Origin: Roseiflexaceae bacterium
GTDB lineage: Bacteria; Chloroflexota; Chloroflexia; Chloroflexales; Roseiflexaceae
DNA: 64,000 nucleotides
NCBI GenBank assembly: GCA_947474225.1
Contig: CANJHS010000002.1
Coordinates: 1-64,000 of the forward strand
Direction: 5' to 3'
Part shown: positions 1 to 64,000 of the stretch, one piece after another
How the letters are laid out: every line of letters begins with the position of its first letter
How positions within the stretch are numbered: position 1 is the first letter of the stretch
Program-made: the position numbers and the translations under genes
Notes under the pieces: model-generated
What the model saw: only the letters and a program-made list of their open reading frames with translations
Database searches by the model: none
Told to the model about the DNA's origin: nothing

Positions 1-920
1 ATGACACGGAGTAACAAAAGATAATGCTTGATTCGGACTTTCTCTTGATCTGTCAACGGGCTCGTAGCGGTATACCCTTCATTAAAACCAACGCGGAACT
101 CTGAGTGAAATCCATTTCGCATACTACACGCAACATCAAACATCGCATCCCCACCGACAATTAGCCCCGAGCAATCAATCCCGTCGAGTTGCACATGACT
201 GCTTACTGACACATGTGCATATTTGGGAGCTATATCGCCATGAATAACTACAGGCGTCGTCTGCACTAAACATTGATGTTTGAGCCATGTGTCGCAGAAA
301 CGCTTGCCCAAATGTGGGCCTACACTTTCAGCGAGGTGGTCAATCACCTTACGATTGGTTAACCATTCACGTAGAATTACTGGCCAGCTGTGATTCTTCC
401 ACTGTCCGTTTGGTTGTGGCGCCCCAAATCCTTGCGCTTCAGCACCGTGCAAAACCCGCAAGGCCCGACCAATCTGCCGGGCACCGACACGCTGCAATGT
501 GTCATCAGTGATGGTATCTAACGTCGCACCGGGCATATATGTCGAAATAAGGTATGCAGCAGGCAGAACGTTGAAACTCAAATCGCTCTTAATTACCTTT
601 GGAAATGGAAGGTGCTTGTGTGCTGCGACGCGCCGCATGTAAACTTCAGCAGCTAATTGCTCGACCGACGCAAAGACAATGTTGACATTTTGAAGCCCTG
701 CAACTTTGATGACGACGCGCTCAGAAGTCACTGCAATGAGTGACAACGAACGAACCCGCATATTCAGTGGGGCAATGATAATCGCTATGTAATCACAAAC
801 GCGATTCAAAATCGGGCGATTCCAAGCGCTCCCCCGTTCCTCATCAGATGCGGCGCGATCAGCGTCATGCTGCAACGCAGCGTAGTATTCATCGAGTGAT
901 GTGGTCAAAATCATCCTCAT
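1..920 (-). CDS. APH-fold (aminoglycoside phosphotransferase/choline kinase-like) protein, 3' end cut by window
   Basis: An open frame runs on the minus strand from ATG at 920 to the left edge with no stop (about 306 codons seen). An alternative ATG lies at 914. The protein has the outline of an APH-family small-molecule kinase. A VIHGD motif marks the catalytic loop (Asp), and further on there is an LDGIDCSG...GGDAMFDVA stretch at the place of the metal-binding LDWE...GDPLYDLA motif. One oddity is visible: the Asn that normally follows HGDxxxxN is Tyr (HGDIAPKY), so activity may be altered or lost. The substrate cannot be told. The gene lies 35 bp beyond the cysK terminator and no clear promoter is seen in that gap. 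The fold call is moderately sure; the function is unknown. Confidence 0.6.
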   Translation of the reverse strand, partial: MRMILTTSLDEYYAALQHDADRAASDEERGSAWNRPILNRVCDYIAIIIAPLNMRVRSLSLIAVTSERVVIKVAGLQNVNIVFASVEQLAAEVYMRRVAAHKHLPFPKVIKSDLSFNVLPAAYLISTYMPGATLDTITDDTLQRVGARQIGRALRVLHGAEAQGFGAPQPNGQWKNHSWPVILREWLTNRKVIDHLAESVGPHLGKRFCDTWLKHQCLVQTTPVVIHGDIAPKYAHVSVSSHVQLDGIDCSGLIVGGDAMFDVACSMRNGFHSEFRVGFNEGYTATSPLTDQEKVRIKHYLLLLRV

Positions 921-954
921 GGAACACAACAGAGCTGATTCATTAAAACACAAA

Positions 955-982
955 ACGCGCATGCTTTCACAAGCATGCGCGT
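955..982 (-). terminator. Rho-independent terminator of cysK
   Basis: An 11-bp perfect inverted repeat (955-965 and 972-982, ACGCGCATGCT/AGCATGCGCGT, 6-nt loop) lies 13 bp past the cysK stop. On the minus strand it is followed by TTTTGTGTTTT, a typical U-rich tail. Confidence 0.85.
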
Positions 983-995
983 CGGAGCGAAATAT

Positions 996-1919
996 TTATG
1001 CTTCGTCAGGGAAAAGCGCAGTACTGAGATATCGTTCGCCATTACTGGCCGAAATAAATACAATCGTTTTTCCTGCATTCTCGGGACGTGCTGCCAAGAT
1101 AGCCGATGCATGTGCAGCAGCACCAGAGCTAATACCGACCATCAACCCTTCTTCTTTGGCAAGACGTCGGGCGGCACTAAATGCATCATCATTGTTTACT
1201 TTTATCACTTCATTGTAAATACCAGTATTGAGAACACTCGGCACGAATCCAGCTCCGATGCCTTGAATTTTGTGCGGACCCGCTTGCCCACCGGAGAGGA
1301 CTGGAGAAGCCTCGGGCTCCACGGCAACAATCTGGATCGCAGGGTTGTATTCTCGTAGCGCTTCGCCAACGCCAGTCACGGTACCACCTGTACCAACTCC
1401 CGACACAAATATATCAATTTTGCCATCGGTGTCGTTCCAAATTTCTTGGGCTGTGGTACGGCGGTGCACCGCAGGATTTGCAAGATTATTGAACTGCTGA
1501 GGAATCCAGCCGCCTGCTGTCTCGGCAGCGATTGCTTCGGCACGCGCAATTGCCCCACGCATACCTTCACTGGCTGGGGTCAACACAACCTGCGCACCAA
1601 ACCCTTTGAGGAGTTTGCGACGCTCAATACTCATTGATTCAGGCATTGTCAAAATCATCTGATAGCCACGAGCAGCGGCCACCATTGCCAACCCGATACC
1701 GGTGTTGCCACTGGTCGGTTCAATAATGACAGTCTTTCCCGGGGTAATCAGACCAGCCTTTTCGGCAGCATCGATCATCGCAAATCCAATGCGGTCTTTC
1801 ACACTCCCGCCGGGATTGAACCACTCAAGCTTGGCCAACACGGTCGCACCGCTCGAACGAATCTGGACAAGTGGGGTGTTCCCAATCAATTCGGTGACAT
1901 TACGATAAATACGTGCCAT
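996..1919 (-). CDS. cysK: Cysteine synthase (O-acetylserine sulfhydrylase)
   Basis: This is a PLP enzyme that makes L-cysteine from O-acetylserine and sulfide in the cytoplasm, the last step of sulfate assimilation. The 307-residue length is normal for CysK/CysM. Visible motifs are ELIGNTPLV near the N-terminus, GGSVKDRIG with PLP Lys41, the substrate loop PTSGNTGIG, the phosphate-binding [10 protein letters not shown] and a late GISSGAAA. I chose ATG 1919 because AGGAG sits 7 nt upstream and the family start ([15 protein letters not shown]) follows. An in-frame extension to 1937 has no such support. The gene has its own promoter and terminator, so it is probably monocistronic. The start of cysD, for sulfate activation, lies at the other end of the window. 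CysK and CysM cannot be separated with certainty by eye. Confidence 0.95.
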
Positions 1920-1967
1920 GACACATCTCCTATACACGAGTAATTAACTATGAATTATCATCAATAA

Positions 1968-1995
1968 ATTATAGCATGTTGGTCAAGGAACGCAA
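1968..1995 (-). promoter_or_regulatory. Predicted sigma-70 promoter of cysK (extended -10)
   Basis: On the minus strand, TATAAT (1968-1973) is preceded directly by TGC (TGnTATAAT, extended -10). A weak -35 TTGCGT (1990-1995) lies 16 bp upstream. The predicted start near 1961 gives a leader of about 40 nt to ATG 1919. Confidence 0.6.
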
Positions 1996-2112
1996 GACCG
2001 AAAAATGAGCTTGCGGTGAGGGGGAACTAGAGAAAACACTGTCCGCATCTCTGCAACAATGCTACGATGAAGCACGTCAAGCCTCACGAGAGTCAAAAAA
2101 TAGGAGAACACC

Positions 2113-2487
2113 ATGACAAACCCAGAAGAACAGCAGAACACAACCGCCAATGCATCACTCTTAGAAGAATTGCGTGCGTTAGGTACACAGCTCGAAGCCG
2201 TTGCACGGGCGTTTTTGGCAAGCAACAAAGCACACCAAATGCAACAGGATTTGCAAACGGGCGTGAACGAACTGATTACCAAACTGCAAGGCATCGGCAC
2301 GAACGAGACAGTGGTAGAAGTCACCGAGAAGGGCAAACAATTCGTCGAGAAGGCATTAGATAATCCAACGGTGTCTGATGCGCATGCCAAGGTAGTCTCT
2401 AAATTGGGAAGTCTCAACGACGACTTGCGCAAACTTGCTTCGTCACTTGCTGATGATAAAAAACACGACGGTACCCCTTCTGCTTAA
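2113..2487 (+). CDS. Small hydrophilic, probably helical/coiled-coil protein
   Basis: A 124-residue protein that I do not recognise. It is charged, has no signal peptide or membrane segment, and reads as several amphipathic helices (for example ELRALGTQLEAVARAF and LGSLNDDLRKLASSLADD), with Thr/Asn/Gln-rich ends. The overall look resembles small stress or scaffold proteins seen as orphans in many bacteria. ATG 2113 has AGGAG 7 nt upstream. The gene stands alone, diverges from cysK and is closed by a strong terminator 8 bp after its stop, so it is a real transcription unit. Confidence 0.75.
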   Translation: MTNPEEQQNTTANASLLEELRALGTQLEAVARAFLASNKAHQMQQDLQTGVNELITKLQGIGTNETVVEVTEKGKQFVEKALDNPTVSDAHAKVVSKLGSLNDDLRKLASSLADDKKHDGTPSA

Positions 2488-2495
2488 GCCAATGC

Positions 2496-2529
2496 AAACC
2501 GCCACCCGCAACACGGGTGGCGGTTTTTG
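2496..2529 (+). terminator. Rho-independent terminator after the small coiled-coil gene
   Basis: A 13-bp perfect stem (2496-2508 with 2514-2526, 5-nt loop CAACA) runs into a TTTTT tract. The arms read AAACCGCCACCCG/CGGGTGGCGGTTT. Confidence 0.93.
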
Positions 2530-2692
2530 ATAAACAACGTAAGTGATATTTGAGAACACGACGGTCAAATGTGTCAAGCAGGTTCTATTTCGTGGCTTCG
2601 TGTACAATGACCGACCAGTCATGTGGAAACACGAATGCAAAAAATAGCAACGCGTATAACAATTTCGCTCAAAATATACAGGATATTCAAAC

Positions 2693-3541
2693 CTAAGAAA
2701 GACCACATTGTGTCGTGCTGAGCGCCCATAAACGGCGACGGCTCGTGACATCATACGATGCACGCGACGATGCAATAGGTTTGGAATTGGCAAAATACAT
2801 GCCAGTGGTGTATGCGAGCGCGGGATCTGTTGCCAATGTAATACTGGTCTGCGCACCTTGTTCGGGAGTAATAGCAAAGAATCGCGCAATCACACTGCTC
2901 ATCTTCATGAAAAAATCCGTGTTGTTAAGTCCAAACCCTGTCGCAACAAAACCTGGATGCAGTGCATTGGCGGTCACGTCCGATTCAGCAAGACGGGCTG
3001 CGAGTTCATAGGTGAAAAGCAGGTTTGCAAGTTTTGACTGCGAATACGCGCGGAATCCACTATACGAACGTTCACCCTGCAAATCATCAAAATTCATAGA
3101 CGTGCTGATATGCGCTGCGGAAGAAACAGTGACGACGCGAGCAGGTGCAGAAGCCCGCAACAGCGGCAATAAACGTAGCGTCAAGAGAAATGGTGCAAGG
3201 TGATTTGTTGCCCAGGTGAGTTCGTATCCATCAACAGACAATTGCCGGGTAGAGTAATATGCGCCCGCGTTGTTGACCAAAAGTTCAACTCGCGGATACG
3301 CGGCAATGATCGAATCGGCGAGGCTATTGACTTGTTCGAGTGACGCAAAATCGGCCAAACGTATATCAACGACAGCGCCAGGAACTTCATCGAGGATACG
3401 TGCTTTTGCCGCTAGGCAACGCTCGTGACTACGACCAACGATGATCACCGAGTGACCTTGTTGCGCAAGAGCGCGTGCAGTATGCCAACCGATACCACTC
3501 GTCCCCCCGGTGATAATTGCTGAGTTTTCATGATTTGGCAT
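2693..3541 (-). CDS. Short-chain dehydrogenase/reductase (retinol dehydrogenase-like), copy 1
   Basis: An SDR-family NAD(P)-dependent oxidoreductase of 282 residues. It shows the Rossmann dinucleotide motif TGGTSGIG near residue 11, the NNAG structural motif, a catalytic Ser in TVSSAAH and the YSQSK active-site Tyr/Lys pair. The pattern ATNHLAPFLLT...LHPGFVATGF is typical of the RDH/WW-oxidoreductase-like branch. ATG 3541 (PNHENSAIITGG) gives the normal length, and the longer frame adds only unlikely N-terminal sequence. A close paralogue lies 290 bp upstream on the same strand. The substrate is unknown. No strong ribosome site is visible before the start. Confidence 0.85.
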   Translation of the reverse strand: MPNHENSAIITGGTSGIGWHTARALAQQGHSVIIVGRSHERCLAAKARILDEVPGAVVDIRLADFASLEQVNSLADSIIAAYPRVELLVNNAGAYYSTRQLSVDGYELTWATNHLAPFLLTLRLLPLLRASAPARVVTVSSAAHISTSMNFDDLQGERSYSGFRAYSQSKLANLLFTYELAARLAESDVTANALHPGFVATGFGLNNTDFFMKMSSVIARFFAITPEQGAQTSITLATDPALAYTTGMYFANSKPIASSRASYDVTSRRRLWALSTTQCGLS

Positions 3542-3784
3542 ATGTTCACTGTCGCTTTCACGAATAGTACGATTGAAATATGCGCCAATTATAACGAATT
3601 TGTGCCTATAGGAGCAATCAAGCAAAGGAAAAAGTGCATGAGTTGAACCAGGGCATGACTGGCCGGCATATAAATGACGAAGACACACCGTTTGCATGTG
3701 CGGCTCACAAGAATGAAATCGTCAAAGTGATTTAAATTATTTCAACTTGACGAAATCGAATCTGGGCAGAAGATACAATGCAAC

Positions 3785-3811
3785 CCCCCAGAAGTACGAT
3801 GCTCCTGGGGG
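3785..3811 (-). terminator. GC-rich hairpin after SDR copy 2, possible terminator
   Basis: A 7-bp stem CCCCCAG/CTGGGGG (3785-3791 with 3805-3811) lies 20 bp past the stop of the second SDR gene. The following minus-strand bases are GTTGCATTG, so there is no clean U tract. Confidence 0.4.
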
Positions 3812-3831
3812 AATGGTCTGACTGATTCTCT

Positions 3832-4671
3832 TTATTTCACCATCTGTTGACTGAGTTCCCATAATCGATGCTGCGTAGGGACGTCGTATGACAGTTTGGA
3901 AGATGGAACAGATTTGCACTTCGCAAAATAACTGCCGGTCGTACCCTCGATGCTCGTATCTTTTGCCAAAAATACTGAGGTCTCTGCACCACGTTCAGGG
4001 GTTATTGCAAACACATGCAAGGCCGCAAATAACCTTGCAAGCCAACCACTATTGTTTTGTGCAAAACCCGTTGCCACAAATCCTGGATGAAGCGCATTGG
4101 CCGTGACATGAGAATCTTTGAGCTGACGCGCAAGTTCGTATGTGAACAAGATATTCGCAAGTTTCGATTGGCCATATGCCTTCATAGGGCTGTATTGTTT
4201 CTTACCTTCAAGATCAGCAAAATCGATTGTTGCACGCTGGTGTGCTATGGAAGAAACCGTAATGACCCTGGCCGAAGCACTGGCACGCAATAAATCAAGA
4301 ACGTTTGTAGTCAAAATAAATGGTGCCATGTGATTCAGTGCCCAGGTCATTTCGATACCATCAACACTTATCTCTCGTTGCGAATAAAAGGCACCGGCAT
4401 TGTTGATGAGCACATCGATGTGTTCATAACGCTGTTTTATTCTATTTGCAGCATCAATGACTTGTGCTTGTACCGACAAATCTGCTTGAATAGTATCAAG
4501 GAGTGCATGCGGGGTTTGCTTGGTAATCAGTGCAACAGCATAGTCCAACCGCTGTTGAGAACGCCCTACCAAAACAACTCGGGCTCTTGATGCAGCCAAT
4601 TCACGAGCAGTTATCAGCCCTATTCCGCCGGTTGCCCCAGTCACTATCATCACTTTTTCTTGATTCTGCAT
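3832..4671 (-). CDS. Short-chain dehydrogenase/reductase (retinol dehydrogenase-like), copy 2
   Basis: A 279-residue SDR protein and clear paralogue of the neighbour at 2693-3541; the two align along their whole length by eye. It shows TGATGGIG for the cofactor, NNAGAF, a Ser in TVSSIAH, YGQSK as the catalytic pair and the same LHPGFVATGF stretch. The start is well supported by AAAGGA 8 nt before ATG 4671. The 290 bp between the copies contains no gene, only a hairpin next to this stop, so the copies may be transcribed separately. It is likely a tandem duplication with diverged substrate use. The substrate is unknown. Confidence 0.88.
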   Translation of the reverse strand: MQNQEKVMIVTGATGGIGLITARELAASRARVVLVGRSQQRLDYAVALITKQTPHALLDTIQADLSVQAQVIDAANRIKQRYEHIDVLINNAGAFYSQREISVDGIEMTWALNHMAPFILTTNVLDLLRASASARVITVSSIAHQRATIDFADLEGKKQYSPMKAYGQSKLANILFTYELARQLKDSHVTANALHPGFVATGFAQNNSGWLARLFAALHVFAITPERGAETSVFLAKDTSIEGTTGSYFAKCKSVPSSKLSYDVPTQHRLWELSQQMVK

Positions 4672-4872
4672 GCGGGTAATCCTTTAGCAACAATTTCAAC
4701 TCCAAGTGGAAAATACCATTGATTCATTGTCACATGTTGGCGTGAGTGGTACATGAAGAAATCGTTTGTAGCCGAAAAAACGAAAACTAGATATTGTGTC
4801 AGGCCGAAACGAATCGTCGCACTAATGATTCTCATAGGCACGGAACACAACCAAAAAATGCAGCCCTTTTTT

Positions 4873-6402
4873 CTATGACGATTGTGCAAATAGTGCGTGG
4901 AATTTGACCGAAATCCAAATGCACAAGCGCGTCTCAGGATCTTCCAGATCGATTGCACAGATTTGGCTAATGCGCGTCAGCCGGTAGAGGAGTGTGTTTC
5001 GGTGTACATGCAATGCTTCGGCGGTACGCGCCAAATTCCCCGATACATCAAAATAGACGATCAACGTCTGCATCAGTTCCGCATTCTGGTCACGATCATA
5101 ATCTAGGAGTTTGCCAAGATGGCGACGGTAGAAGGTGTATGCGTCTTCGTGCTGAATCATAGACAAAAGTAACTGATAGCTACCTATCATATCGAAACTT
5201 ATCGGTTCGGCTTTCCCTGCATCAGGGAGTTTACGTACCTGCTCAGCGTCGATGACAGATTGTTTCCAATCGGTGATTTTAACCGCTGCTCTGCCTTGTA
5301 CAATGCGCAGTTTTGGGAATTTCCCACGCAGAATCAGTGTCAATTGCTTGATCGTAGCTGATTTCGACGGGGGTACATCCTCGTCTGGAACGAAACACAG
5401 GACACCAGCCTCATGTTCAATCCAAGGGAGATGCAGCGCGTGCGTTTCGATTATTTTGGCAAATTGTGCCTGCAGCGCAACGATAGTAGCAGTATCAGCG
5501 CAGAGGAGAGTGGCACGTTGGGGGTCTTTGAATACATAGCCAAATTCACGTGCTCGTTGCTGGACGGTGAGTTGGTCAGCGAGTTGACCCGACAAGACCT
5601 GCTCAACAAAATTTCCACGAAAACGAGCTTCAGCCGCGCTCAACGCTTGTGCTTTGGTGAATTCGAGAGCAAGTGCCATTGTGGCGCGTTTGATAGTCGC
5701 TTTGTCAGAATCAGATAATGAGATACCAAAAATCACCAGAAATCCGAGAATATGTTCACCCGCACGTAACGCTTCGCAAAAGTATTCAAATCCGTGAAGG
5801 TGCGTTCGTCCGAGTGCGGGAGTGTATTCGGGAAGGATGATATTAGTGCTGCGCAGTGTGTCAGCACAAAAGAGTTCACCTTTGGCTGAATAGAGAGAAA
5901 CCGACTTGCCAGTGCGACTCGCCAACACGGTAATCATTGCCGAAATACCTGCACCGATCAATGCGAGCTCACCCATCTCGAGTGCAATTTGTGCAGCACG
6001 ACGGTCTGTTTGTGCTTCAAAATCACTGACAAGCCGCTGCAATTCGCGCTCTACAGTGCGAATGTCGACGTCCTCGTCGAGTTGGAGCAGGGGAATACAA
6101 TGCAGGTCAGCAAGATCAATGGTGCTTTGATCTATCTGGCCCACGACTGCAAGAGCTGCAACAGGGACAGACAAGAGGCGTTCGAACAGCATCGCAAGAG
6201 ACAATGGAGGATCAATGTCGCGCAACGTGCGAATCGAGAGCAGTGCAAACTCGTTCCCGTGGAGTTCTGTGAACAAGGGAGCAACCGCGCGTGCGACGAC
6301 AGGCCAGGTTATGGTACGCTCCAAGCCACCTGCACCGGCTAAAAGAATTGTACCAATAGGCAATGCGAGTCGGATTGCATCATGTACGGTTACATTTGGC
6401 AT
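4873..6402 (-). CDS. PucR-family transcriptional regulator
   Basis: A 509-residue cytoplasmic regulator. The first ~120 residues match the PucR N-terminal (purine catabolism regulator-like) domain: TVHDAIRLALP...LLAGAGGLERTITWPVV...NEFALLSI. The middle (about 150-280) looks GAF-like. The C-terminus carries the PucR-type helix-turn-helix, with FDVSGNLARTAEAL followed by HVHRNTLLYRLTRI. Such proteins usually control catabolism of purines, amino acids or other nitrogen compounds from adjacent genes. Here it is the last gene of the minus-strand run that starts with the nucleotidyltransferase at 11787, with only 39 bp to the GNAT gene. It may regulate that run or the dehydrogenases downstream. The effector is unknown. 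Confidence 0.88.
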   Translation of the reverse strand: MPNVTVHDAIRLALPIGTILLAGAGGLERTITWPVVARAVAPLFTELHGNEFALLSIRTLRDIDPPLSLAMLFERLLSVPVAALAVVGQIDQSTIDLADLHCIPLLQLDEDVDIRTVERELQRLVSDFEAQTDRRAAQIALEMGELALIGAGISAMITVLASRTGKSVSLYSAKGELFCADTLRSTNIILPEYTPALGRTHLHGFEYFCEALRAGEHILGFLVIFGISLSDSDKATIKRATMALALEFTKAQALSAAEARFRGNFVEQVLSGQLADQLTVQQRAREFGYVFKDPQRATLLCADTATIVALQAQFAKIIETHALHLPWIEHEAGVLCFVPDEDVPPSKSATIKQLTLILRGKFPKLRIVQGRAAVKITDWKQSVIDAEQVRKLPDAGKAEPISFDMIGSYQLLLSMIQHEDAYTFYRRHLGKLLDYDRDQNAELMQTLIVYFDVSGNLARTAEALHVHRNTLLYRLTRISQICAIDLEDPETRLCIWISVKFHALFAQSS

Positions 6403-6441
6403 CTATTTACCTTGCACCATGGCCACAAACTCGATGCACAA

Positions 6442-7593
6442 TTACGAAGGGAACAGAGAAAGCACAGGCATCAAAGATGGAAAAAGAACCTCGCAGATGG
6501 CAAGCTCTGTGTCATCACACGAGAGCAGACCAGCACGACGGAGTGCTCCGACAGAACGATAGCCGAAACACAGCTGGGCAAGTGCAGGTAACTCTATAGC
6601 CCGCATGCGCACTGCAGCCTCGCGTGTCCCGTCTATTATGCTCACAACCCCTGCTTGGAGCATGATCATTGCGCGTTCGTCACTAATCTCGAGACGAACA
6701 CCGCCCACCCAATCACTATACCCCGAAGCAGCGACACGTGACGTAAAGGCGGGGATTAATGCACTCAGCATAGTAGGGAGATCAATAATACCAGCAAGCA
6801 AACTCAATGGGTATGCTGCATGGAGCGTCGACTGTGCGCCGACATATAGTGCCATTCGTGCGAGCGGGTGGGTGGGTGCAAGGGCCACTTGTAGGTTTGT
6901 TGCCTCGTACTGTGCGAGTAGTGCATCGACAAGATCACTCGCTGCACCATCATCCGAGGCCACTGCACGTCGTATCAGGATGGAATCTGCGGTGTGCTCA
7001 ATTAACGCAGCAGCACGTAGTTGGCCATCACGACTCGTCACACTCAACCAGGTTGAAGGTTCTATTTCTTCCCAATCAAGAATATCGACACTCCCTGTTG
7101 GTCGCGCCCGGAGCATGTCTGTCATCCTCTGGGTGAAATCCTGATCGGCATCGACAAGTGCGACGGTGCCCGGCTGGGGCTGTGACGACAAAGGACGGAA
7201 ATGCCAGGTTGTACGCGCATGGTATGAAATTGGAGCAAATCCATACTGTGCCCACTCTGCGGTTTGACCATCGAGCAACACAATACCAATGCCTTCTTCA
7301 TGTGCTGCTGCGGCGTGTGTCATGGTCAGTTCGACAAAACGCGCAGCGTTGGCAGTCCCGACGAGTTTTTGTGCCCGTATGGTTGCTACATCGACGATAG
7401 TGCCCTGAATTACTATGCGGTCATGCGTCATCAGGGAATACCCGCAGAGATCATCACCCTGCCATACCGTCAGTATGGTGCTTGGACGGGTGCGCTTACA
7501 TGCGAACCAGGCATCGATAGCTCCGTATGCAGACAAAATTCGTTCTTTTTGTTGGGGAAGTAATCCATCCCAAAACACATATATATCCTGCAT
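6442..7593 (-). CDS. GNAT-fold acetyltransferase-like protein, possibly Eis-like
   Basis: A 383-residue protein. The N-terminal ~150 residues read as a GNAT domain. CGYSLMTHDRIVIQGTIVDVA resembles strands beta2-beta4, an ARFVELTMTHAAAAHEEGIG stretch lies where the acetyl-CoA loop and helix are expected, and WAQYGFAPIS is the common 'yekfGF' ending. The remaining ~230 residues fit a second GNAT-like half plus a short sterol-carrier-like tail, as in Eis-type enzymes, but this is weaker. The start has AGAGGA 8 nt upstream. The upstream gene ends 3 bp before this start, so the two are probably translationally coupled. The acyl acceptor is unknown. Confidence 0.6.
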   Translation of the reverse strand: MQDIYVFWDGLLPQQKERILSAYGAIDAWFACKRTRPSTILTVWQGDDLCGYSLMTHDRIVIQGTIVDVATIRAQKLVGTANAARFVELTMTHAAAAHEEGIGIVLLDGQTAEWAQYGFAPISYHARTTWHFRPLSSQPQPGTVALVDADQDFTQRMTDMLRARPTGSVDILDWEEIEPSTWLSVTSRDGQLRAAALIEHTADSILIRRAVASDDGAASDLVDALLAQYEATNLQVALAPTHPLARMALYVGAQSTLHAAYPLSLLAGIIDLPTMLSALIPAFTSRVAASGYSDWVGGVRLEISDERAMIMLQAGVVSIIDGTREAAVRMRAIELPALAQLCFGYRSVGALRRAGLLSCDDTELAICEVLFPSLMPVLSLFPS

Positions 7594-7596
7594 GCG

Positions 7597-10500
7597 TTAA
7601 TCCTCTGGCCACGTACAAAGAGAGTCTACCGCTGCCGCACTACCATCACGAAACCATCCATCAAGTTGGGCTTGGTCTTTGAGCTGCTGACCCCGATGCC
7701 GTGAAACATGGAGGAATGCAGAATGATTTCCTGGTAGTGCAGTCATATCCCCCCAGAGTTTTTCGAACTGTGCGACCGGATAGACATCTTCTTGGGCGTT
7801 CCCCCAACGTTTTTTGACATCTTTTACTGTGACATACGTAGGCATGCGTTGCGCCATTGCACGTACCGAAGCGAAGACCTGTTCCGGTCGCGCGAGGACA
7901 TCATCGCGGGACAATTCAAACAGAGCGAGGAGTTTGTCAATGTCGATCCAATTTGTCAGCGTGTTGTAGTAACGCAGTTGGAATTCAGATTCTGTCCGAG
8001 GCATAGCCAAACCTTCAACCAGACGGACGTGATTGTCAACTTGTGCCAAACCCCCGCCACGATCATCGAGTCGACGTGCAGTTACCTCAAAAGAAAGTGC
8101 TCGATTTTGTTGAATATGCAAACCAAGCAAGCCCGGATCAAGCGACGCGCCAAGTGTGTCAATGTTGTGCAGCAGTAAGTATTTGAGATTGGGATTTGTG
8201 GTAAGTAATCGTGCCATTACACCATTACGAAGCAGGTTGGGAAGCTCAAACCAATGGCCAACGGGATGCATACACTGCAATGGGACATTGTCAGTATAAT
8301 CTGCACCTTCACCTGCTGACCGTGCCCACTGGAGTAGCGCCGCATGGACACTCTCGCGCATTTTTTGCGCCTGGGCATCGAGCAACTGGTGCGGAACTTC
8401 CTCCCACATAAACCGGAGATCGCGTGCCATAGGAATGAACCGTAAACCAACAGAACGCCCATGAGAGAGAACAACATCACCGGCATATGCAAAGGGGTTG
8501 CCACCTTTACCACTCTGATCGTATGCCTCCTGGAGTGGACGATGCGTCAGATAACTCGTCGTAAAAACATGTGTCGGAGCAACACCATATCGCGTTGCAG
8601 TTTGCCGACTCTTGGCGAGGTGGACATCAACGAAGGTACGATGGCGACCGGCGAATTGTGCGAACGGATGCAGCGATTTGACAACTCCCGCCCCTTGCGT
8701 CCAGCGGCTACCTGCACCACCCGCCAGTGATACCACCGCTACTTCACCCCGCTGGAGAGCCAATTCCCCCAGTCTCAACACATCGACACTGGCAGACGCT
8801 GTTGCAGAGACAACCTGAGTTGGGAGAACATCGCGTATGGTCGAACTTGCGGGGAGCCTGTTTTGCATCAAACCAATGCGACCACTCTGCAGATCACGAC
8901 GAATCTGCTCATGGAGCTCGCGATCGAAACCGTTTGCATTGAGACCTTCATGCAGAGCACTCCCATGTGATGAAGACGTCGAAATATGTGGCAACATCTG
9001 ATCAAAGAGCATAGGCACTACCCGTGCGAGATCAGGTCTGGTAAGACATGCAGCACCAAAGGAATCGAGTTCGATACGGCGTGTGGGATTGATGTGTTGC
9101 GGTTCTGCCCGTAACAAGCGTGGCATGTGGATGGCGTAATACCCTGTCGGCAACATATGCGTGTGCGAAGTGCAGAAGGTGGCCCACGTGCCGCGTTCGT
9201 TCACTGCAAAGTCATACACCACCGGTTGCATGGCAAACGGTAGTGCATGTTGAAGCGTTTCGCGTTCTGCATCCATAATTTCTTGCAGTGCGGCTTGTGC
9301 ATCAATTTTTATAGATGGGTCAACGATGAATCCCATCCCACCGCCCGACATTCCGCCTAGCATCCAAAATCCCCAAAATTTATCGCCAAACCGTGCTCGA
9401 ACGGCATGAATAAGACCTTCGGTATAGCGTGTCGTTGCCCAAGGAATAATTGTTTGGATGGGGCCATAAAAGTTACGCGTCGTGATTTCACCAAGACGCT
9501 GGATATCACCCGTCTCGAGAGCAGAACGGACGTCTTCCATGTAACTTATTGCATCATGGCGAGCATTCCACTCTGCTGCTTCTCGCAGGAGATATTTTTC
9601 AGTCACCATTTCAAGTATGGGACCAACGTTCTGCGCCATTCCACCATGAACCAGGACAAGACTGTTTTGGAGTTTTTGACGAGTCTCATCCGAGACAACC
9701 GTGGTATCGAGCACCGTATGCTGAGGGAGCAGTCGCCCACGACTAATGCCATATTCTGGATCGTCTGGCGAAGCAGCTACGCCCTGTATAAACTTTATAC
9801 CAGGCCATACCCCACCAGAATCTTGCCAACCGCCGCCTGATCCTGCCAGCCATTCACCGAGAATTGCACGAGCAGCGACAAGCCGTCGTTCACCTTCGTC
9901 GAGGCCATCGGTGAGATGCGAATTCTGCCCCGTCGCCCGCATGCAAACGCTTATCAGAGCGGCGAGCAAATTCGTCGACACCGCGAGCCGTGAACCCTTG
10001 GGTATATCGTTCACAGAAGAGACAAGCTCAAGCCCGTGCCCGACACCAACGAGTTTGGCTAGTAAATCTGCAAGTGAAGTGTTGGAATGCTCCATCCCAG
10101 GCGGGACAATTCCAGCTGCGATAACGGCAGCCTTAAGCAACCCGAGATAATCGCGTCCGAAGTCAAAAACATCAGCGACATTCGTCAAATCAGCCGTACT
10201 TGCCAAGTCAACACTGGTGAGTCGCAAGATTGGCTCATCAATAACGCGAAAGTAGGCTTCTACGGGAGGCTTGGTGGTCGTATCACGACCACATACGCCG
10301 AGGTCTACCGATATATTCAGGACCTGTGCACCTGCAGGGTAATCCATTCCCAAAAAGAAAATATCACTCCAGGCACTATGCGACAAATCCATTCGCACAG
10401 GCGTAGTCTCACACAAAAACGGAAAAAGCCCGGCACTGTCTCGTACGGTCAACGCAGGATTGATTCGTAGTGGAAAATCCGCAGGATGACCCATCCGAAA

Positions 10501-10932
10501 CATCCATTGATTGCCCCGCACTGCCCGTACACTCTGCCGTACTTGATCTGCCAATGTCTGAAATGCAAGCTGGTGATACGCTTGTGCAAGCGCGCTAGAT
10601 AATGCATCAGAAGGTGTTGATCGATACGCCGCAATAAACACACTTATCGCTTCTTCGAAGCGACGATTTAACAAATGCACGTACCCTTCGTATGGAATAA
10701 CACTCGCTTGCGCAGATTCATACAACGGCGGCAGTACAAACCTATGGATGGCGTACTGAAAAAACAACGCACGCACGCGATGATACAGATTCTCGTCCTC
10801 ACGACGAAATATCTCGAGGGCTTCGATCTCGTTCTGGATTTCTGAAAACGTAAGTGTTGCACAGACAGCAGTCAACGCACGATTGCGCTCTTCTGAAGAC
10901 TCGCTGGTAATGATACGACAGAGCTGTGACAC
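7597..10932 (-). CDS. GHMP kinase-like/UDPGP-type pyrophosphorylase-like fusion (1111 aa)
   Basis: One uninterrupted 1111-codon frame with a GTG start and AAGGAG 5 nt upstream. Residues ~1-150 look helical and repeat-like. Residues ~150-560 carry GHMP small-molecule kinase landmarks: a degenerate phosphate loop IPKGSRLAVSTN (310-321), GSGGGWQDSGG (364-374), as in L-fucokinase-type enzymes, and GGMSGGGMGF (526-535). Residues ~730-1060 carry a UDPGP-type nucleotidyltransferase: LAGGAGSRW (736-744), VVKSLHP, LLHNIDTLGASLDPGLLG (920-937) and GGGLAQVDNHVRLVEG. Kinase plus pyrophosphorylase in one chain recalls the bifunctional fucokinase/GDP-fucose pyrophosphorylase, which has the opposite domain order. 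It may activate a free sugar to a nucleotide sugar. Sugar and nucleotide are unknown. A second nucleotidyltransferase-like gene lies just upstream. Confidence 0.75.
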   Translation of the reverse strand: MSQLCRIITSESSEERNRALTAVCATLTFSEIQNEIEALEIFRREDENLYHRVRALFFQYAIHRFVLPPLYESAQASVIPYEGYVHLLNRRFEEAISVFIAAYRSTPSDALSSALAQAYHQLAFQTLADQVRQSVRAVRGNQWMFRMGHPADFPLRINPALTVRDSAGLFPFLCETTPVRMDLSHSAWSDIFFLGMDYPAGAQVLNISVDLGVCGRDTTTKPPVEAYFRVIDEPILRLTSVDLASTADLTNVADVFDFGRDYLGLLKAAVIAAGIVPPGMEHSNTSLADLLAKLVGVGHGLELVSSVNDIPKGSRLAVSTNLLAALISVCMRATGQNSHLTDGLDEGERRLVAARAILGEWLAGSGGGWQDSGGVWPGIKFIQGVAASPDDPEYGISRGRLLPQHTVLDTTVVSDETRQKLQNSLVLVHGGMAQNVGPILEMVTEKYLLREAAEWNARHDAISYMEDVRSALETGDIQRLGEITTRNFYGPIQTIIPWATTRYTEGLIHAVRARFGDKFWGFWMLGGMSGGGMGFIVDPSIKIDAQAALQEIMDAERETLQHALPFAMQPVVYDFAVNERGTWATFCTSHTHMLPTGYYAIHMPRLLRAEPQHINPTRRIELDSFGAACLTRPDLARVVPMLFDQMLPHISTSSSHGSALHEGLNANGFDRELHEQIRRDLQSGRIGLMQNRLPASSTIRDVLPTQVVSATASASVDVLRLGELALQRGEVAVVSLAGGAGSRWTQGAGVVKSLHPFAQFAGRHRTFVDVHLAKSRQTATRYGVAPTHVFTTSYLTHRPLQEAYDQSGKGGNPFAYAGDVVLSHGRSVGLRFIPMARDLRFMWEEVPHQLLDAQAQKMRESVHAALLQWARSAGEGADYTDNVPLQCMHPVGHWFELPNLLRNGVMARLLTTNPNLKYLLLHNIDTLGASLDPGLLGLHIQQNRALSFEVTARRLDDRGGGLAQVDNHVRLVEGLAMPRTESEFQLRYYNTLTNWIDIDKLLALFELSRDDVLARPEQVFASVRAMAQRMPTYVTVKDVKKRWGNAQEDVYPVAQFEKLWGDMTALPGNHSAFLHVSRHRGQQLKDQAQLDGWFRDGSAAAVDSLCTWPED

Positions 10933-10941
10933 GGATACTCC

Positions 10942-11787
10942 TTAGTCAATCCGCCGGTGGAGCAATAGCTCAGCGATGGTGGCGAGCACCTCTTCGCGAT
11001 CTGTGCCATTCAACCCAAGCGCAAGTTGGGCAGCCAAGAGTCCATACGTAGAACCGGTATCGTAGCGCTTCCCCAACTCAGCGACCGCAATATAGCGTTC
11101 GTGCCGAGCAAGTGCATCGAGCGCTGGCGAAAGCTGTAAATGTATCGTTGGATTTCGTTGTTCGTCAGCCGCCAAGAGTGAGAATATCGTAGGTGTCAAT
11201 ACATGCATCCCGAACATGCACAAATAGTGCCCGACACGCAACCCAGGAGTAAGCAAGTGTTGTTCGGCAGCGGTAGGAGTGGGCTTTTCAAAAACACGGT
11301 CGACCGTATAATGCTGCGGTTTACCTGTGACGGGACGACCGCCAACCACGCCAACATAGGGCAAAACATGCTCGCGTGATGCTTGTACCGCAGAAACCGC
11401 ACATGCCTCTGCTTCTGCAATATCGACAATTTGTTGCGCACACCTACGCACCTGGTTGCTTATGTATATATGATCGCCGACCAGATGTAAAAACGGTTCG
11501 TCACACATCGCGTCTTTGGCAAGAAGCACTGCATGGCCATATCCACGTGCACGCTTCTGTTCTATGAATTGTACATATTGCGCTTCGCCAGGGAGTGCAG
11601 CTGCATACGAGTCAGCAGTACCAGGAGCAACAACGACGACGATATGATCGATACCTGCTTGACGGGCTTCGGCAACAATAATCTGAAGGACTGTTTTGGC
11701 AATCCCATCTCGGTCAACAAGACGTTGCAGAGGCAGAGTTTTCTGCGCGGGTGATGCGGCGGTGATGAGGGCGCGGGTGATTCGCAC
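10942..11787 (-). CDS. GalU-like sugar nucleotidyltransferase with degenerate signature
   Basis: About 281 residues with the GalU/glucose-1-phosphate uridylyltransferase outline: ITRALITAA at the start, VLQIIVAEARQAGIDHIVVVV, GYGHAVLLAKD, FLHLVGDHIY, a GRPVTGKPQHYTVDRVFEKP region and HYLCMFGMHVLTPTIF. The nucleotide-binding signature GxGTRxxP is replaced by a run beginning SPAQKTLP, so catalysis is doubtful and a regulatory or altered role is possible. I chose GTG 11787 over the upstream GTG 11808. It has GAGG 5 nt before it, gives the usual family start, and the upstream GTG lies only 5 bp from the predicted -10 box. It ends 9 bp before the large fusion gene and heads that operon. Confidence 0.7.
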   Translation of the reverse strand: MRITRALITAASPAQKTLPLQRLVDRDGIAKTVLQIIVAEARQAGIDHIVVVVAPGTADSYAAALPGEAQYVQFIEQKRARGYGHAVLLAKDAMCDEPFLHLVGDHIYISNQVRRCAQQIVDIAEAEACAVSAVQASREHVLPYVGVVGGRPVTGKPQHYTVDRVFEKPTPTAAEQHLLTPGLRVGHYLCMFGMHVLTPTIFSLLAADEQRNPTIHLQLSPALDALARHERYIAVAELGKRYDTGSTYGLLAAQLALGLNGTDREEVLATIAELLLHRRID

Positions 11788-11812
11788 GAGTGCCTCGCTT
11801 TCTGACACGGGT

Positions 11813-11821
11813 ATTATAACA
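11813..11821 (-). promoter_or_regulatory. Predicted extended -10 promoter of the nucleotidyltransferase operon
   Basis: The minus strand reads TGTTATAAT (TGnTATAAT), with TATAAT at 11813-11818. Transcription would start near 11806, giving a leader of about 20 nt to GTG 11787. No good -35 box is seen, as is common for extended -10 promoters. Confidence 0.5.
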
Positions 11822-11883
11822 AATGCAGATTGGTCTTCTCATAAAAGCGAAACGGTCGTGCTCCGCATCAGATTGGTAGAATC

Positions 11884-11912
11884 TTGACGGAGCCCCCGTG
11901 GCACTCTATACT
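11884..11912 (+). promoter_or_regulatory. Predicted sigma-70 promoter of sucAB
   Basis: TTGACG (11884-11889), a 17-bp spacer and TATACT (11907-11912) make a near-consensus promoter. Transcription would start near 11919, about 55 nt before the sucA ATG. Confidence 0.7.
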
Positions 11913-11938
11913 AAAGCGGCTTGGCAGAGGTGCCACGG
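11896..11938 (+). repeat. 9-bp inverted repeat spanning the sucAB promoter
   Basis: CCGTGGCAC (11896-11904) in the promoter spacer pairs with GTGCCACGG (11930-11938) just after the predicted start site. The arms are perfect and 25 bp apart. This could be a repressor operator with two half-sites. It is not an RNA hairpin of the transcript, because one arm lies upstream of the predicted start. Confidence 0.45.
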
Positions 11939-11974
11939 TGTGCATGCGCATCGCCGACGGTTGAGGAGTACCTA

Positions 11975-14785
11975 ATGCGACCAACGTTCGCGCAATTTTC
12001 AGGTCCGAATGCGGCATATCTTCTCGAACAATATGAGATTTACGCACAAACCCCCGAGCTTGTAGAACCCGAACTTCGGAACTGGTTCAAAGCTCTTACA
12101 GCGCCACTCGAAAATGATATTTCTGATTCTGCTGCAGCAGATACCAATGACTCTACGATTGGTGTGACAACTGCGATATCGGCTGCTCGGCTCATTCGCT
12201 ACATCCGCGAAGTCGGACACTTAGCTGCAAAGATTGATCCATTAGGCAAAACGCCTATGGGTGATCCTGCGCTCGAATTGGAATATCACGGGCTCACACA
12301 TAAACAACTGCAATCTTTGCCAAGCGAGATTCTGCGCAGTCCTATGCAAATTGAGCATGCAAACGCATTCGAAGCCGTCAAAGAGCTACGCAGTATCTAC
12401 TCTGGCACGACAGGGTACGAAACTGACCATGTACACTTCTACAACGAACGCAAGTGGCTGCACGATTCGATCGAATCCAAACGCTATTATTACGGCTTTT
12501 CCGATCGGAGAAAACGTGAGATTCTCGAACGTCTGACCGAAGTCGAAACGTTCGAGCGCTATCTTCACACCACCTTTGTCGGCCAAAAACGTTTTTCATT
12601 GGAAGGCTGTGATGTTCTCATCCCGATGCTCGATTCAATGATTCGCAATGCCGCAGTTGAAGGCACAAAAGAGATAGTCATTGGCATGGCACATCGCGGT
12701 CGTCTCAATGTCTTGGCACATACCCTCGGCAAACCATATCACCACATCTTGAGCGAATTTTTGCATGCACATCGTGATGCCCATCAGCCTGTGGTGCGTG
12801 AAGCACATGGTTGGACTGGTGATGTGAAATATCACTTGGGGGCACGGAGGACATATATCAACTCTGGTATTTCTTCGATGCCGATTACCTTGGCACCAAA
12901 TCCCAGCCATCTCGAATTTGTGAATGCAGTGGTCGCCGGTAGAGCACGTGCGGTGCAAGATGATCGCTCTACTCCTGGAGCACCAGTTCGTAACCGTTCT
13001 GCTTCACTGGCAATCATCATCCACGGCGATGCAGCGTTTCCCGGTCAAGGCATCGTCCCCGAGACACTCAACATGTCTGGTCTTGAGGGCTACAGCATCG
13101 GCGGGACGATACATATTATCCTGAACAATCAAATAGGCTTTTCTACAGATCCGTCAGATAGCCGTACGACAGTCTATGCATCAGATTTGGCAAAAGGCTT
13201 TGAAATCCCCATTGCCCATGTAAACGCTGATGACGTCGAAGCATGCATCGTGGCTGGGCGATTAGGTCTCGGCTACCGCAATGAATTCCACAAAGACTTC
13301 CTCATTGATTTGGTCGGCTATCGTCGCTGGGGCCACAACGAAGGTGATGAGCCCACGTTCACACAACCATTGTTGTATGCGCAAATCACGCAGCACAAGA
13401 CGGTACGACAGATTCTTGCAGACCGGATGATTGCAGAAGGAATTATCACCGCTGCTGAGGTCCAGCAATTGAGTGATGCTACCACTGCGAAATTGCGTGA
13501 AGCCAAAATTCTCGCCGAAACAAACCCTGTTACTGCAGAAACGCCCGAACTCCCGCCCGCCGGGTTGGCACGACGGACACAGACAGCTGTGCCTGAACAT
13601 GTCATACGTGATTTGAACACAGGACTGCTGGCAGTGCCAGATGCATTCACCGTCAATCCAAAGTTAGCCAGGATTTTCGACAAACGGAGAACGGCATTCG
13701 AAATTTCTGGCGCCATCGATTGGGCTCACGCAGAAGCGTTAGCCTTTGCATCTCTCCTCAGCGAAGGCGTGCCTATTCGGATGTCTGGACAAGACAGTCA
13801 GAGGGGCACATTTAGCAACCGGCATTTGGTGCTCCACGACCTCGAGACGGGGGCTGCGCATATTCCAATGCATCACCTCGAGCAATCTTCTGCTTCATTC
13901 GCAGTGTACAACAGCCCATTGTCCGAAAACGCAGTGCTCGGGTTTGAATACGGCTATGGTTCCCATGCTCCTGATGCCCTCGTATTGTGGGAAGCACAGT
14001 TTGGCGACTTTGCGAACGGTGCGCAGGTCATCATCGATCAATTTATTGTGTCAGGCCGCAAAAAATGGGGACTCCAACCCTCCATGGTATTGCTCCTGCC
14101 GCACGGCTATGAGGGCCAAGGACCGGAGCACTCAAGTGCCCGACTCGAGCGATTCCTCCAAATGGCAGCTGATGACAACATTCGCGTCGCAAATTGTACA
14201 ACCGCAGCTCAATACTTCCATTTGCTCCGCCGCCAAGCAATGTTGCGGACCGAAGACCCACGTCCGTTGATCGTAATGACACCAAAAAGCTTGCTACGGC
14301 ATGCCAAAGCTGGTTCGTCACTCATCGATTTGACGCATGGGAAATTTCAACGCATCATTGACGACACAGATGTACAAGAGAATCGCGCTGCTGTCAGCCG
14401 CCTGATTATGTGCAGCGGGAAAGTATACGTAGACGTTGCAACCAATCTCACACCCGAAGAACGAGCACATTGTGCCGTGGTCCGTATCGAGGAACTCTAC
14501 AGCTTCCCTGCAGAAGAACTCCGGGATGTTATGCGCAATTATCCTAACCTCCGGGACGTTGTATGGCTGCAAGAAGAGCCACAAAATATGGGCGCTTGGT
14601 CGTATGTCGCTCCACGCATCAAGGAATTGCTGCCTGCAGCCTTACCATTTAGCTATGTGGGACGAGCCCCTTCCGCGAGTCCGGCAGAAGGGTCACAATC
14701 AGACCACACAGAAGAGCAAAATCGCATCATCCAACGCGCAGTGCATGGGACTGACCTAATGCCGGCCGTGGTGGTTGCCTCATAA
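11975..14785 (+). CDS. sucA: 2-oxoglutarate dehydrogenase E1 component
   Basis: This thiamine-diphosphate enzyme decarboxylates 2-oxoglutarate and passes the succinyl group to the lipoyl arm of E2 (TCA cycle, cytoplasm). The 936-residue length is normal. Visible landmarks are the N-terminal E2-binding-like segment ([17 protein letters not shown]), [49 protein letters not shown], the ThDP stretch [10 protein letters not shown]...[24 protein letters not shown] and a C-terminal [16 protein letters not shown] chose ATG 11975 because GAGGAG lies 6 nt upstream; the open frame extends to 11921 without a better site. sucB follows 14 bp after the stop, so the two form an operon. No E3 (lpdA) gene is present here. 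Confidence 0.97.
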
Positions 14786-14799
14786 CGCAGGAGTATCTG

Positions 14800-15999
14800 A
14801 TGAGCATCGAAATCAAAGTTCCCGTATTGGGTGAATCCATCGTCGAAGGCACATTGTCGAAATGGCTCGTAGCAGTTGGTCAAGCAGTCGCTGCCGGTGC
14901 CGTGATCGCAGAACTCGAGACAGATAAAGTCAATATCGAAGTCAGCACCGAAAGTGCTGGCGTCATTACCACATTACACAAAAAAGAAGGCGACACTGTT
15001 GCGGTAGGCGAAGTCATTGCTACCATTGATGCTTCCGCAAGTCCAGCTGCGCAACGCGATACCTCGCAGAATGCGTCTGCATCCGTGCCTACGACTGTCG
15101 CATCGGCGAAATCAGACACTACGAACACAGCGACTCCCGTCGCACGCAATGTCGCTGCAGAGGTCGGAGTCGATTTGCGTACGGTTGCAGGCAGCGGCCC
15201 AAGCGGCAAAATCACGAAACAAGATGTCATCAACGCAGCGGTGCCCTCCAAGCCTGCTCCTGTTGCTCCTCCCGTTGCTGAAAATGCACCCACTGGCCCG
15301 CGGAGCGAGCACCGTGTCAAAATGTCGAGACGACGCCAAACCATTGCCCAACGGTTGGTTCTTGCACAACAAACGGCTGCAATGCTGACGACGTTTAATG
15401 AGGTTGACCTGACCCGAGTGATGGATATCCGCAAGCGCAAGAAAGATTCTTTCAAAGAACAGAACGCAATTGGACTTGGGTTCATGTCGTTCTTTACCAA
15501 AGCAACAGTCAGTGGACTCAAGGCATATCCTTCGGTAAATGCCGAAATACAAGGTGACGAAGTCGTCTACAAGAATTATTACGACATCGGCATCGCGGTA
15601 TCGACTGACGACGGTCTCGTCGTGCCAGTTCTCCGTGACGCAGATGGGTTATCATTTGCCTCTATCGAGAAGGGTATCGATACACTTGCACGCAAGGCAC
15701 GTGACAACAAGCTCGGATTGACTGATCTCGTTGGTGGTACATTCACCATTACCAACGGTGGCGTCTTTGGATCATTAATGTCCACTCCAATATTGAATGC
15801 ACCACAAGTCGGCATTTTGGGCATGCACAAAATCCAAGACCGACCAGTGGTAGTCAATGGCCAAATTGTGATCCGACCAATGATGTATTTGGCATTGTCA
15901 TACGACCATCGCATCATCGATGGGTCTACCGCAGTGCGTTTCTTGGTGCATATCAAAGACATGCTCGAAGACCCCGATGCGATGCTGCTCGAATTCTAG
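14800..15999 (+). CDS. sucB: Dihydrolipoyllysine succinyltransferase (E2 of 2-oxoglutarate dehydrogenase)
   Basis: This 399-residue E2 core protein transfers the succinyl group from the lipoyl arm to CoA. In order it has one lipoyl domain (residues ~1-78, [11 protein letters not shown] with lipoyl Lys43), an Ala/Pro/Thr-rich linker, a peripheral subunit-binding domain (~108-140, [22 protein letters not shown]), a second linker and the catalytic domain (~170-399) ending in [10 protein letters not shown] with the active-site His (~370) and Asp. The [12 protein letters not shown] stretch favours succinyl- over acetyltransferase. AGGAG precedes the ATG by 6 nt. It is co-transcribed with sucA and closed by a strong terminator. 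Confidence 0.96.
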
Positions 16000-16018
16000 A
16001 CAACGTAGTGACAACAGA

Positions 16019-16054
16019 AGACCCCCGTGTTCGCCAGAACACGGGGGTCTCTTT
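16019..16054. terminator. Bidirectional terminator between sucB and pgk
   Basis: A 14-bp perfect stem (16019-16032 with 16037-16050, loop GCCA) lies between the convergent stops of sucB and pgk. The plus strand continues CTTT, a short U run. It probably serves both genes. Confidence 0.85.
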
Positions 16055-16063
16055 GCCTGTTCC

Positions 16064-17245
16064 CTATCGATCATTCAGCGCGGCAACCCCTGGGAGGATA
16101 CGTCCTTCGAGGAGTTCGAGTGAAGCCCCACCACCAGTCGAGATATGGCTGACTTTGTCTGCTAACCCCATTTGTTCGATTGCAGCAACCGAATCTCCGC
16201 CACCGACAATCGATTTTGCACTGCTATCTGCAAGAGCCTGTGCGACGGCGCGGGTGCCTTCGGCAAACGCAGGCATCTCGAAAACGCCCATGGGTCCATT
16301 CCAAATAACAGTTTTGGCACTCGCAATGTGCGCCGCATAGACAGCACGCGTTGCAGGTCCGATATCGAGGATACGCCATCCCGATTTGACGTCGGTGACG
16401 GGAACGACCATGGTGTTCGCTGTAGCAGAAAACGCATCGGCAACTATGGCATCGGTCGGGAGCAACAGCTTTGCACCACTCTTTGCTGCCAAATCTATCA
16501 TTCGTTTAGCAAGGTCGAGACTGGTCAATTCAACGAGCGAATCACCCATTGCATATCCCTGTGCAAGCAAAAAGGTATTAGCCATCCCGCCACCGATTAG
16601 CAACGCATCGACTTTGGTCAGCAGATTTTCTATGACACCGATTTTGTCGCTGATTTTTGCACCACCAATAATGGTGATGAACGGGCGTTGTGGATTTGCC
16701 AAGGTACCTGCGAGCGCCTCGAGTTCGCGTTCCATTAGAAACCCAGCAACTGCCGGTAGATATGCGGCAACACCTGCAGTCGAAGCATGAGCACGATGCG
16801 CTGCGCCAAATGCATCATTCACGTATACATCCCCGAGCGCGGCGTACTCTTGTGCCAAAGAGCTATCGTTGGCTTCTTCCCGAGCGTCAAAGCGGGTATT
16901 CTCGAGCATGAGTATTTGGCCAGCTTGTAGCGCCTTTGCCGCCATCAGTGCGCTAGGACCGGCGACATCAGGGATTGCGATAACTGCACTTTTGAGTAGT
17001 GTTGCGAGATGTGCGGCGACGGGTTTGAGACGAAGCTCTTCAACGACCTTATTTTTTGGTCGTCCCAAATGAGACATCAAAACAACAGAAGCACCGTGCT
17101 CAACGAGATATTTGATTGTTGGCACCGCAGATCGGATGCGTGTGTCGTCTCCGATTACACCATTTTCCATAGGAACATTGAAGTCGACTCGGACAATAGC
17201 TTGCTTGCCTTGCCATTGGATATCACGGATGGATTTTTTGTTCAT
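16064..17245 (-). CDS. pgk: Phosphoglycerate kinase
   Basis: This glycolytic enzyme makes ATP from 1,3-bisphosphoglycerate and is cytoplasmic. The 393-residue length is typical. The family stretches are all there: [21 protein letters not shown], a [16 protein letters not shown] stretch (residues ~196-211) and the C-terminal nucleotide-binding [14 protein letters not shown] chose ATG 17245 ([13 protein letters not shown]) because GGGAGAGG lies just upstream and the family start fits. The frame extends to 17335 only through sequence that overlaps the divergent promoter region. It is transcribed alone, convergent with sucAB and divergent from the M16 peptidase gene. No gap or triosephosphate isomerase gene adjoins it. 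Confidence 0.97.
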
Positions 17246-17333
17246 AGCCCTCTCCCTCAATTGATTCGTCGCAAGTATACCCGATATCAGCGTGGTATGA
17301 TAAAAGTATATTTTATGCGGATGAGAGAGACTC

Positions 17334-20228
17334 ATGACACATCAATTTCGCCTCTTCCACGACACATACATCAGCGATATTCATTCACAAGTACGCCTCT
17401 ATTCTCATCCTTCTGGAGCGACGTTGGTGTCGGTGAGCAACGACGACGAAAACAAAAGCTTCGGCGTTGCGCTCCGTACCATGCCCGATAATTCCAACGG
17501 TGTCGCACATATTTTGGAACATTCTGTCCTGTGCGGATCGAAACGCTACCCTGTGAAAAGCCCATTTAACGAACTCCTCAAAGGCTCGGTGAATACATTT
17601 CTCAATGCAATGACGTACCCCGACAAGACTGTTTACCCTGTCGCAAGCACGAATCTGAAAGATTTGTATAACCTTGTTTCTGTGTACATGGACGCAGTAT
17701 TCCACCCACTCATTTCCGAAGATACCCTCCGTCAAGAAGGCTGGCGCTTTGAATTTGATGACAAAGGCACATTAACCTACAAGGGAATTGTATACAACGA
17801 GATGAAAGGCGCGTCAGCAACGGCTGATCGCATCGCCGGTCGAGCGCTCATGAAGGAACTCATGCCGGACACCATTTATGCACATGATTCAGGCGGCAAT
17901 CCACGTGACATTCCTACGCTGAGTTATGAAGAATTCGTTGCGTTTCATCAGACCTATTACCATCCGAGCAATGCATTGTTGTTTTGGTATGGTGATGATG
18001 CTGAGGATCCGCGACTCGAATCACTTGAACCATTCTTAACTTCATTTACAAAGCAAACACCTCCCCCCCCACTCAAGCCGCAACCTGCATGGACTGAATC
18101 TCGCACTGCCCGCTACCCGTACCCGGCATCACCCGAAGAAAAACGGCATGTCGTCACGCTCGCTTGGTTATCGCAGCAGGAACTCAGCCCCATAGACGAA
18201 CTCGAAATCATGATTATTGATGATGCAATACTCGCAGATGCAGCATCACCGTTGCGCAAAATATTACTAGACAGCGGCCTCGGTGAAAACATTTCTGGTG
18301 GTGGTTTTGGCGGTGGCTTACAACCATACTTCGCCCTCGGCCTCAAAGGAGTTCCTCCGGAACATGTCGACGCTGTCGCTCCGATGGTCTTGGCTGCTAT
18401 TGAGCAGGTGTGCCAACAAGGTATTGAACCTGATCAACTCGCCGCATCGCTGAATACGTTCGAGTTCAAAGCTCGTGAAAATAACACTGGCGGATTCCCA
18501 CGCGGCCTTTCATTAATGCTCAACGTCACGGAACCGTGGCTGTATGGGCACGACATTCTCGATGTCATGCACTATGAGAAACCGCTCGCAGAGGTCCGAC
18601 AACGGCTATCAGACCCGACGCGTCCTGCGCAGATTCTCCGCAGAATGATTCTGAAGAATCCCCATCGCCTCACGCTCACCGTTGCTCCCGATGCCGAATT
18701 GAACACTCGACTCGACGAGGCAGAAGCCAGAGAACTTGCTTCTGCCGAGAGCCAGTTAGATGCAACAAAACGAGACAAAATCACCCAAGATGCAACTCGC
18801 CTCGTCCTCTGGCAAGAAACACCAGATGCGCCTGAAGCACTATCGACAGTTCCTCGATTGACACGCGAAGATATCGACACAGATATTAAAAGAACCCCAC
18901 TCAATGCCCGTTTACTTGGCGGTATTCCATTCACACATGCGCCACTTTTTTCCAGTGGAATTGCATATATCGACTTTGGGTTTGATGTACTACAAATTCC
19001 AGCCAGGCTGGTAGCGTATCTCCCGCTTTTCCTGCGTGCATTGACCGATGTTGGTGCCGGCGCATACGACATGGTGAAATTATCACAACGGATCGGGACG
19101 TATACCGGTGGCATTGGCGTTTCGTCTTCTGTAGGAACCCACCGGATTACCCACCAGCCATATGGAAACCTTTTTGTGCGTGGCAAAGCGACACTCCAGA
19201 ATGTGCCCATTCTGCTTGAATTGATGCGGGACATCATCGTTACACCACACCTACACAACAAAGAGCGGATAATGCAACTCGTCAGGGAGGATAAAGCTGG
19301 ACGTGAATCGGGCATTATCCCTTCAGGTCACAGTTATGTCAATACACGGTTACGTGCGTCATTCAGTGCGAATCACACGTATGCTGAACTCACCGGCGGT
19401 GCAACCTATGTTGCATTTATCCGTCAGTTAGCAAAACGAGGAGATGAAGCGTGGGATGACATCCATGCCAATTTAGTCGAACTTCAACATATATTGTTCC
19501 ACCGCGATGCAATGCGCATACACGTGACAGTGACGGACAAACAAGGGAGCACAGTCGCGGCGCAGATTGAATCGATCATATCGAGCATTCCTGCTGGCAA
19601 ACGTCGTGAGAATGATTGGTACATCGCGCACTATGCACGCACCGAAGCCTTACAAGTGCCTGCGCAAGTGAATTACGTCGGGATCGGTGGATCACTCGCT
19701 GCAACGGGCTACACGTGCGATGGTGCGGACATCGTGGTCAATCGTCACCTGAGTCGCACATTTCTCCATGAAGCTATCCGCGAAAAGGGTGGTGCATATG
19801 GCGCGTTTAGCGTGCTCGATATCAGGACCGGACTATTAACTCTTCTCTCCTACCGCGATCCGAATATACAGAAAACTATCGATACGTATCACAACGCCGG
19901 GGCATGGTTACAAAAAGTGCACCTCGACGACGATGCATTGCTCCAAGCAATTATCGGTGCCGCGGGAGACTTTGATGGGTACCAATTACCAGATGCGCGT
20001 GGTTTCGGCGCTATGGCACGCTCCTTATCTGGCGATGATGACGACTTCCGTCAAAAAGTACGCGAAGAAGCACTGTCTGTGCAAAATCATCATTTCGCCC
20101 GCTACGGAGTAGCACTCGAAGCAATGAGTGCACACTGGCGTACGGTTGTCCTTGGAGGCGAAGCGGCACTGCAACAGCAACAAGCTCTGATTCCCGGGTT
20201 CTTTGAACATATCACGACCATGTTGTAA
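17334..20228 (+). CDS. M16C-family zinc metallopeptidase (presequence protease/PreP-like)
   Basis: A large 964-residue insulinase-family peptidase. The inverted zinc motif HxxEH is HILEH (His59, Glu62, His63), with the distal Glu in YNEMKGA about 100 residues later. [20 protein letters not shown] and an [10 protein letters not shown] stretch are characteristic of the M16C/PreP branch, which uses a two-half clam-shell to degrade short unstructured peptides. It has no signal peptide, so it should be cytoplasmic, as is usual for bacterial PreP homologues. GAGAG precedes the ATG. murA starts 12 bp after its stop, suggesting co-transcription without an obvious shared pathway. Confidence 0.93.
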
Positions 20229-20240
20229 GCAGGAGTATTC

Positions 20241-21530
20241 ATGGATCGCTTTATTATCGAAGGCGGACACCGCCTCAGTGGCACGATCAAACCAGCGGGC
20301 AACAAGAATGCTGCGTTGCCACTGCTTGCCGCGACACTCCTCACGAGTGAACCGGTCATTTTGCAGAACATGCCCGAAATAGGTGATGTTGTTACGAAAC
20401 GTGCATTATTGGCGGGACTCGGGGTACACATTACCCATGCAGGTGATCATGCATGGCGATTTCACACACCAGAACTCCAAGCGAATGAACCAGATGCTTC
20501 ATTGGCACGGCGTATCCGCACATCGATATTGCTCGCTGGTCCGTTGCTCGCCCGTCGTGGTCATGTGCGACTGCCCAGACCAGGCGGCGACGCTATTGGT
20601 AGACGGCGACTCGACACACACTTCCAAGCACTCCGAGCACTGGGTGCACAAATCGAAGTGACCCCGAGTGAGTATGTTTTGACTTGTCACCATTTGCATG
20701 GCACAGATATCTTCCTCGACGAAATGAGTGTTACCGGCACTGAGCAGGCGATCCTCGCTGCGGTCCTCGCGGAAGGCGGTACAACTATTTCCAATGCAGC
20801 TTCTGAGCCGCATATCCAAGATTTATGCAATTGTCTCAATGCAATGGGTGCAAAAATCGTCGGAATCGGCACAAATATGCTTTTTATTGACGGAGTGACG
20901 TCATTACACGGCACGACGTACGAAATCGGGCCAGATTACATGGAAGTCGGATCATTTATCGGGCTAGCCGCGGTAACGGGCAGCGAAATTCGTATTGCAG
21001 GTGCCAGGCCTCGAGAACACCGTATGACACGGCTGACGATGGCCCGCCTGGGAGTACACTTTCGTGAAGAAGGCGATGACATTATCGTCCCGGGAGACCA
21101 AGATTTACGTGTCCAAGAGGATACGCACAATGCGATCCCAAAAATAGAATCTATGCCGTGGCCCGGATTCCCTGCCGACTTGATTTCAATAGCGGTAGTC
21201 GTCGCAACGCAGGCTAGTGGTACAGTGTTGATTCATGAGAAACTGTTCGAAAGCCGGTTATTCTTTGTTGATCGACTCATTGGGATGGGTGCGCGTATTG
21301 TTTTATGTGACCCACATCGTGCAGTAGTCGTAGGCGCATCAAAGCTCTTTGGTGAGCCAGAAGGTCTCCCAAGCCCAGACATTCGGGCAGGAATGGCACT
21401 ATTGATAGCATCCCTGTGTGCCCGCGGCAAAAGTGTAATATTCAATATTGCACAGATTGACCGCGGGTATGAATCGATTGATCAGCGCTTACAATCGTTG
21501 GGAGCACGCATTGAACGCGCGCGCGACTGA
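20241..21530 (+). CDS. murA: UDP-N-acetylglucosamine 1-carboxyvinyltransferase, Asp-type active site
   Basis: MurA transfers enolpyruvate from PEP to UDP-GlcNAc, the first committed step of peptidoglycan synthesis. The 429-residue length is normal. The substrate motif [15 protein letters not shown] (Lys22, Asn23) and the late [11 protein letters not shown] are conserved. The loop usually read as PGGCAIG is PGGDAIG here, so the catalytic Cys is Asp117. This natural variant is known from mycobacteria and chlamydiae, keeps activity and gives intrinsic insensitivity to fosfomycin. The variant predicts the same here. CAGGAG sits 7 nt before the ATG. It is followed by an overlapping small membrane-protein gene. 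Confidence 0.96.
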
Positions 21531-21777
21531 CGTTCTGAGATACATATTGAGTGTTTGCACAGCACTTTTGCTAAGCAGAATGCTGCTGCTGCTCGTTGCT
21601 GCACGACCAGACAATGCTGGGATAGCGGCCCTTTTCCATTTGTCCGCGCTGCTTGTCTGGCCGATGTCATTTATAGACTCATTCCAGCCGGTGTATGGCG
21701 CTCGTTTTGAACGCGGCACGCTGCTGGAATGTATCTTTGCTGTTTTTGGACTATTGGTATTACGAAAAAAAACCTGA
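21511..21777 (+). CDS. Small two-helix membrane protein overlapping murA
   Basis: About 88 residues with two hydrophobic segments (roughly residues 9-30 and 38-53), a polar loop and a short LLVLRKK end; the arrangement is vaguely YggT-like. I do not recognise the family. I chose TTG 21511 because GGGAG lies 7 nt before it and the overlap with murA is then only 20 bp. ATG codons at 21448 and 21469 are in frame but have no visible ribosome site. Expression would depend on the murA transcript. Its stop lies 1 bp from the stop of the convergent hisIE gene. Confidence 0.6.
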
Positions 21778-21778
21778 G

Positions 21779-22393
21779 CTACGCTTCTTTGTGCCTTCCA
21801 GCCAATTCTGCCATTATCATGTCCAGTGTCACCCCTTGGTTTGCAAGTAACACCAGTGCATGATAAAAGAAATCTGCTGTTTCCCACATCAATTCTGGTG
21901 TGGAATTATTTTTTGCAGCAATAATCATTTCCGCTGCTTCTTCGCCTATCTTTTTACCGATACGATCCACCCCGCCCGAAAACAATTTCGTGGTGTACGA
22001 ACCCTCGGGCATCTGTTCTTTGCGGGCGACAATCAGATCCGAGAGCCTGCCCAGCATAGTCAATGCAGGGATACGTTCGGAATTCTGCGTTCCGTCCGTA
22101 TTCCACGCAAAGCATGAAGCGCTGCCCGTATGACACGTCGGCCCGGCGGGTATTGCGAGCACAAGCAACGCATCTCCATCACAGTCGAGGCGTAGCTGTT
22201 GGAATGCAAGTGTGTTACCAGAAGTCTCCCCTTTGACCCAGAGCTCGTTGCGACTCCGGCTGTAGAATGTAACCTGTTGCGTAGCAATGGTTGCGGCAAC
22301 CGCAGCAGCATTCATGTAACCAAGCATCAACACTTCACCACTATTGGCATGCTGCACGATTGCAGGAATCAGCCCGTTCGCATCGTATTTCAT
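21779..22393 (-). CDS. hisIE: Bifunctional phosphoribosyl-AMP cyclohydrolase/phosphoribosyl-ATP diphosphatase
   Basis: A 204-residue fusion catalysing two early steps of histidine synthesis. The N-terminal half is HisI (residues ~1-110): VLMLGYMN, TFYSRSRNELWVKGETSGN, DCDGDALL and the metal-binding GPTCHTGSASCF. The C-terminal half is HisE (~115-204): PEGSYTTKLFSGGVDRIGKKIGEEAAEMIIAA. I chose ATG 22393 because GGGAG lies 5 nt upstream and the family start follows. It lies 44 bp after purH on the same strand. That pairing is sensible, because PurH consumes the AICAR released by histidine synthesis. Confidence 0.96.
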   Translation of the reverse strand: MKYDANGLIPAIVQHANSGEVLMLGYMNAAAVAATIATQQVTFYSRSRNELWVKGETSGNTLAFQQLRLDCDGDALLVLAIPAGPTCHTGSASCFAWNTDGTQNSERIPALTMLGRLSDLIVARKEQMPEGSYTTKLFSGGVDRIGKKIGEEAAEMIIAAKNNSTPELMWETADFFYHALVLLANQGVTLDMIMAELAGRHKEA

Positions 22394-22437
22394 ACTACTC
22401 CCATCTTCTTTGCTTCGCGCCTCTTGACGCAATCGAA

Positions 22438-23961
22438 CTAGTGACGGAAGTGGCGACGTCCAGTAAAAATCATCGCAATACCGAGACGATTCGCCGCCGC
22501 GATAACATCTGCATCACGGACGGAACCTCCAGGCTGCACAATTGCGGTCACACCTGCGAGTGCAGCAGTCTCTACACCATCAGGAAAAGGAAAGAACGCA
22601 TCGCTTGCTAATACAGACCCAACCAACGACAAACCCGCACGTTGCGCCTTTTCTACCCCTACACGTGCACTATCGACGCGGCTCATCTGCCCCGCACCTA
22701 CACCCAGGGTTCGATCTGACGCACAATACACAATCGCGTTTGACTTGACATGTTTGGCTACTCGCCAGGCAAATTTGAGACCGAGCAACTCCTCCGCAGT
22801 GGGCTTACGTGCGGTCACACAATCCCAAATCTCACCACGGGGGATTTCACGATCCGGCTGCTGCACCAAAAATCCACCTGGGATTGCATGGATCGCCAAC
22901 GATTGGTCTGTTGCAATTGCAGCCGTAGATTTCACTAAGCGTCGCTGCTTTTTTTGCATCAACAACGTCAGAGCATCTGGATCAAAATCGGGAGCGATGA
23001 TGATTTCGGAGAATATCTCGTCAATTGCCTGCGCAAGGGATACATCGACACGTGCATTGATAGCGATCACACCGCCGAACGGTGCTTCACGATCCGTTGC
23101 AAACGCTTTCTGCCATGCTTCAACACCGGTTGGTGCAAGTGCTACTCCACACGGATTGGTGTGCTTGACGATGGCCAGAGCAACACCTTCGCTCGAATGG
23201 AATTCTTCAATGAGCTCCTGCACCGCACAAATATCAAGGATGTTGATGTACGAAAGTTCCTTGCCATGGAGCACATGGAATCGTTCATCAAATGTACCGT
23301 ACAACGCGCCGTTCTGATGCGGATTTTCACCATAGCGAAGCATGCGTGACAACGGTGCACTTGCTACCAGGACAGGCGGGAACACTTCGTCGCGGGTCAG
23401 ATATGCAGCAATATTCGCATCGTATTGAGCTGTGTGCGCAAAGGCCCGGGCTGCAAGCGTACGACGAAGTTGTGGTGTGACACTATTTGTTTGCAGTGCT
23501 GCCAGCACCTCTGGGTAGTCATCTGGTGACACAATGGGTAACACAGCGGAGTGATTCTTGGCACTCGCGCGAATCATGGCAGGACCACCGATATCAATTT
23601 GCTCTATGGCCTCTGCATCTGTGACATTTGCTTTGGCGATGGTCGCTGCAAAAGGGTATAGGTTCACAACCACAATATCAATGGGAATAATGCCCAAATC
23701 AGCGATTCTCTGCATGTGTTCTGTGAGATCTCGTCGTGCCAATATCGCCCCATGAATTGATGGATGCAGCGTTTTGACACGACCATCGAGAATTTCGGGG
23801 AATTGCGTGATGTCGCTGACACTTTTAACTGGGATGCCGGCAGCTGCAATAGCTGCTTTGGTATTACCTGTAGAAAACAATTCGAAACCGAGTGCAACCA
23901 AGCCAGTGGCCAATTCCACCACGCCTCGTTTGTCTGAGACGCTTAACAGTGCACGCATCAT
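22438..23961 (-). CDS. purH: Bifunctional AICAR formyltransferase/IMP cyclohydrolase
   Basis: This 507-residue enzyme performs the last two steps of IMP synthesis. The N-terminal cyclohydrolase domain shows LLSVSDKRG, GRVKTLHPSIHG and the IDIGGPAMIRASAKNH stretch. The C-terminal formyltransferase domain shows the catalytic VKHTNPCGVA, APFGGVIAIN, GQMSRVDSAR, ASDAFFPFPDG and VQPGGSVRD. The start codons ATG 23961 and ATG 23958 are adjacent. AAAGGA lies closer to the first than is ideal, so the second may be used. The start overlaps the TGA of the upstream small gene (ATGATG), implying translational coupling. hisIE follows in the same operon. Confidence 0.97.
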   Translation of the reverse strand: MMRALLSVSDKRGVVELATGLVALGFELFSTGNTKAAIAAAGIPVKSVSDITQFPEILDGRVKTLHPSIHGAILARRDLTEHMQRIADLGIIPIDIVVVNLYPFAATIAKANVTDAEAIEQIDIGGPAMIRASAKNHSAVLPIVSPDDYPEVLAALQTNSVTPQLRRTLAARAFAHTAQYDANIAAYLTRDEVFPPVLVASAPLSRMLRYGENPHQNGALYGTFDERFHVLHGKELSYINILDICAVQELIEEFHSSEGVALAIVKHTNPCGVALAPTGVEAWQKAFATDREAPFGGVIAINARVDVSLAQAIDEIFSEIIIAPDFDPDALTLLMQKKQRRLVKSTAAIATDQSLAIHAIPGGFLVQQPDREIPRGEIWDCVTARKPTAEELLGLKFAWRVAKHVKSNAIVYCASDRTLGVGAGQMSRVDSARVGVEKAQRAGLSLVGSVLASDAFFPFPDGVETAALAGVTAIVQPGGSVRDADVIAAANRLGIAMIFTGRRHFRH

Positions 23962-24278
23962 GATTCCTTTGCGTTCCGACGTTTACGGCGTGTTGGAAGG
24001 GCAGATTGTACTTTGGGGGGACGACCCGTACGAATCATTCGCAGCGCAGTAACCAACGCTTCGAGTGATTTATCTGCCCAGCCATAAATGGTAGGTCGGC
24101 TTTTATTCAGTCCCGTAGCAATTTGCGTCACATTGGTGCGGTACTCTGGGTCAAACGTAGCGAGATGCACACGTGCAGTTGCGACGATCTGCATGATTTC
24201 TTCCGGGGTGAGGTTGAGCTCTTCAATAAGCTTTTTTGCCCGACGATTGTGTTCGAGGTTTTGCATAGAGGACTCCAT
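23958..24278 (-). CDS. Small putative DNA-binding protein upstream of purH
   Basis: A 106-residue basic protein. A central segment (about residues 46-75, YRTNVTQIATGLNKSRPTIY) reads like a helix-turn-helix with a recognition helix, and the C-terminus is a basic tail (LPTRRKRRNAKES). There is no close family I can name. An N-terminal helix (AKKLIEELNLTPEEIMQIVA) could dimerise. Its stop overlaps the purH start by 4 nt, so it is the first gene of a purH-hisIE operon and might be its regulator. Start codon choice (24278 or 24266) is uncertain because neither has a good ribosome site. Confidence 0.65.
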   Translation of the reverse strand: MESSMQNLEHNRRAKKLIEELNLTPEEIMQIVATARVHLATFDPEYRTNVTQIATGLNKSRPTIYGWADKSLEALVTALRMIRTGRPPKVQSALPTRRKRRNAKES

Positions 24279-24316
24279 ACCCTGTTGCGAAAGGAGCTGA
24301 ACATACGAGATAATTT

Positions 24317-24326
24317 ATTGTACAAT
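24317..24326. promoter_or_regulatory. AT-rich divergent promoter region with a 10-bp palindrome
   Basis: The 124 bp between the small DNA-binding gene and the histidine kinase are strikingly AT-rich and hold a perfect palindrome ATTGTACAAT (24317-24326). It could be an operator for either neighbour. The -10 and -35 boxes cannot be assigned with confidence. Confidence 0.3.
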
Positions 24327-24402
24327 ATCGTTATTTACATATGCAAATAAATTGTAAATTGTTTCATGAATGTCAAGGACGAGAGCGCTGATGGGAGCAC
24401 AC

Positions 24403-26040
24403 ATGCCAGAGCATGAAGCAGGACGGCTACGCCACCACGAAACACTCTTACAAATCAGCAGTGCAATGACAGCACAACTCGACATCACCACACTGCTCAC
24501 CTTTGTGATAGATGCAGCTGTAGATTTATCGGCAGGATCAGCCGGTGTCATCGCATTGCGCGATGAATCAGGAAATTTACACATACATGCAGCAGCGCAA
24601 ATCCCTGCCTTGCATTGGCATGCACTCGAACCATTTGTCGCTCGATTTCAAAACACAGGATACTCGGCGACCGAGAACGACTTACAAGACCTCCGACTTA
24701 TCTTGAACATGTCGTTTCGCCATGTGACGGCATTATCACTACATTACTTGAATACGAATGTCGGCTACATCCTGGTATTTCGTTCTGCAGTCAATGTTGC
24801 ATTCAGTAGCGACGACCAGACTATCCTCGGTGCATTTGCTGATCAAGCAGCAATCGCGGTGACAAATGCACGCTTGTTCCAGACTCTCGTCCGCGAAAAG
24901 CAGCATTTGGCCGCAATTGTGGAACAAAGCATTGACGGTGTGATGATTCTCGATGGCAGATGGCGCATCAGTGCGTTTAATCGCGCGATGGAGCATCTAA
25001 CCGGGTGGGAACGAAGCGAAGCATTTGGCAGGCCGTGCGCAGAAGTCGTTGGGATTGAAACGCAGAACGGTGAAAATTTGTGTCGGATTGATTGCCCGTT
25101 GCAACGGCCAATGGTAGGTAGCATCGCCAAGGCTGAAGGCTGGATTACCGCTCGCGACGGCCGCAGACGGTATATCCAAAGTAGCTACACTATTCAACGT
25201 GATGCTACAAATCACTTTTTAGGCGCATTTGTGAATGTGCGTGACATTACGCAACAACGTATTGAATCCGAAACGCAGAATACGTTTATATCGGTAATTT
25301 CCCACGAGCTCAAAACGCCGGTCAGCATCATCCGTGGCTATGCAGAAATGTTGGCACGCCCAGAAGTTACCTGGAGCGCTGATCAAGTGCACGATAGCTT
25401 GCAGATAATCATCGAAGAAGCCGATCGCTTGACAGACGAGATTAATTCCCTCATTGATGTATCACGAATCCAACTCAACGCATTACCCATGGAATTTTCG
25501 ACGTGGTCCATTTACGAACTCATCGAACAGACCTGCGCGCGCTTGGCTCCGCAGGCAGACCAGCACAATATCACCTTTGAGATACGGATTACGCCAGAAT
25601 TTCCTGCAGTCTATGCAGACCGTAACCGCACCAGATTGGTATGTGAAAATCTCCTCACGAATGCAATCAAATACAGTCCAGCCGGAGGCCCGGTACGTAT
25701 CAATGCACGGAATGACAATGGGATGGCAATTGTCTCTATAAGCGACCAAGGCGTCGGTGTCCCTCCCGAAGATCAAAATAGAATTTTTGAACGGTTCTAC
25801 CGTGTCGACAACCGCCTGCGCCGCGAACAACAAGGATTTGGTTTAGGATTGTATTTGGCTCGTGCAATTGTCGAGGCACAACACGGACATATTTGGGTCG
25901 AAAGTCGTGTCAATCAGGGGTCACGTTTTTCGTTTTCTCTCCCCCTCGCTGTTGCTAAAATCACTGGTGACACTGCACCAGTCTCCGACATGGTAATCGA
26001 ACTCACTAAGGATACAGACAATGACAGAACTACGCGATAA
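24403..26040 (+). CDS. GAF-PAS sensor histidine kinase
   Basis: A soluble-looking two-component sensor kinase of about 545 residues. In order it has a GAF domain (residues ~10-160), a PAS domain (~165-275, VEQSIDGVMILDG...FNRAMEHLTGWE), a HisKA domain with phospho-acceptor His301 in SHELKTP, and an HATPase domain (~410-525) with N box ENLLTNAIKYS, G1 box ISDQGVGVP and G2 box GFGLGLYLA. There is no membrane segment, so the signal is probably cytoplasmic. A Cys-rich patch near residues 210-230 (PCAEVVG...NLCRIDCPL) might sense redox or metal. Start choice: GGGAG lies 5 nt before ATG 24403. In-frame ATGs at 24370 and 24391 are alternatives. It overlaps the response regulator gene by 20 bp. Confidence 0.92.
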   Translation: MPEHEAGRLRHHETLLQISSAMTAQLDITTLLTFVIDAAVDLSAGSAGVIALRDESGNLHIHAAAQIPALHWHALEPFVARFQNTGYSATENDLQDLRLILNMSFRHVTALSLHYLNTNVGYILVFRSAVNVAFSSDDQTILGAFADQAAIAVTNARLFQTLVREKQHLAAIVEQSIDGVMILDGRWRISAFNRAMEHLTGWERSEAFGRPCAEVVGIETQNGENLCRIDCPLQRPMVGSIAKAEGWITARDGRRRYIQSSYTIQRDATNHFLGAFVNVRDITQQRIESETQNTFISVISHELKTPVSIIRGYAEMLARPEVTWSADQVHDSLQIIIEEADRLTDEINSLIDVSRIQLNALPMEFSTWSIYELIEQTCARLAPQADQHNITFEIRITPEFPAVYADRNRTRLVCENLLTNAIKYSPAGGPVRINARNDNGMAIVSISDQGVGVPPEDQNRIFERFYRVDNRLRREQQGFGLGLYLARAIVEAQHGHIWVESRVNQGSRFSFSLPLAVAKITGDTAPVSDMVIELTKDTDNDRTTR

Positions 26041-26734
26041 GCTCATCCTCGTCGTCGACGATGAGCCACGACTGACGACGATGATGCGCATGAACTTTGA
26101 AACAGAAGGCATTCGTGTTCAAGTGGCATCATCCGGCCGCGAAGCACTCGATGCGCTCCGCGAAGAAATGCCTGATTTAATCATTCTTGACGTTATGATG
26201 CCGAGCATGGATGGATTCGAAACACTTCGCCGGATTCGGATCGCCTCGCAAGTCCCTGTCATTATGTTAACAGCCATGAACGAAGAAAACGACCGTATCA
26301 AAGGTCTCGAACTCGGTGCAGACGACTACGTCAATAAGCCATTTAGCTACCGAGAACTGCTCAGTCGGATCCGCGCGGTACTCCGGCGCCACTATTTACC
26401 GGCACCTGCTACAATGGGTCGTATTGTGGTCGATGACAGACTGACAATTGATTTTCAGAAACGTGAAGTACTCATCAACGGCGAGCGCGTCAACCTCCGT
26501 CCGACCGAATATCGGTTGCTCTACCATCTTGTCCAGAAGGCTGGGTATGTGGTCAATCACAACGATTTATTGGCGAAAGTGTGGGGGGCTGAGTACCATG
26601 ACGAGACACATTATCTTCGTCTGTATGTCACCTATTTGCGCCAAAAAATCGAACGTGACCCAACTAATCCGATTTACATTATGACAGAGCGTGGCGTTGG
26701 GTATCGGTTTATAAGTCTACCGCCACAAGGATAA
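26021..26734 (+). CDS. OmpR/PhoB-family response regulator
   Basis: This 237-residue DNA-binding response regulator is the partner of the kinase it overlaps. The receiver domain (~7-120) has the acidic pair in VVDDEP, phospho-acceptor Asp57 in ILDVMMP, Thr in LTAMN and the NKPFSYREL Lys. The C-terminal winged helix (~140-232) has the usual INGERVNLRPTEYRLLYHLVQ and TYLRQKIERDP...TERGVGYRF. ATG 26021 lies inside the end of the kinase gene, so translation is coupled. The thioredoxin-TPR gene starts 4 bp after its stop, which suggests that all three belong to one operon. Confidence 0.95.
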   Translation: MTELRDKLILVVDDEPRLTTMMRMNFETEGIRVQVASSGREALDALREEMPDLIILDVMMPSMDGFETLRRIRIASQVPVIMLTAMNEENDRIKGLELGADDYVNKPFSYRELLSRIRAVLRRHYLPAPATMGRIVVDDRLTIDFQKREVLINGERVNLRPTEYRLLYHLVQKAGYVVNHNDLLAKVWGAEYHDETHYLRLYVTYLRQKIERDPTNPIYIMTERGVGYRFISLPPQG

Positions 26735-26738
26735 ATCT

Positions 26739-27560
26739 ATGACGGCACATGATTCTAGGGGCTACATACAAGATGTTGACGATATTGATTTTGCATCTGC
26801 GGTAATCGATGCTTCTTTTGATCGTCCAATCGTGGTTGACTTTTGGGCTCCCTGGTGTGCTCCATGTCGAACTCTCGGTCCCATACTGGAACGACTTGCT
26901 GCTACCGGCAGAGGCGCATGGTCATTGGCGAAAGTAAATGTCGACCAGAATCAAGCTCTTTCTCAACGGTTCAATGTTCAAGGTATTCCGGCGGTCAAGG
27001 CTTTTGTGAATGGTTCTGTTGTCGCCGAATTCAACGGTGCGATTCCCGAATCACAAATCAGTCCATGGTTAGCGGGTTTTGTGATGACACAACCTGATGA
27101 GACAACCGTTGAACTCGATGCACTCGCCGAAACAGACATTGATGCCGCGTTGCGCAGTTATGCGGCTGTATTGAGTGCCCAACCGACAAACGACACAGCA
27201 CGTCTTGGGTATGCACGATTACTGATTGTGCGAAACGACAGCGAAGCAATTCCCGTACTCAGACAGGTAACTGGTCCGCTCAAAGATCAGGCAATTGGCT
27301 GGATACACCTCGCAGCCTGTGCGCAAGAAGTGTATTCTGCAAATGACGATGTAGCACCAATCTATGTTAACGCACTCCAAGCATTCTTTACAAACGAACA
27401 CACACGCGCACTTTCAGAAATGCTCGCGCTCGTCATTCGTGCGCGGACATGGAACGACGATGCTGCACGCAAAGCGTACCTGGCCATGTTGCAAGCCTTA
27501 GGAACAACACATCCAATCGTTGCGCTAGCCCGTAATGAACTTGCGATTGCACTCTTTTAA
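26739..27560 (+). CDS. Thioredoxin-TPR protein (CnoX/YbbN-like)
   Basis: A 273-residue cytoplasmic protein with an N-terminal thioredoxin fold (~15-115) holding a complete active site WCAPC (Cys40, Cys43) and cis-Pro in QGIPAVKAF. A C-terminal helical-repeat region (~125-270, TPR_20-like) follows. CnoX/YbbN proteins protect oxidatively stressed proteins and hand them to GroEL. The CxxC form seen here should also have thiol reductase activity. It lies in the kinase/response-regulator operon, which hints that this two-component system may respond to redox stress; that link is inference. The helical part is slightly shorter than in E. coli. Confidence 0.88.
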   Translation: MTAHDSRGYIQDVDDIDFASAVIDASFDRPIVVDFWAPWCAPCRTLGPILERLAATGRGAWSLAKVNVDQNQALSQRFNVQGIPAVKAFVNGSVVAEFNGAIPESQISPWLAGFVMTQPDETTVELDALAETDIDAALRSYAAVLSAQPTNDTARLGYARLLIVRNDSEAIPVLRQVTGPLKDQAIGWIHLAACAQEVYSANDDVAPIYVNALQAFFTNEHTRALSEMLALVIRARTWNDDAARKAYLAMLQALGTTHPIVALARNELAIALF

Positions 27561-27564
27561 CATA

Positions 27565-28665
27565 TCAAATATTTTGCATCACGCTGCGGTACAGTGCCGA
27601 GACTCGGTCTATCATTTTGTCTGTAGTGTAATCCCTCAGATAGTGTGCACGCGCTTGAATGCTGTAGCGTGACCGCAGTACGGGATCGGCACAAATGGTA
27701 TTTATTGCCAGAGCGCAGGCAGCATGATCATTCGGCGCAATCACAATTCCAGTTTTGTCATGCTCGTTGATGACCGAGGTTGCCGTACCTATTTCACAGC
27801 TGATTGCGGGAATTCCTGCCGCAATAGCCTCTAACAACGCCAGGCCGTACGCTTCGGAACGGAGCTGCGAAGGGAATACAAAACAGGTCGCGTTGGCACG
27901 CACCACTGCGAGCTGCTCTTCGTCAAGATTCCCCATCCAGCAGATACGATTTGCGACCCCAATCGAAGTCGCAAGTGCTCGCAATGACTCTTCCATAGGA
28001 CCTGAACCGACCAATACCAAGAACAACGGCGTATCAACGTGCGCCATCGCCCGTATTGCGGTATCAAGCCCCTTGTAATAGCGCATCCTGCCGACCCAGA
28101 GGATATAGGGGTGTCGCGGTGTACTCATTTTTTCAGACACATTAGCAAGTGGGTCAGCAATTCCCAACGGTATCACGTGTACCCGTTCTGCAGCGTCTCG
28201 CAACCACTGTGAACTTAGAGCATACTGTGCACTACTGACACAGACAGCCCGGGCGTGATTCAATGTCCAGCGTAACAGCGGCGCATACAACTGCAGCAAT
28301 CCACGCTGCCGTACCACATCGCTTTGATAGCTGACCACGCACGGGATATTGCGCAACATCAACACCACGAGATCACCAGCTGGCCATGGCATCTGCAAAT
28401 GGAGGAGGTCTGGTTCAAGCATACGGACGGTATTGACGAGTGCAAATGACCATGCATTCGAGGCGAAGTCGATATGTCGCGGCACGCGAATGATACGTAC
28501 TCCGTGGAGTATCTCATCAGGAGCGAGCAGCATCCCTATTGGCTGACAAACGACGACGCTGACTCTGAAGCCACGAGCCACTAATCCTTCAGTTAACGTT
28601 TGCAGATGGCCTTCGATACCTCCCACGACCGGCGCATAGTCTTTATACAGATGAACAATATGCAT
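27565..28665 (-). CDS. Glycosyltransferase family 4 (GT-B fold)
   Basis: A 366-residue retaining glycosyltransferase. The N-terminal donor/acceptor half begins MHIVHLYKDYAPVVGGIEGH with the family's early GG. The C-terminal half has VGRMRYYKGLDTAI, LVLVGSGP and the nucleotide-binding region FPSQLRSEAYGLALLEAIAAGIP, where the usual E-x7-E is SEAYGLALLEA. Such enzymes add sugars to lipid or surface glycans at the inner face of the membrane. The gene stands alone, convergent with the thioredoxin gene with a 4-bp gap. The ribosome site is weak. Acceptor and sugar cannot be inferred. Confidence 0.92.
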   Translation of the reverse strand: MHIVHLYKDYAPVVGGIEGHLQTLTEGLVARGFRVSVVVCQPIGMLLAPDEILHGVRIIRVPRHIDFASNAWSFALVNTVRMLEPDLLHLQMPWPAGDLVVLMLRNIPCVVSYQSDVVRQRGLLQLYAPLLRWTLNHARAVCVSSAQYALSSQWLRDAAERVHVIPLGIADPLANVSEKMSTPRHPYILWVGRMRYYKGLDTAIRAMAHVDTPLFLVLVGSGPMEESLRALATSIGVANRICWMGNLDEEQLAVVRANATCFVFPSQLRSEAYGLALLEAIAAGIPAISCEIGTATSVINEHDKTGIVIAPNDHAACALAINTICADPVLRSRYSIQARAHYLRDYTTDKMIDRVSALYRSVMQNI

Positions 28666-28744
28666 ACATTACTCACTCTCTGAAGTACCTCATTATACGC
28701 ACAGCATGAGATATAACCGACACTGTACCTGTTACTACACTATG

Positions 28745-28753
28745 TGGTATAGT
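28745..28753 (+). promoter_or_regulatory. Predicted extended -10 promoter of the Thr-rich protein gene
   Basis: TGGTATAGT at 28745-28753 matches TGnTATAnT. It places a start about 45 nt before ATG 28806. There is no good -35 box. Confidence 0.4.
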
Positions 28754-28805
28754 ATTGCAAAAGATACCTGTCGCGCCGATACGGCATGATATGAGGCAGA
28801 ACGCA

Positions 28806-29483
28806 ATGAACGGTCATTCAATTGCACGACGTGTTGGTGAAATTTTGGCGTGGATTACCATCATCGGGGTCAGCATATATTCAGTCATCACGTTGATTGG
28901 CATTTTTTCAGGTTCGCAGACTGCTACTATCAACCAGCAATCAGGTACCCCAGAAGCAACAATAATTGATAGTATGAGCGCCAATTTGACTGCGACGGCT
29001 ATAGCTGCGGGAGCCAACACAATCCAGATTATCATTCCCACTACCGCGGCTAACTTGCCATCGAATCCACGCGCACCAGCACGTGCAACAGCAGCCGCAA
29101 AAGATACACCCGCAGAAACGGAGACACCGTACGTCGTACCGGTCCCGACAGAAAATATCTCTGGCACAATCGTCGTACAACCATTGCCTGCTACCGACAT
29201 TCCTACGATAACACTAACGGGTACGCAATCTACCCTGACGTTAACTCCTACATCAAACGGAACAGTAACCATCACAAAAACCGTCACCGGTACAGCGGGA
29301 GAGACTGCAACTGTCGCAAGCTCAACTGCCACAACTGTGGCAGCGACTGGCACATACGCGCCATCGACACTCACCAACACGCGTACAACAGTCCTTGCAA
29401 CCGCAACAGCTACACCCCTCGTCGCTACTACGACTGCACTTCCCACAAACACAGCCCCAGCAGTCCCTACTGCTACTCCATAA
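28806..29483 (+). CDS. Membrane-anchored Thr/Ala-rich low-complexity surface protein
   Basis: About 225 residues. A short positively charged start (NGHSIARRVGEI) precedes one hydrophobic segment (residues ~13-34), after which the rest is Thr/Ala/Pro/Ser-rich and almost certainly outside the cell. No domain is recognised. The composition suggests an extended stalk, possibly glycosylated. I chose ATG 28806 because it starts right before the anchor; in-frame codons upstream (28755, 28791) add polar residues and also remain possible. It is a single-gene unit with its own terminator. The low-complexity code makes homology searches unreliable. Confidence 0.7.
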   Translation: MNGHSIARRVGEILAWITIIGVSIYSVITLIGIFSGSQTATINQQSGTPEATIIDSMSANLTATAIAAGANTIQIIIPTTAANLPSNPRAPARATAAAKDTPAETETPYVVPVPTENISGTIVVQPLPATDIPTITLTGTQSTLTLTPTSNGTVTITKTVTGTAGETATVASSTATTVAATGTYAPSTLTNTRTTVLATATATPLVATTTALPTNTAPAVPTATP

Positions 29484-29494
29484 CACAAAATAAT

Positions 29495-29527
29495 AACCAC
29501 CCCTTCATACTGAACGGGGTGGTTTTT
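29495..29527 (+). terminator. Rho-independent terminator after the Thr-rich gene
   Basis: Stem AACCACCCC/GGGGTGGTT (29495-29503 with 29516-29524) is followed by TTT. It lies between convergent genes and may also serve doxX. Confidence 0.85.
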
Positions 29528-29546
29528 GCTTCCTACTTAACAAATC

Positions 29547-30017
29547 TTATTGGACGTGCGGTCTCTGCCAGACATCAAACGTATCGCTGGAACGCACATT
29601 CGAGCCGACCGAAACCGCTGCACTCATCAGTACGAAATTTTTTATAATATATTGTCCCTCGAGTGTTAATCCAAATGGAAATGATGCCCATACCAAATGC
29701 GGGGTAAGAATCAACGGAGCCAAGGTCCCAATCATTTGCAGAAACAACAACAAAATGGTAACCCGCATCCCATACCCAATTAGAAATCCAACACCAATGG
29801 TGATCTCCCATATCGCCAGGAAAGGAATGAAATAATCCATCGGGAGAAACCACATGGAAGCCCGAATAAGTCCATCAGCAGGACTTAGCCCGGGAAACAA
29901 TTTCAATGCGCCAAACCAAATAAAAACAATCCCCATCGACCAACGGAGGAGCATCGTTGCGTTCCGTTGCATCCAGCACGTCACTGTGCGATCGATCCGA
30001 GCAAGTGTTTCTTCCAT
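29547..30017 (-). CDS. DoxX-like membrane protein
   Basis: A 156-residue membrane protein with four hydrophobic helices. The sequence RWSMGIVFIWFGALKLFPGLSP and the later WEITIGVGFLIGYGMR are characteristic of the DoxX/DUF417 group. These are small quinone- or oxidoreductase-associated proteins of mostly unknown function, sometimes linked to thiol stress or sulfur oxidation. GAGGAG sits 7 nt upstream of ATG 30017. It diverges from a LysR gene, and a palindrome in the shared 105-bp region suggests that the LysR protein controls it. Confidence 0.82.
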   Translation of the reverse strand: MEETLARIDRTVTCWMQRNATMLLRWSMGIVFIWFGALKLFPGLSPADGLIRASMWFLPMDYFIPFLAIWEITIGVGFLIGYGMRVTILLLFLQMIGTLAPLILTPHLVWASFPFGLTLEGQYIIKNFVLMSAAVSVGSNVRSSDTFDVWQRPHVQ

Positions 30018-30098
30018 GTCGCTGCTCCTCTCGGATAACCCTAGGAGTACTATAATACTTTGTTACACAATGCACAAATACAATTTATGATATTATTG

Positions 30099-30114
30099 AT
30101 AACAATTTTGTTAT
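30099..30114. promoter_or_regulatory. Putative LysR operator between doxX-like gene and lysR
   Basis: A perfect palindrome ATAACAA-TT-TTGTTAT lies 9 bp before the lysR-family ATG in the divergent intergenic region. LysR proteins bind interrupted AT-rich dyads at just such positions for autorepression and activation of the divergent gene. This is inferred from position and symmetry only. Confidence 0.5.
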
Positions 30115-30122
30115 AGGTAACT

Positions 30123-30998
30123 ATGGAACTTCAACAATTACGCGTATTTTTAACAGTTGCTAAATATGCTCATGTAGGCAGAGCCGCCACGGAGCTGCAC
30201 ATGGCACAACCAGCAGTAAGTCGAATGATTCATGAACTCGAACGTGACTGTGGAGGAGTGGCACTTGTCGAAAAAATAGGTCGGAATCTTCGACTAACAG
30301 AAGCCGGCGAGGCACTTGCAACACACGCACAGAGCATTTTGGCTGAAGTCCGTGCAGCAGATACGACTATGCGCGCACGCAGAGGTCTTTTGGCTGGTCG
30401 TGTCAGTATCGGTACACCGCCCTCGATCGGAGTGCAGCTCCTACCCGAAACGCTGGCAACTTTTCATCAGACATACCCGCAGATCGAACTGCGTATTCAC
30501 CAGGCGGGAACAACACATTTACTCCATCTTTTGGAAATGGGAGAAATCGACATTGCTATTGCAACAATGCCAATCCCCAGCAAAAATCACACCATCCATA
30601 CATTATTTGACGAACCATTGGTCGTCGTTGTAAGTCCGCAGCATCGGTATTCAGGACGGAAAACTATAACGTTAATCGAACTCACTGACGAATCTTTCTT
30701 GTTATATCCACCAGGGTATGAAATGCATGATGTCATCGTAGCAGCATGTCGGACGGCAGGATTTATGCCCCGCATCGTACTAGAAGGCGGTGATGTTTCG
30801 TTGTTGTTACGTCTTGCAGAAGCAAATTTGGGGATTGCGATTGTACCGCGACTTGCCCTCAACACAACGCAAAATCTGGTAGTTCTCGATATCACAAAAC
30901 CGTCATTCATGCGCAGCATGGCACTCGTATACCGTAGCGATAGAACACTATCTGCCGCCAGCCAGGAGCTGGTCGATAACCTCGTCAAATTCAGGTAG
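30123..30998 (+). CDS. LysR-family transcriptional regulator
   Basis: A 291-residue regulator. The N-terminal winged HTH (MELQQLRVFLTVAKYAHVGRA begins the domain; recognition helix AQPAVSRMIHELER) is classic. The effector-binding domain (~90-290) shows VSIGTPPSIGVQLLPETLA, LEMGEIDIAIATMP, VVVSPQHRYSG and LLRLAEANLGIAIVPRLAL, and is most like the CysB/CbbR/GltC-type fold. It diverges from the doxX-like gene with a palindromic operator close to its start, so that gene is its likely target. The inducer is unknown. Confidence 0.94.
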   Translation: MELQQLRVFLTVAKYAHVGRAATELHMAQPAVSRMIHELERDCGGVALVEKIGRNLRLTEAGEALATHAQSILAEVRAADTTMRARRGLLAGRVSIGTPPSIGVQLLPETLATFHQTYPQIELRIHQAGTTHLLHLLEMGEIDIAIATMPIPSKNHTIHTLFDEPLVVVVSPQHRYSGRKTITLIELTDESFLLYPPGYEMHDVIVAACRTAGFMPRIVLEGGDVSLLLRLAEANLGIAIVPRLALNTTQNLVVLDITKPSFMRSMALVYRSDRTLSAASQELVDNLVKFR

Positions 30999-31147
30999 GA
31001 TAATTGGCAACCTTATATTTCTTTGGTAGGTCAAATACACGCGCAAGGATTTTGTCTTGGAAAAAAGCCGAACAACAGCAGAAATAAACGTTCGATCAAT
31101 ACGGAGCGTCAATACATGTGTATCGTTGACACATCATCAGACAACGG

Positions 31148-32557
31148 TTAATGCTCACTGACTGTCGGAGCGAAACCTAACTCATGGTGGAGCATGCGGA
31201 CTGCCGATTCGACTTGGTCATCAGGGAGCACAAAAGAAACATACGAGCCGTGGAGCGAGCGGGAGGATGCAATCTGATTAATGTGAGCCATCCCGAGTGC
31301 ATACATTGCCCGCGGAGTAAGTGCCGCACCATGAGCAGCACTAATCACAGATACCAAAGATACTGGTTCGTGGACCGTGACGGTATAGCCGTGAAAAAAC
31401 GATTGTTCGAAAATTTCCTTCGTATACGTCGCATCTGGTTGTCGTACCAACACCATCAGGGTGCGGTCGAGTTCACTTTGATGCGCCAGTAACGTCTCGA
31501 TGCCAGCATGTGAAAGTTGTGCGGTAACCGTTGCCGCTAATTCAGAGGTCCACGTGTCTTCGAGTGTCGGTAATGCCGACGTTGACGCAGCAATGAGCGA
31601 AAGACCTCGCGTCGATATAATTGCGCCCGACGCATGTGTGGGCGTTGGAGCGGCAGTCACGAGTGTTCCAGGAAGGTCAGGCGAATGTACATTTGCAATA
31701 CGTAAGGGAATGCCACGTGTGGCGAGGGGCATCAGAGTGCGGAGATGCAAAATTTCGGATCCCGATAGTGTAGCCATTTCAGCGGCTTCAAGATATGATA
31801 ATTCTGGCAGTGGAACTGCCGAAGCCACAATTTTGGGATCTGCAGTCAAGATCCCATCAACGTCGGTCCACAGGCAGACTTCGTCTGCATTCACTGCGGC
31901 CCCGATGAGAGCAGCAGTATAGTCGCCACCACCACGACCGAGCGTTGTTACGACACCAGCTCTCGTGGCGCCTGTATATCCAGTGACCACGGGAATAATG
32001 CCTGCCTGCAACATCGGCAAGAGACGATCAGATATTTTGGCGAACGATTCTTCGAGGTACGGGCGTGCAACACCGTAGTGGGCATCTGTAACGATGAGGT
32101 CGGTTGCATCTATCATCTGGGCTGCCACACCACTCTGACGTAGAATGACCGCTACGATGTGCGCAGCAAAACGTTCTCCCAGGCTGGCAATTGCGTCAAT
32201 CCCGCGGGCAGAATACTCGCCAAGTATCGCCATGGCGCGAGTCATTCGATCAAGATGTTTCAGCTGTTCCGAAAGACGTTGGAACAACATTTCACGTTCC
32301 CAATCATCAGTGACAAGCTTTTCGGCTATTTGGCGATGGCGATTCCACAGCTCGCGTCGGGCAATGTCAGCCTCTTGCTCACCTCCATGTGCGGCAGCAC
32401 GTGCAGCGCGCAAGAGTGCATCGGTGATGCCAGGGAGCGCGCTACAGACTACAACGACGGAGGGGTCTTTTGCGTGTTGTTCCTTGATAATGCGAATCGT
32501 GTCGCGGACACGAAGCACATCTGCAAAAGCGATTGCACCAAACTTCATAATACGCAT
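31148..32557 (-). CDS. lysC: Aspartokinase with altered N-terminal nucleotide motif
   Basis: A 469-residue aspartate kinase (first step of the Lys/Thr/Met branch). It has an amino-acid-kinase domain (~1-300) and two C-terminal ACT domains (~315-465) expected to bind an end-product amino acid. Lys5 and GRGGGDYTAALIGAA with the substrate/ATP Asp are kept, as is the DVDGILTADPK stretch. The normally invariant KFGGTSV start is KFGAIAF, and SAMGGVTD is SALPGITD, so kinetic properties may differ or activity may be low. GAGGG lies 5 nt before ATG 32557. It follows metF by 23 bp in a minus-strand operon, pointing to the methionine branch. Confidence 0.85.
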   Translation of the reverse strand: MRIMKFGAIAFADVLRVRDTIRIIKEQHAKDPSVVVVCSALPGITDALLRAARAAAHGGEQEADIARRELWNRHRQIAEKLVTDDWEREMLFQRLSEQLKHLDRMTRAMAILGEYSARGIDAIASLGERFAAHIVAVILRQSGVAAQMIDATDLIVTDAHYGVARPYLEESFAKISDRLLPMLQAGIIPVVTGYTGATRAGVVTTLGRGGGDYTAALIGAAVNADEVCLWTDVDGILTADPKIVASAVPLPELSYLEAAEMATLSGSEILHLRTLMPLATRGIPLRIANVHSPDLPGTLVTAAPTPTHASGAIISTRGLSLIAASTSALPTLEDTWTSELAATVTAQLSHAGIETLLAHQSELDRTLMVLVRQPDATYTKEIFEQSFFHGYTVTVHEPVSLVSVISAAHGAALTPRAMYALGMAHINQIASSRSLHGSYVSFVLPDDQVESAVRMLHHELGFAPTVSEH

Positions 32558-32580
32558 CGTGCCCTCGCATTCAATTTGGG

Positions 32581-33474
32581 CTAGGATACCCGCAGTTGTG
32601 CCTGATCAATCACCATCGGAATCGCTTTGGTCCAACCAACCGTCATAAGGTGAATCCCGCGTACACCTTCTATTGCCATTGCTTTTTTACAAAGTTCGGC
32701 AGCAATAGCAATTCCTTCGGATTCGGGATCACGTGCTGCCTCCATCCGGGCGATTAATGATTCAGGAACTCGTGAACCGGGCAAGTGGTCTCGCAAGAAT
32801 CTTGCTGATTGGGCAGATTTGATAACCATAATTCCAGCCATGATAGGCGTTGTCTGATGCAACCCGAGGGTACGCACGTCATGCATCCACACAGCAAACT
32901 TGTCAATGTCAAAGATAATTTGCGTCTGTACGAATTCCGCACCAAATTGAATTTTGCGCTCGAGCCGTGCCGCTCGTTCAATATTTGGGTTCGCGACACA
33001 CCCAACAAAATACTGTGGCGGAACGCTCAGTGCGGTACCGGACTCAAACGTAGACAGATCACGCATGGTACGTAACGTTTTGATGAGTTGGAATGAATTC
33101 AGGTCGAGAACATTTTTTGTGTCGGGATGGTCACCTATTTTGGGGTGATCACCAGTCATAGCCAAAATATTGGTAACCCCGCACGCTGCCCCACCCAATG
33201 AATCAGCCTGCAACGCGATGCGGTTTCTGTGTTGGCAGGTCATTTGCGCAATCACTTCGTAGCCATGTTGACGGAGAAATATCGCTGCTGTCATAGCAGA
33301 CATACGACCCAATCCTCGTTGGTTATCGGTCAAATTGAGGGCATCGACAGAATCACCTATCCCTGCTGCGATGCGCAACAGTACATCAGGCGAAGCTCCT
33401 TTGGGAGGGGCAATTTCCCCCGTAACGACCGTCTTGCCGCTTGCGAGTTTTTCTTGGAGTCGACTATAAAACAT
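32581..33474 (-). CDS. metF: Methylenetetrahydrofolate reductase
   Basis: A 297-residue flavoprotein TIM barrel that reduces 5,10-methylene-THF to 5-methyl-THF, the methyl donor for methionine. The family start (VVTGEIAPPKG with the catalytic Glu20), the NLTDNQRG substrate loop, LAMTGDHP and FVQTQIIFDIDKF are present. The ending resembles the short bacterial MetF, without the mammalian regulatory domain. GAGGAA precedes ATG 33474. The neighbours are lysC downstream and a PhyH-like gene upstream; a homocysteine S-methyltransferase lies in the same window at 62458. It might instead need a partner (MetV) as in acetogens, which is not seen here. Confidence 0.93.
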   Translation of the reverse strand: MFYSRLQEKLASGKTVVTGEIAPPKGASPDVLLRIAAGIGDSVDALNLTDNQRGLGRMSAMTAAIFLRQHGYEVIAQMTCQHRNRIALQADSLGGAACGVTNILAMTGDHPKIGDHPDTKNVLDLNSFQLIKTLRTMRDLSTFESGTALSVPPQYFVGCVANPNIERAARLERKIQFGAEFVQTQIIFDIDKFAVWMHDVRTLGLHQTTPIMAGIMVIKSAQSARFLRDHLPGSRVPESLIARMEAARDPESEGIAIAAELCKKAMAIEGVRGIHLMTVGWTKAIPMVIDQAQLRVS

Positions 33475-33538
33475 GGGTTCCTCAAAAATAATCGGCTTCC
33501 GGGGGAACCCAGGAAAACCGTATTGCCTCCGGGATGGG

Positions 33539-34369
33539 TTATTGGGCGATCCCTACCGCTGCTGTTTTTCCACGCATTTCAACCGTTTTATCACCATCGC
33601 GTTCCACCCACACACCACACTCACTCCCGTCTTGGCTTTCGCCGAGTGTCATCACCGAACCGTCAAAGCGGAGTGCGGGGTGATACCATTTGTATACTTT
33701 TTCTGCCTCTCCCACGACATAGTGGCCAATCAACGAACGCCTGAATCGACTCGTACTCGTGTTGGGAAAACTGCCGTGAATCAGTTGCCCATTAAAGAAC
33801 AACACGTCCCCCGCGCGCATATGAACGGGTGCTATGTGCATGCCATCGGGGAGCGGGACAGTGACATCGGTGAAACTCTGTGACGGATCTGCAGGGACGG
33901 TGCACAACACCGGCAATTGATGGCTGCCAGGGACGACCTGCAAGCAGCCGTTTTCTTCATCACAATCATCCAATGCAAGCCACGCTGCAACACACGTACC
34001 CGGCTCGACACGGAGATAATACTGGTCCTGATGGAGTGCTTGGCCGCGTGCCGTCGGAGGCTTGAAATATATCATGGTTTGTACTGCATACGGTAGTTTG
34101 CCGAGAATTTCTTGCATCGATGCACCGATACGAGCATCGAGCAAAAATTGCAACGTAGCCGGGTCCCAGCGATGCATCTGCATCATTCGGGGATAACGAC
34201 GAAGTGGATCTTGTTCTCCCAAGCCCCCTACATCACCTTGATCGCGACGGTCGTCGTTTAGCTGCATATAATGCGCCGTTAGTGCCGCAACCTCTACGGC
34301 ACTGAACATCCCGCGCGACACCGCATAGCCTTGTTGACCAAACTCACGTTGTAATGATGCGTCAGTCAT
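33539..34369 (-). CDS. Phytanoyl-CoA dioxygenase (PhyH) family protein
   Basis: A 276-residue Fe(II)/2-oxoglutarate-dependent oxygenase. The facial triad is visible: His113 and Asp115 in LHQDQYYL and distal His198 in QLIHGS. CLQVVPGSH and the RAGDVLFFNG stretch are typical of PhyH. Many such enzymes hydroxylate free amino acids, lipids or natural products. I chose ATG 34369 because GAGG lies 5 nt upstream. The stop of the aldo/keto reductase lies 13 bp before it, and metF follows after 64 bp, so it sits in the middle of an AKR-PhyH-metF-lysC run. The substrate is unknown. Confidence 0.88.
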   Translation of the reverse strand: MTDASLQREFGQQGYAVSRGMFSAVEVAALTAHYMQLNDDRRDQGDVGGLGEQDPLRRYPRMMQMHRWDPATLQFLLDARIGASMQEILGKLPYAVQTMIYFKPPTARGQALHQDQYYLRVEPGTCVAAWLALDDCDEENGCLQVVPGSHQLPVLCTVPADPSQSFTDVTVPLPDGMHIAPVHMRAGDVLFFNGQLIHGSFPNTSTSRFRRSLIGHYVVGEAEKVYKWYHPALRFDGSVMTLGESQDGSECGVWVERDGDKTVEMRGKTAAVGIAQ

Positions 34370-34382
34370 TGGAACCTCGTCC

Positions 34383-35249
34383 TTAATCGACAAACAACGG
34401 TGTCATGGTTTGGTGTTTGAGGAGTTGCTGCATTGCCAACTCTGATGGTGGATGCACAAAACGTTCGGCAGCATCGAACACTTTTGGAAGTACCGCAATG
34501 TCACCTACCGTATTCAAAAAGACGCCTTTGCGACCAAACACCCAATGCACTGCTGCATCGATATGTTCTTGTTCGAGCAACGGCTCGTACCAGGTGGCAG
34601 TGTATCGTTCTGCACCATCTGCCCAAGGGCGGCGAACAATGGCTTTTATGGTCTGCACTGCGACGTTTCTTTCACGACAACGCTGGAGCAACTTCTCGAA
34701 GTCAGCGGCATACTGTGGATTTTGCATCATGATATAGCTATATGGGAGCAGCACCGTATCAAAGTCGTATCGTTCGAGCGATTCAAAATGTCGCTTCGGT
34801 ACCTGTACGCCATGACCTGTCACGCCGATGTGTTTCACAATACCCGCTTTTTGCGCCTCGATACACGCCTTGAGCGCACCGTCAGGGCCCATTGCCATAT
34901 CCCACTCTGCCTGATCGACAAGATTATGGAGTTGAATCAAGTCGATCTGGTCGACACCCATCCGTTTAAGCGACATCCGAATCTGGTCGCGGGCAGCAGC
35001 ATAGGTACGTTCACCTGTTTTGGTTGCCAAAAAGAAACGATCGCGACGGCCATTGGTGAACCACGATTTGATACGATCCTCTGAAGCGCCATAGCTTGCA
35101 GCAGTGTCAATATGATTGATACCATGCTTTATCAAAAGTTCGAGCGTCTTGTCAGCATCATATTGATTCACGTCGCCCAAAGCTGCTGCACCAAAAATCG
35201 TTTTGGTACTCATATAACCGATGCGTCCAAATTGTTGGGTTGCGATCAT
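34383..35249 (-). CDS. Aldo/keto reductase, copy near PhyH
   Basis: A 288-residue NADPH-dependent TIM-barrel reductase with the complete AKR tetrad: Asp48 and Tyr53 in HIDTAASYG, Lys77 in LATKTGER and His108 in LIQLHNL. AGGAGG 7 nt before ATG 35249 is the strongest ribosome site nearby. It is the first gene of the AKR-PhyH-metF-lysC minus-strand run. The physiological substrate is unknown. A second, less similar AKR lies at 49697. Confidence 0.93.
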
Positions 35250-35307
35250 TTTGCGCCTCCTATAGTTGCGTGTAGTGTACCATAGCCCGTTTTGGAAAAG
35301 TGCTGTC

Positions 35308-38300
35308 CTAAACCTGTAAGAAATCCTCTGTCATAATCTGGGCAAAACATGCCAGCACATATGCTGCATTGTCGTTGTTGAACGGCATAGGAGGACGAAT
35401 TTTGACAACATTGTGATACGGGCCGTCTGTACCTGCCAAAATACCGTAATCACGCAAACGATTCGACACATATGAGGCTTCATCGTCTGCAGGTTCAAGG
35501 GTCTGTGTGTTGCGCACTAACTCTACCCCTAGGAACAATCCGGCCCCGCGCACATCGCCGATGATGGCATGTTTTGGAGCGATTGCGCGCAACCCATCCA
35601 AGAGAAAACGACCGGTTTCTTTGGCGTTCTGTTGCAAAGGCTCATCCCGCAACACATCAAGCACTGCCAACCCTGCCGCGATAGAAACATTGTTTCCACC
35701 AAATGTTGCAAAATATTCCATACCGTTATTGAACGCATCGGCTATTGCACGTGTCGTCACCACTGCCCCCATAGGCTGGCCGTTACCGATAGGTTTGCCT
35801 AGAACCACAATATCCGGAACAACATTGTGTGCTTGAAATGCCCAGAAATGTGTCCCGATCCGTCCAAATCCCACTTGGACTTCGTCGGCAATACACACGC
35901 CGCCGGCAGCCCGTACGTATTCGTACACTCCCGCGAGATAACCTTGCGGCAGCACAATTTGTCCACCGACGCTCGGTAAGGTCTCGGCAATGTAGCCTCC
36001 TAGCGTACGCCCCTCTGCTTGCAAACGTGCAATAACAGACTGAACCTGATCAGCATACTTGCGACCTGCCAGTGGATCCTGCCGTTTAAAAGGACCACGG
36101 TAGTCGTCTGGAATAAACGCTGTGTGGACCCAATCTGGAGCACCAGTTCCCCCTGGGCCATCGTGCTTATAGGGACTTATGTCAATCAAGGTATTGGTGT
36201 GGCCATGATATGCAGCATCAAGAACAATGATATCGATACTTTTGGTATACGCTTTCATCATGCGGATGGCGAGTTCATTGGCTTCGCTCGCAGAGTTGAC
36301 GAAATAACATACTTCGAGAGCTTCGGGCAGTGTCGCAGTCAGCCGCTGGGCGTATTCCTGCATTTGGTCATTCAGGTAACGGGTATTGGTGCTCAGAAGT
36401 CCATATTGTGCTGTTGCAGCCTGGACGACCCGTGGATGACAATGTCCTACATGAGCGACATTGTTATATGCGTCTATGTAGGTCCGTCCTTCGCTGTCAT
36501 ACAAATACTGCTGCCAACCGCGTACAATTTTGAGCGGGCGTTTATACGAAATGCTCAGATTGCCGCCCATTCGTTCGCGGCGTTCGATCAATGTCGTCTG
36601 CAACGGTTTCTGAGGTGCAGGGAAGCGATCTGCGTCCATCCGCAACAGCAGATTGGGGCTCGGCGATAATGACGCCCATATTGCCTGCTGTGACGCATAC
36701 CCGACACCGGGGAAGTCACGCCCCATATCGATAAAGTCCAACACAATCTGAAAATGGACATGTGTCGGCCATTTCCCATTTACATTGGGGATCCCAAAAC
36801 TCCCAATACGTTGCCCGAGCTCAACCGTTTGTCCGAGCACGAGAGTGCGCATAGATTCATCACTCAAGTGACCATAAACGGTATAGAATTTGGTCCCGTC
36901 GTCCGTCTCGTGCTCCAAAACCGTCAGGTACCCATAGTCCAAATCAGCGGGCAAGTACTCCAGCATATACACAGTACCGGGCAATGTCGCATGCACTGGA
37001 GTCCCCGCTGGTCCCCAAAAATCGATTGCCAAGTGTAACGTGCGGCGTTCTTCGTTGATCCGGCCCTCGATGGTGTACCGATCGGTCGTGTAGATCATAC
37101 GTGGTTCGAGGTATCCACCGATCCCGATACGTCCATCCATGAACGACTCGATGACCTGTGCAAACCGTGGCATCATTGCGTTGCGCGGATCGGCACCAAG
37201 CACCGTGCTACCAACACTCAAATCGAGTGCAACGGTCTCGTGCTTTTCGAGGGTGCGACCAATCAACGCTGCACTCTGTTGTCGAGAAATGTACTCGACC
37301 ACCGCATTATGCTGCGGCACCGGTGTATAGCCACAGGCATGTCGCAGACGATAGTGCATCAAGCGGGGATGTTGTTTGGCGAGCATACGAAGCACCCGCC
37401 ACGCTGGCGCTTCGCTGACAATCATGTACGGATCGTTCGGTCGTTCGCGCTTACGAATCGCCGATACTGTCACCGAAATAGCGAGTCGCATACAAATCAT
37501 GTCGAAGAGCACTGCGACTTCACCCTCGGTCAGAGGACATACCGCATGGTATGCGCTCGTCATCACCATTAATCCATCGATGGGATCGGGGTGGCGCATC
37601 AGCATATATGCTGCCGAAATTGCCAATTCACTCACCATGGCTGTCCGCATCATGTCGCCAAAATCCAAGACACCCTGTACGGTACGGCTGCGGTAACCAG
37701 GGTTCCCAACAACGAGGTTGTAATCGTTTGCATCACCGTGAATCAATCCGATGCGTACATCTGCCTTATGTTGTGTATACGTCTGTTCATATCGATCGAG
37801 CAATCGCAAAACCAAGACTCGTTCCGATTCATCTGCTAATGCATCTCGGTACCCGCGAATCCAACCTGCATTGAGTACATCCCATTCCAACGTGCGTTCC
37901 GGGGTTTGATAGGCAAACGATTTGAGTGCTATGTCAATGTGGCCAATCGTCTCACCTAGGTGAGCAACAAGGGCGTCATCGACAGGATTTGCATCGGCAA
38001 AAAGGGTTCCCTCTATGTAGCTGAGCATCCAAACTGTATGTTGGTTCTCACCTATCTGCTGTACTGAACTTGATTGACCATCGTGCTGCGCAATGACGCG
38101 TTGAATCGGAACTTGGGGTGCAGCTGACGCAATGTGCTCTAATGCCGCGATTTGCATTTCGATGAATGTCGTCGCTCTGCTTGGATGCATGATTTTCAGC
38201 ACATACTGCTCACCATTTTTGGTGGAGATGCACGTGTTGCAGTCGTATTCGCCGGGAAGGCTTTTCAACGTACCCTCTATGCCATACAATCTGCGCGCTA

Positions 38301-38352
38301 ACTCCGAAATCGACTGGTTTGTCACCGAGACTGGTGTGTTGGTTGATATCAT
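35308..38352 (-). CDS. Trifusion: APH-fold kinase, M23 peptidase and class III aminotransferase/phospho-lyase
   Basis: One 1014-residue chain with three complete parts. Residues ~1-330 form an APH/hydroxylysine-kinase-like domain (HGDANDYN with Asp207 and Asn212, then LDFGD with Asp230). Residues ~415-575 form an M23 zinc peptidase-like domain keeping the ligands His440, Asp444 and the HVH pair (His531/533). Residues ~600-1014 form a class III PLP enzyme (AGXT2-like: [18 protein letters not shown] Lys in [20 protein letters not shown]). In animals the related kinase and ammoniophospholyase act in sequence on hydroxylysine or phosphoethanolamine, so kinase plus lyase in one chain suggests phosphorylation followed by elimination. 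I have a memory of similar bacterial fusions that I cannot check. ATG 38352 was chosen over an upstream TTG. Confidence 0.92.
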
Positions 38353-38508
38353 GTTGTGCTCACTGTTGGAGAAAGATATCGTAGTATACCCCAATCAATT
38401 CGCAATCCAATGTCACCGAATTAAAAACAATTAAAACACCTTCAAGTTGTATAATTATCAAAGATATGGTACGGTATGGACATTGTCGTCAAAGGAGGTT
38501 CTAAGATT

Positions 38509-39576
38509 ATGCGCTATCGACTGATGTACTTTTTACTGAGCAGCATATTGGTAGCAAGCTGCGGTTTTGCTGCGCCAGTGAACCAGGCTTCTGTAGAAGA
38601 AAAGACAACACGCAGTCTAGTCACACTCCCTGCAGACACCACACTCATCGTCTACAGTGGCCGCAGTGAAGCACTCATCAAACCAGTTGTCGATGCGTTT
38701 ATGGCCGAAAATCCTTCCATAACGGTTCTGCTCAAAGCAGGCAAAGACAGCGAGCTCGCTGCTGCGATTCTAGAAGAACAAGCAAATCCACAAGCGGATG
38801 TCTTCATCACGACAAACATGCTGACGACCATTGCACTCGCAAAGAAATCCGTTCTCTCAGCGCATGAGGTGCCCGGTATCCGTGAGATTCCCGAACGATA
38901 TCAATCAAAAGACAAGATGTGGACACCAATCACCTTGCGTGCGCGAGTAATTATGTACAACACAAATTTGGTATCCGCAGATCAAGCACCAAAATCATTT
39001 GAAGATCTGGCTGATCCGAAGTGGAAAGGGAAAATTGCCGCTGCCAATAGCACTAACGGGTCCATGCAAGCCCACATCGCTACGCTCATCGCTGTTTCTG
39101 GTACACGTGGCGCTGCACGCTTTCTGGAAGGATTAGTTGCAAACGAGACGACGTTCTTTGGCGGACATACTGATGTGCGCAAGGCTGTTGGTGCGGGAGA
39201 GTTTGCTATCGGGATTGTCAATCATTATTACTACGAATTGCAAAGACATGAACCGACAGACAATGCCGTGGCAGTGGTCTATTCCGGCCAAGAAGAAGGT
39301 GAATCTGGATTAATTGTGAATGCGACTGCAGCCGCGATAATCAAAAATTCCCCGCATCCGGAAGCAGCCAAGAAGTTTTTGGATTTCTTGTTCGAAACAA
39401 AAACACAACGCCAGTTTGCTGAACTCAATTACGAATACCCAATCGTTCCAAAAATTTCACTCGCACCAGATGTCCGACCAATCGTAGACTCCCAAATCAT
39501 TTCAACTCCGTTTGAAGAGATTGCAGGTCACGTTGCAGAAGCTGCCCAATTGATGGGATCTGCAGGTGTGCCGTAG
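38509..39576 (+). CDS. Iron(III)/2-aminoethylphosphonate-type ABC substrate-binding lipoprotein
   Basis: A 355-residue extracytoplasmic lipoprotein. The signal peptide RLMYFLLSSILVASCG ends in a lipobox with the lipid-modified Cys. The mature part has the type 2 periplasmic-binding pattern of the FbpA/PhnS group: LIVYSGRSEALIKPVVDAF, ADVFITTN, a FEDLADPKWKGKIAAAN stretch and HPEAAKKFLDFLF. These bind Fe(III), 2-aminoethylphosphonate or polyamines. AAAGGAGG lies upstream of ATG 38509, and a TATAAT box (38450-38455) precedes it. It is the first gene of a four-gene operon with a double permease. No ATPase gene is in the operon. The ligand is unknown. Confidence 0.9.
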   Translation: MRYRLMYFLLSSILVASCGFAAPVNQASVEEKTTRSLVTLPADTTLIVYSGRSEALIKPVVDAFMAENPSITVLLKAGKDSELAAAILEEQANPQADVFITTNMLTTIALAKKSVLSAHEVPGIREIPERYQSKDKMWTPITLRARVIMYNTNLVSADQAPKSFEDLADPKWKGKIAAANSTNGSMQAHIATLIAVSGTRGAARFLEGLVANETTFFGGHTDVRKAVGAGEFAIGIVNHYYYELQRHEPTDNAVAVVYSGQEEGESGLIVNATAAAIIKNSPHPEAAKKFLDFLFETKTQRQFAELNYEYPIVPKISLAPDVRPIVDSQIISTPFEEIAGHVAEAAQLMGSAGVP

Positions 39577-39578
39577 TG

Positions 39579-41210
39579 ATGAGTCGCACAGACAAACTTG
39601 CTCGCAGCTATAACCCCCCAGTAGGGTTGCTCATTATCACTACATGTGCAGCACTGTGCGGTTGTATTCCTGCGCTGTACATCATGTATCGGGGATTGAG
39701 CGCAATAGGGAACACGTACGCACCCAATCTCACATTGCTCATGACACTGGTTATGAATACTCTTTCATTTGGAGTCTTGGCGGCACTGATAGCGGGAATA
39801 TTGGGTACTCTTCACGCAATCATTATTGAGCGGACCGATATCATTTTCCCCAATATCTGGCGCTTCTTGGTCTGCACCCCATTTGTCATTCCGCCATATG
39901 TGAGTGCTCTCTGTCTATTGGCCCTGCTGCGACCACACGGATTATTCGAGAAGTGGCTGGTTGCCCAAGGGCTCTCGTCGTATGGTGCGTTGCCGTTTGA
40001 TGCTATTTTTGGGGTGACCGGAAGTTCGATCGTGATAGGGATATGCCTCTCACCATACGTGTTTTTCCCCGTATCTGCGGCACTGCGGCAGGGGAGTGGT
40101 CATTTTATGGAAATGGCCAAGCAGAATGGCGTACCTTTTTGGCGGCGTCAATTACATATAACACTGCCACACCTCGCCCCTGCAATCGGAGGAGGCATGC
40201 TGCTGGTATTGTTATATGCGCTTGCTGATTTTGGGGTACCAGCACTTTTACGACTCCCGACGTTCAGTACAACGATTTACTCACGATTTGCAGGAGATGT
40301 CGATCGTGGGGGAGCCGCGCTCTTGAGTCTTCCGCTGATGGCGATCACCGTGATACTCCTGCTCGTGCAAGACAAACTATTTGGCCATGGGGTAATCCAA
40401 AGCGCCAGGGCATGGGCACCACAACGATTGGTACGATTAGAGCGTTTCGCTACGTCGACGTATCTCATCCTTGGTATGACGATACTCCTCTCCGTCGGTA
40501 CGCCGCTTAGCATGCTCTTGTATTGGCTTGTGAGTCCTGTTTCACCTGCGGAGCAAGCGAGTTTTGTCCCATATGGACAATTACTGTTTATTATGGTCCA
40601 GACGGTTGCATACGCAATACTGAATGCATCCATCATCGTGATCGTCGCATTCGTCTGTGCACGGACGCTACGTCGTGCCGGCACGCTGGGGTATATTCTG
40701 AGTAGAACAGCGCAGATCGGCTATGCACTGCCCGGTATTGTGGTGGCGCTTAGTGTCGTTCTGGTCAGCACGCGCCTTTTGCCGGTTGCAGTCATCGGTG
40801 TTGTACCCCTGGGAATAGCATTGTTCATCCGATTTGTTCCACAAGCCATTCAAGGTATTGATGTTGCGTTGATGCAGATAGCGCCCACCCTTGAGGATGC
40901 AGGCCGCAGTATGGGACAAAATGTCTATCAGGTACTCAGGCGAGTAATTGTGCCATTGTCCTCTCCAGGAATTCAGACTACCTGGGCATTGGTTTTCCTT
41001 GGGATTATCAAGGAACTCCCTGCAACACTGATTTTGCGGCCAGCTGGGTTTGACACATTAGCAGTTCGTATCTGGATGCCAACCAGTGATGGATTCACCG
41101 CAGCAGCGGCACTTCCCGCCCTATTATTGGTATTGTGTGCAGTGATACCGTTCAGCCTGATTTTTCGTACTCAATCAAACGTTGCTGAAACGGTCAAACA
41201 ACCGATGTGA
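39579..41210 (+). CDS. ABC transporter permease with two fused permease domains (FbpB/ThiP type)
   Basis: A 543-residue inner-membrane protein with about 12 hydrophobic segments in two homologous halves (roughly 1-270 and 290-540). Each half has an EAA-type loop: one at QNGVPFWRRQLHITLPHLAP and one at EDAGRSMGQNVYQVLRRVIVPLSSP. This is the usual layout of FbpB/ThiP permeases, where one polypeptide supplies both membrane halves. It begins 2 bp after the binding-protein stop (ATG 39579; a GTG at 39576 is less likely). It should take up the ligand of the preceding lipoprotein. The matching ATPase (FbpC/PotA-like) is absent from this locus. Confidence 0.92.
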   Translation: MSRTDKLARSYNPPVGLLIITTCAALCGCIPALYIMYRGLSAIGNTYAPNLTLLMTLVMNTLSFGVLAALIAGILGTLHAIIIERTDIIFPNIWRFLVCTPFVIPPYVSALCLLALLRPHGLFEKWLVAQGLSSYGALPFDAIFGVTGSSIVIGICLSPYVFFPVSAALRQGSGHFMEMAKQNGVPFWRRQLHITLPHLAPAIGGGMLLVLLYALADFGVPALLRLPTFSTTIYSRFAGDVDRGGAALLSLPLMAITVILLLVQDKLFGHGVIQSARAWAPQRLVRLERFATSTYLILGMTILLSVGTPLSMLLYWLVSPVSPAEQASFVPYGQLLFIMVQTVAYAILNASIIVIVAFVCARTLRRAGTLGYILSRTAQIGYALPGIVVALSVVLVSTRLLPVAVIGVVPLGIALFIRFVPQAIQGIDVALMQIAPTLEDAGRSMGQNVYQVLRRVIVPLSSPGIQTTWALVFLGIIKELPATLILRPAGFDTLAVRIWMPTSDGFTAAAALPALLLVLCAVIPFSLIFRTQSNVAETVKQPM

Positions 41211-41304
41211 GCGAACACACGAGGATTATCCGTGCTCGACCGTACGGGGTCGAAAAAATGCACCTATACTATGCGCATACCGAATGCGCAGGGAACAAAA
41301 TGCC

Positions 41305-42426
41305 ATGTATGTACAAAATGATGTTTTGTGGAACAAGAAACCATGGGTTGCCGGACCTTCATTGCAAAACGAACTCCGCTGTGATGTCTGTGTCATCGGC
41401 TTAGGAGCATCGGGTCTCACTGCATTGACATACCTCAGTGAGCATGGAATGAATGCAATTGGGGTGGATGCAGGAATGGTCGGAGCAGGAGCTGCCGGAT
41501 CGAACGGAGGATTTATTCTCGCTGGAATTGCCGCCTTCCATCACGATGCCGTCGATGTTCTTGGGCATGCACGTGCCACACGACTCTACAAGCGCACGCT
41601 GGACGAGATCCAACGTTTGGCCAGCGAAGAACCATCCTTCGAAAAACGTGGTTCTTTGCGTATCGCCAAAGACGACGACGAATATCTTGATTGTCTACGC
41701 CAACGCGCTACGATGCAGGCCGATGGGTTATCCGTCGAATTGTATGAAGGAACAGAGGGACGGGGACTGCTTGTACCGACCGACGGCGTTTTTCAGCCAC
41801 TCGAGCGTGTTCGCCGCATGGCAATGGCGCTCCGTGGTAGCGGGGTGTCGCTGTATGAACGTTCCGCAGTCACACACATTGAACCTCAATTGGTAGTTGC
41901 GAATGGTAACCGAATCGTCTGTCGCCATACCATCGTCGCGGTGGATGGCAAGCTAGAGTATATATTGCCGCAGCTTACAGGAATCCTCAAAACAACACGT
42001 CTGCAAATGTTGGCCACTGCTCCAGATTGCACACTGCACTACCCGCACCCTGTCTATTACAACTACGGTTATGACTACTGGCAACAACGTCAAGACGGTA
42101 GTATCGCGATTGGAGGGGCGCGCGACAAATACGAAGCGACAGAATGGGGGAATGCTACCTATCCAACACTGGATGTCCAATCTGCCATCGAATTTCGATT
42201 ACGTGAGACCGTCGGCTGCACAGCTCCGATTTTGCATCGCTGGGGCGCAAGTGTGGCCTATCGGCTCGATGATGTACGACCATTCGTCGGCCAGGTCCTC
42301 CCATCGGTGTGGGCCTGCGGTGGCTACAGTGGAACGGGCAACCTGGTTGGGACTCTCTGTGCGCGTGATATCGCCACTGCACTCATCACGGGTACGCAAC
42401 ATTCCATCACAGGATGGCATGACTGA
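41305..42426 (+). CDS. FAD-dependent oxidoreductase (DAO/GlpO family)
   Basis: A 373-residue amine or amino-acid oxidase-like flavoprotein. The N-terminal Rossmann motif VCVIGLGASGLTAL binds FAD, with a second FAD-contact stretch in GAGAAGSNGGFILAG and the C-terminal WACGGYSGTGNLVGTLCA. It resembles gamma-glutamylputrescine oxidase and glycine/sarcosine oxidase-like enzymes (PuuB group). The start is uncertain: ATG 41305 gives a normal beginning, but ribosome-site spacing is long and ATG 41284 is possible. In the operon it follows the permease by 94 bp, and its stop overlaps the start of the next gene. It may oxidise the transported compound, which would favour an amine ligand. Confidence 0.85.
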   Translation: MYVQNDVLWNKKPWVAGPSLQNELRCDVCVIGLGASGLTALTYLSEHGMNAIGVDAGMVGAGAAGSNGGFILAGIAAFHHDAVDVLGHARATRLYKRTLDEIQRLASEEPSFEKRGSLRIAKDDDEYLDCLRQRATMQADGLSVELYEGTEGRGLLVPTDGVFQPLERVRRMAMALRGSGVSLYERSAVTHIEPQLVVANGNRIVCRHTIVAVDGKLEYILPQLTGILKTTRLQMLATAPDCTLHYPHPVYYNYGYDYWQQRQDGSIAIGGARDKYEATEWGNATYPTLDVQSAIEFRLRETVGCTAPILHRWGASVAYRLDDVRPFVGQVLPSVWACGGYSGTGNLVGTLCARDIATALITGTQHSITGWHD

Positions 42427-43222
42427 AATGTTTGAGAATTCCGCTGCGGAGACATTTGTTCACATCCCTTTGTTGGGATTGATGCGTGAAATATATGCAT
42501 TACCACGAGAGCCATCCATCCGCTTTCCACGCTACCTGACACTCGTCAAGGGGACTTTATCACCACGGTACCCACCACTCGTACTGATGAACCCCATGGC
42601 GAATACTCATCTGAACACAACTATAGACACCCTCATTACACTCGGCGTCGAAGATGCCGCAGTCGGATGGATTGCAAAAACAGCACTTGCACTCGGGATG
42701 TCTGATGGATTCCACCACGGCTTCGGTGTCGTCGACGATGTGGCAGGTGGCTGGACTAATCGGGCCGACATCGAGATGTCACGTCGTTTTGCTGCACTGC
42801 CCCAACGTAAGTATCATTGGTGCACGACAACGCTGTTTGCGAGCGATCAGCACAGTCTCAAATCTGTCAAACGAGAAGTGCAGGCGAGTGTTATTCGACG
42901 TTATTGGCAGATTCTGGATGGCACACCCTTGTCATTACGTCAAATGCTGGCCCAGGAACAGCTGGTTGCTCGTCTGACTGGTACATCAGATTTGGTGCAC
43001 TCCCCATGCAGCTCCGCCACCAGTCAAAATATTTTTGATGCTCTCGAAGAGACCGCCTACCCCGCACAAATCTCCTGTATTCTTGGTGACGTCGCTGCAC
43101 AATCTCTCGGGTACCCTTCACGTGGATATGAAAAAAATGCTGGGTTGGCGTATGCCGCCAACTCCTGTAACCCATTACTCATGCCGTTGAAGCAAGCCAT
43201 TCTTGAAACGATAATTCTGTAA
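42419..43222 (+). CDS. Unrecognised protein overlapping the FAD oxidoreductase gene
   Basis: A 267-residue cytoplasmic-looking protein that I cannot assign. It starts inside the end of the oxidoreductase gene (8-bp overlap; AGGA 4 nt before ATG 42419), so translation is coupled. It has a possible ordered core with MNPMANTHLNTTIDTLITLG, GMSDGFHHGFGVVDDV and RKYHWCTTTLFASDQHSL. Several His/Asp/Cys residues could bind a metal, but no known motif is complete. It has no signal peptide. The fixed pairing suggests a partner of the oxidoreductase or a second step on the same substrate. The end is convergent with the dehydratase gene. Confidence 0.8.
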   Translation: MTEMFENSAAETFVHIPLLGLMREIYALPREPSIRFPRYLTLVKGTLSPRYPPLVLMNPMANTHLNTTIDTLITLGVEDAAVGWIAKTALALGMSDGFHHGFGVVDDVAGGWTNRADIEMSRRFAALPQRKYHWCTTTLFASDQHSLKSVKREVQASVIRRYWQILDGTPLSLRQMLAQEQLVARLTGTSDLVHSPCSSATSQNIFDALEETAYPAQISCILGDVAAQSLGYPSRGYEKNAGLAYAANSCNPLLMPLKQAILETIIL

Positions 43223-43241
43223 TTTCACCACCGTTCGCGAC

Positions 43242-44201
43242 TTATGCGTCGTCCCATAGTGATGACAAAACCTGCGGTTCGATGTTACCACCGCACAGCA
43301 CAACCCCGAGTCGTTGAACCCCAGCGGGGATTTTGCCTGCCAACAGCGCTCCGGGGCCCGTTCCCGCACTCGGTTCGATGACCTGCTTCAAGCGTTCAAT
43401 AATATACCGGGTACCAGCGCGTATTTCCGCCTCAGAAACGGTGATAATATCAGCCACATGCTCTTGGAGCAGCGGGAATGTCAGCACACCGGGTGCATTT
43501 ACCCGTAGCCCATCTGCAATGGTATCTGGTGCTGCTATTACTGTTCGTACCCCGCGGCGAAAAGACTGTGCAGTGTCATCTGCTTGCTCAGGTTCGATAC
43601 CAAAGACGCGCAAATTTGGGTGTAACCCGTGTGCGGCAATCGCGCAGCCAGAAATCAACCCTCCACCTCCAACGGGGACAAAGAGAGCATCCAATTCGGG
43701 TACAGCAGCGCAGAGCTCGAGGGCAACGGTTCCTTGTCCTGCAATGATGTGTGGGTGATCGTACGGTGGGATGAGCGTTAACCCACGTTCCTCCGCAATA
43801 GTTTTTGCGACAACTTCTCTGTTCTGTGTGAGTCGATCATAGCGAATAACTTCCGCTCCGTACCCAATGGTCGCAGTCACCTTCACCGCAGGAGCATCGG
43901 TGGGCATACAAATCACTGCGGGGATACCAAGCAACTGCGCAGCTAATGCAACACCCTGGGCATGATTCCCCGACGAAAAAGCAATTACCCCTGTGCGCCG
44001 TTGACTCATTGTCAACCGAGACAGGGCATTGTACGCACCGCGGAACTTGAAAGAACCCGTCCGCTGTAGATGTTCGCCTTTAAAGAACACCTCAATCCCC
44101 AACTGTGCATTCAATGTCTGAGACTGATATACCGGAGTATGATGAACAACACTCGCAATCTGATGCGCTGCCGAAACCACGTCTTGATAGGTGACCATCA
44201 T
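43242..44201 (-). CDS. Threonine/serine dehydratase-type PLP enzyme (possibly serine racemase-like)
   Basis: A 319-residue fold-type II PLP enzyme. PLP Lys52 lies in TGSFKFRGA, the substrate loop is FSSGNHAQG and the phosphate-binding loop is VPVGGGGLISGC. The late SAGTGPGALLAGK and VVLCGGN are also typical. There is no C-terminal ACT domain, so it is the short, catabolic type rather than the biosynthetic IlvA. This class includes threonine ammonia-lyases, serine dehydratases and serine/aspartate racemases, which cannot be told apart by eye. GAGGAG lies 3 nt before ATG 44201, or 6 nt before ATG 44198. It is transcribed alone. Confidence 0.92.
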   Translation of the reverse strand: MMVTYQDVVSAAHQIASVVHHTPVYQSQTLNAQLGIEVFFKGEHLQRTGSFKFRGAYNALSRLTMSQRRTGVIAFSSGNHAQGVALAAQLLGIPAVICMPTDAPAVKVTATIGYGAEVIRYDRLTQNREVVAKTIAEERGLTLIPPYDHPHIIAGQGTVALELCAAVPELDALFVPVGGGGLISGCAIAAHGLHPNLRVFGIEPEQADDTAQSFRRGVRTVIAAPDTIADGLRVNAPGVLTFPLLQEHVADIITVSEAEIRAGTRYIIERLKQVIEPSAGTGPGALLAGKIPAGVQRLGVVLCGGNIEPQVLSSLWDDA

Positions 44202-44325
44202 GTGCTCCTCTCTTCTCGATGAGGCAAGTCTAACAGATACGCGACATCTCGATACAGGATATGGCACGGTTGGTATGATAGAATACTTAGTGTGTGAAAC
44301 ATAACCATCTGCAAAGAGGGTACAA

Positions 44326-47300
44326 GTGCATACTACAGTACGCCGCTTCGGGTTATTTGTGCTTTGTATCGGGCTGTTTGTAATTCAATTGCTACCAACT
44401 CCTACTTCTGCGACAGAAAGAAGTGCACTCAGCGTTCTTTCTGATATGGGAGCAGACATTGCAACAGATTCACAAAGCGGAGTTGCCCGCTTTATTTCTC
44501 TGCCTGTCGACACGACTCATGTTCGCAAATCTGACACACTGAATACCATAGATGCAGAGCAACTAGCACGTAAATTCATCCAAACGCACGGTGCGGCATT
44601 CGGCAACAATAATCTTGCACTAAACCTCGAGACAATCTCTAATCATGCGGTAAAGGCAAATGGGAATTTCATCCGCTTTCAACAGACGTACCGCAAAGTT
44701 CCTGTCATTGCCGGTGAACTCAATGTCCATATTACGCTCACACATCAAGTCGCAAGCATGAATGGCGAAGTATTACCCGACATTGATGTTGACACTACAC
44801 CGACAATCACCGAATCCGCTGCTGAGAAAATTGCCCTCATCATTGTCCAAAAAGGATACCCAAACGCGCGTCGAACACTCATGGCCGTCCGCAAAGGGCT
44901 ATGGATCTTTCATCCCAAACTGCTCGGTAGTCCCGAAACACCTGTGACAACACTTAATTGGCGATTCGAAGTGCGGGATGGTGCAGAGGTGCGGGCACTG
45001 GTACTCATTAACGCCCATACGGGTGCGACCACGCTACAGTTTAATCAAACGGCACACGTCCTTGATCAACGCGTTTGCGATGCGAACAACACTTCAGATA
45101 CTGATTACAATGCAAATAATAATTGCAACTCTGACGCAAAATCCACCCGCACGAATGAAATCACTGATACGAGTAAGGTTGACGTCGATATCGCCTGGCA
45201 CAATGCCAAAGCAACGTACGAATTCTATTCCAGCGTGTTGGGACGTAATTCGATAAATGATGCAGGGTTGAAAATCATCTCGCTTGTCAATTACTGCCCA
45301 CTAGGCGATTCATGCCCCTATAAAAATGCGTACTGGAATGGAGTGCAGATGACCTATGGACAAACATTTGCATCTGCAGACGATGTCGTAGGACATGAAT
45401 TAACACATGGAGTCACCGAAAACACTGCAGGCCTCTTCTACTACTACCAATCTGGTGCAATCAATGAATCACTGTCTGATGTATTTGGGGAACTCATTGA
45501 TCAATCATATAGTGGCGATTTCGTGGATGCTCCTGCAGATGACTGGTTGATGGGCGAAGATCTCAGCATAGGTGAAATTCGTTCCATGAAAAATCCGGGG
45601 CTTTTTGGAGATCCGGACAAAATGACCAGTAGCAAATACAACAATGGTAAGTATCTGGGTGATTTGGGTGATGAAGGCGGCGTTCATAGTAACAGCGGGG
45701 TTAATAATAAGGCAGCCTACCTTATGACAGATGGCGGCGTCTTTAATGGATACACCATAGGGGCACTCGGCTCAACAAAAGTTGCAAAAATCTACTACCA
45801 CGCGATGACCAATTATTTACTCTCGGGGAGTGATTACTTCGATCTCGGCGTCAGCTTGAATGCATCCTGTACTGATTTACTCACCGGCGGACTAGATAGT
45901 TTCGTCACTACAGACTGTCTCAATGTAAAAAAAGCAGTCCTCGCTACGGAGATGGCCAAAACTCCACCGAATGCACCAGCAACCGATGCAACAGAGTGTA
46001 CGAGCAGTGAAACGAAAATTGACCTCTACAACGATGATTTTGAAGTAATCAGACCAACGAGATGGGCTATTACGCCCGCGAGTGGGTCTTTCTGGTATTA
46101 TCCTACTCCTAGCTGGTCAGAATACGCAACCAGCGGGCATAACAGCGTTTCAGTGCTCTATCAGGAGAGTCAATCCGACCAAAAATTCAGCATGCTGAAC
46201 AGCTTTTTCGTGCCCGCTGGTGCCATGTTGACCTTTCGCCATGCATATGAATTTGAAGCTTACTACAATAATGACGGCACGGCAATAACGGAAGCATATG
46301 ATGGAGGAATTGTAGAATATTCAACGGATTTTGGTGGCAAATGGATTGATGCCAAACCATTGTTTGTCACCAATGCGTACAACGCAAGTCTCATCGTCTC
46401 GGGAAATACAAACGTCCTCGCAGGGGAACGCGTGTTTACCGGGATGAGTAATGGATTTATCACTTCCAAACTCAATTTGAACTCGCTGAGTGGAAAAAAC
46501 ATACGATTCCGCTTCAGGGCTACTTCTGATGCAAATTCCTTTGGAACCGGTTGGTTCATCGACGATGTCAATGCCTTCCGCTGTTTGACCAGTTCACAAT
46601 CTGCCAAAACCTTGACTACGGGTGCAAACACAAGCTGCCTTACGAGCTTTACAAATGCCAGTTGGTGTTGGGGAGAAAATAACAACGGGCAAGTCGGCAA
46701 TATGACCAATGTCGACACCACAAGCGCGCAAGCACTCATAAACAATAGTGGCGTAATTGCATCAGGCATTACTCAGATTGCTGCAGGCAGGTCACATAGT
46801 TGCGCAGTGACAAAAACACATACCATTCAATGCTGGGGAAACAACTCCGACGGGCAGATCGGAGATGGCACAACTATTCAACGCCTCGGAGCAGTACCGA
46901 CACTCAAAGCTGATAAAACTCCCATGGACAATCAATCGTTGGTGACGGTTGGTGATTCCTTTAGTTGTGCACTCGGTAGCGTTGGCACGGTGTCGTGCTG
47001 GGGCCAGAACACGAAAGGGCAACTTGGAAATGGGACAACCAAAAACTCTCGTAGTCCCGTCACAGTCATCAAAGCAGGCGGTTCCGCACTCAGCTCGGTT
47101 AAGGCAATAAGTGCAGGTAGTGAACACACCTGTGCCCTCCTAAACAACGGCACTGTCTGGTGTTGGGGGAACAATACTTCTGGGGCAACGGGATCTTCTC
47201 TCGCAGCCAATCATGGTGCCGTCCAAGTCAAGAACGCTACGGGAATATTGACAGGTATCACTTACATCTCCAGCGGCAAACAATATTCGTGTGCGCTCGC

Positions 47301-47751
47301 AGGTACCATCGCGACTTGGTGCTGGGGGCTAAACGACTACGGTCAACTCGGAGACGGGACGCTGATCAATCGTACGTATGCGGTCCCTGTCAAACTGGGA
47401 AATACCGCACTCATCAATCTCGTCGATATCGCCGCGGGGAATGGTGCGCATACATGTGCAATTTCAAGTACCGGAGTCGGCTATTGTTGGGGACTTAATT
47501 CCTCAGGTCAACTTTCAGATGGCACCAATATGCTCCGCAAAACGGCAGTAGTACTAAGTTCTGCGTCTAATGCGCTAATCGGACAGATAAAAGATATCGC
47601 TGTCGGTGAAGCACACTCCTGTGCGCTCACAAATGGAGGAATGTTGTGGTGTTGGGGCAAAAACTCATCGGGGCAACTCGGCATCGGCTCAAATGGAGCA
47701 GTAACTGTTCCAAGTCGTGTGAAAAACGCAAAAGGAGTCTTTGGCGAGTAA
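44326..47751 (+). CDS. Secreted M4 metalloprotease with seven RCC1-like repeats
   Basis: An 1141-residue exported protein with a GTG start (GAGGG upstream). It has a signal peptide (~1-28), an FTP/PepSY propeptide (~40-235) and a thermolysin-type M4 catalytic domain (~260-550). That domain holds HELTH at 357-361 (zinc His, catalytic Glu) and the third ligand Glu in AINESLSD about 20 residues on. A jelly-roll-like domain (~560-755) follows, then seven repeats of about 50 residues, each with a CWGxNxxGQxG core (~765-1135), as in RCC1 beta-propellers. Many paired Cys residues fit an extracellular setting. The M4 part should digest proteins outside the cell and the RCC1-like part probably binds a partner or surface. 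It stands alone on its strand. Confidence 0.93.
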   Translation: MHTTVRRFGLFVLCIGLFVIQLLPTPTSATERSALSVLSDMGADIATDSQSGVARFISLPVDTTHVRKSDTLNTIDAEQLARKFIQTHGAAFGNNNLALNLETISNHAVKANGNFIRFQQTYRKVPVIAGELNVHITLTHQVASMNGEVLPDIDVDTTPTITESAAEKIALIIVQKGYPNARRTLMAVRKGLWIFHPKLLGSPETPVTTLNWRFEVRDGAEVRALVLINAHTGATTLQFNQTAHVLDQRVCDANNTSDTDYNANNNCNSDAKSTRTNEITDTSKVDVDIAWHNAKATYEFYSSVLGRNSINDAGLKIISLVNYCPLGDSCPYKNAYWNGVQMTYGQTFASADDVVGHELTHGVTENTAGLFYYYQSGAINESLSDVFGELIDQSYSGDFVDAPADDWLMGEDLSIGEIRSMKNPGLFGDPDKMTSSKYNNGKYLGDLGDEGGVHSNSGVNNKAAYLMTDGGVFNGYTIGALGSTKVAKIYYHAMTNYLLSGSDYFDLGVSLNASCTDLLTGGLDSFVTTDCLNVKKAVLATEMAKTPPNAPATDATECTSSETKIDLYNDDFEVIRPTRWAITPASGSFWYYPTPSWSEYATSGHNSVSVLYQESQSDQKFSMLNSFFVPAGAMLTFRHAYEFEAYYNNDGTAITEAYDGGIVEYSTDFGGKWIDAKPLFVTNAYNASLIVSGNTNVLAGERVFTGMSNGFITSKLNLNSLSGKNIRFRFRATSDANSFGTGWFIDDVNAFRCLTSSQSAKTLTTGANTSCLTSFTNASWCWGENNNGQVGNMTNVDTTSAQALINNSGVIASGITQIAAGRSHSCAVTKTHTIQCWGNNSDGQIGDGTTIQRLGAVPTLKADKTPMDNQSLVTVGDSFSCALGSVGTVSCWGQNTKGQLGNGTTKNSRSPVTVIKAGGSALSSVKAISAGSEHTCALLNNGTVWCWGNNTSGATGSSLAANHGAVQVKNATGILTGITYISSGKQYSCALAGTIATWCWGLNDYGQLGDGTLINRTYAVPVKLGNTALINLVDIAAGNGAHTCAISSTGVGYCWGLNSSGQLSDGTNMLRKTAVVLSSASNALIGQIKDIAVGEAHSCALTNGGMLWCWGKNSSGQLGIGSNGAVTVPSRVKNAKGVFGE

Positions 47752-48347
47752 GGTTATCGCACGTTCGATTCGCTACGCATCGCTGTATTTCACATTGAGG
47801 TCTTTTCTATGCGCTGAAAAACGTTGCATTTTCTTCAGATTAGGCAATACTGCAGCTGTGAACTTCATAATGACTCGAAAACTAGCTTGGAAATACGATG
47901 CCATACATTTCGTCCGGCACTATAACCCCATGGACGTTCAATTGCTCGTTTGTCTGATCTACAGACGATGCTCTCGAAGCCTGTGAAGTTGTGTACAATG
48001 TCGCAGATGGGGGAACCACACCTCGTTTTTACACTGCAAGGAACACGAAACAAAGCTGTATGGCAATAGTGCGCAGTCATCTGCATCTACCCATCTTATG
48101 CACATTGCATACATTATGGATTCTTCGTGTAAAAGTACACGGCAAACCTGCCGGTTTCTTAGCTGATGTCACCGCGACAGCACAATTCCGGATTCGTTAA
48201 GTTTCGCGCAAGTGATTGACAGACTGGATGCTACCTGTATAGCGGCTGTCAGCGTATTCGTGATTGCTACGTTATTGCAATGCTTCCCTTCTTCCTCGCA
48301 ACTACAGACCATATTGGCTACTCTGCACATCGTAGGAAGAGATTTGT
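47752..48347. other. Gene-poor 600-bp stretch between the metalloprotease and SCO1 genes
   Basis: No convincing gene is seen here. Short open frames exist on the plus strand (47741-47986, 47991-48200, 48212-48400), but they have no ribosome site, do not read like proteins and lie in successive frames. A decayed or frameshifted coding remnant is possible but not shown. I see no tRNA, IS end or terminator of note, only a minor hairpin near 47948-47965. Confidence 0.5.
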
Positions 48348-48932
48348 ATGAAATTTATCCGGTTTTTGATTCTCACTCTCATTATCTCCAGCACGCTTAG
48401 TAGCTGCGTACGATATACATTTAAATCATCGCCAATCGTGCCTCCGGATAGTGCGTTCAATATTGCATTGACTGACCAAAATACCCAACCGTTCCAGCTC
48501 ACACAGCTCAAAGGAAAAGTGGTGCTTGTCTTCTTTGGGTATACGAATTGCCCCGACATCTGCCCCGCAACCCTGTCTGACCTACAACTTGTCAAAAATA
48601 GGCTCGGCACCGCAGCGGCAAATGTCGTCATTCTTTTTGTCACGGTCGACCCAGGACGTGACACACCTGCGAAACTCAATCGATTTGTCCAACAGTATGA
48701 CGAATCTATCATTGCATTGACAGGCAATCCAGCCGATCTCGGTGCTGTATATCATGCCTATGGTGCTGGCGCAGAACGGCGTGACACGCCTAATTCCGCT
48801 ATGATTTATGCGGTTGATCACACATCAACAGTCACCGTAATCGACAAGAACGGTATGCGACGCCTGCTGATTGGCTTCGGTTCTCCTATTGACGACATTG
48901 CTTCAGATATAAACGCACTCCTGGCGGAATAA
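48348..48932 (+). CDS. SCO1/SenC/PrrC-family copper chaperone lipoprotein
   Basis: A 194-residue lipoprotein with a signal peptide, a lipobox with Cys20 (LSSC) and a thioredoxin-like SCO domain. The copper ligands are complete: CPDIC (Cys68, Cys72) and His158 in YAVDHTS. SCO proteins load or reduce the CuA centre of cytochrome c oxidase outside the membrane. The next gene, 19 bp downstream, is a PCuAC chaperone, a known functional partner. No oxidase genes are in the window. The ATG 48348 start has GGAAGAG just upstream. Confidence 0.94.
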   Translation: MKFIRFLILTLIISSTLSSCVRYTFKSSPIVPPDSAFNIALTDQNTQPFQLTQLKGKVVLVFFGYTNCPDICPATLSDLQLVKNRLGTAAANVVILFVTVDPGRDTPAKLNRFVQQYDESIIALTGNPADLGAVYHAYGAGAERRDTPNSAMIYAVDHTSTVTVIDKNGMRRLLIGFGSPIDDIASDINALLAE

Positions 48933-48951
48933 TCGACGAGGTATCTCACTC

Positions 48952-49470
48952 ATGCGCGCTGTTTATTTTTTGCTGATCGCACTTTTCGTCATGTCTTGTG
49001 GGAACAAAACCGACGGTACTCCGTACGCTGATACAACCACTGACCCCATGGGAAGCCATAACATGTCTGTGGATATGCATTCACCAACGCTTGTTGCAGA
49101 CAACGCTGTGCACCTAAAAGATATCACTGTTCTGAATGCCTGGGCGCGCCATGCTGCGAAAGGCGACAATAGCGCTGTTTATATGATCATAGAAAATACA
49201 GGTATCAACGACACACTTATGAGTGTCGACAGTATCACAGCGGCCGCGATCGAATTACATAGTGCAATGAATAACAAGGGGATGATGTCAATGGACCCTG
49301 TCGAAAACGGTATACTCATTCCTGCGCATGGTACGCTTCAGCTCCAACCAGGGAGTTTTCATATCATGCTCATCGGTCTCACAACTGAACTTACATCTGG
49401 CGCTTCCGTTCCGTTCGAGTTGACATTCGCGAATGCTGGCACCGTAGAGGTAAATGCAGAGATACGATAA
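48952..49470 (+). CDS. PCuAC-type copper chaperone lipoprotein
   Basis: A 172-residue lipoprotein (lipobox MSCG, Cys16) with the PCuAC beta-sandwich. The Cu(I) motif reads His103-x10-Met114-x22-His137-x-Met139, close to the family H-x10-M-x21-H-x-M. A Met/His-rich segment between the anchor and the domain (MGSHNMSVDMHS, residues 33-44) may add copper-binding capacity. It should pass copper to the CuA site of cytochrome oxidase together with the adjacent SCO1 protein. It is separated from that gene by 19 bp and they form an operon. Confidence 0.92.
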   Translation: MRAVYFLLIALFVMSCGNKTDGTPYADTTTDPMGSHNMSVDMHSPTLVADNAVHLKDITVLNAWARHAAKGDNSAVYMIIENTGINDTLMSVDSITAAAIELHSAMNNKGMMSMDPVENGILIPAHGTLQLQPGSFHIMLIGLTTELTSGASVPFELTFANAGTVEVNAEIR

Positions 49471-49696
49471 TATTTTCGCTTTCAATGTTTCTAAGGGGAG
49501 TTTTTTCTTTGTTAAATAACTGCCTTGCGTATGATTGAAGGTAATTCAACCCCGGTTGCAATAATTTTAAATAACCAATAAAAACTTCGGCATTACTTTA
49601 CCGTTGCGTTGTGACTATTACTAAACCTCTTCGTCGCCTCAGTGGAATATTACAGCACGAGAACAGCATACGTTTCGATCAATGTGAGGAAACGGC

Positions 49697-50608
49697 TTAC
49701 CGCTGTGGATCGGGATTCCACCAGCAGGGACCCTTACCTGCACGCGCGGCGGCAGCGCGCACTTCTATTTCGCTGAGTTCGTCTAATGATTTCGGCACAA
49801 AAGAAGCATACGCATCCCACACCAAATCTTGTTCCGATGGATAACTCATACCCAACAAAGCGACATCAGGATTGTGTGTCAACGTATAGTGCACACAGTC
49901 ACTGACGCGCATATTTTGGGATCCCTCAGATGCAGTCTCACCAGCTGACATTTTGCCACGAGGGCGCTCGACCATCGGCTGGCCATAACCGGTGGTATCG
50001 GTGACAAGCTTTCCTGCTCCAAACGTCTTGAAGCAGATCGAACCAATTCCACGTGCCTTTGCCTCTGGCAATACCGTGGTGAGGTAGCGCTGGTCGACAA
50101 ATGCACCCACCGGGAACATCACGATGTCACAGAGATCATCGCACATTGCCTGCAAAAGAACATCAGGATTATGCGACGAAATACCAATGTGCCTCACCAG
50201 ACCGCGTTTCTGCAGCGCACACAAGGTAGCAAACCCCTCAGGCCGAGACTTGAGTGAATGGTACTCCGCCATATCTGACAGACCGTGATACACATACCCA
50301 TCCAGATAGCTTGTCTGCATACGATCCAGACTCGCTATAAGTTGTTGTTCAATGGGCTCATCAAATGCATCGATTTTGCTCACCACAAATACCCGGTCGC
50401 GCATCGTTGCAATAGCCTTGCCGACTATTTCCTCTGAGAAACCGTCTTCGTACCCAGGTGCAGTGTCAACAACATTGACTCCACGCGCAAACGCACGTTG
50501 TAACGTAGTCACGCACGTCTCAATACTCAAAGACTGATCCGCCAGGTCTCCCGCCCCAATCCGTGAGGCAAGAAATCCTGTTTTGCCCAGCGGTCTGTAT
50601 TCCATCAT
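49697..50608 (-). CDS. Aldo/keto reductase, TerC-linked copy
   Basis: A 303-residue AKR with the tetrad Asp48 and Tyr53 (VVDTAPGYE), Lys78 (VVSKID) and His108 (YVYHGL). The C-terminus has an Ala/Arg-rich helix ending in a WWNPDP tail. It resembles L-galactose/arabinose dehydrogenase-like AKRs but the substrate is unknown. Its ATGATG start overlaps the TGA of the TerC gene by 4 nt, so translation is coupled. No ribosome site of its own is evident. It is distinct from the AKR at 34383. Confidence 0.92.
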   Translation of the reverse strand: MMEYRPLGKTGFLASRIGAGDLADQSLSIETCVTTLQRAFARGVNVVDTAPGYEDGFSEEIVGKAIATMRDRVFVVSKIDAFDEPIEQQLIASLDRMQTSYLDGYVYHGLSDMAEYHSLKSRPEGFATLCALQKRGLVRHIGISSHNPDVLLQAMCDDLCDIVMFPVGAFVDQRYLTTVLPEAKARGIGSICFKTFGAGKLVTDTTGYGQPMVERPRGKMSAGETASEGSQNMRVSDCVHYTLTHNPDVALLGMSYPSEQDLVWDAYASFVPKSLDELSEIEVRAAAARAGKGPCWWNPDPQR

Positions 50609-51360
50609 TCGTGCTTCTCGGTTTCGTCGATCTGTCGGTGTAATGTAACAGGCTTACCGCTTCGCATTCGAATATTAACTAATTCGACACACACCGAAAA
50701 TGCCATTGCAAAATAAATATATGCTTTGTCGATATGGAAGCCAAATCCTTCGCCGACTAACGACATACCGATGAGCAGGAGAAACGAAAGTGCCAAAATT
50801 TTGAGTGTCGGATGTCTCTCAATGTAGTCACTGAGTGCCTTCGAGAACAACAACATGATCCCAACAGAAATCAAAATTGCCACAATCATAATCGGTATAT
50901 CACCCGACAACCCGACGGCAGTGATAACAGAGTCAAGCGAAAAAACCACATCAAGAATAGCAATTTGGCCTACCACAGCCCAAAATTTGTTCGCAGAACT
51001 ATTTTGATGTGCGTCACTTTCGCCTTCGAGGCTGTGATGCATTTCCATTGTGCTTTTGGCAAGCAGAAAGAGACCCCCAACAATGAGGATAACATCGCGA
51101 CCCGAGAATTCTTTGCCTGCCACTCCAAACAATGGGGTGACCAAGCTCATAATCCAGGTAAGCGACAACAGCAGGAGTATCCGAGTTCCAAGAGCGGTGA
51201 TGAGTCCAATTTGACGAGCTGTGTTTTGTTGCACCTTTGGTAGTCTGCCGGACAGAATAGCAATGAATATCACATTGTCTATCCCAAGCACTATTTCGAG
51301 TGCAGTCAATGTCAATAACGTAACCAAGTGTTGTAATGTAAATAATGCGCTGATATCCAT
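50605..51360 (-). CDS. TerC-family integral membrane protein
   Basis: A 251-residue protein with seven hydrophobic segments. It has the family ALEIVLGIDNVIFIAI and SLDSVITAVG stretches, whose Asp residues are thought to handle metal ions. TerC-like proteins act in metal efflux, manganese export or tellurite resistance. The C-terminal tail is basic. ATG 51360 has GAGG 6 nt upstream. It is co-transcribed with the AKR that follows. It lies about 3 kb from the TerY/TerB-like cluster, in a genome neighbourhood where Ter-family genes often group, but on a different operon. Confidence 0.92.
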   Translation of the reverse strand: MDISALFTLQHLVTLLTLTALEIVLGIDNVIFIAILSGRLPKVQQNTARQIGLITALGTRILLLLSLTWIMSLVTPLFGVAGKEFSGRDVILIVGGLFLLAKSTMEMHHSLEGESDAHQNSSANKFWAVVGQIAILDVVFSLDSVITAVGLSGDIPIMIVAILISVGIMLLFSKALSDYIERHPTLKILALSFLLLIGMSLVGEGFGFHIDKAYIYFAMAFSVCVELVNIRMRSGKPVTLHRQIDETEKHE

Positions 51361-51469
51361 GGGCTCCCTCATCTAACAGTTATAGTTGTATTATCATAGG
51401 GATACGCAACAAATACAAATTGAAATGCGTCTAGCCATTCTGAATGTCTTATAGTCTAAAGGAACTGCG

Positions 51470-51913
51470 TTGAACAATCCCTCTGAATCTCTAATCGCGG
51501 CAATGGGAATTACAGCATTTTTCTGCTTAATGGCTGGCATCTTTGCAATTTTGGCAATAATTATTATCTCTCTGTGGCGGATTTTCAACAAAGCAGGTCG
51601 CACGGGCATCTATGCGTTCATCCCGTTCGTCAGTCCGTACCAGTGGTCCAAAATTGCTGGTCAAGGGACTATTTTTGCCATTATTTATGCATTCCTGGTA
51701 ACCTTTGGAACCACATCCGCAGCGACTGACCAGAGCACCGAGCCTACATATGCGGGGCTTTTCGGTCTCGTTTCGTTCATCATGTATGTAATTATTCAAT
51801 TCGGGATTGCCCGCCGATTCCGAAAAAGTGGACTTTTCGCTATCGGTTTGATTATTCTCCCGTTTATCTGCTACCCAATTCTCGCGTTTGGGGATGCAAC
51901 CTACGCTGAATAG
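51470..51913 (+). CDS. DUF5684-like membrane protein, copy 1
   Basis: A 147-residue membrane protein with about four hydrophobic segments. It shares the pattern IFNKAGRTGIYAFIPF...ILPFICYPILAFG with the next gene and with the DUF5684 group, where such proteins are often found beside signal peptidase or surface protein genes. The start is TTG 51470 with AAAGGA 6 nt upstream. The function is unknown. A 21-bp gap to its paralogue suggests an operon formed by tandem duplication. Confidence 0.78.
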   Translation: MNNPSESLIAAMGITAFFCLMAGIFAILAIIIISLWRIFNKAGRTGIYAFIPFVSPYQWSKIAGQGTIFAIIYAFLVTFGTTSAATDQSTEPTYAGLFGLVSFIMYVIIQFGIARRFRKSGLFAIGLIILPFICYPILAFGDATYAE

Positions 51914-51934
51914 CATGTCCGTGAGGAGCTGACT

Positions 51935-52429
51935 ATGCCAGAATTAAATTCGGTGGCTGCAGTTATCGCTGCTCTGTGCCTCGTTGCTGTGCTACTGGTG
52001 CTGTCGGTGTTCATGCTTGTCACGTCCTGGAAAATTGCTACAAAAGCAGGATACCCTGGCTGGACAATGCTCGTCCCGTACTATGCGACATTTATACTTC
52101 TACGCATTATCAAGCGACCAGCATCATGGGGTTGGATTGTCATTGTGTTGAGCACTGTTCAGACAATACTCTCAATCTATGAATCCATAATGGGAACGAA
52201 AAGTGCAGACCAGCCACTTTGGTATACAACGGTAAGTGTAATCATCCCGTTGATAGCAGCGGTTTATCACGTGCGTATGACACATGGTTTTTCGCGCGTA
52301 TTCGGCAAAACGAAATTGTTTACGCTGGGACTGATTTTTTTACCGGTCATCTTTTTTCCTATTTTGGCCTTTGGGAACGCTCAGTACCAACCAGATGGGA
52401 TGGTCTACAATAGCTACGGAGCCGCATGA
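51935..52429 (+). CDS. DUF5684-like membrane protein, copy 2
   Basis: A 164-residue paralogue of the preceding protein with four hydrophobic segments. KAGYPGWTMLVPYY and LIFLPVIFFPILAFGNAQY align with copy 1. A short polar C-terminal tail is added. GAGGAG lies 6 nt before ATG 51935. The dehydrogenase gene starts 16 bp after its stop, which suggests one transcript. The function is unknown. Confidence 0.82.
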   Translation: MPELNSVAAVIAALCLVAVLLVLSVFMLVTSWKIATKAGYPGWTMLVPYYATFILLRIIKRPASWGWIVIVLSTVQTILSIYESIMGTKSADQPLWYTTVSVIIPLIAAVYHVRMTHGFSRVFGKTKLFTLGLIFLPVIFFPILAFGNAQYQPDGMVYNSYGAA

Positions 52430-52445
52430 CACAAAGAGGTGCAGT

Positions 52446-53486
52446 ATGGGTAGTGTACGAATTGGGATGATTGGCACGGGTGGTATCGCCCGGAACCGGC
52501 ATTTGCCGTGCTTCACCAAAAACACAGATTGTGAAGTTGTCGCAATTGCTGACGTCGTCCAGACATCTCTGGACGAAGTCGGTGCTCAATTCGGGATAAA
52601 TGGACTTTACACCGACTACAAAGAGATGTTTGCAAAAGAGCGTCTTGATGGTGTTGTCGTGTGTACGCCCAACAAATTCCATGCACCTGCCAGCATAGAC
52701 GCCTTGAATGCAGGAATCAATGTACTGTGTGAAAAACCCATGGCACTTGATCCTACGGAAGGTCGTGCAATGATTGCCGCAGCCGAGAAAAACCACAAAA
52801 TTCTGACTGTCGGCTTCCATTATCGTCATCGGGCACAGGTCAAAGCCGCAAAGAAAGTCATTGAAAGCGGCGAGCTCGGACACATTTATATGGTTCGCGT
52901 CAATGCCCTGCGTCGCCGTGGTATACCATCATGGGGTTCTTTTGTCCACAAAGACATCCAAGGCGGTGGGGCTATGATCGACTTCGGCGTCCATACACTC
53001 GATAGCGCACTGTATTTGCTCGGCAATCCTAAACCAATCGAAGTGAGTGCAACGCTCTCTCAACATCTCGGCACGAAACCTAATGTCAATCCATGGGGAC
53101 AGTGGAATTACCAGCAATTTACGGTCGAAGACCAAGTAGCAGCATTTGTGCGCTTCGACAACGGCGCCACAATGCTTCTCGAATGCTCCTGGGCATTGAA
53201 TGTGCCGGAGACGAAAGAGACCATTTCTCTGTCAGGCACCGAGGCAGGGCTCGATGTGTTCCCCCTCAAAATCAACAAGGCGCAACACGACATGCTGCTG
53301 AGTTGGTCACCAGATTGGATGCCCAACGAGAATGACGAACCGGGAATCGGCCAAGCAGCAGACTTCATCAATGCAATCAAGACAGGTCAACCAACCAACT
53401 GCACTGCTGCCCAAGCACTCCAAGTCACGGACATCGTTGATGCAATGTATCGTTCGGCCGCTGCTGGTCACGCGATAAGTCTTTAG
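52446..53486 (+). CDS. Gfo/Idh/MocA-family oxidoreductase
   Basis: A 346-residue NAD(P)-dependent sugar or inositol dehydrogenase-like protein. The N-terminal Rossmann motif is IGMIGTGGIA, the conserved EKP motif (Glu96-Lys97-Pro98) follows VLCEKPMA, and the substrate-domain stretch GGGAMIDFGVHTLDSALYL holds the usual Asp/His pair. I chose ATG 52446 because AGAGG lies 7 nt upstream and the frame before it overlaps the membrane-protein gene. The substrate is unknown. It is followed by a hairpin and the Rrf2 gene. Confidence 0.93.
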   Translation: MGSVRIGMIGTGGIARNRHLPCFTKNTDCEVVAIADVVQTSLDEVGAQFGINGLYTDYKEMFAKERLDGVVVCTPNKFHAPASIDALNAGINVLCEKPMALDPTEGRAMIAAAEKNHKILTVGFHYRHRAQVKAAKKVIESGELGHIYMVRVNALRRRGIPSWGSFVHKDIQGGGAMIDFGVHTLDSALYLLGNPKPIEVSATLSQHLGTKPNVNPWGQWNYQQFTVEDQVAAFVRFDNGATMLLECSWALNVPETKETISLSGTEAGLDVFPLKINKAQHDMLLSWSPDWMPNENDEPGIGQAADFINAIKTGQPTNCTAAQALQVTDIVDAMYRSAAAGHAISL

Positions 53487-53498
53487 CCCACACACGAC

Positions 53499-53524
53499 GA
53501 GCAGCACCTATGCAGGTGCTGCTC
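53499..53524 (+). terminator. 11-bp perfect hairpin between Gfo/Idh and Rrf2 genes
   Basis: GAGCAGCACCT (53499-53509) pairs with AGGTGCTGCTC (53514-53524), loop ATGC. No U tract follows, and the Rrf2 ribosome site (AAGGA) begins 6 bp later. It may be a weak terminator or a processing or translation-control hairpin. Confidence 0.5.
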
Positions 53525-53543
53525 TGGACACAAGGAATACAAG

Positions 53544-53978
53544 ATGCGTATCTCGAAGCGTGGTGAATATGGATTACGAGCATTGATTCTGTTAGCTGCG
53601 CACACGCAGAACAACGGCGTGATGCAGATTAAAACTATTGCCGCAGCAGAGCGCATCCCTGTGAAATTCCTTGAACAGATTCTGCTCGCCCTCAAAAATG
53701 CTGGCATTCTCCATAGCAAAATGGGCATCGGCGGAGGCTATTCACTTGCGAAATCCGCAAATGAAATTATGTTGGGAAAAATCATTCGAATCCTCGACGG
53801 GCCACTCGCTCCCATTCGTTGCGTGTCACAGATTGCATATGAAGCATGTAATTGCCCAGATGAAGTCACCTGTAAGCTACGTGCCGTAATGTTTGATGTG
53901 CGTACCGCAATGACCAATATACTCGACAATACCTCGTTGGCAGACATTGTTGATGGAACTTCTTCAATTACCATCTAG
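53544..53978 (+). CDS. Rrf2-family transcriptional regulator with Cys cluster
   Basis: A 144-residue winged-helix regulator. It has MRISKRGEYGLRALILLA at the N-terminus and a VKFLEQILLALKNAGILHSKMG recognition region, both classic for the family. Four Cys in the hinge (Cys93, Cys102, Cys104, Cys110) could ligate an iron-sulfur cluster, as in IscR/NsrR, or form a thiol switch as in CymR. The spacing C-x8-C-x-C-x5-C is not the exact IscR or NsrR pattern. AAGGA precedes the ATG. It shares a CTAG stop palindrome with the convergent gene. Possible targets are the nearby oxidoreductase genes or the cys genes. Confidence 0.9.
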   Translation: MRISKRGEYGLRALILLAAHTQNNGVMQIKTIAAAERIPVKFLEQILLALKNAGILHSKMGIGGGYSLAKSANEIMLGKIIRILDGPLAPIRCVSQIAYEACNCPDEVTCKLRAVMFDVRTAMTNILDNTSLADIVDGTSSITI

Positions 53979-54760
53979 CGCATTGCGTAGGCGACAATCT
54001 GTGCAACGAGTTCGGCAGCGTCGGTATTGATATAGCGGAATTGCATCGGTAGCTTGAGCTTTTCTGCGTGAATCGTAATCGCATTGGTATACGGATCGAC
54101 GCCAATAATATCGTCTACGGCAATGATAGCTGTACGACGATCCCCTTTAAAAACAATCCGCTCTGACGTGATAACTAAATCTCCTCTGGCAACTTCAACT
54201 GTTGCCGTAACCGGGACTGAATGACCACGACTAGCACCGAATCGATATGAAACTCCACGCATGATACGAAATGATACCCCACGACTTCCGCCCACGGTGT
54301 CACGTCGAATAACTTTTTCTTCATACAATCCTACTGGCTCGGACCAATAGCCGACTTCACCTGCACGAAGTTGCACACCGATATTGGCAATTGGGGCGAT
54401 GATACCTTGGCTTAGCTCATACATTTTTCGCTGGATCATCAGCGTACTCAAGATTTCGCCAACGGTGGGCGAGGTGATTTGGGTCAGTGCAACAATATCA
54501 TCTATCGTTTTCAGTTCTGCATCTGTCACCAACCCATCAGATTTGGCTGTAGAAACTGCATCCTTGAGTATGCTGGTACCAACTTCACGCACATCTTCTA
54601 CCGTGAGACCATGAGCGGAAACTTCGGCACGTAATAGCTGAATTTCGGTCGGTGTCAAAACCATATCGGCAATGCTTGTCTTAAATAAATCACGCAATGC
54701 TTCTTTTCCTTGGGAACGTCGCAAAGCATCTTTAACCGAATTAACCAGCTGTTGAAACAT
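53975..54760 (-). CDS. TerB-like helical domain plus PH-like domain protein
   Basis: A 261-residue protein that I recognise only in part. The N-terminal ~110 residues are helical and hold an acidic, TerB-like stretch (TAKSDGLVTDAELKTIDDIV), a fold linked to metal or membrane stress signalling. The C-terminal part (~135-261) is strand-rich and reads like a PH/GRAM domain (GDLVITSERIVFKG, AIIAVDDIIGVD). I chose ATG 54760 because GAGG lies 5 nt upstream. It diverges by 101 bp from the TerY-like VWA gene, and TerB-like proteins belong to the same Ter networks as TerY. It is probably a partner of the phosphorylation cluster. Confidence 0.65.
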   Translation of the reverse strand: MFQQLVNSVKDALRRSQGKEALRDLFKTSIADMVLTPTEIQLLRAEVSAHGLTVEDVREVGTSILKDAVSTAKSDGLVTDAELKTIDDIVALTQITSPTVGEILSTLMIQRKMYELSQGIIAPIANIGVQLRAGEVGYWSEPVGLYEEKVIRRDTVGGSRGVSFRIMRGVSYRFGASRGHSVPVTATVEVARGDLVITSERIVFKGDRRTAIIAVDDIIGVDPYTNAITIHAEKLKLPMQFRYINTDAAELVAQIVAYAMR

Positions 54761-54861
54761 ATGTACCTCATGACGCAATACTGCAAATATGATACCATTG
54801 CGACTATGCAACAATTCACACAAACAAAGCGTCTGTATCGCGAATCAATAAAGGAGTTGTC

Positions 54862-55518
54862 ATGACCACTATTCCAGATGTTTCGTTTGATCCGACCAAT
54901 CCCGATCCACGCTGCGCCTGTATCCTTATCCTTGATACGTCGGGGTCGATGCATGGCGACAAAATCAATCAACTCAATCAGGGTCTGATTGCATTCCGTG
55001 ATGCCCTACAGTCTGATTCTGTAGCCCAATCACGTGTCGAGATTGCTATCGTCACCTTTGGCCCTGCACAATTGGCCCAAGACTTTACGATAGCGGGCAG
55101 CTTTAATCCGCCTACTTTGACTGCCACCGGCGACACCCCACTTGGAGCAGCCCTCCAACAAGGGCTTGACATGCTTGCAATTCGCAAACAACTGTACAAA
55201 GATAATGGGACGCCATACTATCGACCGTGGGTGTTTTTGATTACCGATGGTGCGCCGACGGACGGCGATGCCTGGAAGTCAGCGGCAACCAGAATCATTG
55301 ATGAAGAAAACAAAAAAGGTGTTGCTTTCTTTGCAGTCGGCGTCGAAGGCGCGGACATGCAGGTCCTCAAACAGTTGTCGACCCGCGAGCCACTGACATT
55401 AAACGGTCTGCATTTTCGAGAAATGTTTGTGTGGCTTTCTTCGAGCCTTCAAAAAGTCTCACAATCACAACCAGGCACCCAAGTTCCGCTCGCACCGCCC
55501 ACATGGAACCAGGTCTAG
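54862..55518 (+). CDS. TerY-like VWA-domain protein (YegL-like)
   Basis: A 218-residue soluble von Willebrand A domain. A complete MIDAS metal site is present: DTSGSM (Asp25, Ser27, Ser29), Thr92 in TGDTPLG and Asp129 in LITDGAPTDG. The compact VWA fold without membrane segment matches TerY/YegL. In known TerY-P systems this protein works with a PP2C phosphatase and an atypical kinase. Both are encoded downstream on the same strand, the phosphatase being next. AAGGAG precedes the ATG. A GC-rich 12-bp hairpin separates it from the phosphatase gene. Confidence 0.88.
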   Translation: MTTIPDVSFDPTNPDPRCACILILDTSGSMHGDKINQLNQGLIAFRDALQSDSVAQSRVEIAIVTFGPAQLAQDFTIAGSFNPPTLTATGDTPLGAALQQGLDMLAIRKQLYKDNGTPYYRPWVFLITDGAPTDGDAWKSAATRIIDEENKKGVAFFAVGVEGADMQVLKQLSTREPLTLNGLHFREMFVWLSSSLQKVSQSQPGTQVPLAPPTWNQV

Positions 55519-55524
55519 TGACTC

Positions 55525-55551
55525 CCGCCGGCGCTCAATGAGCGCCGGCGG
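55525..55551 (+). repeat. 12-bp perfect GC hairpin between VWA and PP2C genes
   Basis: CCGCCGGCGCTC (55525-55536) and GAGCGCCGGCGG (55540-55551) flank a 3-nt loop in the 50-bp gap. It would be a very stable RNA hairpin but has no U tract, and it ends 9 bp before the AAGGA of the next gene (ATG 55569). It may protect the upstream transcript or limit translation of the phosphatase. Termination is less likely. Confidence 0.75.
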
Positions 55552-55568
55552 ATCTGCAAAGGAACACC

Positions 55569-56357
55569 ATGAACTGGCGCATTGCCAAGGCATCTATCGT
55601 CGGTACCGGTCATTCCAAAACACATACCCCATGCCAAGATAGTCATTATGTCATGCAACTTGGGAACCAATTGATTGTCGCCGTGTCAGACGGTCTCGGC
55701 TCGGCAGCACTCTCACACGAAGGTTCACGAATTGCATGCAGTGCATCAGTGGCGGCAGTAGCCCAATCATACGACACACAACGTGATGTGGAACTGATGC
55801 GCAACGCTCCTGCTGAAGCGCCTTTGTCACCAATGTCATATGAAATTGTGCTCACGAGCGCATTCTTTGCAGCACGTAACGCAATTGAACGTGAGGCAAC
55901 GAGGACCGCTGCAGCGCTTCGGGATTACGGCTGTACACTCCTTGTGGCAATAATATGCGACGATGGGTGGCACACGATGCACATCGGTGACGGCACCATT
56001 GTCGGGTTGTTTGCAGATCTACCTGCCAAGACGCTGAGCGTTCCCGAAAACGGCGAATTTATTAATTCCACTACCCCACTCACCAGCGACGAATACGTCA
56101 CACACATGCGCTATACACAGGGCGACGATTTGCTTGCAGGCGTCGCACTGTTATCCGATGGTGTCCAGCCGATGTGTATCAACTACCGCACTGGAGCTGC
56201 GTATGATGGGTTTTTTCGACCACTGCAAACATGGCTTGCAGGGTTGACTGAACTCTCAGGTGTAGATACATCACTCGAACAATTCCTCGACACACCCAAA
56301 ATGCGCCAAAAAAGTGACGATGACATGACGTTAGTCTTGGCTTTGCGGGTGCCGTAA
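55569..56357 (+). CDS. PP2C-type protein phosphatase (YegK/PphC-like)
   Basis: A 262-residue Mn/Mg-dependent Ser/Thr phosphatase. Metal-binding stretches are PCQDSH (Asp24), VSDGLGSA (Asp41, Gly42), HIGDGTI, LLSDGV and the final SDDDMTLVL. Shortness and the divergent middle match the phosphatase of TerY-P triads rather than the SpoIIE or PrpC types. It should reverse phosphorylation by the kinase at 58442, acting on the VWA protein, the kinase or others. AAAGGA lies 9 nt before the ATG. The first MOSC gene starts 24 bp after its stop. Confidence 0.9.
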   Translation: MNWRIAKASIVGTGHSKTHTPCQDSHYVMQLGNQLIVAVSDGLGSAALSHEGSRIACSASVAAVAQSYDTQRDVELMRNAPAEAPLSPMSYEIVLTSAFFAARNAIEREATRTAAALRDYGCTLLVAIICDDGWHTMHIGDGTIVGLFADLPAKTLSVPENGEFINSTTPLTSDEYVTHMRYTQGDDLLAGVALLSDGVQPMCINYRTGAAYDGFFRPLQTWLAGLTELSGVDTSLEQFLDTPKMRQKSDDDMTLVLALRVP

Positions 56358-56381
56358 CTCACATAAGGAAGAAAGATCCAA

Positions 56382-57056
56382 ATGCAGCCAATGCATATCA
56401 TCAGCATAAATGTAGGTCAGGCACAACCACTCGATCCGTCCGATCTTACTCGCGGCACATCGGGAATATTTAAAACGCCTATTATGGCACCAGTCGAAAT
56501 AACTCAAACTGGTGTCTCGGGCGATGTCATTGTCAACACACAGAATCACGGTGGAGTCGACCAAGCAGTCTATATCTATGGCCGTCCTGACTACGATGCA
56601 TTCGAGTCGGAATTGGGATATCCGCTTGCAAACGGCATGTTCGGTGAGAATCTCACAATCGCAGGACTTGAGAGTGCACGCTTCACCATTGGAGATAGAC
56701 TAACAATTGGAGTCGTTGTACTCGAGGTTACGGCACCGCGTACACCATGTGCTTCATTAAATGCTCGCATGAAAGACAATCAATTCGTGAAACGATTTTT
56801 CGCGGTCGACCGTCCGGGGTTCTATTGTCGTGTCATCACCCCGGGATTCGTGAAGACGGGCGACACCGTTTTGTATCAGTCGTACCAACGCCCAGGCATC
56901 AGTATTGTCGAAGCGCACCAAACAATGCGTCCAGGGGTGACACATGATACAAAAACAATCCGTCGTTACCTCGCAGAGCCAATTCATCACCGGTTGCGCA
57001 CATACCTCGCCGCAGAACTCGCACACCGTGCCGAATCTGGTGAGAACCTCAGGTAA
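56382..57056 (+). CDS. MOSC-domain protein (YiiM-like), copy 1
   Basis: A 224-residue protein made almost entirely of a MOSC domain. It has GDVIVNTQNHGGVDQAVYIY, GMFGENLTI and a conserved Cys in TAPRTPCASLNARM, expected to handle sulfur or bind molybdenum cofactor. YiiM-like MOSC proteins bind molybdenum cofactor and help detoxify N-hydroxylated base analogues in E. coli. The C-terminal ~45 residues are a helical tail. AAGGA lies 12 nt before the start; another ATG at 56391 is possible. It is placed between the phosphatase and kinase genes of the TerY-P-like cluster, which is unusual. Confidence 0.88.
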   Translation: MQPMHIISINVGQAQPLDPSDLTRGTSGIFKTPIMAPVEITQTGVSGDVIVNTQNHGGVDQAVYIYGRPDYDAFESELGYPLANGMFGENLTIAGLESARFTIGDRLTIGVVVLEVTAPRTPCASLNARMKDNQFVKRFFAVDRPGFYCRVITPGFVKTGDTVLYQSYQRPGISIVEAHQTMRPGVTHDTKTIRRYLAEPIHHRLRTYLAAELAHRAESGENLR

Positions 57057-57104
57057 CCATCAGACCATAATCTGTTGCCATATCACACTATACACTGAGG
57101 GTTT

Positions 57105-57755
57105 ATGCAGGTACTAAGCGTCAACAGAGGCACTGAACTGGCAATCGCCAATGGCAAACGAACAGGAACTTCCGGTATTGACAAGATACCGACGACGCAG
57201 CGCATTGCAGTACGAACTATGGGTCTTGTCGGCGACGTTATTGTTGACACAGAAAATCATGGCGGTGTCGATCAAGCGGTCTATCTCTATGGAACGAACG
57301 ACTATGCCTGGTGGTCAAAACACCTCGGGAAGACACTTCCTCCCGGGACATTCGGTGAGAATTTGACGATTTCGCATCTTTCAAGCGCTTCCTACAACAT
57401 AGGCGATCGCTTCGCCATAGGGGATCTCTTACTGGAGGTCACCGCACCACGCATCCCCTGTGAGACACTCAATGCACGGATGAATGACGCTCAGTTTGTG
57501 AGAACCTTCCGCACGGCCGAACGGCCAGGACTATATTGCCGAGTGCTTATTCCTGGGTTTGTGCAGGTAGGTGCTGCCGTTTTATACCTTCCAGTTCTCC
57601 AACCAATCGTAACAATAATCGAAGCCTTTCGGTTTTACTTTGAACGCGAGCGTCACGACCTCCCGACGCTGCGTCGATTCCTTGCTGCTCCAATCGACAT
57701 TCGTTCACGTACTGAACTCAGTATCGAATATGAAACACTCACACGTGCTCAGTGA
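57105..57755 (+). CDS. MOSC-domain protein (YiiM-like), copy 2
   Basis: A 216-residue paralogue of the preceding MOSC protein. NHGGVDQAVYLYG, TFGENLTI and Cys in APRIPCETLNARM align directly. About half of the residues look identical by eye, so the duplication is old. It keeps all family landmarks, so both copies are probably functional. GAGGG lies 4 nt before the ATG. Two such genes side by side may use different molybdopterin- or sulfur-bearing partners. No molybdoenzyme gene is visible in the window. Confidence 0.88.
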   Translation: MQVLSVNRGTELAIANGKRTGTSGIDKIPTTQRIAVRTMGLVGDVIVDTENHGGVDQAVYLYGTNDYAWWSKHLGKTLPPGTFGENLTISHLSSASYNIGDRFAIGDLLLEVTAPRIPCETLNARMNDAQFVRTFRTAERPGLYCRVLIPGFVQVGAAVLYLPVLQPIVTIIEAFRFYFERERHDLPTLRRFLAAPIDIRSRTELSIEYETLTRAQ

Positions 57756-57846
57756 ATCGATGATTCTTGCCTGTATGGGATAGAAAGACTACCTTGCGCT
57801 GCAGGTTGGTATACTAACGATACTCTCGTTACAAGGATTACATACA

Positions 57847-58437
57847 ATGGGCATGCTCGACGAAATACTCTCACACAATATGGAATATGTTTCCACACGT
57901 CAATACGAATCATTGCAAACAGACAAATTTCCCGATAAAGGCCTTGCGATTTTGGCGTGTATGGACGCACGGTTAGTAGAATTATTGCCGCAAGCACTGG
58001 GCATTCGCAACGGCGATGCCAAACTCATCAAAAATGCAGGCGCTTTGGTCACTGCACCGTGGGGCTCGGTTATGCGTAGTCTTTTAGTCGCCGTCTATGC
58101 ATTACGTGCCGAAGAAATCTGTGTCATCGCGCACTATGACTGCGGTATGGGCACCATCGACGCTACGGCTATTTTGGCAGAAGCGCGCAAACGTGGGATA
58201 TCCGAGGATGTCATTCGCACCCTGCGTGTGTCAGGAATCGATCTCGATGGCTTTTTGAAAGGATTTGCGAATGTCGAAGACAGTGTGCGCAATACGTGTA
58301 CGATTGTCCGACAACATCCGTTGCTCCCCCGCGATGTGCCGGTGCATGGCTTGATTATGGATCCGTCTACAGGGCGACTCGATACCATTGTCAATGGCTA
58401 TGTCGTGATGAACGCAGAGAAGCAGGACGAAGCATAA
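57847..58437 (+). CDS. Beta-carbonic anhydrase (beta-CA)-like protein
   Basis: A 196-residue zinc enzyme that interconverts CO2 and bicarbonate. The zinc ligands and catalytic pair are there: Cys38 and Asp40 in ACMDAR (with Arg42), and His96 and Cys99 in HYDCGM. NAGALVTAPW is the usual substrate loop. It is a short form, like the mycobacterial and plant-type beta-CAs, without a signal peptide. AAGGA lies 10 nt before ATG 57847. The kinase gene begins only 4 bp after its stop, so the two are coupled; a regulatory or CO2-sensing link to the kinase is possible but unproven. Confidence 0.9.
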   Translation: MGMLDEILSHNMEYVSTRQYESLQTDKFPDKGLAILACMDARLVELLPQALGIRNGDAKLIKNAGALVTAPWGSVMRSLLVAVYALRAEEICVIAHYDCGMGTIDATAILAEARKRGISEDVIRTLRVSGIDLDGFLKGFANVEDSVRNTCTIVRQHPLLPRDVPVHGLIMDPSTGRLDTIVNGYVVMNAEKQDEA

Positions 58438-58441
58438 CACG

Positions 58442-61150
58442 ATGACACGCTATACCACCGCAACCAATACCACACTTAACACGACGAAAAAACTCGGCGA
58501 AGGCGGAGAAGGTGCGGTATTTGATATTGCTGGTCAAAGTGGCCTTGTCGCAAAAATCTATCACCCGGCACGACTAAATGCGTCGCTTGCAGCCAAAGTC
58601 ATCGCGATGACCCGGAATCCTCCCGAAGATGCCACGCGCAAATCACTCAATCATGTTTCGATTGCCTGGCCCATCGACGTACTCTACAACGGCACGCAGT
58701 TCGTCGGCTATACCATGCCCAAGATCAAGAAATCTGATGATCTGTATGACCTGCTTCAACCGCAACAGCGTGCAAAAGAACACAGCGGACTGAACCATCG
58801 TCACCTCTATCGTACGGCCCGCAATCTTGCGTTAGCCATGGATGCCATCCATCAAAAAGGCTATGTGATCGGTGATGTAAATTTCAAGAATGCACTTTTC
58901 AATGACGACGCACTTATTACCATGGTCGACTGCGATTCGATGCAAGTCACCGATGCAGCCGGGATTGTTCATCATTGTCTCGTCGGAGTACCCGAGTATA
59001 CTCCTGCAGACTTACAGGGTATGGATTTCGCTCGCGTCACACGCACACCAAACCACGATGCTTTCGGACTGGCAATCCTGATTTTTCAGTTGTTGATGCA
59101 AGGCTTTCATCCTTTTGCCGGCAAGCCGCGACCGGGGGAGAAAGACGTCGAGCAATCGCATATCTACTGCATTAGTAAGGGAATTTTTCCCTACCTCGCA
59201 AATCAACCCTACGAACCACCACGGGCTGCACCATCGATGCTCTGTCTGCCCGTGTTGATCCAGCAACAATTCGAGCGCGCATTCACGAAACCAGACGCAC
59301 GACCTACACCCAAAGAATGGGCCAATCTCCTCGCCATGGTCGAACCACGGCTCATACCATGCCCGAATGATGCCTCACACTGGTATCCGAGCGATGGCCA
59401 TTGTGTAATCTGCGAGATTGACTACAACGTCGGTCGGCGGCAACGAACGAGCCCGAAACCGAGTACCACCGTACAGATGCAGGTGCCGCTGCCACCACAA
59501 CCGAGCATGACAACGGGGCCGCTACGTCCTGCGGCGATTTCGAGACCTGTCGTCAACACACCACAATCTCGCCCGTCGACGCAACCTGTAGCACAACCAC
59601 CGCGACCAGCGCCTGCGACACCGCGACCGACGCCGCCTGCGTCTCCAACGACAGCAGTTGCCCCTGCGGCACAAAGCCTTCCCGTCGCACCACCACGATC
59701 ATCGCAGAACTTGCCACCGTTGGTCAGTCCGCAATCTGCGCCACGCGTGGTCCCACCAAAACCGCAACCACGACAACCGCAGGTCGACTTGCTTGCGCAG
59801 ATTACAACCTTTATCAGCGCACACCGAATCGTGCTAGTGCCGATTGCTGTCATCGTACTTGCACTGGTAATGGTGCTTTCGTCTACCTGGACTGGACAGA
59901 GTAGCCCCGTGCCCGACATATCAATCGCTACGCTGCCCGATGCTACAGCCACGGAGATTATTGTCCCTACTGACAAACCTGCTGCCACCGTTGAAACCAA
60001 ACTGACTGTTGCCCCTGCGCTATCATGTAGTTCTGCCGCCATCATCGATGCCCACTGGCCGATGGTACCAGCAGACATCCGCACCGCCATGCATGCAAAA
60101 CCACTCACCACAACAACCCGACCGTACGATTCACCCGTTCTTAATCTCGTCGGCACTTTCACTGCGGCATCACCCAGCACACGCTTTGCCGAACTCGCAG
60201 CGACATGCCAGAAAGGAATCTTGCTGCAGAGCAATCCGTTAGCGTATACAACTGGTGATCACCAACGAACAGAACGAACATGTGTGCGTCCTGGGTGCGA
60301 GATAGTTACACCCGAATACCGAGTAGTGTTCATTCGGAACGCAGTCAATGATAACGACAACAAAGAACAGTCCGGCACTTTTGATATTCTTTTTCATTTT
60401 TTTGACCGACCAAATCCGCTAGGCATTAAAAACGTAGGATTTTTGGCGGATGCTTCGGCGGGAAAAAAATCGCTTGCGCTCCATTTACTTCCCTTTATAC
60501 AGTCTCGCATTTTGATAATGAAAGTCGGCAACCCGATCTGGCAGAATGCACGCAACGGGACAGAAACAACGATGGTCGATGTTGCTAGCGGTGAACAATA
60601 CTATGACGAAAAATCCGGGATAACTCGTGCACCAGCAGACTTGAAACTCACGCAGTTCTCGCGCGTGATTGCGCTTCCTGATCAACGCTGGTCAGATGGT
60701 TCTCAAGTCACCGCAGCTGATTATGTCAAAGGATTTACAGCGAATCTGAATGAAAGTAGTGTGTTGATTACACAGGTAGAAGCAGCGGGCCCAAAACAAA
60801 TTGTTATCCGCTACATTGCTGGGCTTCCACAAGTCCTCGCTGATGTCATCGCCCCACTCGCACTCCACGGGGAAGATATACTCGATGACAGCATGGGCAG
60901 CTGGGCGGTGGAACGCAATGGAATGTCGATGACCGTCGCACACACCTCCGACCCACGAAAGTCATTTACGGTTACTTCACTGACCCAAGTGCAACAAATG
61001 GTCTCTGGACTCCGTAAGGGTATCTATGATGTCGCAATAACGGAACCGGAGCAGAGCCCCGCGCTCCTCGAAGCGCTTGTTGGTGTCGACATGGGTCAAT
61101 ACACCATTCGTCTTGTCCCAACAGGAACACTGTGGGTACTACAACAGTAA
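58442..61150 (+). CDS. Transmembrane atypical Ser/Thr kinase (YegI/TerY-P type) with SBP-like outer domain
   Basis: A 902-residue protein. Residues ~15-300 are a divergent kinase domain: glycine loop GEGGEGAV (19-26), Lys38 in VAKIY, catalytic loop GDVNFKN (Asp145, Asn150) and VDCDS (Asp163) in place of DFG. A Cys/His knuckle follows (Cys307 to Cys324: CPNDASHWYPSDGHCVIC). These features match the HHH/TerY-C-linked kinases of COG4248. Residues ~335-455 are a Pro/Thr-rich linker and ~462-481 a transmembrane helix. The outer part (~490-902) contains RWSDGSQVTAADYVKGF, a signature of family 5 peptide-binding proteins. The layout predicts a ligand-sensing kinase. A TerY-P kinase with such an outer domain is unusual to me. 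Confidence 0.88.
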   Translation: MTRYTTATNTTLNTTKKLGEGGEGAVFDIAGQSGLVAKIYHPARLNASLAAKVIAMTRNPPEDATRKSLNHVSIAWPIDVLYNGTQFVGYTMPKIKKSDDLYDLLQPQQRAKEHSGLNHRHLYRTARNLALAMDAIHQKGYVIGDVNFKNALFNDDALITMVDCDSMQVTDAAGIVHHCLVGVPEYTPADLQGMDFARVTRTPNHDAFGLAILIFQLLMQGFHPFAGKPRPGEKDVEQSHIYCISKGIFPYLANQPYEPPRAAPSMLCLPVLIQQQFERAFTKPDARPTPKEWANLLAMVEPRLIPCPNDASHWYPSDGHCVICEIDYNVGRRQRTSPKPSTTVQMQVPLPPQPSMTTGPLRPAAISRPVVNTPQSRPSTQPVAQPPRPAPATPRPTPPASPTTAVAPAAQSLPVAPPRSSQNLPPLVSPQSAPRVVPPKPQPRQPQVDLLAQITTFISAHRIVLVPIAVIVLALVMVLSSTWTGQSSPVPDISIATLPDATATEIIVPTDKPAATVETKLTVAPALSCSSAAIIDAHWPMVPADIRTAMHAKPLTTTTRPYDSPVLNLVGTFTAASPSTRFAELAATCQKGILLQSNPLAYTTGDHQRTERTCVRPGCEIVTPEYRVVFIRNAVNDNDNKEQSGTFDILFHFFDRPNPLGIKNVGFLADASAGKKSLALHLLPFIQSRILIMKVGNPIWQNARNGTETTMVDVASGEQYYDEKSGITRAPADLKLTQFSRVIALPDQRWSDGSQVTAADYVKGFTANLNESSVLITQVEAAGPKQIVIRYIAGLPQVLADVIAPLALHGEDILDDSMGSWAVERNGMSMTVAHTSDPRKSFTVTSLTQVQQMVSGLRKGIYDVAITEPEQSPALLEALVGVDMGQYTIRLVPTGTLWVLQQ

Positions 61151-61161
61151 GGGAACCGCTC

Positions 61162-62331
61162 ATGCGTCGTACTTCAATACTCTATGCGTTGGTGATTAGC
61201 TTATTCATTATGTCATGTGGAACCATTTCGCGTCTCGCCGAAAATTCCATTCCGACCCCACAAACTATCGTTATCACCGCAACACCAGACCAGACGATCA
61301 CCGACATAGCGACAAACGAACCTGTTGCGAATCCAGAACCAACCGTTGCCTCGGAGGTGGGTGAATCGACACTTGTGGCTGTGCAAGCGCGGGGAATGCT
61401 ACGCTGTGGCGTGAATGCAGACCTTCCAGGGTTCGGCCTCTATGATGCAGTACGCAAACGCTGGAGTGGGTTTGATGTGGACTTCTGCAAAGTCATTGCT
61501 GCTGCAGTCCTTGGCGACCCCAGTAAGGTGGAATATATCCCTGTGACGACAGCAGATGGCCCGAACGAACGATTAAACGCCGTCCGAACCAAACTTATTG
61601 ATGTATTGATTCGCAATACGACGTGGACTGCCACCCGCGATGGTTCGCAACTCATGTTTGCGCCGACGACATTTCATGATGGTCAGACATTTATGGTGCG
61701 TGTCGATAGCGGGATTACAAAACTCGCAGATTTAAAGGGCAAACGCATCTGCGCGGCTAGCGGGACAACGACGGTGATGAATGTCCGAGATGACTTTGCT
61801 GCCCGTGATATCCCGTTCGATTTAATCGAAATTGACGGCGAAAAACTCTATAGCAGTTATGCTGATGGGCTGTGTGATGCGGTCACCAGCGATAGCAGTC
61901 AACTCGCAGTGCAACGGATCAATCTCAAAAATCCAGAACAGCACGTCGTGCTCGGCGACCGTATCTCGCGTGAACCGCTCGGTCCCGTTGTCGCCGAAGG
62001 AGACGACCAGTGGTACGACATTGTCAGCTGGAGTGTGTATGCAACCATGTATGCCGAAGAATTACGTGTCGATCGATCAAATGTTGACGAGGCGATTGCT
62101 TCGAGTACCGATCCGCGTGTCCTGCGCTTGTTGGGTGTCGATGGCAAAATCGGCAGCCAGTTCGGTCTCTCACCGGACTTTGCATACCAGATTATTTCGA
62201 AAGTGGGGAACTACGGGGATATCTACAATGATAATCTCGGTCCAGATACGACATTCAACATCGACCGCGGGCCCAACAAAGCATGGAATTTAGGTGGTGG
62301 TGGCGTCCTCGCATCGCCGCCATTCCGCTAA
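61162..62331 (+). CDS. Family 3 amino-acid-binding lipoprotein without transporter genes
   Basis: A 389-residue lipoprotein with lipobox IMSCG (Cys19) and a Pro/Thr-rich spacer to about residue 75. A type 2 periplasmic-binding domain of the amino acid (AapJ/GltI-like) family follows: VQARGMLRCGVNADLPGFG, WSGFDVDFCKVIAAAVLGD, VRTKLIDVLIRNTTWT and the DLKGKRICAASGTTT stretch. I chose ATG 61162 with AAGGGA 8 nt upstream. It is co-transcribed with the kinase 11 bp before it. No permease or ATPase gene is nearby, so it may serve as a sensor or ligand-delivery partner for the kinase rather than uptake. Confidence 0.88.
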   Translation: MRRTSILYALVISLFIMSCGTISRLAENSIPTPQTIVITATPDQTITDIATNEPVANPEPTVASEVGESTLVAVQARGMLRCGVNADLPGFGLYDAVRKRWSGFDVDFCKVIAAAVLGDPSKVEYIPVTTADGPNERLNAVRTKLIDVLIRNTTWTATRDGSQLMFAPTTFHDGQTFMVRVDSGITKLADLKGKRICAASGTTTVMNVRDDFAARDIPFDLIEIDGEKLYSSYADGLCDAVTSDSSQLAVQRINLKNPEQHVVLGDRISREPLGPVVAEGDDQWYDIVSWSVYATMYAEELRVDRSNVDEAIASSTDPRVLRLLGVDGKIGSQFGLSPDFAYQIISKVGNYGDIYNDNLGPDTTFNIDRGPNKAWNLGGGGVLASPPFR

Positions 62332-62457
62332 GCAGAGAAAAGAATACACGAACCGCGACAGATCGCTGACATCTGGTTCAGTCGTCAGATGTATGGTTGT
62401 TCTTCAGAAAAATATGACCGTAGTCCGGGCGTTCCGGAACAAGCGAGTGGGCGTTTA

Positions 62458-63393
62458 CTACAAACTCGTGTTCACGTCTGCATAATGCTCGACAAGAGCA
62501 CGAATATGCTCTGGCGTAGTGCGACAGCATCCGCCAATAATGCGTGCGCCTGCGGCAACCCATGTGGCAGCGGCACTGACATAGTCATCGGTCGTCACGG
62601 TACCAGACCAAGTTTTGGAGGTCGCATCGTAGGACTCACCTGAATTCGGGTAGGCAATAATGGCTTTGTCTGTGTGTGCTGCATACCGACGCACAATTTC
62701 GGGTACGAACTGGGGAGCAGTGCAATTCACTCCGAGCGCCACAACACATGCATGCATGTTCATCGCAGCAGCCACTGCTTCGATCGATTGCCCGGCGTTT
62801 GTGGTTGCTCCATCACGACAACTCATCGACATCCAACACGTCATACCTGGAAACCTACTGACACAGTCAGCTAATACCTCCGCTTCAATCAAATCGGGGA
62901 TGGTCTCACAGGCAAGGATATCAACACCTGCGCCGACGAGAGTCTCGATCCGCTGCATATGGAATGCGGTAAGTTCAGCAGTGTTGAGACCATAATTGCC
63001 GCGATATTCAGCACCATCAGCGGTATAGGCACCATAGGGTCCGACAGAACCCGCAATCAACGGCAATGACTTTCCTGAAGGTGAATCCGCCGCCCAGGAA
63101 GACCGCGTTTCACGAGCAATATCAACGGATGCACGTATAGCAGTAAGTGCTTCTGCAGCGGTATATCCGTGTTGCGTATAGCCAGGAACGGTTGCCTGAT
63201 AACTCGCGGTGATGAGGATTTGCGCACCAGCATTGAGGTAATCCCGGTGTACTCGGGCGATACGGTGTGGTTCACTCAACAGATACCGCGCAGACCAGAG
63301 CGGGTGCTGCAAGTCAGCACCATGACGTTCAAGTTCTGTCGCCAGAGCACCGTCAATTATCACAACAGCATTTTGATTGAGGAGATGGTGCAT
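62458..63393 (-). CDS. mmuM: Homocysteine S-methyltransferase
   Basis: A 311-residue zinc methyltransferase (MmuM/BHMT group) that makes methionine from homocysteine and a donor such as S-methylmethionine. DGALATELERHG at the start, ACETIPDLIEA in the middle and the zinc Cys ligands in GVNCTAP and IIGGCCRTTP are all intact. The length is typical of MmuM. GAAGGGA lies 6 nt before ATG 63393. It stands alone on the minus strand and diverges from cysD by 126 bp, in which both promoters must lie. It complements metF and cysK elsewhere in the window. Confidence 0.94.
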   Translation of the reverse strand: MHHLLNQNAVVIIDGALATELERHGADLQHPLWSARYLLSEPHRIARVHRDYLNAGAQILITASYQATVPGYTQHGYTAAEALTAIRASVDIARETRSSWAADSPSGKSLPLIAGSVGPYGAYTADGAEYRGNYGLNTAELTAFHMQRIETLVGAGVDILACETIPDLIEAEVLADCVSRFPGMTCWMSMSCRDGATTNAGQSIEAVAAAMNMHACVVALGVNCTAPQFVPEIVRRYAAHTDKAIIAYPNSGESYDATSKTWSGTVTTDDYVSAAATWVAAGARIIGGCCRTTPEHIRALVEHYADVNTSL

Positions 63394-63486
63394 AAAGTGT
63401 CCCTTCCAATACGATGAGCTGAGTAGCTGCTGATATTTTTCTGAAGACTCATATTACGCTGCAACTCATGCAGAAGGCAAGCGTAT

Positions 63487-63494
63487 GATATAAT
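63487..63494 (+). promoter_or_regulatory. Predicted extended -10 promoter of cysD
   Basis: TG at 63486-63487 precedes TATAAT at 63489-63494 by one base, giving the consensus TGnTATAAT. Transcription would start near 63501, about 20 nt before the cysD ATG. No good -35 is seen. Confidence 0.6.
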
Positions 63495-63519
63495 GAAATT
63501 ATTATTTGGAAGGAGTTTT

Positions 63520-64000
63520 ATGGACCATTTATCGAACCTCGAAGCCGAAAGCATACACATTTTTAGAGAGGTTGCTGCGACGTTCGAACGTCCAGTAATG
63601 ATGTATTCCATTGGTAAGGATTCTTCGGTGTTGCTCCATCTTGCACTCAAAGCCTTCTATCCTTCGTTACCACCATTTCCCGTTTTGCATGTAGACACTG
63701 GTTGGAAGTTCCGTGAGATGATTGAATTCCGTGACAAACGAATGGCTGAGGTCGGAGTAAAGCTCCTCGTGCATCGGAACGAAGAGGCGATTGCAAAAGG
63801 TATAAATGTTTTTAATAATGGTTCCGGCGTGCACACTGATGAACTTAAAACAGTCGCACTCCGACAAGCCCTCGATATGCATAAATTCGACTGTGCTATA
63901 GGTGGTGCCCGTCGTGACGAAGAACGATCACGTGCCAAAGAGCGTATTATGTCGTTCCGCAATCAACATCATCGCTGGGATCCAAAACGCCAGCGACCAG
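63520..64000 (+). CDS. cysD: Sulfate adenylyltransferase small subunit, cut at the right edge
   Basis: The first ~160 codons of CysD. It forms ATP sulfurylase with CysN and activates sulfate to adenylylsulfate, the entry to sulfate assimilation. The N-terminus has [14 protein letters not shown], the ATP-binding [29 protein letters not shown] and [22 protein letters not shown] lies 5 nt before ATG 63520. The 3' end lies beyond the window, where cysN would be expected. With cysK at the other end, it marks a sulfate-assimilating organism. Confidence 0.96.

What the first reader, a model, noticed from the sequence alone, without database searches (positions are those of the whole stretch)
53975..62331. 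Candidate ligand-sensing TerY-P phosphorylation cluster with MOSC and carbonic anhydrase genes inserted
Seen: on the plus strand a VWA (TerY-like) protein, a PP2C phosphatase, two MOSC proteins, a beta-carbonic anhydrase, a transmembrane atypical kinase and an SBP lipoprotein are consecutive, with a TerB-like/PH-like gene diverging. Known: VWA, PP2C and kinase form the TerY-P triad (E. coli yegL/yegK/yegI). Inferred: the kinase reads an outside ligand and the VWA protein and phosphatase relay or reset the signal, with the TerB-like protein as an effector. I do not know a described cluster with this exact order. The extra genes between phosphatase and kinase are either functional members or later insertions.
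Basis: partly seen in the sequence, partly recalled or inferred. Interest (0 to 1): 0.85.

Follow-up and report, generated by a model that had tools for sequence, protein, structure and literature searches.

The report
Amino-acid-sensing kinase operon in lake bacteria
A conserved gene cluster of freshwater Chloroflexota joins a known bacterial phosphorylation switch (kinase, phosphatase, adaptor) to an amino-acid-binding lipoprotein without a detected transporter and a carbonic anhydrase, which suggests, but does not prove, that the cell reads outside amino acids with a protein kinase.

Summary
The window belongs to a freshwater Chloroflexota genus (Roseiflexaceae; called UBA965 here from one record title). 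VWA, PP2C and a kinase with a zinc-ribbon motif form a TerY-P triad with the checked catalytic motifs intact. (1) Beta-carbonic anhydrase sits directly before the kinase in 8 of 8 loci of the genus that reach that point. (2) The SBP lipoprotein directly follows the kinase in 9 of 9 genomes that hold it. (3) MOSC is optional: found in 5 of 7 loci, doubled in one, frameshifted in one. (4) None of the three was found in 21 kinase loci outside the genus, 19 of which have the triad. New here: the kinase's outer domain is related to the first half of family-5 solute-binding proteins, and the lipoprotein belongs to an amino-acid-binding lineage with no permease seen beside it; the genus has no matching permease above cut-off (0 of 11 genomes, against 13 of 14 relatives). 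Best reading: an amino-acid-sensing TerY-P switch that works like GlnH-GlnX-PknG but is built differently. What the carbonic anhydrase and MOSC do is open. New variant of a known kind.

The parts
53975..54760 (-). TerB-like protein, diverging (ORF opens at 54823; likely start near 54760)
   Evidence: diverging ortholog in 7 of 7 loci that reach it, window included
54862..55518 (+). TerY-like VWA protein, MIDAS motif intact (D25-x-S27-x-S29, T92, D129)
   Evidence: invariant in 8 sequences
55569..56357 (+). PP2C-type protein phosphatase, metal-site Asp residues intact
   Evidence: 6 sequences
56382..57056 (+). MOSC protein 1 (nearest NCBIfam model: 6-hydroxyaminopurine reductase, below cut-off), Cys123 kept; optional in the genus
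57105..57755 (+). MOSC protein 2, about 50% identical to MOSC 1; a second copy only in the window among 7 loci
57847..58437 (+). Beta-carbonic anhydrase, residues C38, D40, R42, H96, C99 invariant in 7 sequences; the only Pro_CA match in the genome
58442..61150 (+). Transmembrane Ser/Thr kinase: kinase about aa 1-300, zinc-ribbon motif aa 307-324, Pro-rich linker, one hydrophobic segment near aa 463-481, outer domain aa 529-902 whose last about 245 residues are related to the first half of family-5 solute-binding proteins
61162..62331 (+). SBP_bac_3 lipoprotein (AapJ/GlnH-like), lipobox Cys, no cognate permease detected

Best explanation
This is a TerY-P phosphorylation switch that has gained an amino-acid sensor. 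The lipoprotein (61162-62331), anchored outside the membrane, binds an amino acid. It docks on the kinase's outer domain, which is built from about half of a family-5 solute-binding fold. This changes the activity of the cytoplasmic kinase through its single transmembrane helix. The kinase phosphorylates the VWA protein, or targets that the VWA protein presents, and the PP2C enzyme resets them. The beta-carbonic anhydrase is most likely co-expressed and a stable metabolic partner or output (supply of bicarbonate); MOSC is an accessory. Shown: gene content, kept catalytic motifs, close spacing, presence across the genus, absence of a matching permease at the cut-off used. Inferred: ligand, docking, phosphotransfer, targets, co-transcription, role of carbonic anhydrase.
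For: Kinase residues K38, D145, N150, D163 invariant in 12 kinases; VWA and PP2C sites kept. Lipoprotein directly follows the kinase in 9 of 9 genomes that hold it (in G006 and G007 seen only as a short kinase C-terminus at a contig end, G007 at E 3.2e-4), 10-11 bp apart in the 6 loci measured. In the tree the 8 cluster lipoproteins form one clade (100/100) and 7 AapJ-type proteins with permeases beside them another (100/100); 6 relatives in other genera have no permease in the stretch fetched, two of these stretches being only 3.0 and 5.3 kb. Permease TIGR01726 over cut-off: 0 of 11 genus genomes, 13 of 14 other Chloroflexales. The 6 solved relatives of the lipoprotein listed are amino-acid-type binding proteins, two of them GlnH; GlnH is the sensor for kinase PknG (PMC6069109, passages; PMC9769921, abstract). 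Outer domain: its profile hit frames in 10 of the genomes outside the genus, and in one hit frame from each of the 10 the match overlaps SBP_bac_5; all 50 Foldseek rows shown are, by title or recall of the name, solute-binding proteins, best E 4.9e-6. Carbonic anhydrase to kinase -4 to 29 bp in 8 of 8 loci; it is the single Pro_CA match in the 8 of 11 genus genomes that have one.
Against: No experiment, no transcripts. The carbonic anhydrase may serve general metabolism and share the operon by chance. Gene order in the genus is also kept for about 11 kb beyond the cluster, so shared order alone is weak evidence. The place between PP2C and kinase holds unrelated genes elsewhere (Uma2 in L051; a transglutaminase-like gene, below cut-off, in L065). 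The outer domain has no direct Pfam match (0.13 in 1 of 8), its profile hits are modest (E 9e-4 to 3e-8 per genome), its model is moderate (pLDDT 67) with VIA Z at most 6.6, and the full-length model failed. The genomes are drafts. TIGR01726 would miss a very divergent permease.
Confidence: 0.5

Rival explanations
1. An ordinary TerY-P triad of unknown stimulus with passengers: carbonic anhydrase, MOSC and lipoprotein are housekeeping genes that share the operon but not the pathway.
For: 0 of 21 out-of-genus kinase loci have them; the genome's own second triad lacks them; 8 of 8 out-of-genus relatives of the carbonic anhydrase have no other cluster gene within the about 1.5 kb held on each side; MOSC count varies and one copy is frameshifted; other genes occupy the same gap in two other lineages; flanking order is kept too.
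Against: Lipoprotein and carbonic anhydrase are in every locus of the genus that reaches them; close spacing on both sides of the kinase; the lipoprotein has no detected permease, so it needs some other partner.
Confidence: 0.33
2. The lipoprotein still serves transport with an unrecognised permease; its place beside the kinase only coordinates expression.
For: It belongs to the amino-acid transporter binding-protein family (TIGR01096, below cut-off; best solved relative 4z9n).
Against: 0 of 11 genus genomes have a TIGR01726 permease over cut-off; the one weak own-genome hit lies in a peptide-transporter-like operon by reading; the protein groups apart from the 7 permease-linked ones.
Confidence: 0.1
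3. An antiphage or stress-response module: TerY-P-like triads have been shown or proposed in defence and tellurite resistance.
For: PMC11090510 (passages) describes TerY-P in restriction-linked and defence contexts; weak PADLOC matches to TerY, PD-T4-6, PDC-S48 and AbiEi.
Against: No nuclease, helicase or other effector recognised in the cluster; it is in every genus genome whose contigs reach it, not patchy (nothing found in G004, 72% complete); PADLOC scores are low (13 to 34 bits).
Confidence: 0.05

Closest known systems
TerY-P triad (VWA + PP2C + kinase fused to a zinc ribbon; definition from PMC11090510, passages)
   Same: All three proteins, motifs kept, C-x5-H-x7-C-x2-C motif after the kinase domain, TerB-like neighbour.
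   Different: Three genes lie between PP2C and kinase; the kinase has an outer domain related to half a family-5 solute-binding protein; a lipoprotein gene follows.
GlnH-GlnX-PknG amino-acid sensing in Actinobacteria (PMC6069109, passages; PMC9769921, abstract)
   Same: Family-3 solute-binding lipoprotein encoded with a Ser/Thr kinase; GlnH is among the lipoprotein's solved relatives.
   Different: No separate GlnX-like membrane protein was recognised in the cluster; here the kinase itself spans the membrane; VWA and PP2C genes present.
AapJQMP general amino-acid ABC transporter (name recalled)
   Same: The lipoprotein is of the same binding-protein kind.
   Different: No permease beside it in the stretches held, nor elsewhere above cut-off in the genus.
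Ser/Thr kinase fused to an extracellular solute-binding protein (Streptomyces coelicolor entry in a table of PMC1262709, passages)
   Same: Kinase plus solute-binding-type domain in one protein.
   Different: Here the domain is about half a family-5 fold, the kinase belongs to a VWA-PP2C triad, and a separate family-3 lipoprotein follows.
Beta-carbonic anhydrases such as 6y04, 1g5c and Rv1284 (1ylk)
   Same: Zinc-site residues kept.
   Different: Encoded inside a kinase operon; activity not tested.

Membership tests
TerY-P triad | VWA protein with complete MIDAS motif (DxSxS...T...D) | tested here: met
   invariant in 8 sequences
TerY-P triad | PP2C-like phosphatase next to it | tested here: met
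   Asp residues kept in 6 sequences
TerY-P triad | Ser/Thr kinase with a zinc ribbon at the C-terminal side of the kinase domain | tested here: met
   motif at aa 307-324; a like motif in 17 of the other 22 kinases given to that script. Two of the 21 out-of-genus kinases (L060, L064) were not given to it. The motif is a pattern match, not a structure
TerY-P triad | Three genes adjacent | tested here: inconclusive
   VWA and PP2C adjacent; three genes separate PP2C and kinase; adjacent in the genome's second triad
TerY-P triad | Metal-sensing phosphorylation switch (hypothesised function) | not testable with these tools
   needs biochemistry
GlnH-GlnX-PknG system | Family-3 solute-binding lipoprotein in the kinase operon | tested here: met
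   (operon by spacing only)
GlnH-GlnX-PknG system | Separate multi-span GlnX membrane protein | tested here: not met
   none recognised between 53975 and 62331
GlnH-GlnX-PknG system | FHA protein GarA/OdhI as substrate | not tested
   no FHA search was run
AapJQMP transporter | Permease genes beside the binding protein | tested here: not met
   0 of 8 cluster loci, some cut by contig ends, against 7 of 7 rows of the AapJ-type clade
AapJQMP transporter | Permease of the TIGR01726 kind anywhere in the genome | tested here: not met
   0 of 11 genus genomes over cut-off; weak hits of at most 24.7 bits in 9 of the 11
Beta-carbonic anhydrase | Zinc-site Cys, Asp-Arg pair, His, Cys | tested here: met
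   invariant in 7 sequences
Beta-carbonic anhydrase | CO2 hydration activity | not testable with these tools
   needs an assay; the profile also matches CS2 and COS hydrolases
Family-5 solute-binding protein (kinase outer domain) | Sequence relation to PF00496 | tested here: met
   10 of 10 out-of-genus hit frames scanned are PF00496 proteins, with the match overlapping that domain; no direct Pfam match (0.13 in 1 of 8); a second hit in G075 was not scanned
Family-5 solute-binding protein (kinase outer domain) | Complete two-lobed ligand-binding fold | tested here: inconclusive
   model residues 129-374 align to about half the fold, Z at most 6.6

The most novel reading that the evidence does not exclude
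A membrane-spanning TerY-P kinase reads extracellular amino acids through a binding lipoprotein that has lost its transporter, and sets inorganic-carbon use by acting on the co-encoded carbonic anhydrase, the only beta-type found in its genome. A phototrophic freshwater bacterium could thereby switch between feeding on amino acids and using bicarbonate. It would be a second, independently built route from a solute-binding protein to a bacterial Ser/Thr kinase.
Probability: 0.15. Interest if true: 0.8.

Novelty: new variant of a known kind. Interest (0 to 1): 0.55.

Why it matters
PMC11090510 (passages) gives only a hypothesis, metal sensing, for what TerY-P switches respond to. This cluster offers a concrete candidate stimulus (an amino acid), a candidate receptor (the lipoprotein) and a built-in sensor domain, all testable with purified parts. 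PMC6069109 (passages) called solute-binding proteins as sensors for Ser/Thr kinases a new role; this would be a separate case outside Actinobacteria.

Tried and rejected
Kinase full-length model: poor (pLDDT 42), not used. Pfam and solved-structure sequence search on the outer domain gave nothing significant. An alignment of family-5 proteins was made and not used. In one search one of seven frames scanned (in L132) was not the frame that bears the hit; the right frame and three further ones were scanned. Gene-order conservation as proof of function: rejected after the control, because the conserved block also runs about 11 kb downstream into other genes. The idea that a permease of the own genome at C6 partners the lipoprotein: rejected, that hit (22.1 bits, below cut-off) lies in a peptide-transporter-like operon by reading of the translations. 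Lack of molybdenum cofactor as a reason for MOSC variation: MoaC is present in 25 of 25 genomes. Promoter scan: fewer hits than in shuffles, no use. Relatives of the carbonic anhydrase outside the genus (8 genomes of 158 searched) showed no other cluster gene within about 1.5 kb. Literature: 0 papers of the held library hold at least 4 of the 5 terms carbonic anhydrase, MOSC domain, PP2C, von Willebrand factor, Chloroflexi; some searches were other searches. This does not show that nothing is in print. The second aligner listed one unrelated row among its 50 (rank 41).

Full report
What is there. The eight genes exist as described. The window is contig C2 of a 2.97 Mb draft genome, 87% complete. 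Records of close relatives are titled 'Roseiflexaceae bacterium', one of them UBA965, though two carry other names. I use UBA965 as the genus name by inference from that title and matching contig lengths. PMC10103773 (passages) lists UBA965 among Chloroflexia genera of a freshwater lake. Reaction-centre genes (PF00124) are in 9 of 11 genus genomes.

Core triad. VWA has a complete MIDAS motif in 8 of 8 aligned sequences, PP2C keeps its metal-site Asp residues in 6 of 6, and the kinase keeps K38, D145, N150 and D163 in 12 of 12. After the kinase domain lies a C-x5-H-x7-C-x2-C motif; a like motif was found in 18 of 23 kinases given to a script, the window's included; L060 and L064 of the 21 out-of-genus loci were not given, and the two Herpetosiphon kinases (L066, L068) lack it. 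This meets the TerY-P definition in PMC11090510 (passages), except that the genes are not all adjacent.

What the genus shows. Ten congeners were searched (SBP3) and loci came from nine; they were mapped with the window's proteins. Carbonic anhydrase lies directly before the kinase in 8 of 8 loci that reach it (window, G001, G002, G005, G006, G008, G009, G010), -4 to 29 bp away. The lipoprotein lies directly after the kinase in 9 of 9 genomes where it was found; in G006 and G007 only a short kinase C-terminus is left at the contig end (G007 weak at 3.2e-4). Spacing is 10-11 bp in the 6 loci measured. The diverging TerB-like gene is in 7 of 7 loci that reach it. MOSC is in 5 of 7 loci: two copies in the window, one in G002, G006 and G009, and one in G010 that is frameshifted near residue 184; none in G005 and G008. 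G004 (72% complete) gave nothing. So carbonic anhydrase and lipoprotein are stable members, MOSC is optional.

What lies outside. A scan of named genomes gave 35 kinase loci, 14 of them from the genus. Of the other 21, 19 have VWA and PP2C with the kinase; carbonic anhydrase, MOSC, this lipoprotein and the TerB-like gene were found in 0 of 21. The profiles were built from the genus, E up to 1e-4, and the stretches held run from 7 to 21 kb, so remote or distant copies could be missed. The own genome has a second triad on C55 without these genes; its kinase carries RCC1 repeats and it lies next to NADH dehydrogenase genes. Other genes can sit between PP2C and kinase elsewhere: Uma2 in L051 and a transglutaminase-like gene, below cut-off, in L065. 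That position is permissive, which speaks for passengers. Eight genomes outside the genus, of 158 searched, have a relative of the carbonic anhydrase; none of the eight has another cluster gene within about 1.5 kb.

Control for gene order. Against 67.6 kb of G002 and 40 of 41 kb of G009, 0 of 39 window reading frames upstream of the GFO gene (52371) match, while the 12 from there to the window's end do. Beyond the window the match goes on: 8 frames in order over about 11 kb past the homocysteine methyltransferase gene, 9 of 15 frames in all. The cluster stands at the edge of a conserved block; order alone is weak support.

The lipoprotein. It is an AapJ/GlnH-type binding protein: best solved relative 4z9n, with two GlnH sequences among the six listed. 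In a tree of 23 rows the eight cluster proteins form a clade (100/100), and seven AapJ-type proteins with permeases beside them form another (100/100). Six proteins of other genera without a permease in the stretch fetched fall outside the permease-linked clade; two of those stretches are only 3.0 and 5.3 kb. G029 and G033 are long branches and uncertain; G033 also has permeases beside it. Over the curated cut-off, TIGR01726 permeases were found in 0 of 11 genus genomes and 13 of 14 other Chloroflexales. A second, shorter SBP_bac_3 protein exists in 9 of 11 genus genomes; in the two inspected there is no permease beside it by reading. This makes a sensing role more likely than transport.

The kinase's outer domain. 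A profile of eight outer domains, searched in 158 genomes, hit 10 genomes outside the genus. One hit frame from each of the 10 was scanned: all 10 are SBP_bac_5 proteins, and the match overlaps the early part of that domain. The hits are modest (E 9e-4 to 3e-8 per genome). The model (pLDDT 67, pTM 0.64) matches solute-binding proteins, by title or recall of the name, in all 50 Foldseek rows shown and in 49 of 50 rows of the second aligner, over model residues of about 130-374, with Z at most 6.6, not high by itself. I read it as about half of such a fold. Direct Pfam support is nil (0.13). Solo kinases in G002, G005 and G009 share only the two ends of this domain.

Carbonic anhydrase and MOSC. 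The enzyme keeps its zinc-site residues and resembles 6y04, 1g5c and Rv1284. It is the single Pro_CA match in each of the 8 genus genomes that have one; 3 of 11 have none, two of these (G003, G007) with a cluster cut at the kinase and G004 without any. Other classes of carbonic anhydrase were not searched. Its role in the pathway is unknown. MOSC proteins have a possible cofactor source (MoaC in 25 of 25 genomes).

Mechanism and limits. The best reading is amino acid, lipoprotein, kinase outer domain, kinase, VWA-presented target, with PP2C as reset. The steps after gene content, motifs and spacing are inference. It works like GlnH-GlnX-PknG (PMC6069109, passages; PMC9769921, abstract) but fails that system's membership test, since no separate GlnX was recognised. 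It is filed as a TerY-P variant.

Noticed in passing
L021 1320-7024 (own genome, contig C55): A second VWA-PP2C-kinase triad whose kinase carries RCC1 repeats, next to NADH dehydrogenase subunit genes; triads of this type also in G006, G007 and G010.
   Followed up: partly
L029 7779-9977, L030 8946-11300, L031 6452-8620: Solo kinases of the same family without VWA or PP2C in the fetched stretch; their outer domain shares only both ends with that of the window kinase.
   Followed up: partly
L022 4240-5200 (G010): MOSC gene frameshifted near residue 184; could be real decay or an assembly error.
   Followed up: partly
L151 3730-4563 and L152 3643-4449: A second, short SBP_bac_3 protein of the genus, again with no permease gene beside it by reading, next to an FtsH-like AAA protease gene by eye.
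   Followed up: partly
window 52371-53486: The GFO-type oxidoreductase ORF opens about 25 codons before the stretch that matches its orthologs and overlaps the preceding ORF; the true start is probably near 52446.
   Followed up: no
L051 8971-9771: In a Chloroheliaceae relative a Uma2-type gene sits between PP2C and a kinase with WD40 repeats.
   Followed up: partly

Follow-up and report, generated by a model that had tools for sequence, protein, structure and literature searches.

A transmembrane YegI-type kinase of Roseiflexaceae carries one lobe of a family 5 binding protein and possibly pairs with an adjacent amino-acid-binding lipoprotein

The kinase gene and its neighbours

The window analysed (64,000 nucleotides of contig CANJHS010000002.1, from a Roseiflexaceae bacterium) contains a genuine ORF at 58442-61150 (+) that codes for a 902-aa YegI-type membrane kinase with full-length orthologs in the same genus. 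Complete orthologs had open frames of 889-918 aa. Truncation of the ORF by a frameshift was rejected because all six other orthologs stop at the same point. The kinase domain spans residues 14-300 (58481-59341, +), and its match to Pfam Pkinase (4.2e-06) was below the curated cut-off. The ortholog alignment revealed that K38, D145, N150 and D163 are invariant; the HRD motif is replaced by IGD, and DFG by DCD. Because these four residues are invariant, the kinase may be active despite IGD and DCD. The domain is followed by a Cys/His knuckle (residues 307-324; 59360-59413, +), in which C307, H313, C321 and C324 were invariant in five orthologs, and by a Pro-rich linker (residues 335-450; 59444-59791, +) evident in the sequence and in the alignment of seven orthologs. 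The kinase domain and the knuckle, which lies inside the alignment, showed 34% identity to Escherichia coli YegI over 336 aa (E 5e-47). These findings agree with a preliminary description of the locus, which had called the kinase atypical and the knuckle retained.

Hydropathy analysis revealed a single transmembrane helix at residues 463-481 (59828-59884, +), one strong hydrophobic segment with a mean hydropathy of 2.96, where the preliminary description had placed a helix at about residue 470. The charge pattern suggests that the kinase is inside and the C-terminus outside. The outer part after the helix comprises ~420 residues, up to residue 902. The contrast formerly drawn with soluble kinases of this type did not hold. 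In E. coli YegI, which is known as a membrane-bound protein (PMC13232886), two hydrophobic segments follow the kinase domain, and similar kinases in Planctomycetes, Burkholderiales and other groups also have such segments; the membrane segment by itself is thus not unusual. In one relative (L046; G007:C339, 4199-4294, -), a stop codon was found within the matched stretch of the kinase tail, near the contig end, and reflects either an assembly error or an altered C-terminus.

Upstream of the kinase gene lie genes for a vWA protein (YegL/TerY-like; 54862-55518, +; Pfam VWA 5.5e-11) and a PP2C phosphatase (PphC/YegK-like; 55569-56357, +; Pfam PP2C_2 6.6e-43), both conserved in position. A divergent neighbour encodes a TerB-like protein (53975-54823, -; Pfam TerB 2.9e-4, below the cut-off), also conserved in position. 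A β-carbonic anhydrase gene (57847-58437, +; Pfam Pro_CA 2.5e-14) ends four bases 5′ of the kinase gene and lies directly upstream of it in relatives; it is as constant a neighbour of the kinase as the SBP family 3 (SBP_3) gene that follows. The PP2C and carbonic anhydrase genes enclose two tandem genes for MOSC-like proteins (56382-57755), where relatives have one or none. The order kept in the genus is oxidoreductase, Rrf2, TerB-like (opposite strand), vWA, PP2C, usually MOSC, carbonic anhydrase, kinase and SBP_3, followed by a relative of the gene at 62458-63393 on the other strand. Similarity over both the kinase domain and the knuckle, with vWA and PP2C genes close by, places the protein in the YegI type. 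The predicted anatomy, a YegI-like Ser/Thr kinase anchored in the membrane and encoded as part of a YegL(vWA)-PphC(PP2C)-YegI(kinase) set, is well supported.

The outer domain and its relation to family 5 binding proteins

Nine of 11 genomes of one Roseiflexaceae genus have the outer part, namely the window's genome and 8 of the 10 others; it was not found in any other of 60 relatives. The genus has two other kinase types, one with a shorter outer part (type 2) and one with RCC1 repeats. The outer part of the type-2 paralogs has approximately the first 67 and last 48 residues in common with that of the kinase studied here. The RCC1 type is also a YegI-type kinase, the third in this genus. It has a long Pro-rich part and RCC1-like repeats (L042:1320-5480 and L043:4759-9015); it likewise sits behind vWA and PP2C genes, and one copy is present elsewhere in the window's genome (G000:C55).

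The preliminary description had read ~410 outer residues as a family 5 substrate-binding protein (SBP_5) on the basis of a signature motif. The motif is present (RWSDGSQVTAADYVKGF, residues 749-765; 60686-60736, +), and its W, Y and F were invariant in seven orthologs. Single-sequence searches of the outer domain against Pfam and NCBIfam and a profile search of PDB sequences gave nothing significant. The direct Pfam match to SBP_bac_5 (PF00496) was at chance level (E 0.13-0.14 over 25 residues), occurred in only one of the seven orthologs, and reached 11.6-11.7 bits against a gathering cut-off of 32.4. Profile-profile comparison gave a different result. When the seven outer domains were aligned with SBP_5 proteins of the same order by hhalign, the probability was 95.2 (score 70.7, 169 columns), and the two outer-domain values were 95.2 and 95.6. 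In 100 column shuffles of the SBP part, the maximal score was 22.8 and the maximal probability 1.0; in a 60-shuffle set the maximal score was 26.4, the reversed profile scored 15.4, and no shuffle exceeded a probability of 2.8. The other half of SBP_5 gave a probability of only 0.4-0.6 against the outer domain.

Comparison of predicted structures agreed with this independent profile result. The AlphaFold model of the window protein (pLDDT 59) had 29 Foldseek matches at E<1e-3 and the model of an ortholog (pLDDT 71.6) had 35, all of them to SBP_5-fold proteins. In VIA-align, model residues ~143-394 fell on chain residues ~1-250 of SBP_5 proteins of ~500 residues. The first model reached a Z-score of 7.4 (rmsd 3.9, 184 aligned) and the ortholog model 7.2 with a larger rmsd; Z-scores of 6-7.4 are modest. 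A few gyrase/topoisomerase rows also appeared for the ortholog model, but a single family made up most of the top rows. The SBP_5 resemblance is thus real but remote; it is above chance and limited to residues ~657-902 and to the first half of the fold.

The outer domain can accordingly be divided into two subdomains. Subdomain B (residues 657-902; 60410-61147, +) corresponds to the first SBP_5 lobe without the second. Subdomain A (residues 529-656; 60026-60409, +) has its first part in common with the type-2 paralogs (hhalign A2N, probability 96) and showed no similarity to either SBP_5 half (probability 0.0-0.2). The earlier reading therefore stood for residues ~657-902, and failed for the ~130 residues before lobe 1. 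The aligned stretch (chain residues ~1-250) corresponds to domains I and II, one lobe, of OppA and DppA. In those proteins the ligand lies between the lobe of domains I and II and domain III. Lobe 2, the equivalent of domain III, was absent in all seven orthologs; the protein stops at the equivalent of chain residue ~250. Profile and fold evidence both indicate lobe-1 homology, and no two-lobed fold was predicted. The refuting test named in the preliminary description thus had a divided outcome: a significant direct Pfam match and two lobes were both lacking, yet the relationship to a single lobe is genuine. Because the second lobe is missing, the outer domain is, as modelled, not a complete ligand-closing clam-shell, and the one-protein sensor with a binding-protein domain formerly proposed was not supported in that form.

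A modified version of that idea is that the outer domain itself binds a ligand, with residues 529-656 standing in for the second lobe and closing on the SBP_5 lobe. Subdomain A directly precedes lobe 1, long strands are predicted at model residues 106-119 and 378-392, and Cys pairs are conserved, all of which would suit such an arrangement. However, residues 529-656 resemble neither SBP_5 half, and the type-2 paralogs retain the start of subdomain A without the WSDG part; the two are thus not an obligate closing pair. We consider this version unlikely. Subdomain A as a permuted lobe 2 was rejected, since profile comparison gave no match.

It is still less probable that the outer domain is an SBP remnant in decay that senses nothing, with a kinase that operates from inside only. 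Its rapid divergence (25-46% identity) and the shorter form in the type-2 paralogs would be expected of decay. However, dN/dS of the outer domain was about 0.16-0.19 in close pairs, a value of purifying selection that argues against decay, as do the invariant Cys, Trp and Pro positions and the frames kept open in complete orthologs.

A half-SBP outer domain might also dock on a peptide ABC transporter, at its permease, and inform the kinase of transport activity. SBP lobes contact the permease, and the genome encodes several SBP_5 proteins, at least one of which is followed by genes resembling peptide permeases and ATPases. Among the conserved neighbours of the kinase in the genus, however, no peptide permease gene was found, and we regard permease docking as improbable.

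A circularly permuted SBP_5 was observed in the same order (L133:5305-7239, -, = G000:C60; orthologs L096-L118). Its lobe-2 part (profile 201-354) comes ahead of its lobe-1 part (17-208). It is conserved in 24 genomes of the order and adjoins genes resembling peptide ABC permeases and ATPases; its carriers include the genus studied here and many of the Roseiflexaceae and Chloroflexaceae-like genomes tested. We found no description of it in the open-access papers searched. The end of its second half coincides with that of the outer lobe of the kinase. Derivation of the kinase lobe from this protein was not favoured, given a profile score of 54.7 versus 61.7 and 69.2 for SBP_5 proteins of natural order.

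The adjacent SBP_3 lipoprotein and a possible two-protein sensor

Eleven bases after the kinase stop codon begins a gene for an AapJ-like SBP_3 lipoprotein (61162-62331, +; Pfam SBP_bac_3 3.7e-11), the sole copy of such a protein in the window's genome. In every genus member with sequence beyond the kinase on its contig, it lies directly 3′ of the kinase gene, at a distance of about 30 bases or less; in G005, where the contig ends, the kinase N-terminus was present and the SBP_3 gene was not found. The closest solved structures were the amino-acid-binding protein 4z9n (4.5e-74) and the Mycobacterium tuberculosis sensor GlnH, 6h1u (2.5e-18). The Arg of TWTxxRDG and the Asp of TSDSSQL align with AapJ proteins of transporters. 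No cognate permease accompanies it. A polar-amino-acid permease (TIGR01726) above the cut-off was found in none of the 11 genus genomes, several of which are incomplete assemblies, versus 14 of 16 genomes from the rest of the order.

Roseiflexus and relatives have two homologs, a transporter AapJ beside permeases (46-51% identity) and a solitary ortholog (about 60%). No permease or YegI-type kinase was found near the solitary orthologs in other genera (58-62%), and a search for the kinase-SBP_3 pairing in other genera gave none. The lipoprotein was therefore probably an orphan before it joined the kinase locus. Since its orthologs elsewhere stand alone, without a YegI-type kinase, it has another history and perhaps another role. 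The solitary AapJ-like proteins of several genera (L154:7952-9238, L155:8895-10496, L156:1623-2849, L157:8855-10270 and L158:7307-8578) are distinct from the transporter AapJ and adjoin an M20 peptidase gene in at least two genera.

In our view the best explanation of the locus, at a probability of about 0.5, is that the membrane kinase with its half-SBP outer domain and the SBP_3 lipoprotein form a two-protein amino-acid sensor; this is more likely than a one-protein sensor. Because the second lobe needed to close over a peptide is missing, the remaining lobe is most likely no longer a ligand trap and would serve as a docking or relay surface. The most likely partner is the AapJ-like lipoprotein encoded by the next gene, which has no matching transporter in the genus. 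The data show the architecture, the membrane segment, the homology of the outer part to one SBP_5 lobe, the conserved gene order, the lack of a cognate permease and purifying selection; docking, the amino-acid signal, the direction of switching, kinase activity and substrates are inferred. In the proposed mechanism, an extracellular amino acid would close the SBP_3 lipoprotein, and the closed form would bind (or release) the outer domain of the kinase. The signal would pass through the single helix to the kinase, perhaps by a changed dimer state. The PP2C phosphatase would undo phosphorylation, and the vWA protein would act as a scaffold. A more specific proposal is tentative: a transmembrane YegI-type kinase, coupled to a vWA/PP2C switch, would use half a peptide-binding protein as the receptor on which a freed amino-acid-binding lipoprotein docks.

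Gene adjacency is no proof of contact between the SBP_3 protein and the kinase. Identity of the SBP_3 protein was 74-92%, versus 25-46% for the outer domain; this combination of slow and fast divergence counts against docking, as it is unlike that predicted for a tight, conserved interface. If the two-protein reading is true, a binding-protein lobe that once trapped a ligand has come to receive another binding protein, and its retention without the partner lobe would represent a route from transport to signalling. For YegI-type kinases and the vWA/PP2C proteins that accompany them, the conserved neighbouring amino-acid-binding lipoprotein points to a concrete candidate signal. We found no description of this architecture in the open-access papers searched.

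Comparison with known systems

The outer domain has the first lobe, including the WSDG segment, in common with SBP family 5 (OppA, DppA, NikA; PF00496). It differs in lacking the second lobe and the C-terminal return segment, and in being joined to a membrane kinase. LpqW (2grv), which was among the structural matches, also has the SBP_5 fold; unlike the outer domain, it has the complete fold and no kinase. LpqW is a regulator, not part of a transporter.

E. coli YegI resembles the present kinase in its kinase domain, its knuckle and the presence of hydrophobic segments after the kinase domain, and yegL and pphC (yegK) beside yegI match the vWA and PP2C genes found here. In contrast, the sequence of YegI runs on into what reads as coiled-coil and helix-hairpin-helix, without an SBP-like outer domain. 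A study that cites Rajagopalan and Dworkin describes YegI as dephosphorylated by PphC, and states that no condition promoting yegI and pphC expression has been defined (PMC13232886).

The TerY-P triad (vWA, PP2C and a kinase with a zinc ribbon; PMC11090510) is likewise a three-gene set, and a TerB-like neighbour is present here. The kinase in the window differs in being transmembrane with an outer domain. TerY-P kinases have a zinc-ribbon C-terminus; here the Cys/His knuckle follows the kinase domain, yet nearly 580 residues lie beyond it. An anti-phage reading of the locus is disfavoured by weak PADLOC matches (6.8e-4 for the vWA protein against the TerY model) and by the lack of a nuclease or restriction gene among the neighbours examined.

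In the GlnH-GlnX-PknG system of Actinobacteria (PMC6069109, PMC9769921), an SBP_3 lipoprotein is likewise encoded with a Ser/Thr kinase and has no tie to a transporter. The SBP_3 protein described here has GlnH as a significant homolog. GlnH binds Asp/Glu/Asn, and its signal is proposed to reach PknG by way of GlnX (PMC6069109). The present locus has the SBP_3 gene beside a kinase gene without a cognate permease; it has neither a separate membrane protein like GlnX, with its predicted four-helix bundles, nor a soluble kinase of the PknG type, which is another kinase type. The proposed mechanism resembles that of GlnH-GlnX-PknG, but the locus is not a member of that system because kinase class and membrane topology differ. 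If the proposal is true, it would be a second kinase-linked SBP_3 sensor, outside Actinobacteria.
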